Of a stretch of 64,000 nt of DNA, positions 1 through 64,000 are shown piece by piece. Numbering within the stretch: position 1 is the stretch's first letter; every line of letters begins with the position of its first letter. Source of the stretch: Acetobacter farinalis (lineage in GTDB: Bacteria > Pseudomonadota > Alphaproteobacteria > Acetobacterales > Acetobacteraceae). The notes under the pieces are model-generated. The model searched no databases, was not told where the DNA came from, and saw nothing but the letters and a program-made list of their open reading frames with translations. The position numbers and the translations under genes are program-made. Location: NCBI RefSeq assembly GCF_011516935.1, contig NZ_WOTF01000004.1, positions 62,001 through 126,000 of the forward strand, read 5' to 3'.

Positions 1-2
1 CT

Positions 3-2132
<2,130 letters not shown>

Positions 2133-2169
2133 TCAGGCATGCGTCTGAAAGCAGGAGTATCCTGAATGA

Positions 2170-2207
2170 CCTCCCCTTGTTTCCTCTGTGTATGAAGCAG
2201 GGGGAGG
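2170..2207 (+). terminator. Probable intrinsic terminator after gltB
   Basis: A 14-bp stem (2170-2183 with 2194-2207, two G-U pairs) encloses a 10-nt loop and is followed by a short pyrimidine tail (ctttc). It lies 37 nt after the gltB stop and before the peptidase gene. The U-tract is weak, so termination efficiency is uncertain. Confidence 0.55.
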
Positions 2208-2313
2208 CTTTCGGAAACCGGGCCTTCAGGGCCGCCTGACCTGCGCTGTATGTGAACCCCGTTTGCGCGCACATGTACTCGCCTCATGCCGAATTGCACG
2301 GTAGGATGCGGAT

Positions 2314-4170
2314 ATGGAACATACAGCGCACCTTCTCCGTTCATCCCGGCTTCCGGCCTTCGCTGCCGACGCCGGAACAGTGGCCGCAACCAGTCCCGCG
2401 CAGGGGCAGGGGACTTCCGCCCTTCCGCGCTGGGACCTTTCGGCTCTTTATAACAGCATGGAAGATCCCGCGATCCGTCAGGATCTGGATCAGGCCGAGC
2501 AGCAGGCCCGCGCATTCGCCAGCCGCTATCAGGGCAAGCTGGCGGAGTTGTCCGGCGCGGAACTCGCGGAGGCAATCCGCTCCTGTGAAGCGCTGGAAGA
2601 AACGCTGGGCAAGGCCGGGTCCTATGCCTCGCTGCTGTTTGCCGCCAATTCCTCGGATACTGCCATCAGTCGCTTCAGCCAGTCTATCAGTGAGAGACTG
2701 ACGGATATTTCCGCGCACCTGCTGTTTTTCACGCTGGAACTCAACCGGCTGGATGATGCCGATCTGGCGGAGAAGGTGCGGGACCCTGCTCTGGCCCGCT
2801 GGAAACCGTTTCTGGATGATACCCGCCTGTTCCGCCCGCATCAGCTTTCTGATGAGGTTGAAAAGGTGCTGCTGGAAAAATCCGTAACCGGAGCCCAGTC
2901 CTGGTCCCGCCTGTTTGATGAGACCATTGCCGCCCTGCGTGTCACGCTGGATGGCGAGGAAATGCCGGTAGGGGATGCGCTGAACCGCCTTTCCGATTCC
3001 GATCGTGCGGTGCGCGAGCAGGCCGGGAAAGCGGTGGGCAAGGTGTTTGCCGAGAATGTGCGGCTGTTTGCCCTTATTACCAACACGCTGGCCAAGGACA
3101 AGGCGATTTCTGATGGCCTGCGCCATTACGCCCGGCCTACCTCCTCACGCAATCTGTCCAACATGGTGGAAGATGAGGTGGTGGATGCGCTGGTATCCGC
3201 CGTGCGGCAGGACTACCCCCGCCTTGCGCATCGCTACTACGCGCTGAAAGCCAAATGGATGGGGCTGGACAAGCTGGAGCACTGGGACCGCAATGCCCCG
3301 CTGCCCGGCTGTGAAGACCGCAAAATTCCGTGGGATGAAGCCAAGCAGATCGTGCAGAAAGCCTATGATGATTTTGACCCGCGCATGGGCCGCGTCATCA
3401 CCACTTTCCTGACGCATCCGTGGATTGATGTGCCGCCTGTGCCCGGCAAGTCTCCGGGCGCTTTTGCACACCCCACTGTGCCCTCCGCCCATCCGTTTAT
3501 CCTGCTGAACTATCATGGCCGCACGCGGGATGTCATGACACTGGCACATGAGCTGGGCCACGGCGTGCATCAGGTTCTGGCGGCAAAGCAGGGCTATTTC
3601 CTGTCCAACACACCGCTGACACTGGCTGAAACGGCCAGCGTGTTTGGGGAAATGCTCACATTCCAGTCCCTGCTGGATGCGGAAACTGACCCGGCCCGCA
3701 AGCGCACGCTGCTGGCAGGCAAGGTGGAGGACATGCTCAATACCGTGGTGCGCCAGATTGCGTTCTACGACTTTGAAACCCGCGTGCATGATGAACGGAA
3801 AACCGGTGAGCTTCTGCCTGAACGGATTGGAGAAATCTGGCAGCAGGTGCAGACGGAAAGCCTTGGCCCGGCCTTTAACTTCACGCCGGATTACAGCGTG
3901 TTCTGGGCCTATATCCCGCACTTCATCCATTCACCGTTCTATGTCTACGCCTATGCTTTTGGGGATTGTCTGGTGAATGCGCTGTATGGTGTGTTCAGTG
4001 AAGGCACACCGGGCTTTCAGGATAAGTATATTGCCATGCTGGAAGCAGGCGGCACCAAACGCCACAGGGAGCTTCTGGCTCCGTTCGGGCTGGATGCGTC
4101 TGACCCCGGCTTCTGGCGCAAGGGGCTGGATGTGATTTCCGGCTTTATCGACCAGTTGGAGCAGGCATAA
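2314..4170 (+). CDS. M3 family oligoendopeptidase (PepF-like)
   Basis: A zinc oligopeptidase of family M3 (618 aa, normal for PepF/oligoendopeptidase F), probably cytoplasmic and degrading short peptides. The zinc site is visible: HELGH at residues 412-416 (two His ligands and the catalytic Glu413), and Glu439 in LAETAS as the likely third ligand. The N-terminal two-thirds are helical, as expected for the M3 fold. The ATG at 2314 gives the expected length; no signal peptide is seen. The stop is 1 nt before the ATG of the ABC1-kinase gene, so the two are almost certainly co-transcribed, although no functional link between them is evident. Confidence 0.92.
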   Translation: MEHTAHLLRSSRLPAFAADAGTVAATSPAQGQGTSALPRWDLSALYNSMEDPAIRQDLDQAEQQARAFASRYQGKLAELSGAELAEAIRSCEALEETLGKAGSYASLLFAANSSDTAISRFSQSISERLTDISAHLLFFTLELNRLDDADLAEKVRDPALARWKPFLDDTRLFRPHQLSDEVEKVLLEKSVTGAQSWSRLFDETIAALRVTLDGEEMPVGDALNRLSDSDRAVREQAGKAVGKVFAENVRLFALITNTLAKDKAISDGLRHYARPTSSRNLSNMVEDEVVDALVSAVRQDYPRLAHRYYALKAKWMGLDKLEHWDRNAPLPGCEDRKIPWDEAKQIVQKAYDDFDPRMGRVITTFLTHPWIDVPPVPGKSPGAFAHPTVPSAHPFILLNYHGRTRDVMTLAHELGHGVHQVLAAKQGYFLSNTPLTLAETASVFGEMLTFQSLLDAETDPARKRTLLAGKVEDMLNTVVRQIAFYDFETRVHDERKTGELLPERIGEIWQQVQTESLGPAFNFTPDYSVFWAYIPHFIHSPFYVYAYAFGDCLVNALYGVFSEGTPGFQDKYIAMLEAGGTKRHRELLAPFGLDASDPGFWRKGLDVISGFIDQLEQA

Positions 4171-4171
4171 C

Positions 4172-5536
4172 ATGGCTGAACGCGATCTGGATAATGGCGG
4201 CGTTTTTGGTGAACTGCGCCGCATGGTCCAGACAACTGGCACCGTGGGGGGCATTGCCGCCCGCCTTACCGGGCACAAGATGGGGTTCCGCTCAGGCGGG
4301 GCCTCTCATGCGGAAGAGCTGAAATCCATTCTTGGCGGCCTGAAAGGGCCGCTGATGAAGGCAGCCCAGCTTCTCTCCACCATTCCCGGCGCACTGCCGG
4401 AAGAATATGCGGAAGAACTGGCCCAGTTGCAGGCCAATGCGCCGCCCATGGGCTGGAATTTTGTCCGCCGCCGCATGACAGCGGAACTGGGCGCGGGCTG
4501 GGAGCGGAACTTTCGTTCCTTCGGGCGTGATGCCGCGGCAGCAGCCAGCCTTGGGCAGGTGCATAAGGCCGTGCTGGTTGATGGCAGGCAGGTGGCCTGC
4601 AAGCTGCAATATCCGGACATGAATGCCGCAGTGGAAGCGGACCTGCGGCAGTTCCGGATGGCGATTGGCGTGTATCACCGTCTGGATAACGCCATCCGTC
4701 AGGATGATGTGGTGGAGGAACTGACCGAGCGCCTGCGGGAGGAGCTGGATTACCAGCGCGAGGCGGCCAACATGCGCCTGTATCGCAGTGTTCTGGCTGA
4801 GTGCCCGGAGGTAACGGTCCCTGCGCCGGTGGATGAACTATGCACCCGCCGCCTGCTGACCATGGAGTGGGTGAATGGCCGTGGCCTGAACAGCGTGATT
4901 CAGGCCGGCCTGAGTGAAGAGCAGAGGCAGAGAATTGCCCGCACATTGTTCCGTGCGTGGTATGTGCCGCTGTATCACTACGGTGTGGTGCATGGAGACC
5001 CGCATATGGGCAACTTCACCGTGCGGGATGATTATGGCCTGAACCTGCTGGATTTCGGGGCGATCCGTATTTTCAGCCCCTCCTTCATCAAGGGCAATAT
5101 TGATCTCTACCGCGCCCTGCAGACCAAGGATAACGCACTCGCTGCCAAGGCGTATAAGGCTTGGGGCTTTACCGACCTGACACCTGAGAAAATCGAGGTA
5201 CTGAATGAGTGGGCCGGTTTCCTGTATCAGCCGCTGATGGATGACCGCGTGCGTTATATTCAGGAAGGGAACGACCCGGCTCAGGGGCGTGAGATTCTCA
5301 CGCGCGTTCATGAAGGGCTTCAGCGCACCGGTGGTGTGCGCCTGCCGCGTGAATTCGTGCTGGTGGACCGCTCTGCCGTGGGGCTGGGGTCTGTCTTCAT
5401 GCGGCTGAAAGTGAAGATGAACTGGTATCAGCTCTTTCACGAAATCGTGCAGGACTTTGATGAAGCCGCTCTGGCCGCCCGCCAGAGCGCTGCCGTGGCG
5501 GCTGCGCGCTTCCCCGCGGAGCCTGCCGGTTCATAA
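4172..5536 (+). CDS. ABC1/AarF (UbiB-like) atypical protein kinase
   Basis: Member of the ABC1/ADCK/UbiB family (454 aa), atypical kinases or ATPases linked to ubiquinone biosynthesis or lipid handling. Visible motifs in order: a KxxQ motif at residues 63-66 (KAAQ, where the family usually has KxGQ), an Ala-rich nucleotide loop ending in ASLGQVHKA, the ATP-site lysine K144 (VACKLQYP), the catalytic loop HGDPHMGN (His274, Asp276), and the metal-binding DFG (Asp294). There is no obvious C-terminal double membrane helix like that of E. coli UbiB, so this may be one of the soluble paralogues common in alphaproteobacteria. It starts 1 nt after the peptidase stop. The exact substrate cannot be read from the sequence. 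Confidence 0.88.
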   Translation: MAERDLDNGGVFGELRRMVQTTGTVGGIAARLTGHKMGFRSGGASHAEELKSILGGLKGPLMKAAQLLSTIPGALPEEYAEELAQLQANAPPMGWNFVRRRMTAELGAGWERNFRSFGRDAAAAASLGQVHKAVLVDGRQVACKLQYPDMNAAVEADLRQFRMAIGVYHRLDNAIRQDDVVEELTERLREELDYQREAANMRLYRSVLAECPEVTVPAPVDELCTRRLLTMEWVNGRGLNSVIQAGLSEEQRQRIARTLFRAWYVPLYHYGVVHGDPHMGNFTVRDDYGLNLLDFGAIRIFSPSFIKGNIDLYRALQTKDNALAAKAYKAWGFTDLTPEKIEVLNEWAGFLYQPLMDDRVRYIQEGNDPAQGREILTRVHEGLQRTGGVRLPREFVLVDRSAVGLGSVFMRLKVKMNWYQLFHEIVQDFDEAALAARQSAAVAAARFPAEPAGS

Positions 5537-5546
5537 GGCAGGCTGA

Positions 5547-5582
5547 CCGGAGCCGCAGCGCACAGGCTGCCTGCGGCTCCGG
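5547..5582. terminator. Terminator-like hairpin between convergent genes
   Basis: A perfect 12-bp GC-rich stem (5547-5558 with 5571-5582) sits between the ABC1-kinase stop at 5536 and the end of the minus-strand lipoprotein gene at 5586. Its symmetry would serve both convergent transcripts. It lacks a U-tract on either strand. Confidence 0.55.
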
Positions 5583-5585
5583 GCT

Positions 5586-6176
5586 TCAGTAGGCGTGGTA
5601 ATCCACTTTTTTCAGGTGGGTCTCGTTATAATCAAGCTGGTCCTTGGTGAGCTGGAAGCCCACTTCAAACCGGTAGTCCGACTCCGTATTTTTGGGTGGA
5701 ATGGGCAGATCCACCGTGATGACCTTGGTATCCGTGGAGATGCTGGAGAGGTTGGCCGGGAATTCGAACGTGTGTCTGAACACGTGCTTGTTCACAATTT
5801 TGTCTCCATGCAGCACGGCCACAAACCACGGGAGCGTGACAGTGCTGCTGGTGGCCGCCGGGCCACGGTTCACCACAAAACGCAGCGCGATTCGGGTTTT
5901 CAGATCCTTCGGGCCAGCAGCCAGACAGTCCCCCTGAAGCTTCAGGATGCTCGCACGGGTGACCAGATGCGGAAATGTCGCTGTCTTGCCGTCATACAGG
6001 TAATAATCCGCCGCTTCCGGCGGAATGTGTGTGAGCGGGCAGGAGGGCGCGAAGGATACGGAAGCACTTTCCTCATCCCCACAGCCGCCAAGGGTTGTCA
6101 GCAGGCCAAGAGCGGCGAGACCTGACACCGCAAAACGGGGCAGCAGACTGCGTGGGCGAGAAAGCTTATGAGACAT
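5586..6176 (-). CDS. Hypothetical lipoprotein
   Basis: A predicted lipoprotein of 196 aa with no function I recognise. The N-terminus has basic residues, a hydrophobic core (FAVSGLAALGLLTT) and a lipobox-like LGGC with Cys32, so export by Sec and lipidation are likely. The mature part looks beta-rich, with two further Cys residues that could form a disulfide. The ATG at 6176 was chosen; a TTG two codons upstream (6182) is the alternative, and neither has a strong ribosome binding site. It is monocistronic and converges on the ABC1-kinase gene, with a hairpin between them. Confidence 0.8.
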   Translation of the reverse strand: MSHKLSRPRSLLPRFAVSGLAALGLLTTLGGCGDEESASVSFAPSCPLTHIPPEAADYYLYDGKTATFPHLVTRASILKLQGDCLAAGPKDLKTRIALRFVVNRGPAATSSTVTLPWFVAVLHGDKIVNKHVFRHTFEFPANLSSISTDTKVITVDLPIPPKNTESDYRFEVGFQLTKDQLDYNETHLKKVDYHAY

Positions 6177-6415
6177 GTGCAAATCCGGAATTATCGGTTA
6201 GAGGGGGTTGAACAGATGAAAATAAGCAAAACATAGGCTCAGGCATGGCTTTGCAGGGCTGAATGCCGGAAAACGGGTTGCATCACCATCTCGCTTTGCG
6301 TAGGCCATGGCCACGGTTACCGCGACCTTCTCGGGGTTTCGGGCATAGCCTACCTTACTTATGCTTCTTTAATAGCTGTTTTTCTATACCGTCCGCCGCA
6401 AGTTTGGGGAACACC

Positions 6416-7417
6416 ATGCCCGATCAAACTCCCACCCTTGCCACACAGGCGCCTGCACAGGCGCCGCATGGCAGGTCTCTCAAGGTTCTTCTCGCCGGTC
6501 CGCGCGGATTCTGCGCTGGTGTAGACCGCGCGATCCGCGTGGTGGAGGAAGCCATCCGCCGTTACGGCGCACCTGTTTATGTGCGCCACGAAATTGTCCA
6601 CAACCGGACGGTTGTGGAAGCGCTGGAAGCGCAGGGTGCCATTTTTGTTGAGGAACTGGATGAAGTTCCGGCAGATGGTCACGTTGTGTTTTCTGCCCAT
6701 GGTGTGCCCAAAACAGTGCCGGCCGAGGCGGAACGCCGTAACCTGCTGTACCTGGATGCAACCTGCCCGCTGGTGTCCAAGGTACACCGTGAGGCTGAGC
6801 GGCATTTTGCCGGTGGTGGCCCTGAAAGCCGCCATATCCTGATGATCGGCCATGCCGGGCATCCGGAAGTGGTGGGCACCATGGGGCAGCTTCCCGTGGG
6901 TGCTGTCACGCTGATTAACGATGCGGAAGAAGCCCGCACCGTGCAGCCTGCCGACCCCTCCCGTCTGGCCTTTATCACCCAGACCACCCTCTCCGTTGAT
7001 GATACGGCCGAGATTGTGGACATCCTGCGTGAACGCTTCCCGCTGATTGAAGGGCCGAAGCGCGAGGATATCTGCTACGCGACCACAAACCGGCAGGAAG
7101 CTGTGAAGGCTATTGCTCCGGAATGTGATCTGGTGATTGTCATCGGTTCTCCCAACTCCTCCAACTCCCAGCGCCTGCGGGAAGTGGCCGAGCGTTCGGG
7201 TGCGCCGCGCGCCCTGCTGGTGCAGCGTCTGGATGCGCTGGACTGGTCCGTGCTGGACGGCGTGAATACGCTGGGGATCACGGCCGGGGCTTCCGCGCCG
7301 GAAGCACTGGTGCAGGAAATGGTGGCCGAAATGGCCAAGCGCTACACGCTGTGCATTGATGAGCGCACGGTGAAGGAAGAAAACGTGATCTTCCGCCTGC
7401 CTGCGCCACTGGGCTGA
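6416..7417 (+). CDS. ispH: 4-hydroxy-3-methylbut-2-enyl diphosphate reductase
   Basis: IspH (LytB) is the last enzyme of the MEP isoprenoid pathway, reducing HMBPP to IPP and DMAPP with a [4Fe-4S] cluster. The three cluster cysteines are present: Cys33 ([10 protein letters not shown]), Cys117 (DATCPLV) and Cys220 (EDICYATTN). Other conserved segments include VRHEIVHN and [10 protein letters not shown]. The ATG at 6416 was chosen because it has a GGGGA sequence 5 nt upstream and gives a typical 333-aa protein. The frame is open further upstream (an ATG at 6263), but that extension is not IspH-like. It heads a run with thrB, rnhA and the def-like gene. IPP feeds the hopanoid precursor pool, relevant to hpnR in this window. 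Confidence 0.96.
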
Positions 7418-7432
7418 GGGCAGCGCGGAGGC

Positions 7433-8407
7433 ATGGCTGTTTATACAGATGTGAGTGATGAAGCACTCGAGGCTTTTCTCGCGGACTATGCCATTGGCAA
7501 TCTGGTGGCGTTTCGCGGCATTGCCGAAGGGGTGGAAAACAGCAACTTCCAGCTTCGCACCACGCAGGGTGACTTCATCCTCACGCTGTATGAAAAGCGG
7601 GTGAATGCGCAGGAGCTTCCGTGGTTTCTCGGGCTGATGCAGCATCTGGCGGGGCAGGGGGTAACCTGCCCGCAGCCGGTGCCCAGCACGGCCGGGCAGA
7701 CGCTTGGCACACTGGCCGGGCGGCCTGCGGCCATCACCACCTTTCTGCCCGGCGTCTGGCCGCGCAAGATACGGCAGGAGCATTGCCGCCCGCTGGGGCG
7801 GGCTCTGGCGCAGTTGCATGAGGTCGGGCGGAGCTACGCGCCTGTCCGGCTCAATGCTCTGGGGCCTGCGGCTTGGCCGCCGCTGCTGGAGTCCTGTCGG
7901 GCTGGCGCGGATGCCGTGCATCCGGGCCTGCTGGCGGAACTCGATGCGGCATTGGCGCATATTCTGCCGCACTGGCCGGGGGAGGGAGAAAACCCCGCCC
8001 TGCCGCGCGGGCAGATCCATGCCGATCTGTTTCCGGACAATGTGTTCTTCCTGCACAAGGGCGTGTCCGGCCTGATTGATTTCTATTTCGCCTGCACGGA
8101 TTTCCTAGCCTACGATATTGCCATCTGCCTGAACGCCTGGTGCTTTGAGGGGGATGGCGCATTCAACGTCACATTCGCGCGGCAACTGCTGCAAGGGTAT
8201 GAGGATGTGCGCCCGCTGGGTGCGGAAGAACGGCAGGCTTTGCCGGTTCTTGCCCGGGGTGCAGCCATGCGCTTTCTGCTGACCCGGCTGTATGACTGGA
8301 TCAACACACCGCCGGATGCTCTGGTAACCCCGAAAGACCCGCTGGATTATCTGAAGCGCCTGCGCTTTCATCTGGCAACGGAGACTGCTGATGGCTATGG
8401 ATTCTGA
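7433..8407 (+). CDS. thrB: Homoserine kinase (type II, ThrB)
   Basis: Homoserine kinase of the aminoglycoside-phosphotransferase fold, as used by alphaproteobacteria for threonine synthesis (homoserine to O-phosphohomoserine). It has 324 aa, the usual length. Family signatures are GVENSNF near the N-terminus, the catalytic loop HADLFPDN (His196, Asp198) and IDFYFAC (Asp216), which supplies the Mg-binding acid. GGAGG lies just upstream of the ATG, 15 nt after ispH. The 3' end overlaps the start of rnhA by up to 17 nt. The thrB-rnhA pairing is common in alphaproteobacteria, supporting the assignment over other APH-fold kinases. Confidence 0.93.
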
Positions 8408-8951
8408 AACCGGCTCCGGGGCAGGGCTGCAACCGGATATGCCGTCTGCCTCTCAGCCTGAAGGGGCGCCAGCAGAGCAGGCACAAGCGCCGGAAAAGCA
8501 GGTGGTGGAAATCTGGACGGATGGCGGCTGCCGTCCCAACCCCGGCCCCGGCGGCTGGGGGGTTCTGCTGCGCTTTAAAGGCGTTGAGCGGGAACTCTCA
8601 GGCGGGGAAGAGGCAACAACCAATAACCGTATGGAGCTGACAGCCGCGGCAGAAGCGCTGGAAGCCCTGAAGCGCCCCTGCGTGGTGCGCCTGCATACAG
8701 ACAGCGAATATGTGCGGAACGGTATTACCCGTTGGCATACGGGCTGGGTGCGGCGCAACTGGCGCAATGCCGCGGGGGACCCGGTGGCGAATATGGATTT
8801 GTGGCGGCGCCTGCTGGATGCGGCCAAGCAGCATGATGTCTCCTGGCATTGGGTTAAAGGCCATTCCGGCGTGCCGGAAAATGAACGCGTGGATGAACTG
8901 GCGACCCAGGCGCGAAAAACCATGGAAGAAACGCTGAAGACAGCGGGCTGA
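8391..8951 (+). CDS. rnhA: Ribonuclease HI
   Basis: RNase HI cleaves the RNA strand of RNA-DNA hybrids during replication and R-loop removal. The four DEDD catalytic acids are visible at Asp44 (WTDGGC), Glu82 (NNRMELTAA), Asp104 (HTDSEYV) and Asp168 (ERVDELA). The basic handle region [11 protein letters not shown] is also present. An acidic, Pro/Ala/Gln-rich N-terminal extension of about 35 residues precedes the domain and is not part of the usual enzyme. ATGs at 8391 and 8397 both lie inside the 3' end of thrB, so translation is probably coupled. Confidence 0.95.
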
Positions 8952-8953
8952 GC

Positions 8954-9457
8954 ATGAGTATCCGCCCGATTGTGCAGTTTCCGGACCAGCGCCTGCGTGC
9001 GTGTGCCGCGCCTGTTACCGTCTTTGATGACGCTCTCTCCGCGCTGGCCCGGGATATTCTGGACAGTATGCGGGCCGCACCGGGCATCGGCATGACTGCG
9101 CCGCACCTCGGCGTGGCGCAGCGTGTGGTGGTGCTGGAACTCCCGGATGCCCCCCACCCCCAGACCTATGTGAACCCTGAGATTGTCTGGATGTCGGAAG
9201 AAACGTTCCGGCAGGAAGAGGGCAGTGTGTCCATGCCCGGCGTGACAGACGAGATCGAGCGGGCGGCCAAAGTCCGCGTGCAGTATCAGGATCTGGAGGG
9301 GAACCATCATGTTGAGGATGCAGAGGGCCTGCGGGCGGCCTGCCATCAGCATGAAATTGATCAGTTGAACGGGGTGTTCTGGCTGCAGAGGCTTTCCAGC
9401 CTGCGGCGTAACCGCTTGATTGCCCGCTATGAAAAGGTGAAACGCCTTCAGCGGTAA
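8954..9457 (+). CDS. Peptide-deformylase-like protein with altered metal site
   Basis: A 167-aa protein with the full peptide deformylase fold signature but degenerate active-site motifs. Motif 1 reads GIGMTAPH (residues 44-51), with His where Gln is canonical. Motif 2 reads EGSVS (89-93), with Ser91 in place of the metal-ligand Cys of EGCLS. Motif 3 reads HEIDQ (133-137), keeping the first His and the catalytic Glu but replacing the second ligand His by Gln137. Two of three metal ligands are therefore missing, and ordinary deformylase activity is unlikely (inference). It starts 2 nt after rnhA and is an intact, apparently maintained gene. A canonical def is presumably elsewhere in the genome; automated annotation will probably label this one def. 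Confidence 0.85.
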   Translation: MSIRPIVQFPDQRLRACAAPVTVFDDALSALARDILDSMRAAPGIGMTAPHLGVAQRVVVLELPDAPHPQTYVNPEIVWMSEETFRQEEGSVSMPGVTDEIERAAKVRVQYQDLEGNHHVEDAEGLRAACHQHEIDQLNGVFWLQRLSSLRRNRLIARYEKVKRLQR

Positions 9458-9635
9458 TGGGCAGGAGTGGGGCCGTCTTCCCTTCTGCCCTGCTCTCCTG
9501 ATTGACTTTCAAGGGCGCACCCGGAAGTCTGCCCGGTGGGTTTGAAGAGGAAGAGCAGCCTCCAGAACCCGGCGCCGCAGGATGGCGTGGTTTTTTAGGG
9601 CGCGGTTTTCCCGGCTCCTGTTTTGCAAGAGGTCC

Positions 9636-11129
9636 ATGGTGCCTGCCCCTTTCAAGCAAAGCCGCAAGGCGTCTGTCTGGTATCTTCTGGCGTTTGTGGT
9701 TCTGTCCGGTTTTTATACGCTGCTGGCGGCAACGCTTCCGTTCAATTCAGACAGCGTTTCCGCACTGCTGGAGGCGCGGGACATCCTGCACGGCAACATT
9801 CTGCTGCATGGCTGGGATCTTTCAACAGAGCCTTATTATGTCACGGAAATCTTGCCCTACAGCGTGGTGGCGGGTGTGGCAGGCTGGCACCTGTCCTTTT
9901 ATTATCTTGTGCCGGCGGCGCTGCTGGCGGGCATGGTCCTGCTGGCCTTCCGGCTGTGCCGGGAACTGGCCCCGCAGGGGGCGTGGTGTTTTCTGGTGCT
10001 GGTGGCAGCCCCCACAGCCTTTGGCGTGCAGGTGATGCTGATCCCCTGTATTCATATGGGGGCCTATGTCGGGGTTCTGCTGTGCTGGCTGCTGGTGCTG
10101 GCTCAGAAAAAGCAGGAAAGACCAGCACTGTGGGGTGTGTTCGTAGCGCTGCTGTGTCTGCTGCTCTTCAGTGATGACATCGTCAAATACTGCTTCGTTT
10201 TCCCTGTTCTGGGCGCGGCGGTGCTGCAGGGCGTGCAAACATGGCGGCTTCAGAAGTCCCGGCCTGCGGAGAACTGGCGGCTGGTGGCCTGCGTACTGGT
10301 GGCGTTGCCGCTGGCGTCCGGGCTGAAGAGCGTTCTGGCCCATAATGGCGGGTTTCATGTGCCGGGGTTATGGACCATGTCGTTCGCCGGGCAGGAGCGG
10401 ATTGGTTATAATTTTTCCGTGCTTGTTTCTGGTGTTCTGCATTTCTTCGGCGCGTATTTTTTCGGAAAAGACTTTTCCCTGCATGGCTCAGGGAACGAGC
10501 TGTTCCATCTGGCCGTGCTGGGGGCTGCTCTGGCGGGGGTGGTCAGGCTGGTGCGGAGCCGGAGCATCCGGTTCGATCTGTTCGATTATGCCGCCCTGCT
10601 GTGTATGGGCATTATGGTCGGGGCGTTTATGCTCAGCCAGTTGCCGATTGATGATGCATCCACCCGCTATCTGGTTTTTCCGTATGTCATGATGGCGCTG
10701 CTGCTGGCGCGGCATACCGTGTTGCCCGCCGTCGGACGGGCGATGTGTCTGGCCTGTGCCGCGGTATATGCGGTTTTGAGCATGCCCGCCCCCGTGCTGC
10801 ATTTCTGGCAGACCAACAGGAATTTCCCCATCAATATGGAATTGGCGCGCCGTGGTCTGACGCAGGGTTTTGCACCGTACTGGAGCGCTGCGGTGAACAG
10901 CCTGCCCAATCCGGTGCGGATTGCCCCGGTGACGTTTGGCGCGGAGATCAAGCCGTTCCATTTCCTGTCACGGCGGGACTGGTACACGCAGGGCGGCACT
11001 TTTTTTCTCTGTGAGACACCCGCGCAGGCCGCACAGGCGCAGGCCCGGTTTGGCCCGGCCAGCACCGTTGAGACTGTGGATGGTCATCTCCTGCTGGTGT
11101 GGAACAGGTCTCTCACGGTGCCGGATTAG
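9636..11129 (+). CDS. Polytopic membrane protein, possible GT-C type glycosyltransferase
   Basis: A multi-pass inner-membrane protein of about 497 aa with around ten hydrophobic segments. After the first one there is a periplasmic loop with acidic residues (FNSDSVSALLEARD), and the C-terminal soluble tail is about 100 aa. That layout resembles GT-C glycosyltransferases using polyprenyl-linked sugars, but no diagnostic motif proves it, so this is tentative. ATG 9636 has AAGAGG just upstream; an in-frame ATG at 9582 adds 18 basic residues and cannot be excluded. It lies about 125-180 nt after the def-like gene and converges on the envelope gene trio. Glycosyltransferase genes at 15-18 kb make a role in envelope polysaccharide plausible. 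Confidence 0.7.
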   Translation: MVPAPFKQSRKASVWYLLAFVVLSGFYTLLAATLPFNSDSVSALLEARDILHGNILLHGWDLSTEPYYVTEILPYSVVAGVAGWHLSFYYLVPAALLAGMVLLAFRLCRELAPQGAWCFLVLVAAPTAFGVQVMLIPCIHMGAYVGVLLCWLLVLAQKKQERPALWGVFVALLCLLLFSDDIVKYCFVFPVLGAAVLQGVQTWRLQKSRPAENWRLVACVLVALPLASGLKSVLAHNGGFHVPGLWTMSFAGQERIGYNFSVLVSGVLHFFGAYFFGKDFSLHGSGNELFHLAVLGAALAGVVRLVRSRSIRFDLFDYAALLCMGIMVGAFMLSQLPIDDASTRYLVFPYVMMALLLARHTVLPAVGRAMCLACAAVYAVLSMPAPVLHFWQTNRNFPINMELARRGLTQGFAPYWSAAVNSLPNPVRIAPVTFGAEIKPFHFLSRRDWYTQGGTFFLCETPAQAAQAQARFGPASTVETVDGHLLLVWNRSLTVPD

Positions 11130-11150
11130 AAGAGAAGCCTGAAAGCCCCT

Positions 11151-12101
11151 TCAGCGGTCCGTCAGGCGGAATTCAATGCGGCGGTTGCGGGCGTAGGCGG
11201 CGGCTGTGCTTTCGGTATCCAGCGGCTGATAATCGGCAAAGCCGGTGGCGGCCAGATGGTGGGGGTTGATCCCTTCAGCCACCAGAAGCTTGACCACGGT
11301 AATTGCACGGGCGCTGGAGAGTTCCCAGTTGCTGGGGAAGGCGGTGTGAATGGGCTGGCGATCCGCATGGCCATCCACGCGCAGAATCCACGGGATTTCA
11401 GCAGGGATATGGCTGGAAACGCTTTTCAGCGTTTGTGCCAGAGTATGGATTTCCGCACGCCCTTCCGGAGAAAGATCAGCACTCCCGACGGGGAACAGGA
11501 CTTCGCTCTGGAAGACAAAGCGATCTCCCACAATGTGAACACCCTGCTGGTTGTGCAGGATGTCCCGCAGGCGGCCGAAAAATTCGGACCGGTAGCGGCT
11601 GAGCTGGCCAACCTTGTCCGCCAGTGCCGTGTTCAGTTTCGCGGCGAGGTCACCAATGGTGGCATCCTTGCTCTGCACGGCTTTCTGAGAGACATCCAGC
11701 GCCTCCGCGAGGGATGCCAGACGGGTGTTCAGGTCTGTCAGCTCATCATTGAGCTGTGTGACGCGTGACTGGTCCGCAAGGCTCAGGGCGCTGGCGGCCT
11801 CGGCCTGTGCGGAAAGGGCTGCGGTGTCCTGTGTGTGCTGGGCCTGCAGGCCTTTCACGCTCTCTTCCAGGGCGTGGCTGCGGGCGTGTTCGGTATCAAG
11901 CTGGCGCGCGAGTTCCGCCGTCTGGCCTTCCAGCTTTTCCAGAACATGCTCACGCCGGTTCAGCGCCGCGGAGAGCAGGGTCTGCCCCATCACGAACACC
12001 AGCAGCACGAAAATGACAACCATCAGCAGGGTGGAAAGAGCATCCACATAGCCGGGCCACGCGTCCAGCCCGGCATGCAGTTTTCTGCGGCGGCGGGCCA
12101 T
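11151..12101 (-). CDS. MotB-like OmpA-domain protein (stator or peptidoglycan anchor)
   Basis: A 316-aa protein with one N-terminal membrane helix, a long coiled coil (about residues 50-190) and a C-terminal OmpA/MotB peptidoglycan-binding domain (about 195-316, with RVDGHAD and ARNRRIEFRL). The helix begins with a conserved-looking Asp20 (WPGYVDALSTLLMVVIF), at the position of the proton-carrying Asp of MotB. That suggests an ion-driven stator with the ExbB/MotA-like protein encoded 2 nt upstream. No flagellar genes are nearby, so a non-flagellar envelope role is more likely. Genomes usually annotate this family as flagellar motor or peptidoglycan-binding protein. Confidence 0.82.
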   Translation of the reverse strand: MARRRRKLHAGLDAWPGYVDALSTLLMVVIFVLLVFVMGQTLLSAALNRREHVLEKLEGQTAELARQLDTEHARSHALEESVKGLQAQHTQDTAALSAQAEAASALSLADQSRVTQLNDELTDLNTRLASLAEALDVSQKAVQSKDATIGDLAAKLNTALADKVGQLSRYRSEFFGRLRDILHNQQGVHIVGDRFVFQSEVLFPVGSADLSPEGRAEIHTLAQTLKSVSSHIPAEIPWILRVDGHADRQPIHTAFPSNWELSSARAITVVKLLVAEGINPHHLAATGFADYQPLDTESTAAAYARNRRIEFRLTDR

Positions 12102-12103
12102 GA

Positions 12104-13156
12104 TCAGGGTGCTTTCCGGTCGGTGGCCGTGGTTTCGGCTGTGGCGGCAACGGTGCGGGCCAGCAGGCGCAGGTCGTTCCGCAGATCAGCCGTCATGCGG
12201 GTCCGGCCTTCCTCTGTGTTCTGCACCAGCGTGTGCAGCAGGCGTTCAATATTGTGCAGGACTTCTGTCTGGCCAGCGGAGGCTTCCAGCCTGTCGGAAA
12301 GCGTGCTGAGCACGGCAGTCTCGCGCTCGCGGCGGGCTTCGCTCGTGCGGACCAGATTTTGCAGGGATTCCAGATTTTCCGCCGTCTGTTCCAGCAGGGC
12401 CTGAATATAGGCCGGAACGGAGGCAGAGCTTTCCGCACCAGTGCTGGAGGGCGCGGCAAAACGGGTCTGTTCCGCCAGCCATTCTTCCAGTTCATTGAAG
12501 AAGCGGCTCTGGGCCTGCCCGGCCGTGAGGTCCAGAAAGCCGAGCACCAGAGCGCTGGCCAGCCCGAACAGGGAGCCGGAAAAAGCGGTGCTCATGCCGT
12601 GCAGGGGTTTGGCCAGCCCGGTTTTGAGCTGGCTGAACATGGCATCCAGATCGCCCCCGCCAACGGACATGTTGGCAATCACATCCGCAATGGAGGCAAC
12701 AGTCAGCAGCAGGCCGTAGAACGTGCCCAGCAGGCCCAGAAAAATCAGCAGACCCGTGAGATAGCGGGAGACTTCCCGGCCTTCATCCAGCCTGCCGGAG
12801 AGGGAGTCCAGAACAGCCTGCATGGCGGGGGTGGAGAGGGCGGCGGGGTTGCCCCGCTGGTCCGGGCGGGTGCCAAGGGCGGTGGCCAGAGGGGCCAGCA
12901 TGCGCGGCGGTGGCAGGGCCGCCAGACCGGTGCGGGACTGGCGGATGGCATCCACCCAGTCCACTTCCGGCAGCAGGCGGCGCACCATCATGACATTCCA
13001 CAGGATACCAACGGCCAGAATGCCCAGAATCAGGCCGTCCAGCAGCGGGTTACTGAAGAACGCATCCCGCAGGGGGCGCCACAGCGCGCCGGCGACGAGC
13101 AGCACACACACGAGAAAGCCGAGCATTCTGAAAAGATAGTGTGTGGGGCGTGTCAT
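12104..13156 (-). CDS. MotA/TolQ/ExbB-family proton channel protein
   Basis: A 350-aa membrane protein. Two N-terminal membrane helices are followed by a cytoplasmic segment. Then come two further helices with TolQ/ExbB/MotA signatures: LGLLGTFYGLLL, matching the family's LGLLGTVxGM, and GMSTAFSGSLFGLASAL, matching the GLxTTAxGLxxAI type. The last 130 or so residues are cytoplasmic and coiled-coil-like. The stop is 2 nt before the start of the MotB-like gene, and the OmpA-like gene lies 44 nt upstream. The likely role is the channel subunit of an ion-motive-force-driven envelope complex; the load it moves is unknown. It is not TolQ by size or context (no TolR, TolA or TolB). Confidence 0.85.
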   Translation of the reverse strand: MTRPTHYLFRMLGFLVCVLLVAGALWRPLRDAFFSNPLLDGLILGILAVGILWNVMMVRRLLPEVDWVDAIRQSRTGLAALPPPRMLAPLATALGTRPDQRGNPAALSTPAMQAVLDSLSGRLDEGREVSRYLTGLLIFLGLLGTFYGLLLTVASIADVIANMSVGGGDLDAMFSQLKTGLAKPLHGMSTAFSGSLFGLASALVLGFLDLTAGQAQSRFFNELEEWLAEQTRFAAPSSTGAESSASVPAYIQALLEQTAENLESLQNLVRTSEARRERETAVLSTLSDRLEASAGQTEVLHNIERLLHTLVQNTEEGRTRMTADLRNDLRLLARTVAATAETTATDRKAP

Positions 13157-13200
13157 GCTTTTCCGGTCCGGTTATGAAAGGGCGATCTGGGGTGGGTGCG

Positions 13201-14049
13201 TCAGGGTACAGCGTCCGACTGGTAGATATCCATATAATCCTGCACGCCATCCGCCGCGGGCGTTTTGGGCAGGCCGACCACGCGCAGATAGATGCGTGTG
13301 GAGGGAATCCCGCCATTCATCAGCACACTGCGGGCCGCAAGCCCGCGTGAGAGCGCCATGCGGCGAGGCATGGAGGGGTCATCCGCCGCACCCGAGCTAT
13401 AGGCATCCACCATCGCCCGGACGTGCGGTTTGTCTGCCAGTGCCTGCCCGAAGGCCAGCAGGGCCTGATGCGTTGCCGGGTTCAGTGTGGCCGCACCGGC
13501 GGCAAAGGTAATCCGCACCCCGCCCGGAATGGGTGTGACCGTGCCGGTGGCTTTTTCCTCAACGGCGGGCTGGGGGGGAATGGGGAAGGGATGAAGCTCC
13601 ACATCGGGCGGCGCCGGTGTCAGCTGCGGCACGGGCGGGGCTGCGGGCGGAATGGTGGGGGGCGGGGCCGGGTGCGCGGGTCTGGCAGGAGAGGCCGCCT
13701 GCGGTTTTGCCCCTGTGCCCGAAACCGCGCCGGACTGGTGGGGTGCCGCTGCACCGCCGGAGGGTGCTGCCGTGGCGGTCTGGCCGCCTGACTCCGCAGG
13801 TGGCTGCGTGACAGGGTGCGTGAGCGGCGGCTCTGTCACCGGTTTGGGGATCACCCGTCTGGGGGCCTGCGCGGGCCTGTGCGCCGCAGGGTGCGGCGTG
13901 GCTGCCGGGGCCGTGGGGGCAGGGCTGCTCCCAAGGCTGTCCAGTGCCTCACTGTTTGTAACAACCTGTGCGTGCGCGGCGGTGGCCGGCAACAGGAGGA
14001 GGGCGCACAGTCCGGTCAGACGGCGCAGTCTAGGATGAGAGCTCTGCAT
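13201..14049 (-). CDS. Secreted proline-rich OmpA-like protein
   Basis: A 282-aa exported protein. From the ATG at 14049 it has a clear signal peptide (LTGLCALLLLPATAAHAQ). A long low-complexity Pro/Ala-rich linker (about residues 40-165) follows, then an OmpA-like C-terminal domain (ITFAAGAATLNPATHQALL, ending in IYLRVVGLPK). The open frame extends further upstream, but that extension is not signal-peptide-like. It lies 44 nt upstream of the ExbB/MotA-like gene on the same strand, so it is probably the first gene of the trio and a periplasmic partner. The linker may span the periplasm. Anchoring arginines of classical OmpA are not all evident, so peptidoglycan binding is inferred only. Confidence 0.75.
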   Translation of the reverse strand: MQSSHPRLRRLTGLCALLLLPATAAHAQVVTNSEALDSLGSSPAPTAPAATPHPAAHRPAQAPRRVIPKPVTEPPLTHPVTQPPAESGGQTATAAPSGGAAAPHQSGAVSGTGAKPQAASPARPAHPAPPPTIPPAAPPVPQLTPAPPDVELHPFPIPPQPAVEEKATGTVTPIPGGVRITFAAGAATLNPATHQALLAFGQALADKPHVRAMVDAYSSGAADDPSMPRRMALSRGLAARSVLMNGGIPSTRIYLRVVGLPKTPAADGVQDYMDIYQSDAVP

Positions 14050-14143
14050 TGCGTGCAAGACTAAACCAGAAGAGGGGCGGGATGAAATGGGGGAACACCG
14101 TTTGGCCTGATCTTTTGCAGCCCGGGAAGGCGAATATACGGCA

Positions 14144-14968
14144 TCAGGCTGAAAACTGTTCTGCGGCAATCCGTTCGGAGAGGGTCTGACCGGGGTCAAA
14201 CAGCACGGTTACGGCTAGAGTCCGGTCTTCATGAATATGGACGCACACGACATCACGGATTTCAATCGAGTCTGCCACAGCGGCCACCGGGCGCTTTTCG
14301 TGCTCAAGAATGGTGAAGCCGACATGCGCCGTGGAGGGCAGGAGCGCCCCGCGCCAGCGCCGCGGGCGGAAGGGGCAGATGGGTGTGAGCGGCAGCAGGT
14401 TGCCCGAAAGCGGGACAATGGGGCCGTGGGCTGAGAGGTTATAGGCCGTTGAGCCCGCAGGGGTGGAGAGCAATGCGCCATCACAGATCAGTTCGGGCAT
14501 GCGCACCAGCCCATCCACCTCCACACTGATCTTGGCGGCCTGCCGCGTCTGGCGGAACAGAAAGACATCATTCAGCGCCAAAGCCTCATGCGTGTCTCCC
14601 TGTGTGGTGCGCGCCTTCATGCGCAGCGGGTGCAGGGTGGCGGCCTGCGTTGTGGTCAGGCGTTCAGGCAGATTGTCTTCAAGCATCGGGTTCATCAGAA
14701 ACCCGACGGAGCCGCAGTTCATGCCGTAAACCGGCGCGCTCAGCCCTTGCTCCAGCACCACACGCAGGGTCTCCAGCATGAAGCCATCTCCCCCAAGGCA
14801 GACAATAACCTCCGCCTCTCCGGGGTGGAGATTGCCGTACTGGCGCACCAGACGGTCAAACTCATGCCGCGCCACATCCGTCGGGGCGGCCATGAACGCA
14901 ATGCGTTCCGGGGGCTTTTCCCATAACGGCGGGGCAGCGGGAACGGGGGCGGGGGGGAAACTGGTCAT
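14144..14968 (-). CDS. nadK: NAD kinase
   Basis: NAD kinase phosphorylates NAD to NADP. The ATP/NAD-kinase signature GGDG is at residues 59-62 ([12 protein letters not shown]). The ALND motif and the [16 protein letters not shown] segment also match the family. It is about 274 aa from the ATG at 14968, which has GGGGTG a few nt upstream; a GTG three codons earlier (14977) is the alternative. The gene stands between the envelope trio and the GT4 glycosyltransferase on the same strand, with no evident pathway link. Confidence 0.94.
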
Positions 14969-15025
14969 GGCAGGCACCCCGTGGCGAACCGGTGGCAGAC
15001 AGATCTGGTGGTCACGCCGCGTCCC

Positions 15026-16252
15026 TTATCCTGCAACGGGTTGATCCTGAAAGGGGGATGTCTCATTTTTATAGTCAACCGGCGCGGCGAGGTGCGTGCC
15101 AAGCAGTTCATCATACACACGCAGGGTCGCCTGCTGCATGGCGTAGGTGGTGTAATGGGCCAGCACGGCGGCGCGGGCAGCGTAGCCCATGGCCTCCAGA
15201 GAGTCCTGCGGCGCGTGCAGTACGGCGAGAATGGCCTCGGCCAGCATGGACACATCGCCCGGCGTGACACTCAGCCCCGTGACCCCCTGTTGCACTGTTT
15301 CCAGCGCGGCGCCGTGTGCGGTGACAATAACGGGGCGGCACATGGCCTGAGCCTCCACCACCACACGGCCAAAGGGTTCCGGCCGGAGGGAGGGGATCAC
15401 CACCAGATCAGCCAGCGCCATGGCGGCAGGCATATCCTGACAATGCCCGGCAAAACGCACGTGGTCCGCCAGCCCCAGAGCGCTGGCGTGGGCGGCCAGT
15501 TTCTCGCCATAGGGGTCTCCGGGCGGGCAGGAGCCCGCAAAAACACAGATCCACGGGGCAAGGGGGGCTGCCTGCTTTACCTGTGCGAGGGCGTCCAGCA
15601 GAAAGCACTGGCCTTTCCATTCCGTCAGACGGCCCGGCATGAGCAGAACCGGCACCCCGGCGGGCACATTCCATGCTTCTCCCAGCCGGTGGACCCGCTG
15701 CCCGCTGACAGCGTCCGGGCTGAATACAGCGGTATCCGCGCCGCGGGGGATCACCCGCAGGCGGTCCGGCCCCACATGATAATCCTCCTCCAGCCGCTGC
15801 CCGATGTGCTGGCTGATGGCTATCACCCTGTCTCCGGAGGCCAGCACCGCGTTATAGTGCCGCTTGCCGGGAAAGCTGTTGGCATGAACCCCATGCCATG
15901 TGGTGACAAGAGGGGTGCCCGTGCGGCGGCAGGCCAGCCGGGCCACCCATGCGGGCGCACGGGAGCGGGCATGCACGAGCGAGACACCGTTCTGCTGGAT
16001 AAACCGGGCCAGCGTGCCCGCATTGCGCAGGATGGAAACCGGGTTCTTGCTGCCGCAACCGGGCAACGAGAGATGCCTGGCCCCAAGCCGTTCAAGTGAG
16101 GGAACCAGCCGGCCGCCGGCACTGATAACCAGTGCCGTGCCACCAGCCTGCGTAATGGCCTCGGCTATTTCCAGCGTGCCCCGTTCAACCCCGCCCTGTT
16201 CCAGCGCAGGGAGAATTTGCAGGATGACGGGGGAGGAGAGCGAAATCGTCAT
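15026..16252 (-). CDS. GT4-family glycosyltransferase
   Basis: A 408-aa group 1 (GT4) glycosyltransferase with GT-B fold. Evidence is the N-terminal acceptor domain opening with a Gly-rich loop (ILPALEQGGVERGTLEIA) and the nucleotide-sugar domain with MPGRLTEWKG and the EX7E-like stretch PEPFGRVVVEAQAM. Its likely role is lipopolysaccharide or exopolysaccharide assembly at the cytoplasmic face of the membrane. It is transcribed divergently from the TPR and GT9 genes with a very short gap (start 16252 against 16313), suggesting a shared promoter region and a common envelope function. Donor and acceptor sugars cannot be inferred. Confidence 0.88.
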   Translation of the reverse strand: MTISLSSPVILQILPALEQGGVERGTLEIAEAITQAGGTALVISAGGRLVPSLERLGARHLSLPGCGSKNPVSILRNAGTLARFIQQNGVSLVHARSRAPAWVARLACRRTGTPLVTTWHGVHANSFPGKRHYNAVLASGDRVIAISQHIGQRLEEDYHVGPDRLRVIPRGADTAVFSPDAVSGQRVHRLGEAWNVPAGVPVLLMPGRLTEWKGQCFLLDALAQVKQAAPLAPWICVFAGSCPPGDPYGEKLAAHASALGLADHVRFAGHCQDMPAAMALADLVVIPSLRPEPFGRVVVEAQAMCRPVIVTAHGAALETVQQGVTGLSVTPGDVSMLAEAILAVLHAPQDSLEAMGYAARAAVLAHYTTYAMQQATLRVYDELLGTHLAAPVDYKNETSPFQDQPVAG

Positions 16253-16312
16253 ATCTCAACTGCTAGCATGGTTTTCAGGCAACAGACACTCTTCTCCGTA
16301 AACCGGAGCCTG

Positions 16313-17251
16313 ATGTCCGGCTTGACCATCTGGCCCGATATACGCCCTATGGGCGATGTGATGACGCATGTGTCCTTCTCTGTCTGGTCTGCGCCGGGCC
16401 GTTATCCGGCTCTGGCCGTTCCTCTCGGGCTTGGCCTGAGCCTTCTGCTGGCCGAGGTTCCCGCCGCCCGTGCGGCCATTGTCCAGCCTCATGCGCTCGT
16501 GGGGCAGGGCGGCACCGGGGCTCCTGTCGCGGGCAGCCGGAAGGGGGCTGTAAAAACATGGTCCTCGTCGGACTGCATGGCGATGGTGGAGACCGACCCG
16601 TTCGGTGCGCGGGATTACGCGCAGGACTGGGGAAAACATGGAGGAGACCGCGAGGCCCGGCATTGCCATGCGCTGGCCCTGCTGGAGCTGGGGGATGAGC
16701 AGACCGCAGCGCAGGAACTGGATGATCTGGTGCGCAAGGCCCCGCCCTCCGGCCCGGAAAGTTCTGCCAGCCTGCGGGCAGTCATCGCGGAGGAAGCCGC
16801 CGAGGCATGGCTTTCCGCCGGAAACCCGCAAAACGCCCTGAGCATTGTCGAGTATGGTTTGTCCGTGCGGCCGGGGGATACCAATTTACGTCTGGTCAGG
16901 GCACGCGCCCTGCTGGAGCAGGGGAACGCCGGAGCGGTCATCCCGGATCTGACCGCGCTGGTCGCCCGGGCTTCCGAAGCCCCGCCGGGGGCGTTCGTGC
17001 TGCTGGCTTCAGCGGAGCGCAGGCTGGGGCAACTGGATAAAGCCACACAGCATATCACACAGGCCGTGCAGCATATGCCCGATAACCCTCCGGCTCTGCT
17101 GGAACGCGGGATTATTCGCGAACAGCTTGGGGATGCCGCAGGCGCACAGGCGGACTGGCAGCGTGTGCTGGAGCTTTCTCCCGATAGCCATGAGGCGGAT
17201 CTGGCCCGGCAGGATCTGGCTGTTCTGGCGGCAGACCCGGATTCGCCGTGA
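16313..17251 (+). CDS. TPR-repeat protein, probably exported
   Basis: A tetratricopeptide-repeat protein of about 312 aa. The ATG at 16313 was chosen because GGAG lies 4 nt upstream; ATGs at 16349 and 16361 are alternatives and would place the hydrophobic segment (ALAVPLGLGLSLLLAEVP, then ARA) nearer the N-terminus as a signal peptide. At least four TPR-like helix pairs follow (for example AEAWLSAGNPQNALSIVEYG and ALLERGIIREQLGDAAGAQ). It is followed by the GT9 gene, whose possible GTG start overlaps this stop. It probably scaffolds protein contacts in the periplasm; its partner is unknown. Confidence 0.8.
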   Translation: MSGLTIWPDIRPMGDVMTHVSFSVWSAPGRYPALAVPLGLGLSLLLAEVPAARAAIVQPHALVGQGGTGAPVAGSRKGAVKTWSSSDCMAMVETDPFGARDYAQDWGKHGGDREARHCHALALLELGDEQTAAQELDDLVRKAPPSGPESSASLRAVIAEEAAEAWLSAGNPQNALSIVEYGLSVRPGDTNLRLVRARALLEQGNAGAVIPDLTALVARASEAPPGAFVLLASAERRLGQLDKATQHITQAVQHMPDNPPALLERGIIREQLGDAAGAQADWQRVLELSPDSHEADLARQDLAVLAADPDSP

Positions 17252-17274
17252 CGCAATGCCAGAGACCGGCCTGT

Positions 17275-18186
17275 ATGAGCCCAGCCCGTATTCTGGTGAT
17301 CCGGCTGGGGGCGCTGGGGGATTTCGTGCAGAGCTTCGGGCCGTTTCAGGCCATTCGCTCCGCCCACCCCGCCGCGCATATTACCTTGCTGACAACAGCC
17401 CCCTTCGTCGCGCTGGCCCGCCTTTCCCCCTGGTTTGATGCGGTTGAGGTAGACCCTCGCCCGTCGTGGGGGAATATTCCGGCCTTGCTGGCCCTGCGGC
17501 GGAAACTGCGGGGGTATGACCGCATTTATGATCTTCAGACCTCCAGCCGCACGGCTCGTTACTACAGTCTGGCAGGCCGCCCGGCAGGGTGGTGCGGGCA
17601 TGTTGGCCGTGCGCCGCTGGTGCATGCCAACCCCTGGCGGAATGAGATGCATACACGCAGCAGGCAGCGGGACCAGTTGCGTATGGCCGGGCTGGCAGAA
17701 GTCCCCATGCCCGATGTGTCCTGGCTGGCGGAGCAGGGGCCGCGTCTGGCGGCAGCCTATGTGCTGATTGTGCCCGGAGCCTCTCCGCACCGGCCTGCCA
17801 AGCGCTGGCCGGTGGGCCGGTATGCGGAGCTGGCGTGCCGTCTTGCGCGGCAGGGGCTACGGCCTGTGGTGGTGGGGGCGCAGGCGGATAAACCTCTGGC
17901 GGCGGCCATCGTGCAGGCCTGCCCGCAGGCGCTGGATCTGGCCGGGCAGACCTCGCTGGCAGACCTCGCGGGCCTTGCCACGCGGGCTGAGGCGGCTGTG
18001 GGGAATGATACCGGGCCAATGCACCTGGCCGCTCTTATGGGCTGCCCCTGCGTTGTGCTGTTTTCCGCGGAGAGCAATCCGGCCCTGACAGCCCCCCTCG
18101 GACGTGCGCCGGGGCAGGTTTGTGTGCTTTCTGTGCGTGATCTGGCGACACTTTCTGTCAACAGGGTTGCAGCCGCGCTCTCCTGA
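17275..18186 (+). CDS. GT9-family (heptosyltransferase-like) glycosyltransferase
   Basis: A 303-aa GT9 protein related to ADP-heptose:LPS heptosyltransferases. It opens with the typical ARILVIRLGALGDFVQSF. Further signatures are PGASPHRPAKRWP and the conserved GNDTGPMHLAA near the C-terminus. ATG 17275 gives the usual family N-terminus; an upstream GTG at 17248 overlaps the TPR stop (GTGA) and could be the true start. It probably adds a sugar to the lipopolysaccharide core. It sits between the TPR gene and thrS, with 45 nt to the thrS start. Confidence 0.87.
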   Translation: MSPARILVIRLGALGDFVQSFGPFQAIRSAHPAAHITLLTTAPFVALARLSPWFDAVEVDPRPSWGNIPALLALRRKLRGYDRIYDLQTSSRTARYYSLAGRPAGWCGHVGRAPLVHANPWRNEMHTRSRQRDQLRMAGLAEVPMPDVSWLAEQGPRLAAAYVLIVPGASPHRPAKRWPVGRYAELACRLARQGLRPVVVGAQADKPLAAAIVQACPQALDLAGQTSLADLAGLATRAEAAVGNDTGPMHLAALMGCPCVVLFSAESNPALTAPLGRAPGQVCVLSVRDLATLSVNRVAAALS

Positions 18187-18231
18187 CGCCATTAAAAGCT
18201 TTTGCAACTTTCTGATTTCCGGAGTTCTTCC

Positions 18232-20163
18232 ATGCCTGCCATCACCTTGCCCGACGGTTCCGTTCGCAGTTTTGACGGGCCGGTGACGGGCACGGCCATT
18301 GCCGAGGCCATCGGGCCGGGGCTGGCCAAAGCGGCACTGGCCATGGAGGTCAACGGTGCGTTGCAGGATCTCGGTCGCGCTGTGACCGAAGATGCGGCTG
18401 TCCGCTTCATCACCCGGAAAGACCCGGAGTCTCTCGAGATGATCCGGCATGACGCCGCCCATGTGCTGGCTGAGGCTGTGCAGTCTCTGTATCCCGGCAC
18501 ACAGGTCACCATCGGGCCGTCCATTGAAAATGGCTTTTATTACGATTTCTATCGTAACGAGCCGTTCACTCCGGATGACTTCGCCGCCATTGAAGCGCGG
18601 ATGAAGGAGATTGTGGCCAATGCGGAGCCGTTTGTGCGGGAAGTCTGGCCGCGCGATAAAGCCATTGCCTTTTTTGAAGAGAAAGGTGAGCGCTTCAAGG
18701 CCGAGCTGATCCATGATCTGCCGGAAGATGAGGATATTTCCATCTACCGTCAGGGCGAATGGCTGGACCTTTGCCGTGGGCCGCACCTGCGGAACACGAA
18801 GGATGTCGGCACGGCCTTCAAACTGATGAAGGTGGCCGGAGCCTACTGGCGCGGGGACCACCGGAACCCGATGCTGACCCGTATTTACGGCACGGCCTGG
18901 CGGGACCAGAAGGAACTGGACGCCCACCTGCACCAGCTTGAAGAAGCCGAACGGCGCGACCATCGCCGGATTGGCCGTGAAATGGACCTGTTCCATTTTC
19001 AGGAAGATGCTGTGGGTCAGGTCTTCTGGCATCAGAAAGGCTGGCGTCTGTATTGCGCGCTGCAGGACTATATGCGGCGGGTACAGACTCGCGCCGGATA
19101 TCAGGAAGTGCGCACGCCGCAGCTGGTGGACCGCGCGCTGTGGGAAGCCTCGGGGCACTGGGACAAATATCGCCACCACATGTTCATCGCCACGGTTGAG
19201 GATGAGGACAAGACCCTTGCCCTCAAGCCCATGAACTGCCCGTGCCATGTTCAGATTTTCCGCCACGGCCTGCGCTCCTACCGTGAACTGCCCATGCGGA
19301 TGGCCGAATTCGGGGGCTGCCACCGCTATGAGCCTTCCGGTGCGCTGCATGGTCTGATGCGCGTGCGCGGCTTTACGCAGGATGATGCGCATATTTTCTG
19401 CACGGAAGAGCAGATTGCGGATGAAACCGTGCAGTTCATGCAGATGCTGCGTGAGGTTTACAAAGATCTGGGCTTCGAACATTTCCGTGTGAAATTTGCG
19501 GATCGTCCGGAGCAGCGGGCAGGCAGTGATGAGACATGGGACAAGGCCGAAAACGCCCTGAAGGAAGCGTGCAACGTTGCGGGTGTAGCGTATGAATATA
19601 ATCCGGGTGAGGGCGCGTTCTACGGCCCGAAACTGGAATTCGTACTGCGGGATGCCATCGGGCGTGACTGGCAGTGCGGTACTCTTCAGGTGGATCTGGT
19701 TCTCCCGGAACGACTCGACGCGAACTATATTGGCGAAGATTCAGCGCGGCATCGTCCGGTTATGCTGCATCGGGCCATTCTGGGTTCTTTCGAGCGCTTC
19801 ATCGGGATTCTGATCGAGCAGCATGCAGGCCGTTTCCCGCTCTGGCTCGCACCGGTGCAGGTGGTTGTGGCGTCTATCGTCAGTGATGCCGGGGCTTATG
19901 CGGAAGAGGTTGCGGCAGCCCTGCGTGCTGCGGGTCTCGCTGCGGAAGCCGATGTGCGGAATGACAAGATTAACGCCAAGATTCGCGAACACAGCGTGGC
20001 TCGCGTGCCGATTATTCTGGTTGTAGGCCGCCGGGAAGCAGAAGAGCGGACCGTCGCCATGCGGCGTCTGGGTGGGCAGGATCAGGAAACTCTCGGGTTT
20101 GATGCCGCCGTGGCACTGATTACAGAGGAAGCCACTCCGCCTGACCTCCGCAAAAAGGGGTGA
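18232..20163 (+). CDS. thrS: Threonyl-tRNA synthetase
   Basis: Charges tRNA-Thr with threonine. Domains in order are TGS (about 1-65), the second additional editing domain with HDAAH and CRGPH motifs, the class II catalytic core and the anticodon-binding domain. The zinc ligands that select threonine are visible as Cys336 (MNCPCH), His387 (DDAHIFC) and His513 (VMLHRAILG), close to the E. coli numbering. ATG 18232 has GGAG 7 nt upstream; a TTG at 18202 is not needed. Length is 643 aa, as expected. A hairpin with a T-rich tail lies between it and infC. Confidence 0.97.
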
Positions 20164-20265
20164 GACCAGGCTGATTGTTTCAAGCAGGGCTGGAATGAGT
20201 CCGTTTTCTGGCCGGACCTGCTTGATAAACGGCCAGGAATTGCGCACATAATAAAAGCCTGAGCG

Positions 20266-20297
20266 GAAGCACCGGGAGGTGCTTCTGTTTGTTGTTT
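20266..20297 (+). terminator. Attenuator or terminator hairpin between thrS and infC
   Basis: A perfect 8-bp stem (20266-20273 with 20278-20285) with a GGGA loop is followed at once by a T-rich run (tgtttgttgtttt). It lies about 100 nt after thrS and ends just before the infC ribosome binding site at 20308. It could terminate thrS transcripts, or act as an attenuator letting part of transcription into infC. No separate infC promoter was identified. Confidence 0.7.
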
Positions 20298-20318
20298 TAT
20301 CCACGACAGGAGCTGACC

Positions 20319-20855
20319 ATAGCCAGACCCCCTATTCCCGCGCCGCCCACCCGCGAGGGACCACGTGTTAACGAAGAGATCCGTGTACCGCAGGTTCGTC
20401 TGATTGACGAAGAAGGCGAGATGGCGGGTGTCATGTCCACCCGCGATGCGCTGGCTCGCGCTTATGGTGTCGGTCTGGATCTTCTTGAGATCAGCCCGAA
20501 CGCGGAACCGCCTGTTGCCAAGATTCTTGACTACGGCAAGTTCAAGTACGAGCAGCAGAAGAAGCGCAACGAAGCCCGCAAGAAGCAGAAAGTTATTGAA
20601 ATCAAGGAAGTCAAGGTTCGTCCGAATATCGACGAAAATGACTACCAGGTTAAAATGCGTTCTGTGAAAAGCTTCCTGGGCGATGGTGACAAGGTGAAAG
20701 TCACCCTGCGTTTCCGTGGTCGTGAAATGGCGCATCAGGAACTGGGCATCAAGGTTCTGGAGCGGATCCGGACCGAGATGGATGAACTGGCTAAAGTCGA
20801 GCAGATGCCGCGCCTTGAAAACCGGCAGATGATCATGGTGCTGGCACCGCGCTAA
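20319..20855 (+). CDS. infC: Translation initiation factor IF-3 (ATA start codon)
   Basis: IF-3 prevents premature 30S-50S joining and checks the start codon. The N-domain ([18 protein letters not shown]), linker helix ([20 protein letters not shown]) and C-domain are all present; 178 aa is a normal length. No ATG or GTG fits the N-terminus. The best start is the rare ATA at 20319, with AGGAG exactly 6 nt upstream (20308-20312). This mirrors the AUU start of E. coli infC, which allows IF-3 to repress its own translation by rejecting non-canonical start codons. The only standard alternative, a TTG at 20289, lies in the hairpin tail without a binding site. A strong terminator follows; rpmI and rplT are not downstream. 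Confidence 0.95.
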
Positions 20856-20900
20856 CTCTGTTTCCGGCTGCCGGGCCTGTCTTGCAGCGTGACGGAATTT

Positions 20901-20948
20901 AAAAAGGCGTCTGTGCGGGGGGTAACCTCCGCACAGACGCCTTTTTTA
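20901..20948. terminator. Strong bidirectional intrinsic terminator
   Basis: An 18-bp stem (20901-20918 with 20930-20947) runs from an A5 tract into a T6 tract, so it works as an intrinsic terminator on both strands. It lies between infC (plus, stop at 20855) and the convergent SIMPL-domain gene (minus, end at 20968). Confidence 0.93.
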
Positions 20949-20967
20949 TTTGGCGCAGGGAAAGGCC

Positions 20968-21708
20968 TCAGGGGGCCAGCAGCACAGTGGCTGTTGCTCT
21001 TGCCTGCACGGTCTGTTCTTCCGCAGTGCTGGACGGTGGCGGGGGTGCGCTGTCTGCTCCGCCGCGGGCGGAGGCCATGGCAGCCATCATCAGCACAGGG
21101 CGTGGAAATGCGCCGTTTGAGACAGAAATATTGGTAAAGCGCACCACATGCAGGCCCAGAGGGGCTGCCAGGGTTTCAGCCTGTTTTTTCAGGTCCTCCA
21201 CGGCTTTTTTCCCGGCTTCGAGCATCAGAGCTTTCTGGTTCTCGGGAGAGAGAGACCATGAAAGGTCTTCCAGCATCAGGCCTTCTCCCTGAAGCTGGCC
21301 GGTCAGCGGCAGCAGGGCTGTGCCGTCTGTGGCGGTAAAGGTCAGTTCCTGTCCCGCTGTCCATGAGGACGGAGCTTTATCCTGCAGGGTTTCAGACACT
21401 GAATATTGCAGCACGGCGGCTTTGATGTCGTTGGTTTTGCCGGCCTGTTCCAGGGCCTGATGGACCTGCGCATTCACGGCTTGCTGAGCCGCAGCGGCTG
21501 TCTTGGCCCGGCTTTCCGCCCGGAAACGGGCAACAAGCTGGTTGGGCGCTGCCTTGACAGAGCCTGAGCCAGAGATTTCCAGCCGGGTGTACGTATCTTC
21601 CGGCTTGGTCTGGCTGCTTTGCGCAAAAACCGGGCTCAGGCTTGCCAGAGCGAGGGGGAGTGCAAGCACCAGTGTGCCGGTTGCGGTCATGCGGGAGGAA
21701 AGACGCAT
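20968..21708 (-). CDS. SIMPL-domain (DUF541) periplasmic protein
   Basis: A SIMPL/DUF541 protein of 246 aa with a signal peptide (GTLVLALPLALASLSPVFAQ). The domain opening LEISGSGSVKAAPNQLVARF and the C-terminal FTNISVSNG region are typical. Members are periplasmic or outer-membrane associated and their biochemical role is poorly known; oxidative-stress links are reported for E. coli YggE. ATG 21708 was chosen, with AAGGAAG 8 nt upstream. Its A is also the last base of the stop of the preceding small secreted protein gene (TAATG), so translation is coupled. Confidence 0.87.
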   Translation of the reverse strand: MRLSSRMTATGTLVLALPLALASLSPVFAQSSQTKPEDTYTRLEISGSGSVKAAPNQLVARFRAESRAKTAAAAQQAVNAQVHQALEQAGKTNDIKAAVLQYSVSETLQDKAPSSWTAGQELTFTATDGTALLPLTGQLQGEGLMLEDLSWSLSPENQKALMLEAGKKAVEDLKKQAETLAAPLGLHVVRFTNISVSNGAFPRPVLMMAAMASARGGADSAPPPPSSTAEEQTVQARATATVLLAP

Positions 21709-22058
21709 TAAGGGGACTTCCTTTTCAGGGTGGAAAGAGCATGCCGGAGGCGGATAAGTCCGGCGCGGACCAACCCCTCGCGGCACAGATCCATGCCTTC
21801 ATCCCGGAGTTGGCTGACCGTGCGGGGCAGGGCCTCTTTCTTGTAATTCTCAATGGCATGGGACAGGCGGAGGCAGAAAGCCATGCTGTCTGATGTGATA
21901 ATAACAGGTTTTGGGGGTGGCAGAGCACCAATTATGCGGCGCCCCTCAACAGGGGGCGGGGGCGGAAGAACCGCTTGTGCTGAAAGTCTGGTCGTTACGG
22001 CTGCTGTCGCAATGCTCCCTAATGTCAGCATAAGGGCGAGAGGCAGAGATCGTCTCAT
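21708..22058 (-). CDS. Small secreted hypothetical protein
   Basis: A 116-aa protein I do not recognise. It has a signal peptide (SLPLALMLTLGSIATAAVTT), a short polyproline stretch and an alpha-helical C-terminal part with two Cys residues (MAFCLRLSHAIENYK and MDLCREGLVRAG) that could form a disulfide. The stop codon overlaps the start of the SIMPL-domain gene by one base, so the two proteins are probably made together and may act in the same compartment. It is the first gene after the two-component system on this strand, with about 100 nt between. Confidence 0.72.
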   Translation of the reverse strand: MRRSLPLALMLTLGSIATAAVTTRLSAQAVLPPPPPVEGRRIIGALPPPKPVIITSDSMAFCLRLSHAIENYKKEALPRTVSQLRDEGMDLCREGLVRAGLIRLRHALSTLKRKSP

Positions 22059-22155
22059 ATTTAATGCATTGGAGGGAGTGCGGTGGCTTTTTCAAGGCAG
22101 CTCCCTTTTGGTAATGCTTTATTAATGTTTTGCGTTCTGAAATTAATGCGAGAGT

Positions 22156-23613
22156 TTACGCAATAACCTCTGTGGGGAAGTTTTCTTCATCCGGCAGAGG
22201 TACTTCAAGGCATGTGATCAGGCCGGGAGTATTGGGGGCAAGCTGAAGCTGGCCCTCATGCAACTGGACAATAGCCTGCACCAGCGCGAGTCCAAGCCCG
22301 GAACCGGGTGTGCTGCGGGCCTGTTCCGCCCGGAAAAAACGTTCCGTGGCGCGGGCCATATCGGCGTCATTCATCCCGATGCCTTCATCCGCCACACTCA
22401 GGCGCAGCAGCCTGCTCCGGCCGTCCAGAGGTGGCTCAAGTGTCACGATTTCTGCCGAGAGTGTGACCGTGCCCCTGGGTGGAGAAAACTTGATGGCGTT
22501 ATCCAGCAGATTGGCTACAGCCTGCTGAAACATGGCCCTGTCTCCAAAAAAGGGCAGAGAGGCGGGCAGGGACTGGGTAAATGTCAGCCCGTGCTCTTCC
22601 GCCACGGCCTCGTACAGTTCGCACACATCCTGAAGTGCCGGGATCAGATCAAACAGCACAAAGGCGGAGCGCCGTGCGCCGGACTCAATCTGGGCAATGC
22701 GCAGAAGGGCTTCGCAAATAGCGGTCACATTATCCAGATTGCCCACGGCCTGCTCGATTGCGGCCCGCAGGGCGGCTTCTCCCTTGGCGTGGAGGGCGGC
22801 GTATTCCAGTTGCGCACGGGCACGCGTGACAGGAGTACGCATGTCATGCGCGATGGCGTTGGAGACCTGCCGGACACCGTCCATCAGGCGGCTGATGCGG
22901 TCCAGCATCTCGTTGATGGCCTTGGAGACGGCATCAAGCTCATCATCCGTGCCGTGCACGGGCATGCGCTGGGACATATCCCCGTGTGTAATGGCCAGCG
23001 TGGTCCTGCTGATGGTGTGGATCACATGCTGGAACAGGCGGCGGACAAGCCAGCCACCGCCTATGGCCAGCAAGGCGATCATGATCCAGGCCCACAGCAG
23101 GGTGTCTGTCAGCATTTTGCGCAGGAGCGTGCGCCCGCTGATATCCCGGCCTATCAGCAGCCGGTATCCGTCAGGCAGGCCGTAAGCCCGCACTTTGGCC
23201 AGATCCTGCGTATAGGCGCGCTGAACGGGGAGATTGAACCAGTGGTGGTTGCGGGTAATCTGGCGAGGCCATTCTGCCAGATTTCCGGCAATCCATTTGC
23301 CGTCCTTGTTGACCAGCAGATACAGGGTGTTGTCATCCACATCCTGTTCCAGCCGGTCATCAATCATCATGGTCAGGCCGGGGGGGCCGCTTTCTTCCCA
23401 GACATTGAACAGGGCGCGGGAATCCGCCGAGATTGCCAGCTCAACCCGGTGTTCAAGCAAACCGGCTGTTCCCCACCAGATGAAGGAGAAGAACAGGACC
23501 GTGGAGCAGATGAAGAGACTCCCGTAAACCAGCGCAAAGCGCAGGCTGACAGAGCGCAGGTTAAAGAAACCGGGCGAGGGGCTTACGGGAGCAGAGGCAT
23601 CCGGCAAGCTCAT
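22156..23613 (-). CDS. Sensor histidine kinase
   Basis: A 485-aa membrane sensor kinase. Two membrane helices (about 26-48 and 172-190) bracket a periplasmic sensor of about 120 residues. HAMP follows, then the HisKA dimer domain with His256 (SNAIAHDMRTPVTR) and the HATPase_c domain with N box (ANLLDNAIKFS), G1 (DEGIGM) and G2 (GSGLGLAL). It is co-transcribed with the upstream OmpR-type regulator gene, overlapping it by 4 nt (ATGA). The signal sensed is unknown. Confidence 0.93.
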   Translation of the reverse strand: MSLPDASAPVSPSPGFFNLRSVSLRFALVYGSLFICSTVLFFSFIWWGTAGLLEHRVELAISADSRALFNVWEESGPPGLTMMIDDRLEQDVDDNTLYLLVNKDGKWIAGNLAEWPRQITRNHHWFNLPVQRAYTQDLAKVRAYGLPDGYRLLIGRDISGRTLLRKMLTDTLLWAWIMIALLAIGGGWLVRRLFQHVIHTISRTTLAITHGDMSQRMPVHGTDDELDAVSKAINEMLDRISRLMDGVRQVSNAIAHDMRTPVTRARAQLEYAALHAKGEAALRAAIEQAVGNLDNVTAICEALLRIAQIESGARRSAFVLFDLIPALQDVCELYEAVAEEHGLTFTQSLPASLPFFGDRAMFQQAVANLLDNAIKFSPPRGTVTLSAEIVTLEPPLDGRSRLLRLSVADEGIGMNDADMARATERFFRAEQARSTPGSGLGLALVQAIVQLHEGQLQLAPNTPGLITCLEVPLPDEENFPTEVIA

Positions 23614-24287
23614 TCCTGCAGCATGTACCCCGCGTTGCGTATGGTGTGCACCAGCGGCCGCCCGAAGGGTTTGTCAATTTTCTGCCGCAGGCGGGAGACG
23701 TGTACGTCAATCACATTGGTCTGCGGGTCAAAATGATAATCCCACACGCCTTCCAGCAGCATGGTGCGGGTTACAACCTGCCCGGCATGGCGCATCAGGA
23801 ATTCCAGCAGCCTGAATTCACGCGGCTGGAGGTCAATTTTCTGTCCAGCGCGTTTGACGCCACGGGCCAGCAGATCAATCTCAAGATCACCAACCATCAG
23901 GCGTGTCTGCGGCTGGGCTTCATTCCGGTTGCGGCGGACAAGAGCTTCGATCCGGGCCTGAAGCTCACTGAAGGAGAAGGGCTTTGTGACATAGTCATCC
24001 CCTCCGGCCTTCAGTCCGGCAACTTTTTCATCAACATCCGCCAAAGCCGACAGGAGAAGGACCGGGGTGACGTTGCCCTGCCCGCGCAGGGTTTCAAGGA
24101 TATGAATCCCATCCACTCCGCCGGGGAGCATTCTATCAAGAATGACAACATCAAACTTCTCGTTGGTGGCGAGTGCCAGACCTTCCTTGCCGTTTTCGGC
24201 CTGCTCGACAAGGTGTCCAGCTTCAGAGAGGCCTTTGGCAATGAAAGTTCTGACTGTTTGATCGTCTTCAACAAGAAGAATGCGCAT
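23610..24287 (-). CDS. OmpR/PhoB-family response regulator
   Basis: A 225-aa regulator with an N-terminal receiver domain (acidic pair Asp8-Asp9, phospho-acceptor Asp51 in VVILDRMLPGG, Lys in TKPF) and a C-terminal winged helix (LQPREFRLLEFLMRH, DVHVSRLRQKID, then IRNAGYML). It is partnered with the histidine kinase that starts inside its stop codon. Targets are unknown; the secreted small protein and SIMPL gene lie downstream on the same strand and could be co-regulated. Confidence 0.94.
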   Translation of the reverse strand: MRILLVEDDQTVRTFIAKGLSEAGHLVEQAENGKEGLALATNEKFDVVILDRMLPGGVDGIHILETLRGQGNVTPVLLLSALADVDEKVAGLKAGGDDYVTKPFSFSELQARIEALVRRNRNEAQPQTRLMVGDLEIDLLARGVKRAGQKIDLQPREFRLLEFLMRHAGQVVTRTMLLEGVWDYHFDPQTNVIDVHVSRLRQKIDKPFGRPLVHTIRNAGYMLQE

Positions 24288-24359
24288 TTCTGAACTCAGA
24301 CTCCGGAAGTAATTACCAAAATCTTACGGTGTTCCTACCTGTTTGTCACGGCCCGAGTT

Positions 24360-25556
24360 TTACAATCGTTCCTCATCGGAGAGGGGCGGGGTGAGGCCAT
24401 CAAAAATAGACAACAGGGCGGCTGTCAGCGGAGAGGCAAAAATCAGACCGGGGAAACCGAGAATGGTGCCAAACAGCGTCTGGGACAACACGGTAATGGC
24501 AGGTGGCATCTGCACGGCATGACGCTGGATGACCGGGGCGAGAACATTACCTTCGAAAAACTGGATCACGCTGTAAAGCACAGCCACCATAATCGTTTCC
24601 CGCGTGCCCAGAGAAAGGGCGATCAGCAGGGCAGGCACGGCCCCCATAATAGCCCCGATATACGGGATGAAGTTGCACAATCCCGCCAGAACCCCCAGCG
24701 CCAGCGCCAGTGGCACACCAATGAACCACAGCCCGACACCCGAGAGGACACCCACCACCAGCATGTCCAGAGATTGTCCGGCCACCCATGCCCACAGAGT
24801 CTGGCTTGCACGGAGCATCAGCATCCGTGCTCTGGGCCGCTGGCCCACAGGCACAAGACGCAGCGCGCCATTTGCGTACAGGGTGGGGGACATGGCGAAA
24901 TACAGCCCGGCAATCAGGATGACGATAATTGTCCCTGCCACCCCGAAGGCGGAGCCGAGGATGCCCGTCATGGAACCAGCAATCCGCGAGCCCAGAGAGG
25001 CCAGACTGCTGCTGCTCCCGCCGTGCTTTCCGCCGAGAGAGGAGGGCAGATAATTCAGGATCATCTGGCCGGTGGGGCTGTTCTGCAGTGTGGCGCGCAG
25101 GGAGGTTTCCTGTTGGCGCAGGGCATCCTGCAGGCGTGAGGCTTCACTCACAATGGCCGGGCCACTGCCCCAGACCAGCAGAACCACCGCCGCCAGCAGC
25201 GCCGTGACAACCACAGTCAGGGACCAGCCATAAGGCAGCCGCAGATGCTTGACGAGAATATTGGACAAACCATGCAGCACCACGGCAAACAGGGCTGCGG
25301 CGAATACAACGGTCAGCACATCTCCCAGCAGCCACACCAGCAGCCCTATAACGGCCAGCCCGAGGGTCAGGCGCAGGATATGGGTAATGCTGCCCAGCCA
25401 TCCCGCGCTTTCATTGCCGGTGCTTTCATCCTTGGTGGGGGTCATGGTGGGGGAGGCAGATGGGTGGGCGGCTGTCGGAACTGTGGCCGTGGCCTGATTT
25501 TCCCCGCTCTGGTCAAGGGTGTTTGGACCAGACGAGGCGGAGGAGGCAGAGGTCAT
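24360..25556 (-). CDS. AI-2E family (UPF0118) transporter
   Basis: A membrane protein of about 398 aa of the AI-2E/PerM family. Hydrophobic segments include GLAVIGLLVWLLGDVLTVVF and AAALFAVVLHGL. There is a central soluble loop, and a conserved C-terminal half with FIPYIGAIMGAVPALLIAL and ILGFPGLIFASPL. Despite the name, members include sodium/proton antiporters and permeases of unknown substrate. ATG 25556 follows a weak AAAGATC-type site; the first 45 residues are low-complexity Ser/Ala/Thr. The open frame extends upstream, but that part is unlike the family. Confidence 0.88.
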   Translation of the reverse strand: MTSASSASSGPNTLDQSGENQATATVPTAAHPSASPTMTPTKDESTGNESAGWLGSITHILRLTLGLAVIGLLVWLLGDVLTVVFAAALFAVVLHGLSNILVKHLRLPYGWSLTVVVTALLAAVVLLVWGSGPAIVSEASRLQDALRQQETSLRATLQNSPTGQMILNYLPSSLGGKHGGSSSSLASLGSRIAGSMTGILGSAFGVAGTIIVILIAGLYFAMSPTLYANGALRLVPVGQRPRARMLMLRASQTLWAWVAGQSLDMLVVGVLSGVGLWFIGVPLALALGVLAGLCNFIPYIGAIMGAVPALLIALSLGTRETIMVAVLYSVIQFFEGNVLAPVIQRHAVQMPPAITVLSQTLFGTILGFPGLIFASPLTAALLSIFDGLTPPLSDEERL

Positions 25557-25867
25557 AAAAAGAGATCTTTCATAAGGCTGCCTGTGTAACGGCTGGCCAA
25601 CAGTTTGGTGACAGCAGTTGGTGCATATTTTTATACACTCTGTAATAAAATATTTTATGTCAGCGTGTCTGGCCGCAAGGAAAGTTTGGGGGGCAGGGGT
25701 GCTGATTGTCCGCCGGGGAAGGCTGAGTGGCCGCGTACGGTCATAAAAACCATGTTCGCATTTGCTGTGCGGAGCCTTGCCGCCGGAACAGATGCGTGAG
25801 CGGGCGGAGTGCAGCACCCGCCCTTGTTGCGAGTCGAAAATGAGAGGGCCGGCCGCTGCGGTCGGGG
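25557..25867. other. Intergenic region between ABC-F and AI-2E genes
   Basis: A 311-nt stretch without a credible gene. It includes an AT-rich part (about 25625-25665), unusual in this GC-rich window and a likely promoter region for the minus-strand AI-2E gene. A 6-bp GC hairpin (25802-25807 with 25818-25823) lies just after the ABC-F stop on the minus strand and could be a weak terminator, although no U-tract follows. Confidence 0.5.
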
Positions 25868-27757
25868 TCAGTCCTCCACCGCCGCATTTTCCAGTTCCGC
25901 TTCGGCTTCCAGCCAGCGTTCTTCCAGTTCGGCCTGCTCCTTGCCAATGGCGGCCAGACGCGTGTTCAGGCGTGTGACGTCATTGGCTTTTCCCTCGCTG
26001 TACAGGGCGGGGTCAGCCAGCGTAGCTTCTATTTTCGCGCGCTCTGTGGCCAGTTTGCCCAAGGCTGCTTCGGTATCCTTGATAATCTTGCGCAGCGGGG
26101 CCTGCGCCTTGCGCGCTTCGGCGCGTTCCCGCCGGTCATCCTTGCGGCTGGCCTGCGCCTGCGTGTCCTGCTTCGTGCGGTTTGTGGCGCGGTTCTGCTC
26201 GATCAGCCAGCGGCGATAGTCCGCCATATCTCCCTCAAAAGGCGTGACCTTGCCATCGGCCACCAGCCAGAGCCGGTCCGCCACCATTTCCACCAGATGC
26301 GGGTCATGGCTGATGAGCAGCACGGCGCCTTCAAACTCTGAAAGTGCACGCACCAGCGCATCACGCGCATCCAGATCGAGATGGTTGGTTGGTTCATCCA
26401 GAATCAGCAGTTGCGGTGCATCCCGTGTGGCAAGAGCCAGCAGCAGGCGGGCTTTCTCGCCGCCTGAAAGGTCTTTGACCGGGGTTTCGGCCCGGTCCGC
26501 ATCCAGCCCGAACCGTGCGAGTTGTGCCCGCACAACCGGGGGCAGCGCCTTGGGGAGCGCGCGTTCCATATGGTCGATCGGGGTCTGGTGCAGCACCAGC
26601 TCTTCCGCCTGATGCTGGGCAAAATAGCCGATTTTCAGCCGGGAATTCCGGTCAACCGTGCCGGACAGGGGCTCCAGCCGCCCGGCAATCAGCTTGGCGA
26701 GCGTGGATTTGCCGTTGCCGTTCGCCCCCAGCAGGGCAATCCGGTCTTCCATATCCAGCCGGAAGGAGAGATTGCTCAGCACAGGTGCGCCACCGTAGCC
26801 GAGGCTGACGCGGTTTGCCGTGAACATGGGCGGCGCCAGTTGCTCGGGCTCGGGAAAGGCGAAGCGGGTGGGGGCGTCTTCCACCACGCTTTCAATCACG
26901 GGCAGTTTTTCCAGTGCCTTCAGGCGCGCCTGTGCCTGCCGGGCTTTGGTCGCCTTTGCCCGGAAGCGGTCCACAAAGGATTGCATGTGGGCGCGCTGTG
27001 CCGCGATTCGTTCGGCGGCGCGCGCCTGCTGAAGGGCCTGCTCTGTGCGGATTCGGACAAAGTTTTCGTAGCCGCCGGGGGTCAGGCTGAGCTTGCCCTT
27101 GTCCAGATGCGCGATGGCATCCACGCACGAATCCAGCAGGCCGCGATCATGGCTGACAATCAACGCGGCACCGGCAAAGCGGGTCAGCCAGCCTTCCAGC
27201 CAGAGGGTGGCTTCCAGATCCAGATGGTTGGTGGGTTCGTCCAGCAGCAGCAGATCGGGCTCCAGAAAGAGCGCGGTGGCAAGAGAGACGCGCATGCGCC
27301 AGCCGCCCGAAAAATCTGAAACCGGGCGGCGCTGGGCTTCGGCGCTGAAGCCGAGCCCCGCCAGCACGGACCCGGCACGGGCCGGGGCGCTATCGGCCTG
27401 AATGGCGGTCAGGCGTTCATGAATTTCCCCGATGCGGACCGGGTCCGTTGAGGTTTCGGCTTCGTTCAGCAGGGCGGTGCGTTCGGCATCACCCGCCAGA
27501 ACAGTTTCGAGAAGAGAGGCGCCATCGGCCGGAGCTTCCTGCTTCACGCGGGCCATGCGCGCGCGGGAGGAGAGGCGGATTTCCCCTCCATCGGGCGCGC
27601 TGTCCCCCGCAATGGCACCCAGCAGGGTGGACTTTCCGGCCCCGTTCCGCCCCACGAGCCCCACCTTGCGGCCGGGTTCTATGGAGAGGTCTGCGTGGTC
27701 CAGAAGTGTGCGGCCAGCAATGCGGAGAGTAAGGTCGGAAATGACAAGAAGGCTCAA
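25868..27757 (-). CDS. ABC-F family ATPase (Uup/YheS-like)
   Basis: A 629-aa soluble protein with two ABC domains and no membrane segments, as in ABC-F ribosome-associated ATPases. The first domain has Walker A GRNGAGKST, signature SGGWRMR and Walker B LLLLDEPTN. The second has GANGNGKST, LSGGEKAR and LLILDEPTN. A charged helical linker of about 80 residues with Arg/Lys/Gln-rich helices joins them, and a C-terminal coiled coil (about 540-620) follows. ABC-F proteins relieve stalled ribosomes or confer antibiotic resistance; this length and tail fit YheS- or Uup-type housekeeping members. It is divergent from ndk. Confidence 0.92.
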   Translation of the reverse strand: MSLLVISDLTLRIAGRTLLDHADLSIEPGRKVGLVGRNGAGKSTLLGAIAGDSAPDGGEIRLSSRARMARVKQEAPADGASLLETVLAGDAERTALLNEAETSTDPVRIGEIHERLTAIQADSAPARAGSVLAGLGFSAEAQRRPVSDFSGGWRMRVSLATALFLEPDLLLLDEPTNHLDLEATLWLEGWLTRFAGAALIVSHDRGLLDSCVDAIAHLDKGKLSLTPGGYENFVRIRTEQALQQARAAERIAAQRAHMQSFVDRFRAKATKARQAQARLKALEKLPVIESVVEDAPTRFAFPEPEQLAPPMFTANRVSLGYGGAPVLSNLSFRLDMEDRIALLGANGNGKSTLAKLIAGRLEPLSGTVDRNSRLKIGYFAQHQAEELVLHQTPIDHMERALPKALPPVVRAQLARFGLDADRAETPVKDLSGGEKARLLLALATRDAPQLLILDEPTNHLDLDARDALVRALSEFEGAVLLISHDPHLVEMVADRLWLVADGKVTPFEGDMADYRRWLIEQNRATNRTKQDTQAQASRKDDRRERAEARKAQAPLRKIIKDTEAALGKLATERAKIEATLADPALYSEGKANDVTRLNTRLAAIGKEQAELEERWLEAEAELENAAVED

Positions 27758-27846
27758 CGGGGGTCTCGTTCTGTCTGGAAACTTGTTTTGATCAGGGGAA
27801 GTACCTACCAGCCTGCGTGAATATGCTCTAGAGGAGCATCCTGAAA

Positions 27847-27865
27847 GGCCGCGTTTTGTGCGGCC
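27847..27865 (+). other. Leader hairpin upstream of ndk
   Basis: A short perfect inverted repeat (27847-27852 with 27860-27865, 6 bp, 7-nt loop) lies about 25 nt before the ndk start, between divergent ndk and ABC-F genes. No U-tract follows. It may be an mRNA leader structure; significance is uncertain. Confidence 0.35.
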
Positions 27866-27890
27866 CGATTATGCAATGAGGAGACCGCAC

Positions 27891-28313
27891 ATGGCGACAG
27901 AACGTACTCTTTCCATCATCAAGCCCGATGCCACCCGTCGTAACCTGACCGGCAAGATCAACGCCGTGTTTGAAGACGCCGGCCTGAAAATTGTTGCCCA
28001 GAAGCGCGTGCAGCTCACCCCGGCTCAGGCCGGTGCGTTCTATGCCGTGCACAAGGAACGCCCGTTCTATAACGATCTGGTATCCTTCATGATCTCCGGT
28101 CCGGTTGTTCTTCAGGTTCTGGAAGGCGAAAACGCCGTTGCCAAGAACCGTGACGTGATGGGCGCAACGGACCCGAAAAAGGCCGAAGCCCACACCATTC
28201 GCGCCCAGTTTGCTGAAAGCATTGAAGCAAACTCCGTGCATGGTTCTGACAGCGCGGAAAACGCTGCCAACGAAATCCGCTTCTTCTTCGCGGAAACCGA
28301 AATCCTTCCCTGA
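27891..28313 (+). CDS. ndk: Nucleoside diphosphate kinase
   Basis: NDK transfers the gamma-phosphate between nucleoside di- and triphosphates through a phosphohistidine. The protein is 140 aa, the standard length. The catalytic His117 is in [12 protein letters not shown], and the N-terminal [11 protein letters not shown] is diagnostic. ATG 27891 is preceded by AGGAG at 7 nt; an in-frame ATG at 27858 lies in the leader. It is transcribed divergently from the ABC-F gene. Confidence 0.97.
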
Positions 28314-28844
28314 GAAGGCGCTTCATGCACAGCCGGACTCCTTGCCTGATGGCATGAGTGTCTGGCGGACGGCATGAAACTCTGGCCCGGACCGGAACCC
28401 ATGGCACGTTTCAGTGTTTTGGGAGCTGGACGGGCCAGTTTTGTATGAGCAGGTTTCATTGTGAAGAAGAGTTCTACAAAAAGAACATAAAAGTTATAAG
28501 AAGGCCGAATATCCTGCCAGAAAAGGCAGGGCAGATATGGCAGGAGTGAAAAAATACTACAGAACAGAGGGTTGAGTGTTATTCTGCCTCTACATCCTGT
28601 TTTCAAGATATCCACTCTGTGCATGGGTGGTGGCGCGTCAGCACCAAGGTTCCAGGCGCGTGGTTCTTTATGATCCTCAATAGAGAGGCTGTCTGAATAG
28701 TTTGCAGCGGAAGGCGCACGAAGCGTTTTGCGGCTGAAAAGATGAACTGTTCAGGTTGCTTTCTGGAAATTCTGAAAAACCGGCCGAGGTCAGGCCTTTT
28801 CATGGCCGCCCGTGCAGGAAACGCCTGTTTAGGAAAGGACGCTC
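28314..28844. other. 531-nt intergenic region between ndk and hpnR
   Basis: No convincing gene was found on either strand. The middle (28460-28600) is AT-richer than the surroundings. It contains a GTTC-N8-GAAC palindrome (28471-28486) and is the probable site of the hpnR promoter. Short open frames here lack plausible start signals or protein-like composition. Confidence 0.5.
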
Positions 28845-30386
28845 ATGAAAGTTCTGGCGGTTCACCCCAGTGCCCTGATGTACACCAAGGTTTTTCTCAG
28901 GCTCGAGCCCCTCGGGCTGGAACTGGTGGCCGGTGCCGCGCGTGATGCCGGGCACGATGTGCGGATTATTGATCTTCAGGTTGAAAGCCATAAGGATTAC
29001 TGGGCGCTTCTTGAAGATTTTCAGCCTGATGTTGTCTGTTTTTCAGGGAACTATCTGGCCAATGTACCGGAAATTATTGATTTGTGCCGTGCCACGCGGG
29101 TGCGGTGCCCCAGTATTTTCCAGTTTATTGGTGGTCACTCTGTTTCCTTCATTGCGCGGGATGTGCTGGCCCTTTCCGAGGGCGCTGTGAACTGCATCCT
29201 GAAAGGGGAGGGCGATGCCTCTGTCGGCCTGCTGCTGGACGCGGTGGCGGAGGAGAAAGACCTGCTTACGGTGCCGGGGGTTGTCACCATGGAGGGGGAA
29301 GGGCCAGCACCGGTTTTTGTAGACTCCCTCGACACAATCCGCCCGGCGCGGGATCTGCTGCGGCACCGCAACAAGTATTTTATCGGAACACTGGACCCGG
29401 CAGCTTCCATCGAGTTTGCGCGCGGCTGCCCGTGGGACTGCACGTTCTGCTCCGCCTGGACCTTCTATGGCCGCTCCTACCGCACCGCCAGCCCGACCGT
29501 GATTGCGGATGAACTGGAAGAGATCAAGGAACCGGGCATCTTCATAGTGGATGATGTGGCCTTTGTGCATGAAGAGCACGGCATGGCTATTGCCAATGAA
29601 ATCAAGAAACGGGGCATCAAGAAGGAATATTATCTGGAAACGCGGGCGGATGTGCTGCTGCGGAACAAGGAGGTGTTCAAGGTCTGGAGCGAAATCGGCC
29701 TTTCCTACATTTTCATCGGGATGGAAGCGGTGGATGAGGAAGGGCTGAAGCAGTTCCGCAAGCGTGTCTCACTGGACAAGAATTTTGAGGCGCTGGAGTA
29801 TGCGCGGTCTCTGGGGCTGATTGTTGCCATCAATATTATTGCCGACCCTTCATGGGACCGCAGCCGGTTTGAGGCGGTGCGGCAGTGGTGTCTGGAAATT
29901 CCGGAAATCGTCAATATTTCCGTCACCACCCCGTATCCGGGCACGGAAATCTGGCACAAGGAAGCACGCCGCCTGACCACGCGGGATTATCGCCTGTTTG
30001 ATATCCAGCATGCCGTGCTTCCCACAAAACTGCCGCTGCCGGAGTTTTATGAAGAACTGGTCAAAACCCAGCAGGTGCTGAACACCAAACATATGGGGTG
30101 GGAAGCGCTGAGGGATACAGCCGGGATTGCGGGCCGCCTGCTGCTGAAAGGGCAGACAAACTTCCTGAAAATGCTGTGGAAGTTCAATTCTGTTTTCAAC
30201 CCTAAGTTGCAGCTTGCCGACCATATGCGCAAGGCTCGGTATCTGATGCCCATCCAGCCGGATGTCGTAAGCTCCGTGGACCGGAAAGACCTGTATGTTC
30301 ATGGTCCGGGCGGACGCAAGACCCGTGCGCTGGATGATGAAACAGAACAGTTTGTTGATAAAACCCGCATGAGCGAAGAAGTCTGA
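28845..30386 (+). CDS. hpnR: B12-binding radical SAM protein, probable hopanoid C-3 methylase HpnR
   Basis: A 513-aa protein with an N-terminal cobalamin-binding domain (residues 1-150), a radical SAM domain with the cluster motif C195-x3-C199-x2-C202 (ARGCPWDCTFC) and a helical C-terminal region. The N-terminal phrasing (VHPSALMYTKVFLRLEPLG, IDLQVESH) matches my recollection of HpnR, which methylates hopanoids at C-3 using methylcobalamin and SAM. 3-Methylhopanoids are known from acetic acid bacteria and methanotrophs. It stands alone, not in an hpn cluster. Corrinoid synthesis is encoded about 11 kb downstream, which fits a B12-dependent enzyme. The general family is certain and the hpnR name is likely. 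Confidence 0.85.
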   Translation: MKVLAVHPSALMYTKVFLRLEPLGLELVAGAARDAGHDVRIIDLQVESHKDYWALLEDFQPDVVCFSGNYLANVPEIIDLCRATRVRCPSIFQFIGGHSVSFIARDVLALSEGAVNCILKGEGDASVGLLLDAVAEEKDLLTVPGVVTMEGEGPAPVFVDSLDTIRPARDLLRHRNKYFIGTLDPAASIEFARGCPWDCTFCSAWTFYGRSYRTASPTVIADELEEIKEPGIFIVDDVAFVHEEHGMAIANEIKKRGIKKEYYLETRADVLLRNKEVFKVWSEIGLSYIFIGMEAVDEEGLKQFRKRVSLDKNFEALEYARSLGLIVAINIIADPSWDRSRFEAVRQWCLEIPEIVNISVTTPYPGTEIWHKEARRLTTRDYRLFDIQHAVLPTKLPLPEFYEELVKTQQVLNTKHMGWEALRDTAGIAGRLLLKGQTNFLKMLWKFNSVFNPKLQLADHMRKARYLMPIQPDVVSSVDRKDLYVHGPGGRKTRALDDETEQFVDKTRMSEEV

Positions 30387-30404
30387 GGCCCGCTGAGTGC
30401 GGGG

Positions 30405-31082
30405 TCAGGCGCTGGAGGACGGCTGATATGCAACCTCTGGTGGCGGAAAGCTGAAGGCCCCGGCTGTATAGCTTTCAATCACCGCGCTGATCGGCGTGCC
30501 GTCCTGCCGGGAGAGGGTGGCATGGTGGCGGAAAAGCAGAGGTGGAAACTCAAGGGGCAACCCACTTCCCGTCGGGAGCGGCCCCAGTTCCCACCCGGCA
30601 GGCAGGGCGGACCAGAGCCGTTCCGCCTGAACAAGCTGGCGCGTGAAGGCCAGAGCCGCGGTTACGCGCCCGAACGGGGTTTCTGTGGTGTCCAGCTCCT
30701 CATTCATCGCCGGGGTGAGGCGCGCCGGGAGATACCAGTTTTCCGCTTCAGACAGCACAATAGGCCCACACATAAGCCGCACATGCCGGTAACGGAGGGT
30801 GCCTGCCGGCACGGATGCAGGCAGGCGTAACGCCGCCTGAAGGTTTGGGGGGCAGGGGCGTGGCGGTGTGCGCAGGTTGACCGCCCGGAGTGTAGGGGGG
30901 GAGGCCAGACGATGCCGCTGGCTCCACTCTTCCAGCGTGCGCGTGGCGCTGGCGCTGCCGAGAAGGGTTGCATCCAGCGTGTTGAGGAGTGCTGTCAGCA
31001 TCAGCCGGTGCAGGGGGGTATCCCGCCAGCAGGCTTCGGGCTCAGGCGGCGGGGCGGCAGAAGGAAGAGGCATATCCGGCAT
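30405..31082 (-). CDS. UbiC/chorismate-lyase-like protein (tentative)
   Basis: A 225-aa cytoplasmic protein without clear identity. The order of segments resembles the chorismate lyase fold: an N-terminal helix with SATRTLEEW, a strand with RYRHVRLMCG, then AENWYLPARLTP and ELDTTETPFGRVTAAL, and a C-terminal HATLSRQDGTPISAVIESY. UbiC proteins have a comparable Arg-bearing strand, an LG(x)3L element and a final Glu. If real, it could supply 4-hydroxybenzoate for ubiquinone, which these organisms need in quantity. The match is by pattern only. It converges on hpnR with an 18-nt gap. The N-terminus is Pro-rich. Confidence 0.55.
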   Translation of the reverse strand: MPDMPLPSAAPPPEPEACWRDTPLHRLMLTALLNTLDATLLGSASATRTLEEWSQRHRLASPPTLRAVNLRTPPRPCPPNLQAALRLPASVPAGTLRYRHVRLMCGPIVLSEAENWYLPARLTPAMNEELDTTETPFGRVTAALAFTRQLVQAERLWSALPAGWELGPLPTGSGLPLEFPPLLFRHHATLSRQDGTPISAVIESYTAGAFSFPPPEVAYQPSSSA

Positions 31083-31300
31083 GGCGGGTATCTTACCTTG
31101 CGTGGCCTGTTCTGCCGAGGGGGCAGAGAGGGGCTGTTTGACAGAAGCGGACTATGCCGGAAAGGCGGGGGCGCTTTTTTCTCGCAGGAAGGGCTTTTTG
31201 CACCAGCACCTGTTGGGGTAGACGTTGGAGATCTGCTCTGGACGTCTGCCCTGGCGGACTGGTGCGGGAGCGTGTGGATTTCAGAAAGGGCAATGTGAGA

Positions 31301-31513
31301 ATGGCAACAACAGAAACAAGCTTTATGGTGGAAGGCATGACCTGTGAGGGGTGCGTTTCCTCTATCAAACGCGCGTTGGCCGCTGTTGATGGCGTAGAGG
31401 CTGTTGATGTCACCCTTGCCACGGGCGACGTGAAAATTGTGTATGATCCCGCACGCGCCGGGATATCCTCTTTGCAGAATGCCATTCTCGGGGCTGGCTT
31501 CGACGTAGGCTGA
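31301..31513 (+). CDS. Heavy-metal-associated (HMA) domain protein, CopZ-like
   Basis: A 70-aa single HMA domain with the metal-binding loop GMTCEGCVSS (CxxC) and the typical beta-alpha-beta-beta-alpha-beta pattern (VEAVDVTLATGDVKIVYDP). Such proteins chaperone copper to P-type ATPases or act as small metal-binding subunits. ATG 31301 was chosen because the domain begins at once; upstream codons in the same frame are not protein-like. No copper ATPase or copper regulator is adjacent, so its partner must be elsewhere. Confidence 0.88.
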   Translation: MATTETSFMVEGMTCEGCVSSIKRALAAVDGVEAVDVTLATGDVKIVYDPARAGISSLQNAILGAGFDVG

Positions 31514-31660
31514 AGGGCGCACCCTGTTTGGCGTGCGGCTTTGTCATGCGGTGCGCACGGAGGGGCTTTGCCCTGCTTACTCTATGCGCACACCGCGAGG
31601 CATGGCAGGGTTGGCAGCCTGAATGCGGCATCGGGCTGCCCGGCGCAAAAGTGTGAGGAA

Positions 31661-31978
31661 ATGGTCAGCGTGGTTGTGAGACGGAACAGCAAGATAATCG
31701 GCTTTGGAGTGATGCTCACCGGCCTCGCACTGCTGGGGGGATGTTCTTCCGAAACAGGCCGCGTGCCTTTTGTGGATACGGATGTGTCCTGCCTGAGAAA
31801 GCAGATGAAGGGGCCGATGTTCCTCAGCTTTCCTCTGGCGGCCAATACCTGCCAGCGCATGAGCAATCATAATTTCATTCTGAATGAAAAAAATGCGCAT
31901 CCGCTGCCGCTGAACCTGAAAGACGCGCCAGACCTGCAAAAGCAGGCGGATGAATACGGATACAGCTACACCAAGTAA
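31661..31978 (+). CDS. Small hypothetical lipoprotein
   Basis: A predicted lipoprotein of about 105 aa. Basic residues (RRNSK) precede a hydrophobic core and the lipobox LLGGC, with Cys at about residue 28. The mature part is short, with two more Cys residues, and resembles nothing I can name. ATG 31661 has GTGAGGA just upstream; an ATG at 31541 in the same frame would bury the signal and is rejected. It lies 147 nt after the HMA gene on the same strand and converges on the HNH gene. Confidence 0.72.
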   Translation: MVSVVVRRNSKIIGFGVMLTGLALLGGCSSETGRVPFVDTDVSCLRKQMKGPMFLSFPLAANTCQRMSNHNFILNEKNAHPLPLNLKDAPDLQKQADEYGYSYTK

Positions 31979-32015
31979 CACTGGGGGTTAGGGGCAGACT
32001 GCTCTCACAGCGGGG

Positions 32016-32579
32016 TCAGCTGTCCAGTTCTGTGTCCCAGTAGAGGTAGTCGCGCCAGCTTTCATGCAGGTAATTGGGCGGGAAGGCGCGCCCGTTATCC
32101 TGAAGCTGCCAGGATGTCGGGCGGGTAGGGCGCTGCCGGGGCACCATGTTGATGGTGTGAGGCAGGTGCGGACCTTTCCGCAGATTGCAGACACCACAGG
32201 CTGTCACAACGTTTTCCCATGTCGTGCGGCCGCCCTTGCAGCGGGGGATGACATGGTCAAATGTCAGGTCCGGGGCTGGAAGTTTGTCCCCGCAATACTG
32301 GCAGGAAAAATTGTCACGCAGGAAAACATTGAAGCGGGTGAAGGCTGGCTTGCGGGCGGAGGGAACATAGTCTTTCAGGGCGATGACGCTGGGAAGACGG
32401 AAAGTCTGATGGGGGGAGTGTACTTCCGCATCATATTCACTCAGCACCGAAACCCGGTCCAGACATACGGCCTTGATACTATCCTGCCAGGACCAGAGAG
32501 AGAGGGGGAAGTAGGAGAGCGGACGAAAATCCGCGTTCAACACCAAAGCCGGAAAATTCAGCATACTGCCGTCAGCCAA
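32016..32579 (-). CDS. HNH endonuclease family protein
   Basis: A 187-aa protein with a complete HNH nuclease domain. A CxxC pair (CQYCG), the HNH core LTFDHVIPRCKGG with Asn in WENVV, and a second Cys pair (CGVCNLRKG) hold the structural zinc. The N-terminal part (LNFPALVLNADFRPLSYFP) is typical of a widespread single-gene HNH family in alphaproteobacteria whose physiological role is not established. No methylase, restriction or phage gene is nearby, so a housekeeping role is more likely than restriction. It diverges from gluQ across 213 nt of AT-rich DNA. Confidence 0.86.
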   Translation of the reverse strand: MADGSMLNFPALVLNADFRPLSYFPLSLWSWQDSIKAVCLDRVSVLSEYDAEVHSPHQTFRLPSVIALKDYVPSARKPAFTRFNVFLRDNFSCQYCGDKLPAPDLTFDHVIPRCKGGRTTWENVVTACGVCNLRKGPHLPHTINMVPRQRPTRPTSWQLQDNGRAFPPNYLHESWRDYLYWDTELDS

Positions 32580-32792
32580 GACGCGCCTCCTTGGTGTAGT
32601 GAGGGCGCAACTTCAAAGCTGGCGTAAAAACTCGTAACGGAACGCCGGCGGAAGTGCGTCGTCGAGATCAATAACGCAGCGAGTATTGCAGATTGACTGA
32701 TTTCTGGCAAGAAATCGTACAAGTATTTAATAAAACAGTATTATTATCATTCTGTGAAACCTGTGTGACTGTTATCGTGATGCGCTGTAACA

Positions 32793-33755
32793 ATGACTGA
32801 GCGTTCCTGGAACACCCGCTTTGCCCCCAGCCCGACCGGCTTTTTGCATCTGGGGCATGTGGCCTCCGCTCTGGCGGGCTGGGTGCATAAAGGGCCGTAC
32901 GGCACATGGCTGGTGCGGATGGAAGATATTGACCCGCAACGCTGCCGTGAAAGCTACATGACAGCCCTGCTGGACGATCTGGAATGGCTTGGCCTGCGCT
33001 CTTCCCGGCCTGTGTTGCGGCAATCTGCCAACATGGCGGCGTATCGGGCCACTCTGGAGCGGCTGGACCAGATGGGAGTGCTGTACCCCTGTTTCTGCAC
33101 CCGCTCCGATATTGCGCGGGAGTTTGCCGGCATGATGTCCGCCCCGCACACCGCGCCGGATGGCAGCCTGCGTTATCCCGGTCTCTGCCGACATCTCTCC
33201 GAGGGGGCGCGGGCAGCAGCTCTGGCCGAGGGCAGGCCGCATGTGCTGCGGCTGGATATGGCGCGGGCGCTGGAGGTGGCGCGCGCATTAGAGGGGGCAC
33301 AAACACATACGGCAGCCTCAGGGGCAGGATCAGGTGTTACGGGGTGGCAGCCTGCGGAGCCCGGCACAGGGCACGGCATATGGCCGCTGACCTATACAGA
33401 CCTTGAACGTGGCATAGTCCGTTGCCAGCCCGACCTGTTTGGGGATGTTGTTCTGGCCAGACGGGATGTGCCCGCATCGTATCATCTCTGTGTCACGCAT
33501 GATGATGCGGCACAGGGCATCACGCTGGTGACACGCGGGGAGGACCTGCGGGCGGCAACAGACTTGCATCGTCTGCTCCAGGCCCTTATGGGCTGGCCCA
33601 CGCCGGCGTATCTGTTTCACCCGCTGTTATGTGATGCCGAGGGGCGGCGTCTTTCAAAACGGGACGGGGCCAAAGCCGTGCGCAGTATGCGCATGGCGGG
33701 GTTGACGCCGGAAGATGTCCGCCGTGCGGCCGGGTATCCCGGCGTATTTTGGTGA
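32793..33755 (+). CDS. gluQ: Glutamyl-Q tRNA(Asp) synthetase
   Basis: A GluRS-like catalytic core without an anticodon-binding domain (320 aa). It glutamylates the queuosine base at the tRNA-Asp wobble position. The HIGH motif is HLGH (about residues 20-23) within RFAPSPTGFLHLGH, and the KMSKS-like motif is RLSKRDG. The zinc ligands are suggested by YPCFCTRSDI and RYPGLC. An Ala/Gly/Thr-rich insert of about 25 residues (around TAASGAGSGVTG) makes it slightly longer than the E. coli protein. A terminator follows. Confidence 0.92.
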   Translation: MTERSWNTRFAPSPTGFLHLGHVASALAGWVHKGPYGTWLVRMEDIDPQRCRESYMTALLDDLEWLGLRSSRPVLRQSANMAAYRATLERLDQMGVLYPCFCTRSDIAREFAGMMSAPHTAPDGSLRYPGLCRHLSEGARAAALAEGRPHVLRLDMARALEVARALEGAQTHTAASGAGSGVTGWQPAEPGTGHGIWPLTYTDLERGIVRCQPDLFGDVVLARRDVPASYHLCVTHDDAAQGITLVTRGEDLRAATDLHRLLQALMGWPTPAYLFHPLLCDAEGRRLSKRDGAKAVRSMRMAGLTPEDVRRAAGYPGVFW

Positions 33756-33834
33756 TAATTTCACAATTTTTTCATGAAATTTGAAACAGGAAGGGGTTTC
33801 GCCGGTTCCGCCGGGGGAAGAAGCGCATTACTGT

Positions 33835-33854
33835 ACCGGCCCTAGCCGGTTTTT
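33835..33854 (+). terminator. Intrinsic terminator after gluQ
   Basis: A 6-bp GC stem (33835-33840 with 33845-33850) with a CCTA loop is followed by TTTT. It lies 80 nt after the gluQ stop and 72 nt before the aminotransferase start. An AT-rich inverted repeat (33757-33763 with 33775-33781) also sits right after the gluQ stop. Confidence 0.75.
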
Positions 33855-33896
33855 CATATCATCAGGCCATGCTCCGGCGGCGTAAGGTGGGGCTGA

Positions 33897-35129
<1,233 letters not shown>

Positions 35130-35133
35130 GGCC

Positions 35134-36339
35134 ATGGCGCGCTCTTTCGCTCATCGGCTGGAGGGGCTGCCTGCTCCGGCCACCATTGAAATGGCGCGTC
35201 GTGCCCGTGAACTGCGGGCGGAAGGCCGACCGGTTATTTCTCTGGCGCTGGGGGAGCCGGACTTTCCCACACCGCCTGCCGTGGTTGAGGCCGCACATGC
35301 CGCGGCTCTGGCCGGGCAGACAAAATATCCACCTGTGGACGGCACCCCTGCGCTCAAGGCCGCCATCGCGCGCAAGTTCGCGCGGGAAAACGGGCTGGAC
35401 TATGCGCCGGATGAGATCATGGTCTCCAACGGTGGCAAGCAGGTGATTTTCAATGCCTTCATGGCCACCCTGAACCCTGGTGACGAAGTGGTGGTGCCCA
35501 CGCCCTACTGGGTCAGCTACCCGCTGATTGCCCGCATGTTTGGCGCGGTGCCGGTTTTTGTGCCTTGTCGGGAGGAAGATGGCTTCAGGCTGGATGCGGA
35601 GGCGGTGGCTGCTGCCCTTACGCCAAAATCCCGCTGGCTTGTGCTGAACTTTCCCAATAATCCGACCGGTGCGGTTCTTGCGGCGGAAGACCTTCAGGCC
35701 ATTGCCGCGGTTTTGCGCCAGTATCCGGATGTCTGGATTCTGTCAGACGAGATTTATGAACATCTGGTGTTTGATGGCGTTCGTTCAGCCTCTCTGGCGG
35801 CGCTGGCACCAGATTTGAAAGACCGGATCATCACGCTGAACGGTGTGTCCAAAGCCTATGCCATGACAGGCTGGCGCGTGGGGTTTGCCGGTGGGCCGAA
35901 GGACCTGATTGCCGCCATGCGGGGTGTGCAGGGCAATACCACATCCGGTGTCTGCACCATCGCGCAGGCGGCTGCTGCCGCCGCGCTGGATGGTCCGGCT
36001 GATCTGGTGCGGGAAATGGCGGCAACCTATGGCCAGCGCAGGCAGAAGGTGGTGGACGCGCTGCGGCGTATTCCGGGTCTGACCTGCGCCATGCCGGAGG
36101 GAGCATTCTATGCGTATCCCGGTGTGGCCGGGTGCCTTGGCCGCACCAGCGCGGGGGGCGCGCGTCTGGAAACAGACAATGATTTTGCTCTGGCCTTTCT
36201 GGATGAAGAATATGTCGCAACCGTTCCGGGGAGCGCCTTCGGGCATTCTCCGTATCTGCGTCTGTCCTGCGCCACGGGGGAGGCGGATCTGATGGAGGCG
36301 TGCCAGCGTCTGGAACGGTTTGTGGGGAACCTGCGCTGA
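35134..36339 (+). CDS. Class I aminotransferase, tandem paralogue
   Basis: A 401-aa aminotransferase clearly paralogous to the upstream gene. Both share KAYAMTGWR around the PLP lysine (K240 here), GEPDFPTPPAVVEAA, NFPNNPTGAVLAAEDL and DEIYEHLVFDG. Spacing is 4 nt, so the two form one transcript. Differences in the substrate-facing segments (for example NTTSGVCTIAQAA against the upstream [13 protein letters not shown]) suggest different amino acids or different expression roles. A GC hairpin follows the stop. Confidence 0.92.
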   Translation: MARSFAHRLEGLPAPATIEMARRARELRAEGRPVISLALGEPDFPTPPAVVEAAHAAALAGQTKYPPVDGTPALKAAIARKFARENGLDYAPDEIMVSNGGKQVIFNAFMATLNPGDEVVVPTPYWVSYPLIARMFGAVPVFVPCREEDGFRLDAEAVAAALTPKSRWLVLNFPNNPTGAVLAAEDLQAIAAVLRQYPDVWILSDEIYEHLVFDGVRSASLAALAPDLKDRIITLNGVSKAYAMTGWRVGFAGGPKDLIAAMRGVQGNTTSGVCTIAQAAAAAALDGPADLVREMAATYGQRRQKVVDALRRIPGLTCAMPEGAFYAYPGVAGCLGRTSAGGARLETDNDFALAFLDEEYVATVPGSAFGHSPYLRLSCATGEADLMEACQRLERFVGNLR

Positions 36340-36359
36340 AACAGCCCGGATGCTTCAGC

Positions 36360-36379
36360 CTGCCGGGGTGGCCCGGCAG
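36360..36379 (+). terminator. Hairpin after the aminotransferase pair
   Basis: A perfect 8-bp stem (36360-36367 with 36372-36379) with a GTGG loop lies 21 nt after the stop, between convergent genes. There is no U-tract, so Rho-independent termination is only possible. Confidence 0.45.
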
Positions 36380-36445
36380 CGCTGGGTGGGGCGGCTGATC
36401 TTCAGGGGGTCGCGCCCGGCGTTTTCTCCGCGCGCGGGTATTTTT

Positions 36446-37015
36446 TCAGGATGAAACCGTGCGCAGAAAGCGCAAGGTTTTCTTGCCGGCGTTCAGATAC
36501 GCATAGGTCTGGGCGCTGTTATAGATGGTGAAATCATTGGCCTGAACGAGCTGGGTTTCGGTATCGAATTCCAGCGTCAGGGCGCCTTCCAGCACAAAAA
36601 TCATTTCATGCCAGCCTTCCGGGTCGGGCTCCGCCTGATAGCGTTCCCCCGGTGCGAGAGACCACAGCCAGAGCTGGGTGTCCTGCCGGGCCGGGGCTGC
36701 TCCCAGCAGGGTTGCCTTGCTGGCCGGGCCGCTGCCGCGCCACATCACTTCCTCAATACGGCGCAGTTCCCGGTCCGGGTTGCTCACCAGCTTGAGAAAT
36801 GTGGTGTCCAGCGCCTCGGCCAGACGGTCCAGACTGCCAAGGCTGATATTCGCGGTGCCCGCTTCCAGACTCACAATCATGCGCCGGCTGATGCCGGAGG
36901 CTGTTGCCAGAGCATCCTGACTCAGGCCGGCTTCCTTGCGCAGGCGGCGCAGGTTTGTCCCCACATATTTCAAAACATCAGAGCGTGGGGGTTGATTGTG
37001 CATTATACTGCTCAT
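36446..37015 (-). CDS. XRE-family regulator with C-terminal cupin domain
   Basis: A transcription regulator of about 189 aa. The N-terminal helix-turn-helix (LRRLRKEAGLSQDALATASG, then SRRMIVSLEAG) is followed by a cupin ligand-binding domain (PEGWHEMIFVLEGALTLEF and ANDFTIYNS). Such XRE-cupin proteins usually sense small molecules and control a neighbouring transporter or catabolic gene. It is divergent from an EamA exporter whose start is only about 14-26 nt away, so it very likely regulates that gene and itself. Starts at 37015 and 37003 are both possible; neither has a good ribosome binding site. Confidence 0.88.
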   Translation of the reverse strand: MSSIMHNQPPRSDVLKYVGTNLRRLRKEAGLSQDALATASGISRRMIVSLEAGTANISLGSLDRLAEALDTTFLKLVSNPDRELRRIEEVMWRGSGPASKATLLGAAPARQDTQLWLWSLAPGERYQAEPDPEGWHEMIFVLEGALTLEFDTETQLVQANDFTIYNSAQTYAYLNAGKKTLRFLRTVSS

Positions 37016-37029
37016 ATACGCTTTTAACC
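37004..37029. promoter_or_regulatory. Compact divergent promoter/operator between XRE-cupin and EamA genes
   Basis: The starts of the two divergent genes are 14-26 nt apart. The gap contains TATACT (plus, 37004-37009), a possible -10 element, and reads TATAAT on the minus strand overlapping the alternative ATG at 37003. No Shine-Dalgarno sequence is visible for either gene, so leaderless or very short leaders are possible. This is the likely operator for the regulator, by inference. Confidence 0.4.
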
Positions 37030-37944
37030 ATGACCAACATGCCCCACACCTCAGGCTCCCATGCCAGAGTCCTGTCAAAACAGGAGATCATACTTGTCCT
37101 GATCACCATGCTGTGGGGGGCAACGTTTCTTATCATTCATCATACCATGGAACATACCGGCCCGCTGTTTTTTGTGGGGGTGCGGTTTATCACGGCAGGG
37201 TTGATGTCCGTGCTGCTCTTCCGCAAGTCTCTGGGCGGGATGACGCGGTATGAGCTCAAGGCGGGGAGCATGATTGGTGTGGGGGTTTTTCTGGGGTACA
37301 CGTTCCAGACCCTTGGCCTGAAAACCATTCCCAGCAGCCAGTCCGCATTCATTACGGCGCTGTATGTGCCGATGGTGCCTTTCCTTCAGTGGGCCGTGCT
37401 CCGGCGCAGGCCGCATATGATGAGCTGGGTGGGCGTGCTGGTGGCGTTTGTGGGGCTTGTGTGCCTCACGGGGCCGGATGCTGTCAGCGGCCTGAGCTTC
37501 AGCCCCGGCGAGATTGCGACCCTGCTTGGTGCCGTCTCCATCGCGGGCGAAATCATTCTTATCAGCCGGTACGCCGTGCGGGTGGACAGCCGCAGGGTCA
37601 CGATTGTGCAATTACTGGTGGCGGGCCTGCTGGCGCTGGCCTTCATGCCTGTGGCCGGAGAGCATGTTCCGGCGTTTTCATGGGTCTGGGTGGTGTCTGG
37701 CGTGGGGCTGGGGGTGATGAGCGCCGTGATCCAGTTCGCCATGAACTGGGCGCAGAAAACCATTTCCGCCACGCGGGCAACAGTGATTTATGCCGGTGAA
37801 CCCGTTTGGGCCGGGCTGGTGGGGCGCATGGCCGGAGAGCGGCTGCCGCCACTGGCCATGGTGGGAGCGGGGCTGATTGTGCTGGGTGTTCTGGCCAGTG
37901 AGATCAGGCTGACACGCAGAAAGAAAGAGCCTGAATTTTCATGA
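37030..37944 (+). CDS. EamA/DMT superfamily exporter
   Basis: A 304-aa inner-membrane protein with ten predicted helices in two EamA repeats (MLWGATFLIIHHTMEHTG in the first; EIATLLGAVSIAGEIILISR in the second). The C-terminal ATVIYAGEPVWAGLVG is a typical family motif. DMT exporters often expel amino acids or metabolites. Control by the adjacent divergent XRE-cupin protein is likely. The start is ATG 37030 or 37039. Confidence 0.9.
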   Translation: MTNMPHTSGSHARVLSKQEIILVLITMLWGATFLIIHHTMEHTGPLFFVGVRFITAGLMSVLLFRKSLGGMTRYELKAGSMIGVGVFLGYTFQTLGLKTIPSSQSAFITALYVPMVPFLQWAVLRRRPHMMSWVGVLVAFVGLVCLTGPDAVSGLSFSPGEIATLLGAVSIAGEIILISRYAVRVDSRRVTIVQLLVAGLLALAFMPVAGEHVPAFSWVWVVSGVGLGVMSAVIQFAMNWAQKTISATRATVIYAGEPVWAGLVGRMAGERLPPLAMVGAGLIVLGVLASEIRLTRRKKEPEFS

Positions 37945-38053
37945 GGAGCGGTTTGAGCGCCCTGTGCACGAACGCTCCCTGATAAACCAACCGTAAGGGC
38001 ATGATCCGTAGGGAAAGCGGGTCTGTCAGAGTTTGTGAATTCTCTTCAGCCCG

Positions 38054-39100
38054 TCAGTCGGTCAGCACATTGCGCGTATAGCGGTGCGCGAGAGAGGCTG
38101 CCGCCTCTGTGCTGGGAAGCTGGCCGATAAGTTGCAGTTCATCGCAATACTGGGCCATCTGATTCCGCAGCACATGCCCGATGACCGGGTTAATGGCAGG
38201 CTCATTGCGCAGCATGGCGCGTGTGGTTTCCGCCACGAGGTCTGATGTCTCTCCCGTGACCAGTGTTGCCGCGTCATCAGGATGTTTGCTGGCCCATTTG
38301 GCGGCGTCACGCAGCGCGAGGGTGAGGGCGGTTGCGGCGTCCGGGTCTGCTGTCAGTGCTGACTGGGAGACACCGAGAATCAGGCTTGTGCGGTCTGCAT
38401 AATGGCCGGTGTTGCTGCTGACGAGTTCGGAAAACAGGTCAGCATGGTCAGACAGCATGTGCCAGGCCAGCGGGTCATGCGCCACAAGGGCGTCAATCGT
38501 GTGGTCGCGCGCTGAAGAGACCATCTGCTCAGCAGGCATGTCTACCCAGGTGATGCCGCCCATGGCGTTAATGCCCTTGCGGCGCATCATGATGGCGAAG
38601 AAGAATTTATCCGCGGCATTTTTATCCGGCATGGCCACGGTGCGCCCGACAAGCTGCTCAAGCCGGGTGATACCGGCCTCGCGCCGCACCAGCAGCCGGA
38701 ATGTGCCGGGCTGAATACCCAGCACAAGGCTGGCGGGCAGCCCGGCATACAGGCGCGGGAGCCATGTGAGCGCTGGCGCAACGGCGTAATCCGCCTTGCC
38801 CGCGGCCAGCGCATCCAGCGCCTCGTTTCCGTTCTGCGCCGCGGAGAGGGTTTCAACCTCAAGGCTGTAGCGCGTGAAAAACCCTTTCTGATACGCAACG
38901 GCCAGAACGGGGGCTATGTCGGAATGCGGCCAGATCAGCTTCAGCGTGCGATATTGCCCATCCGGCTGTTTGCGCGGGGGGCGTTGGTGCGCATGGCGTT
39001 CAAACGCGCTTACGGCTCCCGCCACGGCCAGTCCGGCAAGGCTGCCCAGAACAAGCCTGCGGCGGAAGGCGGGGTCGGAGGAAGGTCCTTGTGCGCTCAT
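38054..39100 (-). CDS. ABC transporter substrate-binding protein (NrtA/SsuA/TauA-like), orphan
   Basis: A 348-aa periplasmic binding protein of the nitrate/sulfonate/taurine type. The N-terminus has an RRR followed by a hydrophobic stretch (RLVLGSLAGLAVAGAV), suggesting Tat or Sec export. Then come KLIWPHSDIAPVLAVAYQKGFF and LVGRTVAMPDKNAADKFF, typical of SsuA/TauA-like proteins. No permease or ATPase gene is adjacent on either side, so it either serves a transporter encoded elsewhere or has another role. Its ligand is unknown. Confidence 0.83.
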   Translation of the reverse strand: MSAQGPSSDPAFRRRLVLGSLAGLAVAGAVSAFERHAHQRPPRKQPDGQYRTLKLIWPHSDIAPVLAVAYQKGFFTRYSLEVETLSAAQNGNEALDALAAGKADYAVAPALTWLPRLYAGLPASLVLGIQPGTFRLLVRREAGITRLEQLVGRTVAMPDKNAADKFFFAIMMRRKGINAMGGITWVDMPAEQMVSSARDHTIDALVAHDPLAWHMLSDHADLFSELVSSNTGHYADRTSLILGVSQSALTADPDAATALTLALRDAAKWASKHPDDAATLVTGETSDLVAETTRAMLRNEPAINPVIGHVLRNQMAQYCDELQLIGQLPSTEAAASLAHRYTRNVLTD

Positions 39101-39221
39101 GCTTCTTTCTTACCATGGACTTCTTCTGGCGTCCTCCGCACATAAAAACACAGAACCCAAAAAAAATGAAAAAAGGGGCTTTACGGCACCCCCGCATCAC
39201 GGTTATACGATGCCTCGCTGA

Positions 39222-39297
39222 TCCCGAATAGCTCAGTTGGTAGAGCAAGCGACTGTTAATCGCTGGGTCGTAGGTTCGAGTCCTACTTCGGGAGCCA
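39222..39297 (+). tRNA. tRNA-Asn (anticodon GTT)
   Basis: A 76-nt cloverleaf with an acceptor stem TCCCGAA/TTCGGGA, D arm AGCTCAGTTGGTAGAGC, anticodon GTT at 39255-39257 in loop CTGTTAA, T arm with GGTTCGAGTCC and an encoded CCA at 39295-39297. It lies between the orphan binding protein and a probable pseudogene. No integrase or duplicated 3' end was seen nearby. Confidence 0.98.
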
Positions 39298-39319
39298 GCC
39301 TTTTTCCCAAAATATAAAA

Positions 39320-39591
39320 TCATTTTGAAAAGCCTGTCAGGCCGTTTTCTACTGTGTCTTTCAGCAGGCTCACGCAGTATTTGCGCGTATGCCAGCCGGA
39401 TACGCACCGCTGTGCCACCTGATGTGGCCGAAATAGCCTGCACGCCGAGTGCCTGCCCCCGCCACAATATTTCAGATTCGAGGGGGCTGATCTGCCCGAA
39501 GCTCCAGCCGTGTGGACAGGCCATCCTGCGTCAGAAGATGGCGTGCATCCCGTGCTGTGCATGCGCGAAAACTGTTTGACAGGAAGAGGAA
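39320..39591 (-). pseudogene. Possible frameshifted gene remnant
   Basis: On the minus strand three frames contain consecutive protein-like pieces. The first (ARDARHLLTQDGLSTRLEL) stops just after a C5 run at about 39482-39486. The second (SEILWRGQALGVQAISATSG, then RIRLAYAQILRE) continues from that run in the next frame. The third (SLLKDTVENGLTGFSK, stop at 39320) completes it. Removing one C from the run joins the first two pieces. I do not recognise the family. It could be a decayed gene or a spurious reading; the lack of any other gene in this 550-nt stretch favours a remnant. Confidence 0.35.
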
Positions 39592-39727
39592 CTATCAGAA
39601 TTCTGCTGCCGGATGCGGATGCGCCTCTTTGCATGGCATCAGGTCGTATCGTCCTGAAACATCAGAAAGTGTCATACTGTTTTTGGAAATTGCATTGCTT
39701 GCTGCTCAGCCTCTCTATGCGGGAGAG

Positions 39728-39772
39728 AAAAAGCCGTTCTCTTCCTGTTTTGTGGAGGAGAACGGCTTTTTT
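39728..39772. terminator. Strong bidirectional terminator
   Basis: A 14-bp stem or longer (39728-39741 with 39759-39772) flanked by A5 and T6 tracts. On the minus strand it ends the panC-ridA transcript (ridA ends at 39854). On the plus strand it could end a transcript from the tRNA-Asn side. Confidence 0.9.
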
Positions 39773-39853
39773 GTCTGGGTAGGCAGAGCGTCCGTCAGGT
39801 TGGTTTGACGGTTTTTTGCGCCTGAGTGTCGAGCCGGTTTTTCAGGTGGGCTC

Positions 39854-40204
39854 TCAACGCAGGGCGGCAATGCCTGTCAGTTCAACGCGCCAGTCGGGCC
39901 TTGCAAGTTTGGCTTCCACCGTGGCGCGGGCGGGTTTGTTGTCCCGATCCAGCCAGGCATCCCATGCCCTGTTCATGGCGGCCATATCATTCATGTCCGC
40001 CAGAAAGATCTGCACGGAAATCAGGCGGCTTTTATCTGTGCCAGCCTTGGCCAGCAGCGCATCCACCTGCCTGAGGATGTCGGCCATCTGCCCTTCCGCA
40101 TCCAGTGAGGCATCGTCTGCAACCTGCCCGGCCAGATGCACGAGACCGTTGTAAATAACAGCGCCTGTCAGGCGTTCCTCGGGGTCAAGGCGTGTAATGC
40201 TCAT
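39854..40204 (-). CDS. RidA family protein
   Basis: A 116-aa RidA/YjgF-family protein. Members trimerise, and canonical RidA hydrolyses reactive enamine/imine intermediates from PLP enzymes. Visible features are AVIYNGLVHLAGQVADD and the C-terminal KPARATVEAKLARPDWRVEL, which holds the Arg and Glu expected at the active site. It lies 26 nt downstream of panC, so the two form an operon. Whether it is true RidA or another Rid subgroup cannot be settled here. Confidence 0.9.
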   Translation of the reverse strand: MSITRLDPEERLTGAVIYNGLVHLAGQVADDASLDAEGQMADILRQVDALLAKAGTDKSRLISVQIFLADMNDMAAMNRAWDAWLDRDNKPARATVEAKLARPDWRVELTGIAALR

Positions 40205-40230
40205 GGTTTTTTCCTTGTGCTACTGTGTGT

Positions 40231-41070
40231 TCAGGAGAGGGGCATGTTATCAATAAGCCGGACATCGCCAAGGCTCGCGGCCACAAAAAGCCGGGCTCCG
40301 GGTTCAGCTTTTTCAACCGGGGCCAGATTTTTTTCAGAACGCAGCTCAAGATAATGCACCCTGAAACCAGCTTCTTCCAGCGCCCGGGTGCAGGTGTCGA
40401 GGCTGGCGGGAATGGGGTTTCCGGCCTTCAGCGCCGCGAGGCACGCCATCAGCGCCAGTGGAAGCTGCGCGGCCTGCGTGCGCTGGGTGGCGGTAAGCCG
40501 CCTGTTGCGGGAAGAAAGGGCCAGATGGTCAGCCTCCCGCACGGTGGGAACTGGCAGAATGGTGATAGGCAGGTCCAGATCTGTCACCATCCGGCGGATA
40601 ATGCTGAGCTGCTGATAGTCCTTTTCCCCAAAAGCTGCGATGGTGGCGCGGGTTTGCATGAACAGCTTGGTGACAATGGTCGCAACGCCATCAAAATGGC
40701 CGGGGCGGTCTCCGCCACACAGCATCTGGTCCAGCCCGGAGACGATGACACGGGTTGAAAAACCGGGCGGATAGATCTGTGTTTCATCCGGTGCATACAG
40801 AATATCCACCAGTCCGGTTTGGGCCAGAAGGGCTTCGTCCGCTTCCAGACCACGCGGATAGAGCCGGAAATCATCCGGGTTATTGAACTGGATCGGGTTG
40901 ACAAAAATCGTCACGATGCGCCGCGTGGCTTTGCCATCCAGAGCGCGCACCAGTGTCAGATGCCCTTCGTGCAGAGAGCCCATGGTTGGCACCAGCCCGA
41001 TGGTTTCTCCCTCACGCTGCCACTGTGTGACAATTTCGGCCAGTTCCTGTCTGGTTTTAACAAGCTTCAT
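40231..41070 (-). CDS. panC: Pantothenate synthetase
   Basis: PanC condenses pantoate and beta-alanine with ATP to make pantothenate for coenzyme A. The protein is 279 aa from the ATG at 41070, the standard length. Motifs include VPTMGSLHEGHLTL (HIGH-like), IFVNPIQFNNPDDF, FGEKDYQQL and ALSSRNRRL (KMSKS-like). The open frame extends upstream, but that extension overlaps structured intergenic DNA and is not PanC-like. It is divergent from the cobalamin cluster and followed by ridA. Confidence 0.95.
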   Translation of the reverse strand: MKLVKTRQELAEIVTQWQREGETIGLVPTMGSLHEGHLTLVRALDGKATRRIVTIFVNPIQFNNPDDFRLYPRGLEADEALLAQTGLVDILYAPDETQIYPPGFSTRVIVSGLDQMLCGGDRPGHFDGVATIVTKLFMQTRATIAAFGEKDYQQLSIIRRMVTDLDLPITILPVPTVREADHLALSSRNRRLTATQRTQAAQLPLALMACLAALKAGNPIPASLDTCTRALEEAGFRVHYLELRSEKNLAPVEKAEPGARLFVAASLGDVRLIDNMPLS

Positions 41071-41180
41071 GACGCATCCCGGTTTGCGATAAAAAGAATA
41101 AGGCCACCCGCACGAGCAAGGGTGTGCGATGGGCCAAGGCGCGGGTGTTGGGGCCAGTGCCCGTCTTACTGCGTTTTCCG

Positions 41181-41230
41181 GGCAGGTTCCAGCAGTGCGC
41201 ACCGGTGAGGTGTGGTGTGCGGAACCTGCC
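41181..41230. repeat. Large inverted repeat upstream of the cobalamin riboswitch
   Basis: A perfect 10-bp outer arm (41181-41190 with 41221-41230) encloses a 7-bp inner stem (41197-41203 with 41214-41220, one G-U). This gives about 17 paired bases with a bulge on the 5' side. More GC-rich inverted sequence follows to about 41256. It lies between panC (minus) and the riboswitch (plus), upstream of the region I assign to the riboswitch, and has no coding explanation. Confidence 0.6.
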
Positions 41231-41344
41231 GTGGCGGCGTTGGGCGCCGGTGCCGCAGCAGGGGTGGACCACAACGATGGGGTTTCATCAGGCTGATTTC
41301 AAGGCGGCGGGCGGGGCTGCTGCCGTGCTTTGACATCTGCCGGA

Positions 41345-41582
41345 GAGCCTGCTTAACAGAACGGGATGGTTCCCGTTCTGGGATGAAAAGGGAAGTATGG
41401 TGAGAACGCTGCTGTTTCTCGGCCATCGCTGCCCCCGCAACTGTATGTGACATCAGGCATGCTGCAACACTTTGGTTTTCCGGGTGTTTCTGGCCACTGG
41501 AGCGTTCTCCGGGAAGGTCTGTAGTGTGTGAAGGCGCCCGGGAACGGGGGTTTTGTGTCATCAGCCAGGAGACCTGCCATCC
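41345..41582 (+). promoter_or_regulatory. Cobalamin (B12) riboswitch
   Basis: The conserved core elements are present in order: a 9-bp hairpin (41358-41379), GATGAAAAGGGAA followed by GGTGAG, GCCCCCGCAACTG (41431-41443), GGCCACTGG (about 41492-41500), CCGGGAAGG (41509-41517) and the B12 box AGCCAGGAGACCTGCC (41563-41578). It precedes cobG on the same strand, so adenosylcobalamin should repress the cobGHIJ genes. Downstream, CCCAT at 41681-41685 can pair with ATGGG at 41711-41715, just before the cobG start. That would hide the ribosome binding region and suggests translational control (inference). Confidence 0.93.
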
Positions 41583-41720
41583 GGTTTTGGAAGAGTCATG
41601 CCTGGCGGGGTGTCCGGTGCATGGTGGCGTGCAAAGGCGCGCTATCGTCTGGGTTTGGCAGATGGCTCTGTAACAGCATCCCCATGCCGCCGTGCGCGGC
41701 GTGCTGCCTGATGGGTGCTT

Positions 41721-42971
41721 ATGTCTGCCGCAATCTCCGTGCCTGTCGTCAAAGGGTGGTGCCCCGGCCTGTTCGCGCCCATGCAGGCGCAGGATGGCTG
41801 GCTGGTGCGCGTGCGCCCGCCGCTGGGCAGGATGACCGCCGCGCAGGCCAGACTGGTGGCGGACAGTGCCGAACAGGATGGCAATGGGCAGATCAGCCTG
41901 ACAAACCGGGGCAATCTTCAGTTGCGCGGGTTCAAGCCGGACGCAGCACTGGCTTTCTCCCGGCGCATGGTTGAAGCGGGTCTGGGTCTGGCGGACCCAG
42001 AGGCGGAACGGCGCACGGCCCTTCAGCTCTCCCCTCTGGCTGGGCTTGACCCGGCCTGCGCAGCAGGGGCGCTGCGCTGCGCGGAACGTCTGTATGCGGG
42101 ACTTGCTGGCAGCGCGGCGCTTTCCGCCTTGCCCGACAAGTTCGGATTTTGTGTTGATGGCGGCGGATTTTTTCCAACCGGTGTGCTGCAGGCGGATATC
42201 ATGCTTCAGGCTGCTGGGGCTGATGGAGTCTCTGGCGCGGGCGGGGGGCTGTGGCGGGTTGTCTCCGGCAGTGCCTGCACGGTTGCACAGGGTCCTGAAG
42301 AGGCCGTGCAGACAGCTCTGGCGTTGGCCGGGGCTTACTGTGAGGCGTATGTCAGGCAGGGCGAAAAAAAGCGCCCTCTTCGGGTTCCCTCTGTGGGAGA
42401 AAGCCTGTTTGCCGAGATCGGTCTACGCCCGGATGCTGTGGGGATGGCATCTGTTGCTCAGGCACCGCGCGTGCGGGCGGGGTATCTGGTAGGGGCGGCC
42501 AGTGCCGCCGTGGCTCCGCTGGGGCGTATGACAGGCACCATGCTGCGGGCCTGTGCGGCAGTCGCGGAGGAAGGGGATGGTGTGCTGCGCCTTACACCGT
42601 GGTCCGGCCTGATTTTCTCCGGGTTGACGAAACTTCCTGATCTTGAAGGCATGATCACCCGGCCAGATGATGCCCGGCTGCGTGTGCATGCCTGTATCGG
42701 GGTTTCAGGCTGTGCGCAGGCTGTGCGGGATGTGGGGCAGGATGCACTGTCTCTGGCCCCCTTCGTGCCGGAAGGGGAGATTCTGCATGTTTCCGGTTGC
42801 AGCAAAGGCTGTGCTTATCCGGCGGTGGCGGAGGTCACGCTGGTGGCCGGAGCGGAAGGGTATGGGCTGATCAGGCACGGCAGGGCGGGGGATGAGCCGG
42901 TCCGCTATGTGTCCGGGTGGGAAGAGGTGCGGGCCTGTGTGCAGGCTCCGCCCGAAGGGGAACGCAACTGA
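41721..42971 (+). CDS. cobG: Precorrin-3B synthase
   Basis: CobG uses oxygen, a siroheme-type and [4Fe-4S] reductase scaffold to convert precorrin-3A to precorrin-3B in the aerobic B12 pathway. The 416-aa protein has duplicated nitrite/sulfite reductase ferredoxin halves. The cluster cysteines are in CIGVSGC and [20 protein letters not shown] in the first half is also typical. The start is ATG 41721 (GTG 41715 is possible). The stop overlaps the cobH start by one base (TGATG). The gene lies behind the B12 riboswitch. Confidence 0.93.
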
Positions 42972-43600
42972 TGCAGACTTACGAATATATTCGTGATGGA
43001 GCGGCTATTTACGAACGCTCCTTTGCCACCATTCGCGCGGAAGCGGACCTCAGCGGCTTCTCTCCGGAGCAGGCGCAGGTTGTGGTGCGGATCATTCACG
43101 CCTGCGGGATGGTGGATGTGGCGCGTTCTGTGTCTGTTACAAATGATTTTGTGGGCTCCGCGCGGGATGCCCTGAAAAAATCCTGCACTATCCTGTGTGA
43201 TTCGGAAATGGTCGCGCATGGCATAACGCGGGCGCGCCTGCCCGCGGAGAATGATGTGGTGTGCACGTTGTGTGACGCCCGCACACCCGAGCGTGCGCGG
43301 CTGATCGGGAATACGCGCTCGGCTGCGGCGCTCGATTTGTGGGGGGAGCGGCTGGCTGGCGCTGTTGTGGCGATCGGGAATGCGCCTACTGCCCTGTTCC
43401 ACCTGCTGGAACTGCTGGATGCAGGCGCGCCGAAACCTGCTGCCATTATTGGCCTGCCTGTCGGGTTTGTTGGGGCTGCGGAATCCAAGGAGGCGCTGGC
43501 GAAAAGGCATGATGTACCGTGGCTTGTTGTGCATGGCAGGCTTGGGGGGAGTGCCATGGCGGCCGCGGCGGTCAACGCGCTGGCGAGCGACGTGGAGTGA
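42971..43600 (+). CDS. cobH: Precorrin-8X methylmutase
   Basis: CobH moves the C-11 methyl group to C-12, giving hydrogenobyrinic acid. It has 209 aa, the normal size, and the catalytic His43 is in [10 protein letters not shown]. The C-terminal [13 protein letters not shown] is characteristic. Its ATG shares a base with the cobG stop, and its stop shares a base with the cobI start, so translation is coupled through the operon. Confidence 0.96.
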
Positions 43601-44325
43601 TGGCGCAGGGCACATTCTATGTGGTGGGCGTCGGGCCGGGAGACCCGGAACTGATCACGCTGCGGGCTGCGAAAATTCTGCATGCGGCCCCGGTTGTGGC
43701 GTATTTTTGCAAGCAGGATTCAATGGGCCACGCGCGGCGGATTGCGCAGGCGCACATTGCCCCCACAACGCAGGAAATGCGTCTGGCCTATCCGTTCACA
43801 ACGGAAGTTTCAGTCAAGGACCCCGTATATCAGACACGCATGACGGCGTTTTATGAGCAGTGCGCGCAGGACCTTGCGGCAGTTCTGGAGCAGGGGCGGG
43901 ATGTGGCCCTGCTGTGTGAGGGAGACCCCTTCCTGTATGGCTCCGCCATGTATCTGTTTGACCGGCTGCATACCCGGTTTGAAACGGTTGTGGTGCCGGG
44001 TATTTCCGCCATGAGTGGATGCTGGTCACAATCAGCCCTGCCGATGACGCATGGGGATGACGTGCTGTGCGTACTGCCCGCCACCATGCCGGAGCAGGAT
44101 CTGGTGCGCTGGCTGGAAAAAGCGGATGCCGCTGTGGTGATGAAGATCGGCCGGAACATGCCCAAACTGCGCACAGCGCTGGAACGGGCCGGGCGGCTGC
44201 CGGAGGCACTTTATGTAGAGCGTGGCACGCAGGTGGAGGCGCGCAGCCTGCCTGTGGCGGAACATGAAGGCCCGGCCCCCTATTTTTCACTGGTGCTGGT
44301 GCCCGGTAGAAAGGGCGTGCGATGA
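43600..44325 (+). CDS. cobI: Precorrin-2 C20-methyltransferase
   Basis: A SAM-dependent class III methyltransferase (241 aa) that makes precorrin-3A. The Gly-rich loop VVGVGPGDPELITLRA and the motif CEGDPFLYGSAMYLFDRL are typical, as is VPGISAMSGC. It starts within the cobH stop (TGATG) and overlaps cobJ by 4 nt. Among the family, the length and these segments favour CobI over CobM or CobJ, which are encoded separately here. Confidence 0.94.
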   Translation: MAQGTFYVVGVGPGDPELITLRAAKILHAAPVVAYFCKQDSMGHARRIAQAHIAPTTQEMRLAYPFTTEVSVKDPVYQTRMTAFYEQCAQDLAAVLEQGRDVALLCEGDPFLYGSAMYLFDRLHTRFETVVVPGISAMSGCWSQSALPMTHGDDVLCVLPATMPEQDLVRWLEKADAAVVMKIGRNMPKLRTALERAGRLPEALYVERGTQVEARSLPVAEHEGPAPYFSLVLVPGRKGVR

Positions 44326-45083
44326 GCGGCTCTGTCAGCATTATCGGGCTGGGGCCGGGCAATGTGCTTCAGCGCACCCCGCAGGCGGATCAGGCTCTGG
44401 CGCGGGCAACGGATCTTGTCGGGTATGGTCCCTATGTGCAGCGTGTTGAGGCCCCGGCCTCTGTCGTGCGGCATAGTTCGGACAATCGGGAGGAACTGGA
44501 CAGGGCGCGCCACGCGCTTGAAATGGCCATGCAGGGGCGGCATGTTGCTGTTGTGTCCGGGGGAGATGCCGGGGTGTTTGGTATGGCCAGCGCGGTGTTT
44601 GAGGCTGTGGAACATGGTCCGCAGGCCTGGCGGGCGCTTGAGATCACCGTGGTGCCGGGCCTGAGCGCGGTTCTGGCCGTGGCGGCGCGGCTGGGTGCCC
44701 CGCTGGGAGGGGATTTCTGCGTGATCTCCCTTTCCGATAATCTCAAGCCGTGGCCTCTCGTTTTGCGCAGGCTTGCTCTGGCGGCTGAGGCGGGTTTTGT
44801 TATTGCGCTGTATAATCCCCGTTCAAAGGCCCGCCCGCATCAGTTGGGAGAGGCGCTGGAGCATCTGCGCGCCTGTCTGCCCGGCTCGGTGCCCGTTGCG
44901 TTTGCACGGGCGGTGGGGCGGCCGGAGGAAAGCGTACGTCTGGCCTCGCTGGCGGAGGCGGATGCCGCGTGGGCGGATATGAGCACACTGGTGCTGATTG
45001 GCTGTGCGGCCAGCCACCTCATCCCCCGTCCGGGCGGGGGGGCGCCGTGGTTTTACACTTCCCGCAAGGTTGAGGCTGCCTGA
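44322..45083 (+). CDS. cobJ: Precorrin-3B C17-methyltransferase
   Basis: CobJ methylates C-17 and drives ring contraction, giving precorrin-4. The 253-aa protein has IIGLGPGN, SGGDAGVFGMA, the CobJ-specific CVISLSDNLKPW and IALYNPRSKARPHQL. It overlaps cobI by 4 nt. Its last 31 nt overlap the 3' end of cobK, which is read on the other strand. Confidence 0.95.
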   Translation: MSGSVSIIGLGPGNVLQRTPQADQALARATDLVGYGPYVQRVEAPASVVRHSSDNREELDRARHALEMAMQGRHVAVVSGGDAGVFGMASAVFEAVEHGPQAWRALEITVVPGLSAVLAVAARLGAPLGGDFCVISLSDNLKPWPLVLRRLALAAEAGFVIALYNPRSKARPHQLGEALEHLRACLPGSVPVAFARAVGRPEESVRLASLAEADAAWADMSTLVLIGCAASHLIPRPGGGAPWFYTSRKVEAA

Positions 45084-45859
45084 TGCGTATGCAGCCACAT
45101 GATGGCCTCTTCAGCCGTGTGGACCACGGGGCAGGCAGGGTGTGGAGGGCGCTTGATCATGATTACCGGGCAGCGCAGGGTGCGGGCGGCCAGAAGTTTT
45201 GGAAACGTGGCGTCTCCACCAGAATTTTTTGTTACAAGAAGCTCAATTCCGTGTGCCTGCATCAGGGCGGTTTCCGCAGCGTAATCAAAGGGCCCACGGG
45301 CGGAGAGGCACACCGTATGGGGTGGCAGGCAGGCCGGGTCTGGCGCATCAATGGACCGCAGCAGGTAGCTGTGCTGTGGGGCGTTGCGGAAAGGCGCGAG
45401 GTCCTTGCGGCCGGTTGTCAGAAAGATGCGGAGCGGGCGACGGCCGTAGTGTTCGGGGTCTGCCAGCATGGAGGCCGCGTCATTCAGGGTGGGTACGCTC
45501 AGCCAGGTGTCTTCCGCAGTCGGGCGCCAGCCGGGCCGCTCCAGCCGCAGCAGGGGGAGGGCGCTCTGCGCACAGGCCGTGGCGGCGTTCTGGCTCATGG
45601 TGGCGGCAAAAGGATGGGTGGCGTCAATAACCGCCTGAATGGCCTTCTCTGCCAGCCAGTCCCGCAGGCCGCGCACGCCCCCGAAGCCGCCAATGCGCAC
45701 GGGAAGATCGGGCAGATGCGGGGCCTTGGTCACACCTGCCAGCGAGAGAGTGGGCGCGAACGCGGGCAGGCTGGCCAGCAGCCGGCACAGGGCGGAGGCT
45801 TCGGTTGTGCCGCCCAGAATCAGCACGGGTATTGGCGTGGTTTGTGCGCAAGAAAGCAT
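45053..45859 (-). CDS. cobK: Precorrin-6A reductase
   Basis: CobK reduces precorrin-6A to dihydroprecorrin-6 with NADPH. The N-terminal ILGGTTEASALCRLL is diagnostic, and VIDATHPFAATMSQNA is also conserved. ATG 45859 gives 268 aa, close to the family norm; ATG 45898 is an alternative. It is the only gene between cobJ and cobL on the opposite strand. It converges with cobJ (31-nt overlap) and diverges from cobL. Confidence 0.93.
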   Translation of the reverse strand: MLSCAQTTPIPVLILGGTTEASALCRLLASLPAFAPTLSLAGVTKAPHLPDLPVRIGGFGGVRGLRDWLAEKAIQAVIDATHPFAATMSQNAATACAQSALPLLRLERPGWRPTAEDTWLSVPTLNDAASMLADPEHYGRRPLRIFLTTGRKDLAPFRNAPQHSYLLRSIDAPDPACLPPHTVCLSARGPFDYAAETALMQAHGIELLVTKNSGGDATFPKLLAARTLRCPVIMIKRPPHPACPVVHTAEEAIMWLHTHQAASTLREV

Positions 45860-45914
45860 GATGTGCGGTATCCTGATGCACCTGATAGGGTTTTTCATAA
45901 CGACCTGTACCCTG

Positions 45915-45939
45915 CCTGCGCAAGCTGGACCTGCGCAAG
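45915..45939. repeat. Direct repeat in the cobK/cobL divergent region
   Basis: The 10-mer CCTGCGCAAG occurs twice in direct orientation (45915-45924 and 45930-45939), with a 15-nt period, between the divergent cobK and cobL starts. It could be a protein-binding site for control of both genes, or chance in GC-rich DNA. Confidence 0.3.
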
Positions 45940-46007
45940 GCGGGGCTGGGGCAAGAGCAAGAGCCTGAATCAACGGGCAGCCGCATGATGGAGAAGGAAG
46001 CAGGGCC

Positions 46008-47228
46008 ATGCCTGATGTCTGGCTGACAATACTCGGAATAGGGGAAGAGGGCGTGGCGGGTCTAAGCGCCTCGGCCCGCACCCTTCTCTCTCAGGCGGCT
46101 TATGTGGTGGGTGGCGCGCGGCATCTGGCTCTGGCGGCGGAGCTTGTGCAGGGAGAAACTCTGGTCTGGCCATCACCTTTTGAAAAAGGGGTGGAGGCCA
46201 TTCTCGCGCGGCGGGGCACGCCGGTTGTGGTGCTGGCCTCGGGAGATCCCTTTTTCTACGGTGCGGGGGCGACACTGGCGCAGCATGTGCCTGCGGAGGA
46301 AATGCTGTGTCTGCCCGCGCCCTCATCTGTGTCGCTCGCCTGCGCGCGGCTGGGCTGGGCGATGCAGGCGTGTCGGGTTGTGTCGCTATGTGGCCGCAGC
46401 CTTCATCGCATGATGCCGCTTCTGCAACCCGGAGCACGGCTGATAGTGCTGTGCGCGGATGAAGGGTCCCCAGCACAGGTTGCCACATGGCTGACTGAGT
46501 CCGGGTTCGGGGGGACGCGCTGCCATGTTCTGGAGGCGCTGGGCGGGCCGAAGGAACGGCATCTTACGTTTGAAGCGCGGGAAGGTGTGCCGGAAATGCC
46601 GGGGAGGCTGGTTCTTCTGGCGCTGGAGGTCGTGCCGGAACGGCGGGCCTACTGCCTGCCGCGCACGGCGGGCCTTCCGGATTCCTGCTTTGAACATGAT
46701 GGCCAGATGACCAAGCGGGAAATTCGCGCCGTCACCCTGTCCTCTCTGGCGCCGCGCGCGGGGGAAGTGCTGTGGGATGTGGGCGGTGGGTCCGGTTCCG
46801 TGGGGATTGAATGGATGCTGGCAGACCCCTCCTGCCGCACCATCACACTGGAACCGCAGCCCGAACGAAGTGCGCGGATTATCCGCAACGCCCTGCATCT
46901 GGGGGTTCCTGATTTGCAGGTGGTGGAAGCCCCTGCACCACAGGGATTTAAAAATCTGGAGCGGCCGGATGCCATTTTTATTGGTGGCGGATGCAGTCGT
47001 CCCGGTGTGCTGGAAGCGGCGTGGGAAGCGCTGAAGCCCGGAGGCCGCATTGTGGCGAATGCCATCGCCATTGAAACAGAAATGCGGCTGATACAGGCCA
47101 TGCAGGAATGGGGGGGCAGCCTGACACGTCTGGCTGTCTCCCGCGTGGAGGGTGTGGGGCAGATGCACAGCTTCCGCCCGGCCATAAGTGTGACGCAGTG
47201 GGTGGTCTGGAAGGCTGAGGCTGCATGA
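46008..47228 (+). CDS. cobL: Precorrin-6Y C5,15-methyltransferase (decarboxylating)
   Basis: A 406-aa fusion. The N-terminal CbiE-like methyltransferase (ILGIGEEGVAGLSASA and LASGDPFFYGAGATL) methylates C-5. The C-terminal CbiT-like Rossmann methyltransferase (VLWDVGGGSGSVGIEW) methylates C-15 and decarboxylates the C-12 acetate chain. The linker contains HDGQMTKREIRAVTLS, typical of the CbiT start. An AAGGA-like site precedes the ATG at 46008. The stop overlaps cobE by 4 nt. Confidence 0.95.
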   Translation: MPDVWLTILGIGEEGVAGLSASARTLLSQAAYVVGGARHLALAAELVQGETLVWPSPFEKGVEAILARRGTPVVVLASGDPFFYGAGATLAQHVPAEEMLCLPAPSSVSLACARLGWAMQACRVVSLCGRSLHRMMPLLQPGARLIVLCADEGSPAQVATWLTESGFGGTRCHVLEALGGPKERHLTFEAREGVPEMPGRLVLLALEVVPERRAYCLPRTAGLPDSCFEHDGQMTKREIRAVTLSSLAPRAGEVLWDVGGGSGSVGIEWMLADPSCRTITLEPQPERSARIIRNALHLGVPDLQVVEAPAPQGFKNLERPDAIFIGGGCSRPGVLEAAWEALKPGGRIVANAIAIETEMRLIQAMQEWGGSLTRLAVSRVEGVGQMHSFRPAISVTQWVVWKAEAA

Positions 47229-47605
47229 GTGTTGCCGGGTTCGGGTGGTGTCATGCCGCGCAGGCACCGGCTGCCGCGGACTTTGTGCGGCAGGTGGTGC
47301 GGCAGGGGGGGCATACGGCTCTGACATGTCTCGCTGTGCCGGCGTTCCGTCGGGGTGATGCACTACCGGAGCAGGTTGCAGCACGCCTTGGTGTTCCCCT
47401 CCTGTGGGTTCCGGCGGAGGCCATACAGGCCATGCAGGGGTTGTGTCAGACAGGATCAGAAAAAGTGCTGAAGGAAACAGGCTTTGCTGCTGTGGCGGAG
47501 GCCTGCGCGTTGGCCGCGGCTGGGCCGGGGGCGGTGTTGCTGGTGCCCCGGCAGACGGGGGAGGGCGTAACCTGCGCTCTGGCGGAAGGAAAGGATGCGG
47601 AATGA
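47225..47605 (+). CDS. cobE: CobE/CbiG C-terminal-domain protein
   Basis: A 126-aa protein matching the CobE family (the C-terminal domain of CbiG). Features are the [10 protein letters not shown] start, [12 protein letters not shown], the family pattern of small hydrophobic blocks, and [20 protein letters not shown]. CobE is required in the aerobic B12 pathway although its exact function is not settled. It overlaps cobL and cobM by 4 nt each (ATGA), so all three are translated together. Confidence 0.85.
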
Positions 47606-48354
47606 CTGTTTATTTTATCGGAGCGGGGCCGGGGGCGGCGGATTTGCTGACCTTGCGTGGGCGGGATCTGCTGGAGCGCTGCCCGGTATGCCTTTATGCC
47701 GGGTCCATCGTGCCGCCGGGTATGCTGCAATTCTGCCCCCCCGGGGTAAGGCTGGTGGATACAGCCCCGCTTTCTCTGGATGAGATTGAGGCGGAATATC
47801 TCCGTGCGCATGAAGCAGGGCAGGATGTGGCCCGCCTGCATTCAGGTGATTTATCCCTCTACAGCGCTGTAGCTGAGCAGACCCGACGGCTGGACAGGCT
47901 GGGTATCCCGTGGAGCATGGTGCCGGGGGTGCCGGCCTTTGCCGCAGCGGCCTCCGTGCTGGGGCATGAACTGACAATGCCGGGTGTGGCGCAGAGCATT
48001 GTGCTCACCCGCATGACAGGTCGGGCCTCGGCCATGCCGGAGCGTGAGACACTGGCAGCGTTCGCGGCAACAGGGGCCACCCTCGCTATTCATCTGGCTG
48101 TTCATGTTCTGGAAAAAATTGTGCTGGAGCTGACACCTTTCTACGGTGCGGAATGTCCGGTGGCCATCGTGGCGCGTGCAACATGGCCGGACCAGCTTGT
48201 GCTGCGTGGCACACTGGGCACGATTGAAGCCGAACTGGCGCAAAACCCGGTGGAGCGTACAGCCCTTGTGCTCGTGGGGCCAGCGCTGGCGGAAAAAGAC
48301 TTTCGGGAAAGTGCCCTGTATAGCAGGGAGTATCAGAGGCGGTTCAGGAGCTGA
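47602..48354 (+). CDS. cobM: Precorrin-4 C11-methyltransferase
   Basis: CobM methylates C-11 of precorrin-4 to give precorrin-5. The 250-aa protein has [29 protein letters not shown] (CobM-type), [15 protein letters not shown] and [16 protein letters not shown]. It starts in the cobE stop. Its last 11 nt overlap the convergent cbiD gene. Confidence 0.95.
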
Positions 48355-49471
48355 GTCCCGCATCCCGCGGCTCGGGAAAAGGCCCCGCCTGCCCCACACA
48401 TGCTCCGGCACGGTCAAACACCATGACATCCACCACGCAGGATGTGGGGGCAAGGGTTTCCAGAACCGTGTTCAGAGCAGAGCGGGCAATGAGTGCGCCC
48501 AAAGGCACCTGCGCGGCACGCGCCAGCAGGAAGGCTTCCGCCACGGTGGGGCTGGTGGCAAGGGCTTCCGTTACGGCGGGGGGCGCACCGCCTGCGGCGG
48601 CAAGCCGGGCCAGAGCCGCCATGTCAGCCTGACCACGTTTGGAATGCAGGTCCAGCCGCCCCTGACCAAGCTTGGTCATCTTGGCAATGCCTCCGGCAAT
48701 TGTCAGGCGTGCAACCGGGTGGCGGCGGAGATATTTCAGCATACCGCCAACAAAATCGCCCATTTCTATCAGTGCGGTGTCCGGCAAGGTGTAAAATTTC
48801 TGGACAGCTTTTTCTGAAACATTCCCGGTAGAGCCTGCAAGATGCGTGAGGCCTTCTGCCCGCGCGACATCAATGCCGCGATGAATGCTGTCAATCCACG
48901 CAGCACAGGAAAACGGCACCACAATGCCGGTTGTGCCGAGAATTGACAGGCCCCCTGTAATGCCCAGGCGGCTGTTAAGGGTGCGTTGCGCCAGTCTGGC
49001 GCCCTCCTGAATGGAGAGCGTGACTTCCGCATCCGGCAGGCTGCCGTTGGCTTCTGTCAGGGCGGTGCGGATCATGGCGCGGGGGGTGGGGTTGATGGCA
49101 GGTTCACCGGGGGGAATGGGCAGGCCGGCGCGCGTGACCATGCCTACACCCGGCCCGGCCCGAAACTGCACGCCGGAACCGGAGGGCAGGCGGCGCACCG
49201 TGGCGCGGATTACTGCGCCATGCGTGATATCCGGGTCATCCCCCGCGTCTTTCACAACTTCCGCAAAGGCCCCCCCCTGCTCCCACCCTGTACGGCAGAG
49301 TGCAAAATCCGGCTGCTGCCCGCCGGGCAGGGTAATGCGCACACTGGCCGGAGGGGTCTGGCCCAGCAGCATCAGCCATGCGGCTTTCGCTGCGGCTGTT
49401 GCGCAGCTTCCGGTGGTCCAGCCCCGGCGTAACTCTGTTCCGCTTTGCTCCATAAGCTGCTTGTAGAGCAT
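48344..49471 (-). CDS. cbiD: Cobalt-precorrin-5B C1-methyltransferase (CbiD)
   Basis: CbiD methylates C-1 of the corrin precursor and releases the two-carbon fragment step partner; it is the counterpart of CobF. The N-terminal [19 protein letters not shown] is diagnostic. [20 protein letters not shown] and [14 protein letters not shown] are also conserved. It has 375 aa from ATG 49471; ATG 49453 is possible. Its presence beside CobG, with no cobF visible, suggests CbiD does the C-1 methylation in this otherwise aerobic-type cluster. It is divergent from dnaE. Confidence 0.93.
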
Positions 49472-49559
49472 TCAGGCGTGGGGCGGTATCCGGGAAGAGC
49501 AGGGCATGGTACCCATTTGTAAGGTGACGCAAGCCCCTCCCGCTGTGATAGAGAGAGGC

Positions 49560-52500
49560 ATGTCTTACGCTGATTTTGTTCATCTCCGTGTTCATTCCGC
49601 CTACTCCCTCAGTCAGGGCGCTATCCGCGTGCCGGAGATCGTCTCTCTGGCGAAGGACATGCGGATGCCTGCCGTGGGCATTGCGGATTCGGGGAATCTG
49701 TTCGGGGCGCTGGAATTCTCGCAGTATACCAGCGGGGCGGGCATTCAGCCCATCATCGGCTGCCAGCTTGGTATGGCTGCCCGGAATGACAAGCCGGGGG
49801 CACCGTCCGAGCCGGTTGTGCTGCTGGCGCAGAATGAAATCGGGCTGGCCAATCTGCACTTCCTCTCTTCCGCCGGGTTTCGGGAGTCGGACCCGGCGGA
49901 CCCGGTGGTCAGCATGGATCTGCTGTGTGAAAAATCCGAGGGCCTGCTGTTGCTCACGGGGGGCACGCGCGGGCCGGTGTTTCAGATGCTGGCGGAAGGC
50001 CAGAGAGAGGAAGCTGAACGCTGGCTGGCGCGGGCGAAGGAAGCCTTTGATGACAGGCTGATTGTGGAACTGCACCGCCACAAGCTACCGGTGGAACAGG
50101 CTGTGGAACCCGGAGTTCTGATGCTGGCGGACCAGTTCGGCCTGCCGCTTGTCGCAACCAATGAATGCTTCTTCCCGCGACCGGAAATGTATGAAGCGCA
50201 TGATGCGCTGATCTGTATTGCGCACGGCCGCACCATGGCGGAGCGTGACCGCTGGCGCGTGACGCCGGAGCACTGGTTCAAGCCGCCGGAGATGATGCGC
50301 GCCCTGTTTGCCGATCTGCCGGACGCCTGTGACAATACGCTGGAAATAGCCCGCCGCTGTGCCGTGAAGGTGGAAACCCGCAAGCCGCTGCTGCCAGTCT
50401 GCCCCAAGGTACGGGATGGTGCGACGGAAGATCAGACCCTGCGGGCCATGGCATGGGAGGGCCTTGAACAGCGCCTTGCGGGCATGACCATGGATGAGGA
50501 AACTCTCCAGAAATACAAGGACCGGCTGGCGTTCGAGCTTGATATTATCTCCGGCATGGGCTTCCCCGGGTACTTCATGATCGTTGCGGATTTTATCCAG
50601 TGGGGGAAGGGGCAGGGTATTCCGGTGGGGCCGGGGCGTGGCTCGGGCGCAGGGTCACTCGCGGCATGGGCGCTGACCATTACGGATATCGACCCTATTC
50701 CCTTCAACCTGCTGTTCGAACGGTTTCTGAACCCCGAACGTGTGTCCATGCCAGACTTTGATATCGATTTCTGTCAGGACCGACGGGATGAGGTGATTGC
50801 CTACGTGCGTCGGGAATACGGGGCAGACCGCGTGGCGCAGATTATTACATTCGGTAAGCTGCAGGCGCGTGCGGCTGTGCGTGATGTGGGGCGTGTGCTG
50901 GGCCTGCCATACGGGATGGTGAACCGGGTTGCGGAGCTTATTCCCAACAATCCCGCCAAGCCCGTAACGCTGAAGGAGGCGATTGCGGGAGAGCCCAAAC
51001 TTCAGGAAATGCGAGATAGCGACGAAGCGCTGCGCCGTCTTCTGGAAATCGGGCAGCAGATTGAAGGGCTGTTCCGGCATGCCAGTACCCATGCCGCCGG
51101 GGTGGTGATTGGGGACCGGCCTCTGGTGGAACTGGTGCCACTCTATCGAGACCCGAAGAGTGACATGCTGGTCACCCAGTACAACATGAAGTTTGTTGAG
51201 CAGGCCGGGCTGGTCAAGTTCGACTTTCTGGGGCTGACAACCCTGACCATTTTGCAAAGAGGGGTCGGGTTTCTCAAGAAAATGGGGATTGAGGTTGACC
51301 TCAGCCGTATCCCCCTGAATGACCCGGTGACGTACGAAATGCTCAGCCGGGGTGATACCGCGGGCGTGTTTCAGTTCGAAGGTGCCGGGATGCGCGATGT
51401 TCTGAAACAGATGCGCCCCACCCGGCTGGAAGACCTGATTGCGGCAGTGGCGCTGTACCGCCCCGGCCCGATGGCGAATATTCCTGATTATTGCCGCAGA
51501 AAACACGGAGAGGCATGGGAGCCGCCGCACGAGGAAATTCGTGATATTCTTGAAGAGACCTATGGCATCATGGTCTATCAGGAACAGGTGATGCAGATTG
51601 CCCAGAAAATGGCGGGCTACAGCCTTGGCGGGGCGGACTTGCTGCGGCGCGCCATGGGGAAGAAAATCCGTGCAGAAATGGACACCCAGCGTGAAATCTT
51701 CACGGAAGGGGCCGTCAAACGCGGGATTGATCGTGACAAAGCCATTGAGGTGTTTGACCTTATGGCGAAATTTGCTGACTATGGCTTTAATAAATCCCAC
51801 GCGGCGGCCTACGCGCTGGTTTCGTATCAGACAGCATGGATGAAGGCCAATTACCCGGTGGCGTTCCTTGCCGGGTGTATGTCTCTGGCGCGGGAACGCA
51901 CGGAAAAGCTGGCTGCCCTGCGGCAGGAAGCCGAACGGATGGGCATCAAGGTCCTACCGCCGGATGTCAATAAATCCGAGGCTGATTTCTCGGTGGAAAC
52001 CCTGCCTGATGGCACCCATGGCATTCGCTACGCACTGGCCGCTATCAAGAAAGTTGGCTTCTCCGCCATGGAGGCTCTGACACAGGCGCGCGGGAAGAAA
52101 CCCTTTGCCAGTATGGTGGATTTCGCCATGCGGATTGACCCGAAACAGATTAACCGCATGCAGGTGGAAAATCTGGCAAAAGCGGGTGCGTTTGAGTGCC
52201 TTGATAAAAACCGCGCACGAGTCTGCCAGTCTGCGGATACAATTTTGCGCCGGGCGCAAAGTCAGGCGCAGGAGGCGGCTTCGGGCCAGATCGGCCTGTT
52301 TGGTGGCAGCGGGGAGGTGGAACCGCTGCGTCTGGCAACTGTTCCGGACTGGCCGGAGTTTGAGCGTCTGGCAATGGAGGCGGATGCCATCGGCTTCCAC
52401 ATGACAGCGCACCCGCTTGATGCCTATGGAACTGTCCTGCGGAGGCTGGATGTCACGCGCTGTTCCGGCCTGCTGACTGCGGCAGAGGCCGGTATGGGGC

Positions 52501-52979
52501 GGGTAAAAATTGCCGGATGCGTGGTGGACCGCAAGGAACGCCCGACCCGCACGGGCAACAAGATGGCGTGGGTGCGCCTTTCGGATGCTTCGGGCGGGTG
52601 TGAAGTCACCGTGTTTTCTGAAGTGCTGACACGTGTGCGCGAAAGTCTGACCGCAGGCACGGCGGTTCTGGTCTCGGCGGAGTTGAAGCTTGAAGGGGAA
52701 GCTCTCCGGATTACCGCCACGGATATTGTCGAGCTTGAGCAGGCCGCCGCACAGGCAAAAAGTGAACTGCGGGTGTGGGTGGAGCAGGCGAATGTGCTGC
52801 CCAGGCTGAGTGAACTCCTGAGTGAGCAGAAGGGCGGTTCCAGTCGCATCGTCCTGCTGCCGGGTATGGCTGAAACCTGCGATGTCGAAATTCGCCTGCG
52901 GGGTGGGTATCGGGTGACGCCGCTTCTGGGGCAGAAACTGAAAACGCTTGAGGGTATTTCACGGGTTGAGCAGGTTTGA
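49560..52979 (+). CDS. dnaE: DNA polymerase III alpha subunit
   Basis: The replicative polymerase subunit (1139 aa). An N-terminal PHP domain opens with FVHLRVHSAYSL. The polymerase core has the catalytic pair Asp401 and Asp403 in PDFDIDF, the same numbering as E. coli. A helix-hairpin-helix and an OB domain (VKIAGCVVDRKERPTRTGNK) follow. ATG 49560 has GAGAGAGG just upstream; a GTG or ATG about 18 codons earlier (49506) is rejected because the family N-terminus starts here. This is DnaE1 rather than DnaE2, judging from length and PHP features. Confidence 0.97.
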   Translation: MSYADFVHLRVHSAYSLSQGAIRVPEIVSLAKDMRMPAVGIADSGNLFGALEFSQYTSGAGIQPIIGCQLGMAARNDKPGAPSEPVVLLAQNEIGLANLHFLSSAGFRESDPADPVVSMDLLCEKSEGLLLLTGGTRGPVFQMLAEGQREEAERWLARAKEAFDDRLIVELHRHKLPVEQAVEPGVLMLADQFGLPLVATNECFFPRPEMYEAHDALICIAHGRTMAERDRWRVTPEHWFKPPEMMRALFADLPDACDNTLEIARRCAVKVETRKPLLPVCPKVRDGATEDQTLRAMAWEGLEQRLAGMTMDEETLQKYKDRLAFELDIISGMGFPGYFMIVADFIQWGKGQGIPVGPGRGSGAGSLAAWALTITDIDPIPFNLLFERFLNPERVSMPDFDIDFCQDRRDEVIAYVRREYGADRVAQIITFGKLQARAAVRDVGRVLGLPYGMVNRVAELIPNNPAKPVTLKEAIAGEPKLQEMRDSDEALRRLLEIGQQIEGLFRHASTHAAGVVIGDRPLVELVPLYRDPKSDMLVTQYNMKFVEQAGLVKFDFLGLTTLTILQRGVGFLKKMGIEVDLSRIPLNDPVTYEMLSRGDTAGVFQFEGAGMRDVLKQMRPTRLEDLIAAVALYRPGPMANIPDYCRRKHGEAWEPPHEEIRDILEETYGIMVYQEQVMQIAQKMAGYSLGGADLLRRAMGKKIRAEMDTQREIFTEGAVKRGIDRDKAIEVFDLMAKFADYGFNKSHAAAYALVSYQTAWMKANYPVAFLAGCMSLARERTEKLAALRQEAERMGIKVLPPDVNKSEADFSVETLPDGTHGIRYALAAIKKVGFSAMEALTQARGKKPFASMVDFAMRIDPKQINRMQVENLAKAGAFECLDKNRARVCQSADTILRRAQSQAQEAASGQIGLFGGSGEVEPLRLATVPDWPEFERLAMEADAIGFHMTAHPLDAYGTVLRRLDVTRCSGLLTAAEAGMGRVKIAGCVVDRKERPTRTGNKMAWVRLSDASGGCEVTVFSEVLTRVRESLTAGTAVLVSAELKLEGEALRITATDIVELEQAAAQAKSELRVWVEQANVLPRLSELLSEQKGGSSRIVLLPGMAETCDVEIRLRGGYRVTPLLGQKLKTLEGISRVEQV

Positions 52980-53030
52980 AAACCTGCTGCAGGCGTTCTG
53001 GGGGCGGCGTTCAGGCCGGGGAGTAAAACC

Positions 53031-54440
53031 ATGGAAGAGGCGCGCGTCTGGGCGCAGGAACTGTTCTGGCGTGAGCCGGATACAGTGTTTGCAGCATGGG
53101 GGGAGGCTCCCTGGTGCGCGTTTCTGGATAGTGGTGGCCCCGTGGAGGAACGGAGCCGCTGGCAGATTTTCTGCCGCATGCCGCGGAACACATTTATTGT
53201 GCGCGATAAACAGATTTTCTGGGATTCAGAGCCGCCGAAGCCCTGTGACGCGGGCACATTGTTTACGCTGTTAAGGCATGTCATGCCGCCTGCGGGGCAG
53301 GTGCCCGAGAGTCTCGACGGCATCAGCCTCCCGTTTTATGGCGGGCTGATCGGGTTTGCGGGGTATGGTCTCGGGATGCAGTTGGAAGGGGTTCAGTCCC
53401 TTTCGTCCGAAGGTGACGAACCCGATTTTACTGCCGGGTTTTATGATCATGCTTTTCTGTGGGATCGTTTTTCAAAACGTGCATTTGTAGCAGGCATTGT
53501 TCTGGAAGGGCAGAGCAATGCTGCCACCGCGCAGCGTGAAGCCTGTGTTGCGGCGTGGGACGCTCTTCCGGATACGCTACCGGCGCAGCCCTCTTTGCCA
53601 AAGGTCCGTTTCTACCCTGATCAATCGCGTGCGTCCTATTGTCAGGCGGTAGAACGGGCAAAAGCCTATATTGGTGCTGGGGATATTTTTCAGGTCAATA
53701 TCACGGGGCGCTATCGGGCGCAGTTCCCGGAAGAGTTTTCAAATGTCGCGCTCTTTCTCGCGTTGCGGCGGCAGGCCCCGGCCCCGTTTGGGGCCTATCT
53801 TTCCTGCGGGGCGGGGTATGCGCTGCATTCCGCATCGCCCGAGCAGTTCCTGCGGATGGATGCGCAGGGGTGGGTGGCCTCCCGCCCTATCAAGGGCACG
53901 GCCCCACGGGGCAGCACGCCGGAGGATGACGCAGACCTGTCCGCACAGTTACGCGCGGATGAAAAGGAATGTGCTGAAAACCTGATGATTGTGGATCTGA
54001 TGCGCAACGATATAGGGCGTGTGGCACAGGTGGGCAGCATGCAGGTTCCGGAGTTTCTGAAGGTCGAGCGTTTTGCCCATGTGCATCATCTTGTTTCAGA
54101 AGTGCGGGGTGTTCTGGAGGCAGGGCGGGATGTCTGGAGCCTGTTGCAGGCCACCTTTCCACCCGGGTCAGTCACCGGTGCCCCAAAACATCGCGCCATG
54201 GAAATTATTGAGGAATTGGAAGTCTCTCCGCGCGGTGCTTATTGCGGAAGCATTTTTTGTGCCGGCGTGGATGGGGCTTTGCAAAGCTCTGTGATTATTC
54301 GGACACTTATCAGGAAAGAAGGATCACTTGTTCTTGCGGCCGGTGGAGGGATTACCATTCTTTCTGATGCAGAGCAGGAGTACGAGGAAATGCGCCTGAA
54401 ACTCGCTCCATTTTTTGCGCTGTTTGGAGAGGTGGGATGA
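53031..54440 (+). CDS. pabB: Aminodeoxychorismate synthase component I
   Basis: PabB converts chorismate and ammonia to 4-amino-4-deoxychorismate for folate synthesis. The 469-aa chorismate-binding protein carries PIKGTAPRG with Lys288, the lysine that separates PabB from anthranilate synthase TrpE (PIAGT). IVDLMRNDIGRV and PPGSVTGAPKHRAMEII are typical. It overlaps pabC by 4 nt. A PabA glutamine amidotransferase is not in the window and may be shared with TrpG elsewhere. Confidence 0.93.
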   Translation: MEEARVWAQELFWREPDTVFAAWGEAPWCAFLDSGGPVEERSRWQIFCRMPRNTFIVRDKQIFWDSEPPKPCDAGTLFTLLRHVMPPAGQVPESLDGISLPFYGGLIGFAGYGLGMQLEGVQSLSSEGDEPDFTAGFYDHAFLWDRFSKRAFVAGIVLEGQSNAATAQREACVAAWDALPDTLPAQPSLPKVRFYPDQSRASYCQAVERAKAYIGAGDIFQVNITGRYRAQFPEEFSNVALFLALRRQAPAPFGAYLSCGAGYALHSASPEQFLRMDAQGWVASRPIKGTAPRGSTPEDDADLSAQLRADEKECAENLMIVDLMRNDIGRVAQVGSMQVPEFLKVERFAHVHHLVSEVRGVLEAGRDVWSLLQATFPPGSVTGAPKHRAMEIIEELEVSPRGAYCGSIFCAGVDGALQSSVIIRTLIRKEGSLVLAAGGGITILSDAEQEYEEMRLKLAPFFALFGEVG

Positions 54441-55249
54441 GTGTTGTCTGGCTGAACGGGCATCTGTGTGATGCGGCTCAGGCGCATATCAGTCTGGCAG
54501 ACAGGGGGCTGACGCTGGGCGATGGTGTGTTTGAGACATTCCGCGTGAAGAATGGCGCGTTGATGCATCTTGATCTGCACATGCAGCGTTTGCAGCATGG
54601 CGGACAGGTCCTGGGGTTGGAGGTGCCAGACCGGGAGGCTGTGGCGCAGGCGGCACAGGCTCTGCTGGGGGCGACCGGTATGCGGCATGGCTCCGCGCGC
54701 CTGACGGTGACGCGTGGCGTGGGGCCACGTGGGCTTCTTCCGCCGCGTGAAGGAACGCCGACCTTGTTTATGACAGTCACTGAAGGGCATGCGCGAGTCA
54801 CATCCGTGTCCCTCATGACCAGCCAGAGTGTCAGGCGGGATGAGCGCTCTGTGCTGAACACTCTTAAAAGCCTGAACTATCTTCCCAATATTTTGGCACG
54901 GCAGGAGGCCGCGCGCGCAGGGTGTGATGAAGCGCTTTTGCTGAACATAAGTGGACGGGTAGCGGAAACCACAATCAGTACGGTGGTGGTTCAGGAAGGC
55001 ACTCTTTTTGTCACACCTTCTGGTGCAGAAGGTGCATTGCCGGGCGTGGCGCGGGCTGTGCTGATGCAGGCGGGCCTGCTCCATGAAGCCTGTGTGCGTG
55101 TGGAGCGCCTGAAAAAGGCGGAGGCTGTGTATCTTGTAAACAGCCTTGGCCTGCGAGTGGTGTCCACCCTTGATGGCCAGCCGGTCGGGCGGTCCCCGGC
55201 CGGGCTGGCCAGCCTCTGCGCCGCGCTGGATGTGCCGCTTTCTGCGTGA
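54437..55249 (+). CDS. pabC: Aminodeoxychorismate lyase (class IV aminotransferase fold)
   Basis: A 270-aa PLP protein of fold type IV with DRGLTLGDGVFETFRV and the catalytic Lys144 in NTLKSLNYLPNILA. It has 4-amino-4-deoxychorismate lyase character, releasing pyruvate to give p-aminobenzoate. A D-amino acid or branched-chain aminotransferase is the alternative within this fold. Translational coupling to pabB (ATGA) strongly supports PabC. Confidence 0.9.
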   Translation: MSVVWLNGHLCDAAQAHISLADRGLTLGDGVFETFRVKNGALMHLDLHMQRLQHGGQVLGLEVPDREAVAQAAQALLGATGMRHGSARLTVTRGVGPRGLLPPREGTPTLFMTVTEGHARVTSVSLMTSQSVRRDERSVLNTLKSLNYLPNILARQEAARAGCDEALLLNISGRVAETTISTVVVQEGTLFVTPSGAEGALPGVARAVLMQAGLLHEACVRVERLKKAEAVYLVNSLGLRVVSTLDGQPVGRSPAGLASLCAALDVPLSA

Positions 55250-55560
55250 AGGGCTGCGTGACGCTGCATGGTTTGGCGGGGGGCGCCGGAGAGTTCTGCC
55301 GGGTGAGGAGTGATCTGTTAAGCGCGCTCGTTGTTGAGAGCATTTTCAGACAAGGTGCTGTTAAAGAGACGTGTGCTGTGTTTAAAAAAGAAGACGCGAT
55401 CTTGTCGGCCGTTGTAACGGAGCGCGTCGCCTGGATAATCTGACATGCAGCGGCAGGGCTTGCCGGATATTTCGGGAAGTCCAATCTAGAGAGCGTAATC
55501 TCGTGAGGTGATGCCCCGACTCTGTGCATCAGTCTCCGACTTATTCTGGAAGGTGATGCC
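55250..55560. other. Intergenic region upstream of the Rieske gene
   Basis: A 311-nt stretch between pabC and the Rieske oxygenase gene. A 65-codon open frame (55246-55443) is not protein-like and overlaps the pabC stop. No clear terminator or RNA gene was seen. The ribosome binding site for the Rieske gene is probably GGAAGGTG at about 55549-55556. Confidence 0.45.
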
Positions 55561-56688
55561 ATGCAGGTAGAAGCAGTTGCGGGGAAAGCGGCTGAACAGG
55601 CTTCTGTGTCGGGAAAAGGTCCGGCTCATGAGGCGGAGTATGATTTACGGCAAATCGATTGTGATCCGAATTTCTGGTACCCTATTGCATGGTCTCACAA
55701 GGTGCGGGCTGGCAAAGTGTTTCCCGCCCGGTATGCGGGGCACCCCATAGCGCTTGTCCGACCGGAAAGCGGGCCTGTCTATGCGCTGGAAGACCGCTGT
55801 GCGCACCGGCAGGTGCCGCTGAGCAAGGGCGTGGTTGAGGGCGACTGTATCAAATGCTGCTATCACGGGTGGGCGTTTGACCGTGGCGGCAAATGCGTGA
55901 CCGTGCCTTACCTGAACAAGGAAGGCGTCGGGCGGCCGGTCCGCTCCTACCCGTGCCGTGAAAAGGGCGGTCTGATTTTTGTATTCCCCGGAGACCCCGC
56001 TCTGGCGGAGAGCGTGCCGCTGCCGGAGATCGCGCAGGTCGGAAACCCGGAGTTCAAGACGCGCCGGTTCTTCCCGCGTCTGAAATGCCACTATACCTTC
56101 ATGCATGAAAACCTGATGGACATGAACCATCAGTTCCTGCACCGGCGGCAGATGGGGTCCATCACGGCCCGCTTCATGGGGCAGGACAAGGGCGAGAATT
56201 TTATGGAGGCCCGTTACAGCTTTGCCCGCAAGGGGGGGAACCAGCCTCTGGCCGAGGCCCTGATTTTCGGCAAACACCGGGAGATTGAGGGGAAGGAGCA
56301 GCCGGTGGAGGAAATTGTCTCCATCCGGACCACCTATCCGTACCAGACCCTGAAAATTCATGACAAGGATGGAGATCTGGTGATGGACCTGTGGGTGGCC
56401 TATGTGCCGCTGGGGTCTGACCAGCTTGGCACGCAGACTTTCGGCCTGCTGTCTGTCAAAAAGCCGAAATGGGCCTTTCTGCTGGATCTGGCATGGCCGG
56501 CGCTGGGGCTGTTCACACACCGGATTTTTGAGGAAGACCGGGAGATTGTGGAACTGGAACAGAAGGCCTGGCGCGAACTGGGGGGTGACCACACAATCGA
56601 GGTTTTTCCGGTTGTGAAGGCGCTGCGCGCGCTGCTGGCCCGCAATGGTGTGCCCAATGCACGGGCCAGGCCGCTGGAAAAGGGCTGA
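55561..56688 (+). CDS. Rieske [2Fe-2S] non-haem iron oxygenase
   Basis: A 375-aa oxygenase alpha-subunit-type protein. The N-terminal Rieske domain binds [2Fe-2S] through C80-x-H82 (CAHRQVPL) and C99-x2-H102 (KCCYHGWAFD). The C-terminal catalytic domain has ENLMDMNHQFLH, where Asp187, His190 and His194 probably form the iron site. The spacing between the two His residues (three residues) is one shorter than the usual HxxxxH. No ferredoxin or reductase gene is adjacent. The substrate is unknown; sterol, hopanoid, aromatic or pigment-type substrates are all seen in this superfamily. Confidence 0.88.
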   Translation: MQVEAVAGKAAEQASVSGKGPAHEAEYDLRQIDCDPNFWYPIAWSHKVRAGKVFPARYAGHPIALVRPESGPVYALEDRCAHRQVPLSKGVVEGDCIKCCYHGWAFDRGGKCVTVPYLNKEGVGRPVRSYPCREKGGLIFVFPGDPALAESVPLPEIAQVGNPEFKTRRFFPRLKCHYTFMHENLMDMNHQFLHRRQMGSITARFMGQDKGENFMEARYSFARKGGNQPLAEALIFGKHREIEGKEQPVEEIVSIRTTYPYQTLKIHDKDGDLVMDLWVAYVPLGSDQLGTQTFGLLSVKKPKWAFLLDLAWPALGLFTHRIFEEDREIVELEQKAWRELGGDHTIEVFPVVKALRALLARNGVPNARARPLEKG

Positions 56689-56765
56689 TATCCCGCATTT
56701 TTGCCTTGCATGGGGCGCTAAAAACCGCCATATCGGCATCGCTTGGCCCAGGCCGGGACTACGCA

Positions 56766-56818
56766 CGCGAAGCCATACACCCTCTGGTGCCCTGAAAGAA
56801 AAGGGGCCGTGCTTCGCG
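56766..56818 (+). promoter_or_regulatory. rpsB leader stem-loop
   Basis: An 8-bp perfect inverted repeat (56766-56773 with 56811-56818, 37-nt loop) lies in the untranslated leader of rpsB, 32 nt before the ATG. In E. coli S2 represses its own operon through the leader; a similar role here is inference only. Confidence 0.4.
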
Positions 56819-56850
56819 GAGGATTAACCAGATAAGGTAGGATACGCCCC

Positions 56851-57630
56851 ATGGCGATGCCAGATTTCACACTCCGCCAGCTGCTTGAAGCTGGTGTTCA
56901 CTTCGGTCACCACACCCGCCGCTGGAACCCGCGGATGGAGCCATACCTCTTCGGTGTGCGTAACCAGGTTCATATTATCGACCTTCAGCAGACCGTTGGC
57001 CTGCTCGACCGCGCTCTTCAGGCTGTCCGCAACACTGTGGCCGGTGGTGGCCGCGTTCTGTTCGTCGGCACCAAGCGCGCCGCTGCGGAGCCGATTGCTG
57101 AAGCCGCACGTCGCTGCGGCCAGTATTATGTCAACCACCGCTGGCTGGGTGGCATGCTGACGAACTGGAAGACCATTACGGGCTCCATCAAGCGTCTGCG
57201 CCAGATTGAAGAAACGCTGGACGGCGGCACGGCCGGTCTGACCAAGAAGGAAATTCTTGAGCTGACCCGCGATCGTGACAAACTCGAACGCTCTCTCGGC
57301 GGGATCAAGGAAATGGGCGGCCTGCCCGATATCCTGTTCATTATCGACACCAACAAGGAAAAGCTGGCTGTTGAAGAAGCCAACAAGCTGGGCATTCCGG
57401 TTGTGGCGATTCTGGACAGCAACTCCGACCCCAAGGGTGTGACGTTCCCGGTTCCGGGCAATGATGACGCCATCCGCGCCATCTCCCTGTACTGCGATCT
57501 GGTCTCCTCCTCCGTTCTGGACGGGATCTCTGCTGAACTGGGGGCTTCTGGCCAGGATTTCGGCGCGGCTGAAGAACTGCCGCTTGACCCTGCTCTGGAA
57601 GCTGAAGCTGCAGCACCGGCTGCAAACTAA
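56851..57630 (+). CDS. rpsB: 30S ribosomal protein S2
   Basis: Ribosomal protein S2, 259 aa, with the standard segments [33 protein letters not shown] and [13 protein letters not shown]. An AGGTAGGA sequence lies about 9 nt before the ATG. It is co-directional with tsf, as in most bacteria, with a hairpin between the two. The C-terminus has an acidic, Ala/Glu-rich tail. Confidence 0.98.
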
Positions 57631-57641
57631 AGTTTTGCTGG

Positions 57642-57675
57642 CCAGCCCGCGCAGACTCTGCCGGGCTGGTCTTTC
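57642..57675 (+). terminator. Hairpin between rpsB and tsf
   Basis: An 8-bp GC stem (57642-57649 with 57662-57669) followed by TCTTTC lies 12 nt after the rpsB stop. It may partly terminate transcripts so that rpsB is made in excess over tsf, or stabilise the 3' end of rpsB mRNA. Confidence 0.5.
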
Positions 57676-57758
57676 AGATATAGTAGGTGCCTGCATACAG
57701 GCATGACAGCCCTGTCCGCGCCCCCTCGGGCGCGTTGCGGTTTTCAAGGAGATGAATT

Positions 57759-58664
57759 ATGGCGGCCATTACCGCTGCACTGGTGAAAGAACTGCGCGAA
57801 AAAACTGGCGCGGGCATGATGGACTGCAAAAAGGCTCTCAACGAGTCCAATGGTGAAATTGAAGGCGCCATTGACTGGCTGCGCACCAAGGGCCTTGCCG
57901 CTGCTGCCAAGAAGTCCGGCCGCGTGGCTGCTGAAGGTCTGGTTGCTGTTGCGTCCGTGGACAACAAGGCTGCCATGGTTGAAGTGAACGCCGAGACGGA
58001 CTTTGTGGCCCGTAACGAAGCGTTCCAGGACTTTGTTGAATCTGTGGTTCAGGTTGCTCTCAAGGTTGGTGATGACCTGGAAGCCATCAAGGCAACAACG
58101 CTGGCTTCCGGCCGCACTGTGGCTGATGAACTCACGCATCTGATCGCCACCATTGGTGAGAACATGTCCCTGCGTCGCGCCCGCGTGTTCACGGTGCCGT
58201 CTGGCGTTGTGGCCACGTACATGCACGGCGCGCTGCGTCCGGGCGTGGGCAAGATCGGTGTTCTGGCTGCTCTGGAAGCCCCCTCTGCTTCTGACGCCAT
58301 CAACCAGCTTGGCCGCCAGATTGGCATGCATGTTGCCGCAACACGCCCGTCCGCTCTGGATGTGGACAGCCTTGATCAGGCTGAAGTTGAGCGTGAACGC
58401 GCTGTGCTGATCGAACAGTCCCGCGAATCCGGCAAGCCGGAAGCCATTATCGAAAAGATGGTCGAAGGCCGTATTCGCAAGTTCTATGAAGAAGTTGTTC
58501 TTCTGGAGCAGGTGTGGGTGCATGACGGTGAAAGCCGCGTGAAGAAGATTCTGGAACAGGCTGGCGTGAAGCTGGTTGGCTTTGACCGCTTCCAGCTTGG
58601 TGAAGGCATCGAAAAGGAAGTCGATGACTTTGCTGCTGAAGTGGCCAAGGTTTCCGGCGTCTAA
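57759..58664 (+). CDS. tsf: Elongation factor Ts
   Basis: EF-Ts recycles EF-Tu by GDP/GTP exchange. The 301-aa protein has the N-terminal UBA-like region [20 protein letters not shown] and the core motif [17 protein letters not shown]. It lies 128 nt after rpsB. In many proteobacteria pyrH and frr follow; here recO follows instead. Confidence 0.98.
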
Positions 58665-58682
58665 GTCAGGCGTTTCTGCGCG

Positions 58683-59486
58683 ATGATGCAGCAGGGCGGG
58701 ACTTCCCTTGAAAGGGAGGCTCCCGCCCTTGTGCTTTCTGCCGCCTTGCTGGGCGAAAATAATGCCCGCGTGCATGTGCTGACAGAAGAAAACGGGCTGG
58801 TGCGCGGCGTTGCGTACGGGGCGCGTTCCCGGAGTGGCAGTGCGCTGTGGCAGCCGGGAAATCTGGTTAAAACGCGCTTTCAGGCGCGTTCAGCCACAGG
58901 GCCGATCCGGCTTTCGGGTGAACTGCTGTATGGGTGCGGCTTCCGGCTGCTGGAGGCCCCGCTGGCGCTGGCCATGGTGCAGTCCGTATGTGTGCTGGCG
59001 GATGCCGCCTTGCCCGAGGGCGAACCATGCAGGGCGCTGTTTGCCGAGACAATCAGGCTGCTGACCTTTCTGGGGGTAGACCCTGTGGTGTCAGAGCGTG
59101 AGGGCCTGCCGCAGGTGGTGCGATGGGAACTGGCATTGCTGGCTGATCTGGGGTTTGGTCTGGACCTTACCTGCTGTGCTGTAACCGGAGCTACAACGGG
59201 GCTGAAATATGTCTCGCCACGCAGCGGGCGCGCGGTTTCGGAAGAGGGGGCCGGCGCATGGAAAGACCGCCTGCTTCCGCTACCGGCCTTTCTGCTTTCA
59301 GAGGATGAAACCGGCACGCCGGAAGAGTGGTTGGCTGGCTTGCGGCTGACAGGATATTTTCTGGCGCGTGATGCCTTTGGCCTGCGCCACAGGCCGCTGC
59401 CTGCCGCGCGGGAGCGGCTTGAAGCGCGTGTCGCACAGCATGCCTCCAAACCGGACGATGCGGGAGGCGCAGAAGAGCGCTCCTGA
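58683..59486 (+). CDS. recO: DNA repair protein RecO
   Basis: RecO helps load RecA onto SSB-coated single-stranded DNA in the RecFOR pathway. The 267-aa protein has an N-terminal OB fold (ALVLSAALLGENNARVHVLT), a helical middle and the C-terminal CAVTGATTGLKYVSPRSGRA. It begins 18 nt after tsf, so it is probably in the same transcript. Confidence 0.93.
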   Translation: MMQQGGTSLEREAPALVLSAALLGENNARVHVLTEENGLVRGVAYGARSRSGSALWQPGNLVKTRFQARSATGPIRLSGELLYGCGFRLLEAPLALAMVQSVCVLADAALPEGEPCRALFAETIRLLTFLGVDPVVSEREGLPQVVRWELALLADLGFGLDLTCCAVTGATTGLKYVSPRSGRAVSEEGAGAWKDRLLPLPAFLLSEDETGTPEEWLAGLRLTGYFLARDAFGLRHRPLPAARERLEARVAQHASKPDDAGGAEERS

Positions 59487-59528
59487 GTGGGCAGCCTCTC
59501 TGCGGGCTATACGGCCCTGTTCCGGATC

Positions 59529-60554
59529 TCAGCTTATAAAATGCTGCTGCTTCATCCAGATTTCCGCCAGATGCGGCCATGTGGATGTTTCTGTTTTGCG
59601 GTATCCAAGCCCGAAGCCGTGCCCCCCTGTGGGGAAAACATATCGCGTGACAGGAACGGTGTTGCGCTGGCAGGCCGCCTGAAGCAGGGCGGTATTGTCC
59701 GGCACGGTAATGGGGTCATCCGCCGCCTGCACCAGAAACAGGGGCGGGCAGCCTTTATGAATATAGGTCTGGATGGACCATGCCCGCGCTTCCTCTGAGG
59801 AAGGATGAGGGCCAAGCAGGTTGTGGCAGGAACGGGTGCCCTGATAGGGGGCTTCCATCGTGACGACCGGATACGCCAGAAGGGCTACGGCAACGTGTGG
59901 CTGCACGGTATCGGCCGCATCAACAGGTGTATAGCACCGCCATTCCGGACGGGCCGCGCATAACCCCAGAAGGTGCCCCCCGGCAGAAAAGCCCAGCACG
60001 CCAAGACGTGCGGGATCAAGGCCGTAGGTGCTGGCCTGTGCATGGATCAGCCGCAGGGCGCGCTGTGCGTCCTGCATCGGGGCGAGGGCCCCTGCGTGCC
60101 AGCCTTCCTGCGGCAGGCGGTAGGTCAGCACAAAAACGGTCACGCCCAGCTCCTGCAGCCAGTGTGCGGCGGGCAGGGCTTCGTGGCGCATGGAAATGCG
60201 CTGATACCCCCCACCTCCCGCGACCAGAACAGCCGCGCCATTCGGCACGGCGGGGCGGAACACCTCAAGGTGCGGGTGGGCAATGCGGGAGATGGCCCCT
60301 GAGGGAGAAACCAAAGGCAGGAGGATGCCCGGCCCTCCGCCGCCCGGGGGCGCGTCACCCGGCCAGAGCGGGATGATGGCGGCAGAACCCTCGGCGGAAC
60401 CATTGGCAGAACCAGCGGGGGAACTGGCGGGCGCTGGGGGCTCCGGTGCGGAAGGAGACGCCTCAGGCCTGGCAAAAGCGGGGTGCATTGCGGCAGTCAG
60501 GGAAACTCCGGCGGGAATGCTCGAGAGAAGAGTTCTTCTGGTGAGCGAGGGCAT
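59529..60554 (-). CDS. Exported alpha/beta hydrolase (esterase-like)
   Basis: A 341-aa alpha/beta hydrolase. ATG 60554 gives a twin-arginine-type signal (SLTRRTLLSSIPAG) and an Ala/Ser/Pro linker, then the catalytic domain. The nucleophile elbow is GFSAGGH (Ser), with the acid in AADDPITVP and the base in GGHGFGLG. The layout resembles acetyl-xylan esterase or related carbohydrate esterases, but the substrate is not established. It is convergent with recO and divergent from parC. Confidence 0.85.
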   Translation of the reverse strand: MPSLTRRTLLSSIPAGVSLTAAMHPAFARPEASPSAPEPPAPASSPAGSANGSAEGSAAIIPLWPGDAPPGGGGPGILLPLVSPSGAISRIAHPHLEVFRPAVPNGAAVLVAGGGGYQRISMRHEALPAAHWLQELGVTVFVLTYRLPQEGWHAGALAPMQDAQRALRLIHAQASTYGLDPARLGVLGFSAGGHLLGLCAARPEWRCYTPVDAADTVQPHVAVALLAYPVVTMEAPYQGTRSCHNLLGPHPSSEEARAWSIQTYIHKGCPPLFLVQAADDPITVPDNTALLQAACQRNTVPVTRYVFPTGGHGFGLGYRKTETSTWPHLAEIWMKQQHFIS

Positions 60555-60716
60555 GGGCGCGTTCCGCAAAAAGACTATGAGCCGAGTATAGCAGAACAGC
60601 AGGCAGGAATGGAAAAAGAGCGTACAGGCCCTTCTTTGCCGAGGGCTGGAACAAAATGGTAAGCAAGGGTATGTCTTTGGCGGGTGAGCGCTGGTGTTTG
60701 GTCCGGGGAGCAGGAA

Positions 60717-62930
60717 ATGAGCGAGACATTTGAAGGCCATATCGAGGATACCAAGCTGGCGGATGCGCTCAGTGAACGGTATCTGGCCTATGCGCTGTCC
60801 ACTATCATGTCACGCTCGCTGCCTGACGTGCGGGATGGCCTCAAGCCTGTGCACCGGCGGCTGGTTTACGCCATGCACCAGCTCAAGCTGGACCCTTCCT
60901 CCGGCTTCAAGAAATGCGCCCGTGTGGTGGGCGATGTCATTGGTAAATTCCATCCGCATGGGGATGCCTCGGTTTATGAGGCCCTTGTGCGTCTGGCGCA
61001 GGATTTTGCCGCCCGCTACCCGCTGGTGGAAGGGCAGGGGAACTTTGGCTCCATTGACGGTGATAACGCCGCCGCCATGCGGTACACCGAAGCCCGCCTG
61101 ACAGAAGTCGCCAAGGCGCTGCTGGACGGCATTGAAGATGACGCCGTGGATTTCCGCCCCACCTATGATGGTGAGGAACAGGAACCGATGGTGCTGCCTG
61201 CGGCCTTCCCGAATCTGCTGGCCAATGGTGCCGCCGGGATTGCCGTGGGGATGGCCACCAGCATTCCGCCCCATAATGCGGCGGAAGCCTGTGCGGCGGC
61301 GGCTCTGCTGGTGCGGAAGCCTGAAAGCACCACGGCAGACCTGCTGGCCTTGATGCCCGGCCCAGATTTCCCCACAGGCGGCCTGATTGTTGAAGATTCG
61401 GATGCCATTCTGCGGGCGTATGAAACCGGGCGAGGCGGGTTCCGCATGCGGGCGCGCTGGGAGGTGGAGCAGGGCCGTTTTGGCACGTGGCAGATTATTG
61501 TTACGGAAATTCCGTATCAGGTGCAGAAGTCGCGCCTGATCGAACAGGTGGCAGATCTGCTGGAGCAGAAAAAACTGCCTCTGCTGGGAGATATCCGGGA
61601 TGAAAGCACGGATGAAATCCGTCTGGTTCTGGAGCCCAAAACGCGCGGGATTGAGCCAGAAGTGCTCATGGAAACCCTGTTCCGCGCCACAGCACTTGAA
61701 AGCCGTTTTCCGCTCAACATGAATGTTCTGAGCGCGGACCGCTCTCCGGGTGTCATGAGCCTGAAGGATGTGCTGCGGGCGTGGCTGGACCACCGGCATG
61801 ACGTGCTGGAGCGCCGCAGCCGCCACCGTCTGGCGGCGGTGCTGCGGCGGCTGGAAATTCTGGCGGGCTTTCTGGCGGTTTATCTCAATCTTGATGAAGT
61901 GATCCGCATTATCCGTGAAGAGGATGATGCAAAGGCCAGCCTGATGGCCACATTCTCCCTGACAGATTTGCAGGCTGAGTCCGTGCTGAACATGCGCCTG
62001 CGCAGCCTGAGGCGGCTGGAAGAAATGGAAATCCGCAAGGAGCATGACGCGCTTTCCAAGGAGAAAGCCGAGCTGGACATGCTTCTGGCGGATGAGAAAA
62101 AGCGCTGGTCCCGTATCGGGCGGGAACTGGACGGCATGGTCAAGAAGTTTGGCGAAGGGCCGCAGGGCAAGCGGCGCAGCACGCTGGCCTCCGCCCCGGC
62201 TCCCGTTGATATTTCCGTGGTAGACACAGTGGAGCGTGAGCCGCTCACACTCATTCTGTCCGAAAAAGGCTGGGTGCGGGCTATCAAGGGCCACTCCGTG
62301 GATCTGGAAAACCAGAAATTCAAGGAAGGGGATGGCCTGCGTCTGGCAGTGCCCTGCCAGAGCACGGACAAGCTGTGCTTCTTCGGGACGGACGGCCGCG
62401 CCTTTACCGTGAAAGGGGCGGACCTGCCGCGCGGGCGCGGGGATGGCCAGCCGGTGCGTCTGCTGTTTGACCTCTCCAATGATGAAGACGTGATTGCGGT
62501 CTTCCCGGTGCAGGCCGGTGCGCGCCGTCTGGTGGCGTCCAGCGCCGGGCGCGGCATGCTGGTGGATGAGGAAAGCATGGTGGCGGAAAAACGCTCCGGC
62601 CGTCAGGTGCTCAATCTGAAGGGCGACGAAAGTGCGACCCTCTGTGTGCCTGCCGAGGGGGATCAGGTGGCTGTGCTGGGTGCGAACAAGCGCTTCCTTA
62701 TCTTCCCGCTGGAGCAGTTGCCCGTCATGGCGCGTGGTCTGGGGGTCGGCTTGCAGAAATATGCCAAGGCGAGTGACACGCTGAAACACGCTGTTGTCTT
62801 CAAAGCTGAGGAAGGTCTGCTGTGGCCCGGAAATGTGCGGCTGCGTCCGTTTGCAGATTTGCAGACATGGGTTGGCAAACGGGCTGGCGTGGGCAAGGAA
62901 GCGCCATCCTGGACGTTCAAGAAAGCCTGA
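60717..62930 (+). CDS. parC: DNA topoisomerase IV subunit A
   Basis: ParC is the breakage-reunion subunit of topoisomerase IV, which decatenates chromosomes. The 737-aa protein has [18 protein letters not shown], the quinolone-region segment [14 protein letters not shown] and the catalytic Tyr123 in [11 protein letters not shown]. The C-terminal part has beta-propeller repeats; it lacks the GyrA-box pattern, favouring ParC over GyrA. ATG 60717 is preceded by GGGGAGCAGGA. No parE is nearby. Confidence 0.93.
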
Positions 62931-63024
62931 AAACCCGCGCCTGAGGCGGCGCGCGCCAGAAGCTCCGGGGGCGGTGCATCAGGGTGGGGCGGTTCCGCCG
63001 CGGGCCGCTGCAAAGCAGGGGGTA

Positions 63025-63792
63025 TCAGAGAGGCGGGGGGATAACTCCGCCGCCCGCTTCATCTGGCGGCCGGGGTGCTTCCAGTGCATGCCAGACGCCA
63101 TGCGTCAGGATTTCCGCAGGCCGGAAGCCGGATTTGTAGGACATTTTCCGGCTCTCCTGAATCCAGTAGCCCAGATACAGGTAAGGCAGGCCCAGCCGTG
63201 CGGTTTCCTGTATCAGAAACAGGACCGCCAGACTGCCGAGTGAGCGGCGGGGCAGGTCCGGCTCATAAAAGCTGTACACAGCGGAAAGCCCATCCTCCAG
63301 CCGGTCAATCAGGCTGACAATCATCAGCTCCCCCGCCTCTGTCCGAAATTCGAACAGCATGCTTTCAACCGGCGTATCTTCCACCATGCTGCGATAGTCA
63401 TCCGCCGTCATGGTCGCCATGTCGCCTTCCGTATGCCGGGCAGCCTGATAACGGCTGAAGAGGGCGTAGTGCTCAGGCGTTGCAACGGGGGGCAGGCACT
63501 GCGCCCGTAGGTCGGCATTGTGGCGCAGGGTGCGCCGCTGTGTGCGGTCTGGCTCAAACCGGTTCACGGGAATGCGGATGGGGATACAGGCTGAGCAGGT
63601 TGCGCACACCGGTGCGTACGCCAGCGTGTGGCTGCGCCGGAACCCCGCGCGGGAGAGGCGGTTATGCAGGGCATCAGCATGCGGGACGGCCAGATCGGCA
63701 ATCACTTTCCGCTCAAGCTGCCCCGGCAGGTAGGGGCAGGGCTGCGGTGCCGTCGTGTAGAAAAACTGCGATTGCCGCAGTGTGGAGGCCAT
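63025..63792 (-). CDS. bpt: Aspartate/glutamate leucyltransferase (N-end rule; Bpt/Ate family)
   Basis: A 255-aa aminoacyl-tRNA-protein transferase. It probably transfers leucine (Bpt) to N-terminal Asp or Glu, marking proteins for ClpS-ClpAP degradation. The N-terminal cysteine cluster (CATCSACIPIRIPVNRF) and C-terminal LPYLYLGYWIQESRKMSYK are diagnostic for the ATE/Bpt family. Arginyl-transfer activity is possible but bacterial members are usually Bpt. ATG 63792 was chosen; the frame extends further upstream but not in a family-like way. Confidence 0.9.
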   Translation of the reverse strand: MASTLRQSQFFYTTAPQPCPYLPGQLERKVIADLAVPHADALHNRLSRAGFRRSHTLAYAPVCATCSACIPIRIPVNRFEPDRTQRRTLRHNADLRAQCLPPVATPEHYALFSRYQAARHTEGDMATMTADDYRSMVEDTPVESMLFEFRTEAGELMIVSLIDRLEDGLSAVYSFYEPDLPRRSLGSLAVLFLIQETARLGLPYLYLGYWIQESRKMSYKSGFRPAEILTHGVWHALEAPRPPDEAGGGVIPPPL

Positions 63793-63953
63793 AGGTCCTG
63801 TCCGGAAAAGAGGTGGCAGGGTGTGCAGAAAGCATTCTGCCAGACTGTAACAGCAGCACGGCCCGGAACGCACCCGCTTTCAGCGGAACGGGAGTTTCAC
63901 AGAAGGGCGAGACGCACAGGGCCGTGTTGCGAACGTGAAGCGGCGTGTGGAGA

Positions 63954-64000
63954 TCAGACGCCGTATGTCTGTTTGATGCGTTCCGCGGCTTCAACCGCGA
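63954..64000 (-). CDS. 3' end of an unidentified gene (cut by window edge)
   Basis: The minus strand at the right edge reads as the last codons of a gene: the C-terminus AVEAAERIKQTYGV followed by TGA at 63956-63954. The composition is protein-like and the frame is open to the edge. Too little is visible to name it. Confidence 0.5.
   Translation of the reverse strand, partial: AVEAAERIKQTYGV

Follow-up and report, generated by a model that had tools for sequence, protein, structure and literature searches.

A peptide deformylase paralogue of Acetobacter farinalis belongs to an alphaproteobacterial clade with three invariant active-site substitutions

The locus

The DNA analysed (the window) is a stretch of 64,000 nucleotides from Acetobacter farinalis, and on its forward strand four genes follow one another closely: ispH/lytB (6263-7417; PF02401), an APH-family kinase gene (7433-8407; PF01636; named thrB in a preliminary description of this DNA), rnhA encoding RNase H (8391-8951; PF00075) and a peptide deformylase-like gene (8954-9457). 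The preliminary description placed the last of these within an ispH-thrB-rnhA operon. The embedding is real in the window, where only a 2-bp gap separates the rnhA stop (8951) from the start of the deformylase-like gene (8954), but it is local and says little on function. In the closest species (L034, L035, L249 and L250, their loci read in the right orientation) a serine-hydrolase gene of ~600 bp (PF06821) lies between rnhA and the deformylase-like gene and is missing at that position in A. farinalis, while other Acetobacter often have the two genes on separate contigs or kilobases apart. No rnhA linkage was found outside the Acetobacter arrangement among the member loci compared, and no conserved neighbour was found across genera, in member loci with long flanks, or within Bradyrhizobium. 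Gene order thus marks the rnhA linkage as a local Acetobacter arrangement and not a conserved system, and since the neighbours are not conserved the genomic context gives no functional clue. Downstream of the gene, at 9582-11129, is a hydrophobic protein of 515 aa without a Pfam match, and elsewhere in the window there is a cobalamin riboswitch (41350-41595, forward strand, 86 bits).

The predicted protein and its active site

Peptide deformylase (PDF), which removes the formyl cap from new bacterial proteins, is essential and a target for antibiotics. The 167-aa product of 8954-9457 was assigned as a PDF paralogue from its translation, family matches, clade and predicted fold. It scores 144.3 bits against Pfam PF01327 (cut-off 22.8) and 259.7 bits against NCBIfam NF009484 (curated cut-off 190). 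An AlphaFold2 model has a mean pLDDT of 95.9 and a pTM of 0.90; its top match in the PDB is the PDF of Legionella, with a TM-score of 0.94, and the 50 best solved-structure matches are all peptide deformylases (TM ≤0.94). The model therefore predicts a full-length protein of PDF fold, in agreement with the earlier view that the fold is intact apart from the active site.

The canonical PDF motifs are GxGxAAPQ, EGCxS and QHExDH. Their counterparts here, all on the forward strand, are GIGMTAPH (residues 44-51; 9083-9106), with Thr48 and His51 for the canonical Ala and Gln, EGSVS (residues 89-93; 9218-9232), with Ser91 (codon AGT) for the metal-binding Cys, and QHEIDQ (residues 132-137; 9347-9364), where His133 and Glu134 are kept and translation and alignment both place Gln137 at the position of the second metal-binding His. 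Beyond the motifs, alignment identified Phe142-Trp143 (9377-9382) where canonical enzymes have Leu-Phe, and the model and residue charge define a basic C-terminal helix (residues 149-166; 9398-9451).

Of the features that mark a PDF, the fold (PF01327) and the catalytic, invariant Glu134 of HExxH are present. Absent are the Cys metal ligand of motif 2, one of the two His ligands of HExxH, which reads HEIDQ, and the motif 1 Gln that forms a hydrogen bond to the formyl carbonyl (PMC13131673). All three substitutions listed in the preliminary description are present in the translation, and its statement that two of the three PDF metal ligands are gone is correct.

A clade defined by a triple substitution

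Homologues were collected from the Acetobacteraceae, the Alphaproteobacteria, the phylum, named genomes and plasmids. The combination H51/S91/H133/E134/Q137 (HSHEQ) was found in all 116 distinct clade members compared, and Q/C/H/E/H (QCHEH) at the matching positions in all 54 canonical PDFs; no intermediate type of active site occurred among these 116 and 54 sequences, and the sole remaining row of the comparison was a broken fragment from a Bradyrhizobium metagenome-assembled genome (MAG). The missing intermediates are not an artefact of a cut-off, because the two classes have overlapping profile scores, HSHEQ sequences starting at 169.6 bits and canonical ones reaching 196.9. It had been suggested that relatives be aligned to see whether the three substitutions are conserved together, and the alignment leaves no exception. 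Since the three residues have always changed together, the metal site appears to have been either rebuilt or lost.

Across 376 alphaproteobacterial genomes, a DNA search with motif 3 (HExDQ), which leaves positions 51 and 91 unconstrained, recovered 14 genes, of which 13 were already-known members and the fourteenth (L284) carries GIGITAPH and EGSIS; a reversed control pattern of the motif gave zero matches among those listed. The genome of L284 (G456) was not listed by a whole-gene profile search at E 1e-50, and the gene carries an insertion made up of AGDAE-type tandem repeats ahead of the VNP strand.

In phylogenetic analysis 40 HSHEQ members formed a single clade (support 100/97), to which the window protein belongs both by all five residues and by its placement in the tree. 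The comparison indicates that this alphaproteobacterial HSHEQ clade has one origin. T48, Y72, M94, F142 and W143 are further clade-specific positions, and R103 and F142-W143 are invariant in the clade along with His51, Ser91, His133, Glu134 and Gln137. Codon switching at Ser91 was considered as a signal of selection and rejected as uninformative, all codons being AGY, a single step from the TGY of Cys, which does agree with a single origin. An origin from phages was also rejected, phage matches being at most 44% identical in a comparison of identity only.

Canonical deformylases, distribution and selection

The A. farinalis genome has three PF01327 genes. Besides the variant there is a def (L001) adjoining an apparent fmt gene, and a second, divergent copy (L002); both have QCHEH sites, so the check for a canonical def proposed earlier found two. 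At least one further PDF gene accompanies the variant in 12/12 host genomes examined and the other PDF genes read there are QCHEH. A canonical def match was found in 48/49 Acetobacter genomes, and no HSHEQ member stands in for canonical def among the genomes examined.

The clade gene is near-core in Bradyrhizobium (123/149 species) and common in Acetobacter (33/49 species), with a patchy distribution in other taxa. Plasmid-borne copies occur in Acuticoccus, Aminobacter, Mesorhizobium, Sinorhizobium and Tistrella. The Mesorhizobium plasmid matches H2, H3 and H14 each fall into two pieces without an annotated gene, which suggests that these copies are in decay. One Bradyrhizobium MAG (L042) has a broken second copy upstream of the intact gene. 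Absence from a third of Acetobacter species, together with the broken appearance of some rhizobial plasmid copies, makes the gene dispensable.

Comparison of the window gene with seven relatives (Acetobacter species pairs) gave dN/dS values of 0.11-0.20. For the same species pairs the values were 0.02-0.14 for canonical def, pooled distant pairs having been dropped as saturated, and 0.07-0.11 for rnhA. These substitution rates point to a gene that is under purifying selection, yet mostly evolves faster than def.

Possible roles

The preliminary description regarded the protein as a retained pseudo-deformylase with a new role. There is good support for a retained, non-decaying paralogue that has taken on a new role, because there is a single clade with an invariant triple change, dN/dS is well below 1 and a canonical def is present in the genome; the lack of catalysis remains a prediction. 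That the gene is instead a strain-specific duplicate whose substitutions are tied to its decay is hardly credible. Some relatives are without the gene, some rhizobial plasmid copies match only piecemeal and dN/dS exceeds that of canonical def, but the reading frame is intact, the dN/dS range is low and the same substitutions are fixed across the class, and conservation across genera refutes strain-specific decay.

Our leading reading, held with a little less than even confidence, is that the protein is a neofunctionalised type-1 PDF paralogue with a rearranged, thiolate-free site, probably associated with the ribosome. Docking would be kept through the basic C-terminal helix; the E. coli PDF uses the corresponding helix to dock on ribosomal protein L22 (PMC8712518). 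The net charge of the C-terminus is +7.2 (range 5-9) in the clade vs +4.1 in canonical PDFs. The old substrate cleft would still accept N-termini that carry a formyl or another small acyl group. The active site itself may have been rebuilt by an exchange in which an imidazole moved from position 137 to 51 and an amide from 51 to 137, so that His51 and His133, ringed by Glu134, Ser91 and Gln137, could form a site that either binds metal more weakly or works by acid-base chemistry without metal. The paralogue might act on only some formylated N-termini, or on a related N-formyl compound. PDF itself is a mononuclear iron enzyme, the Cys90 of which is S-nitrosylated by NO (PMC7683392), and the paralogue could possibly work under conditions (oxidation or NO) in which the Fe-Cys site of true PDF is poisoned. 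The retention of Glu134 and His133 and the new invariant His51 are the reason for thinking that the site is perhaps rebuilt rather than dead; that no conserved neighbour hints at a substrate counts against the proposal, as do the dispensability of the gene, its mostly higher dN/dS than that of canonical def and the need for Cys90 in the Salmonella PDF. The more specific claim that the clade is a PDF-fold class whose transposed thiolate-free site carries out non-canonical chemistry, using a different N-formyl substrate or operating during oxidative or nitrosative stress, is rather unlikely.

The main rival, which we consider a serious possibility of about one in three, is a non-catalytic pseudoenzyme that recognises N-termini with formyl-Met, or the ribosome at its L22 site, but carries out no hydrolysis, and so shields nascent chains or competes with the true PDF, tuning deformylation. 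It is favoured by the loss of the two ligands, by a basic C-terminal helix that is not only retained but strengthened and by the constant presence of another PDF gene in the genomes examined. Cys90 is essential in the Salmonella PDF, where C90S fails a functional assay (PMC7683392), non-functional defA PDF homologues have been reported from Streptococcus and Staphylococcus (PMC5071857), and in Methylobacterium a reduction of PDF activity is reported to increase formaldehyde resistance (PMC13131673). Against it, the invariant Glu134 and the new, chemically competent His51, Ser91 and Gln137 are more than binding by itself should require, and some residues of the site could be expected to have drifted if binding were the sole function. 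Ordinary PDF activity that duplicates def through a different set of metal ligands (His51, His133 and Ser91 or Glu134), perhaps as an oxidation-resistant isozyme, would fit the NCBIfam label 'equivalog peptide deformylase' and the same predicted fold. It is improbable, however, with three catalysis-defining residues altered and no member supplanting canonical def in the genomes examined; because Cys90 is required in the characterised enzyme (PMC7683392), metal-dependent deformylation of the ordinary kind would need compensation by His51 and is otherwise unlikely. A metal-free serine-type hydrolase, in which Ser91 with His51 or His133 and Glu134 would form a nucleophile-base arrangement, can draw on the invariance of all four residues. 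We know of no precedent for such an arrangement on the PDF fold, which counts against this explanation, and its probability is very low.

A sister family without the metal-binding Cys and one of the metal-binding His residues is being annotated as an active deformylase. If the rearranged paralogue is catalytic, it would be a natural case of a metal site rebuilt through reciprocal exchange of ligands; if it is a binder, it would be an unrecognised factor of formyl-Met biology.

Comparison with known deformylases

No description of the HSHEQ variant was found in the open-access literature, subscription journals lying outside the search. NCBIfam NF009484 (PRK12846.1-5) groups the clade under the name 'peptide deformylase', which omits the altered site. 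Its cut-off of 190 also passes a canonical QCHEH PDF (L104; G479:C1:2383110-2383607) at 197.5 bits, so that proteins with two types of active site share the family name.

The closest known relatives are the type-1 PDFs of E. coli, Pseudomonas aeruginosa (1N5N) and Legionella (6CK7), which share the fold (TM 0.92-0.94); sequence identity is 42-43% with the structures from Pseudomonas and Legionella. Common to both are the GxG, EGxxS and QHExD motifs, the catalytic Glu and the basic C-terminal helix. The window protein differs at its metal site (Gln to His, Cys to Ser, His to Gln) and in its signature of Thr48, Tyr72, Met94 and Phe142-Trp143. The DefA homologues of Streptococcus and Staphylococcus (PMC5071857) are likewise found beside a true PDF and are reported as non-functional; they are from Gram-positive bacteria and are likened to the window protein by description, not by sequence. 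Nearest to hand are the two other PDF genes of the same genome, L001 and L002, which match PF01327 as the window protein does but have canonical Gln/Cys/His/Glu/His sites.
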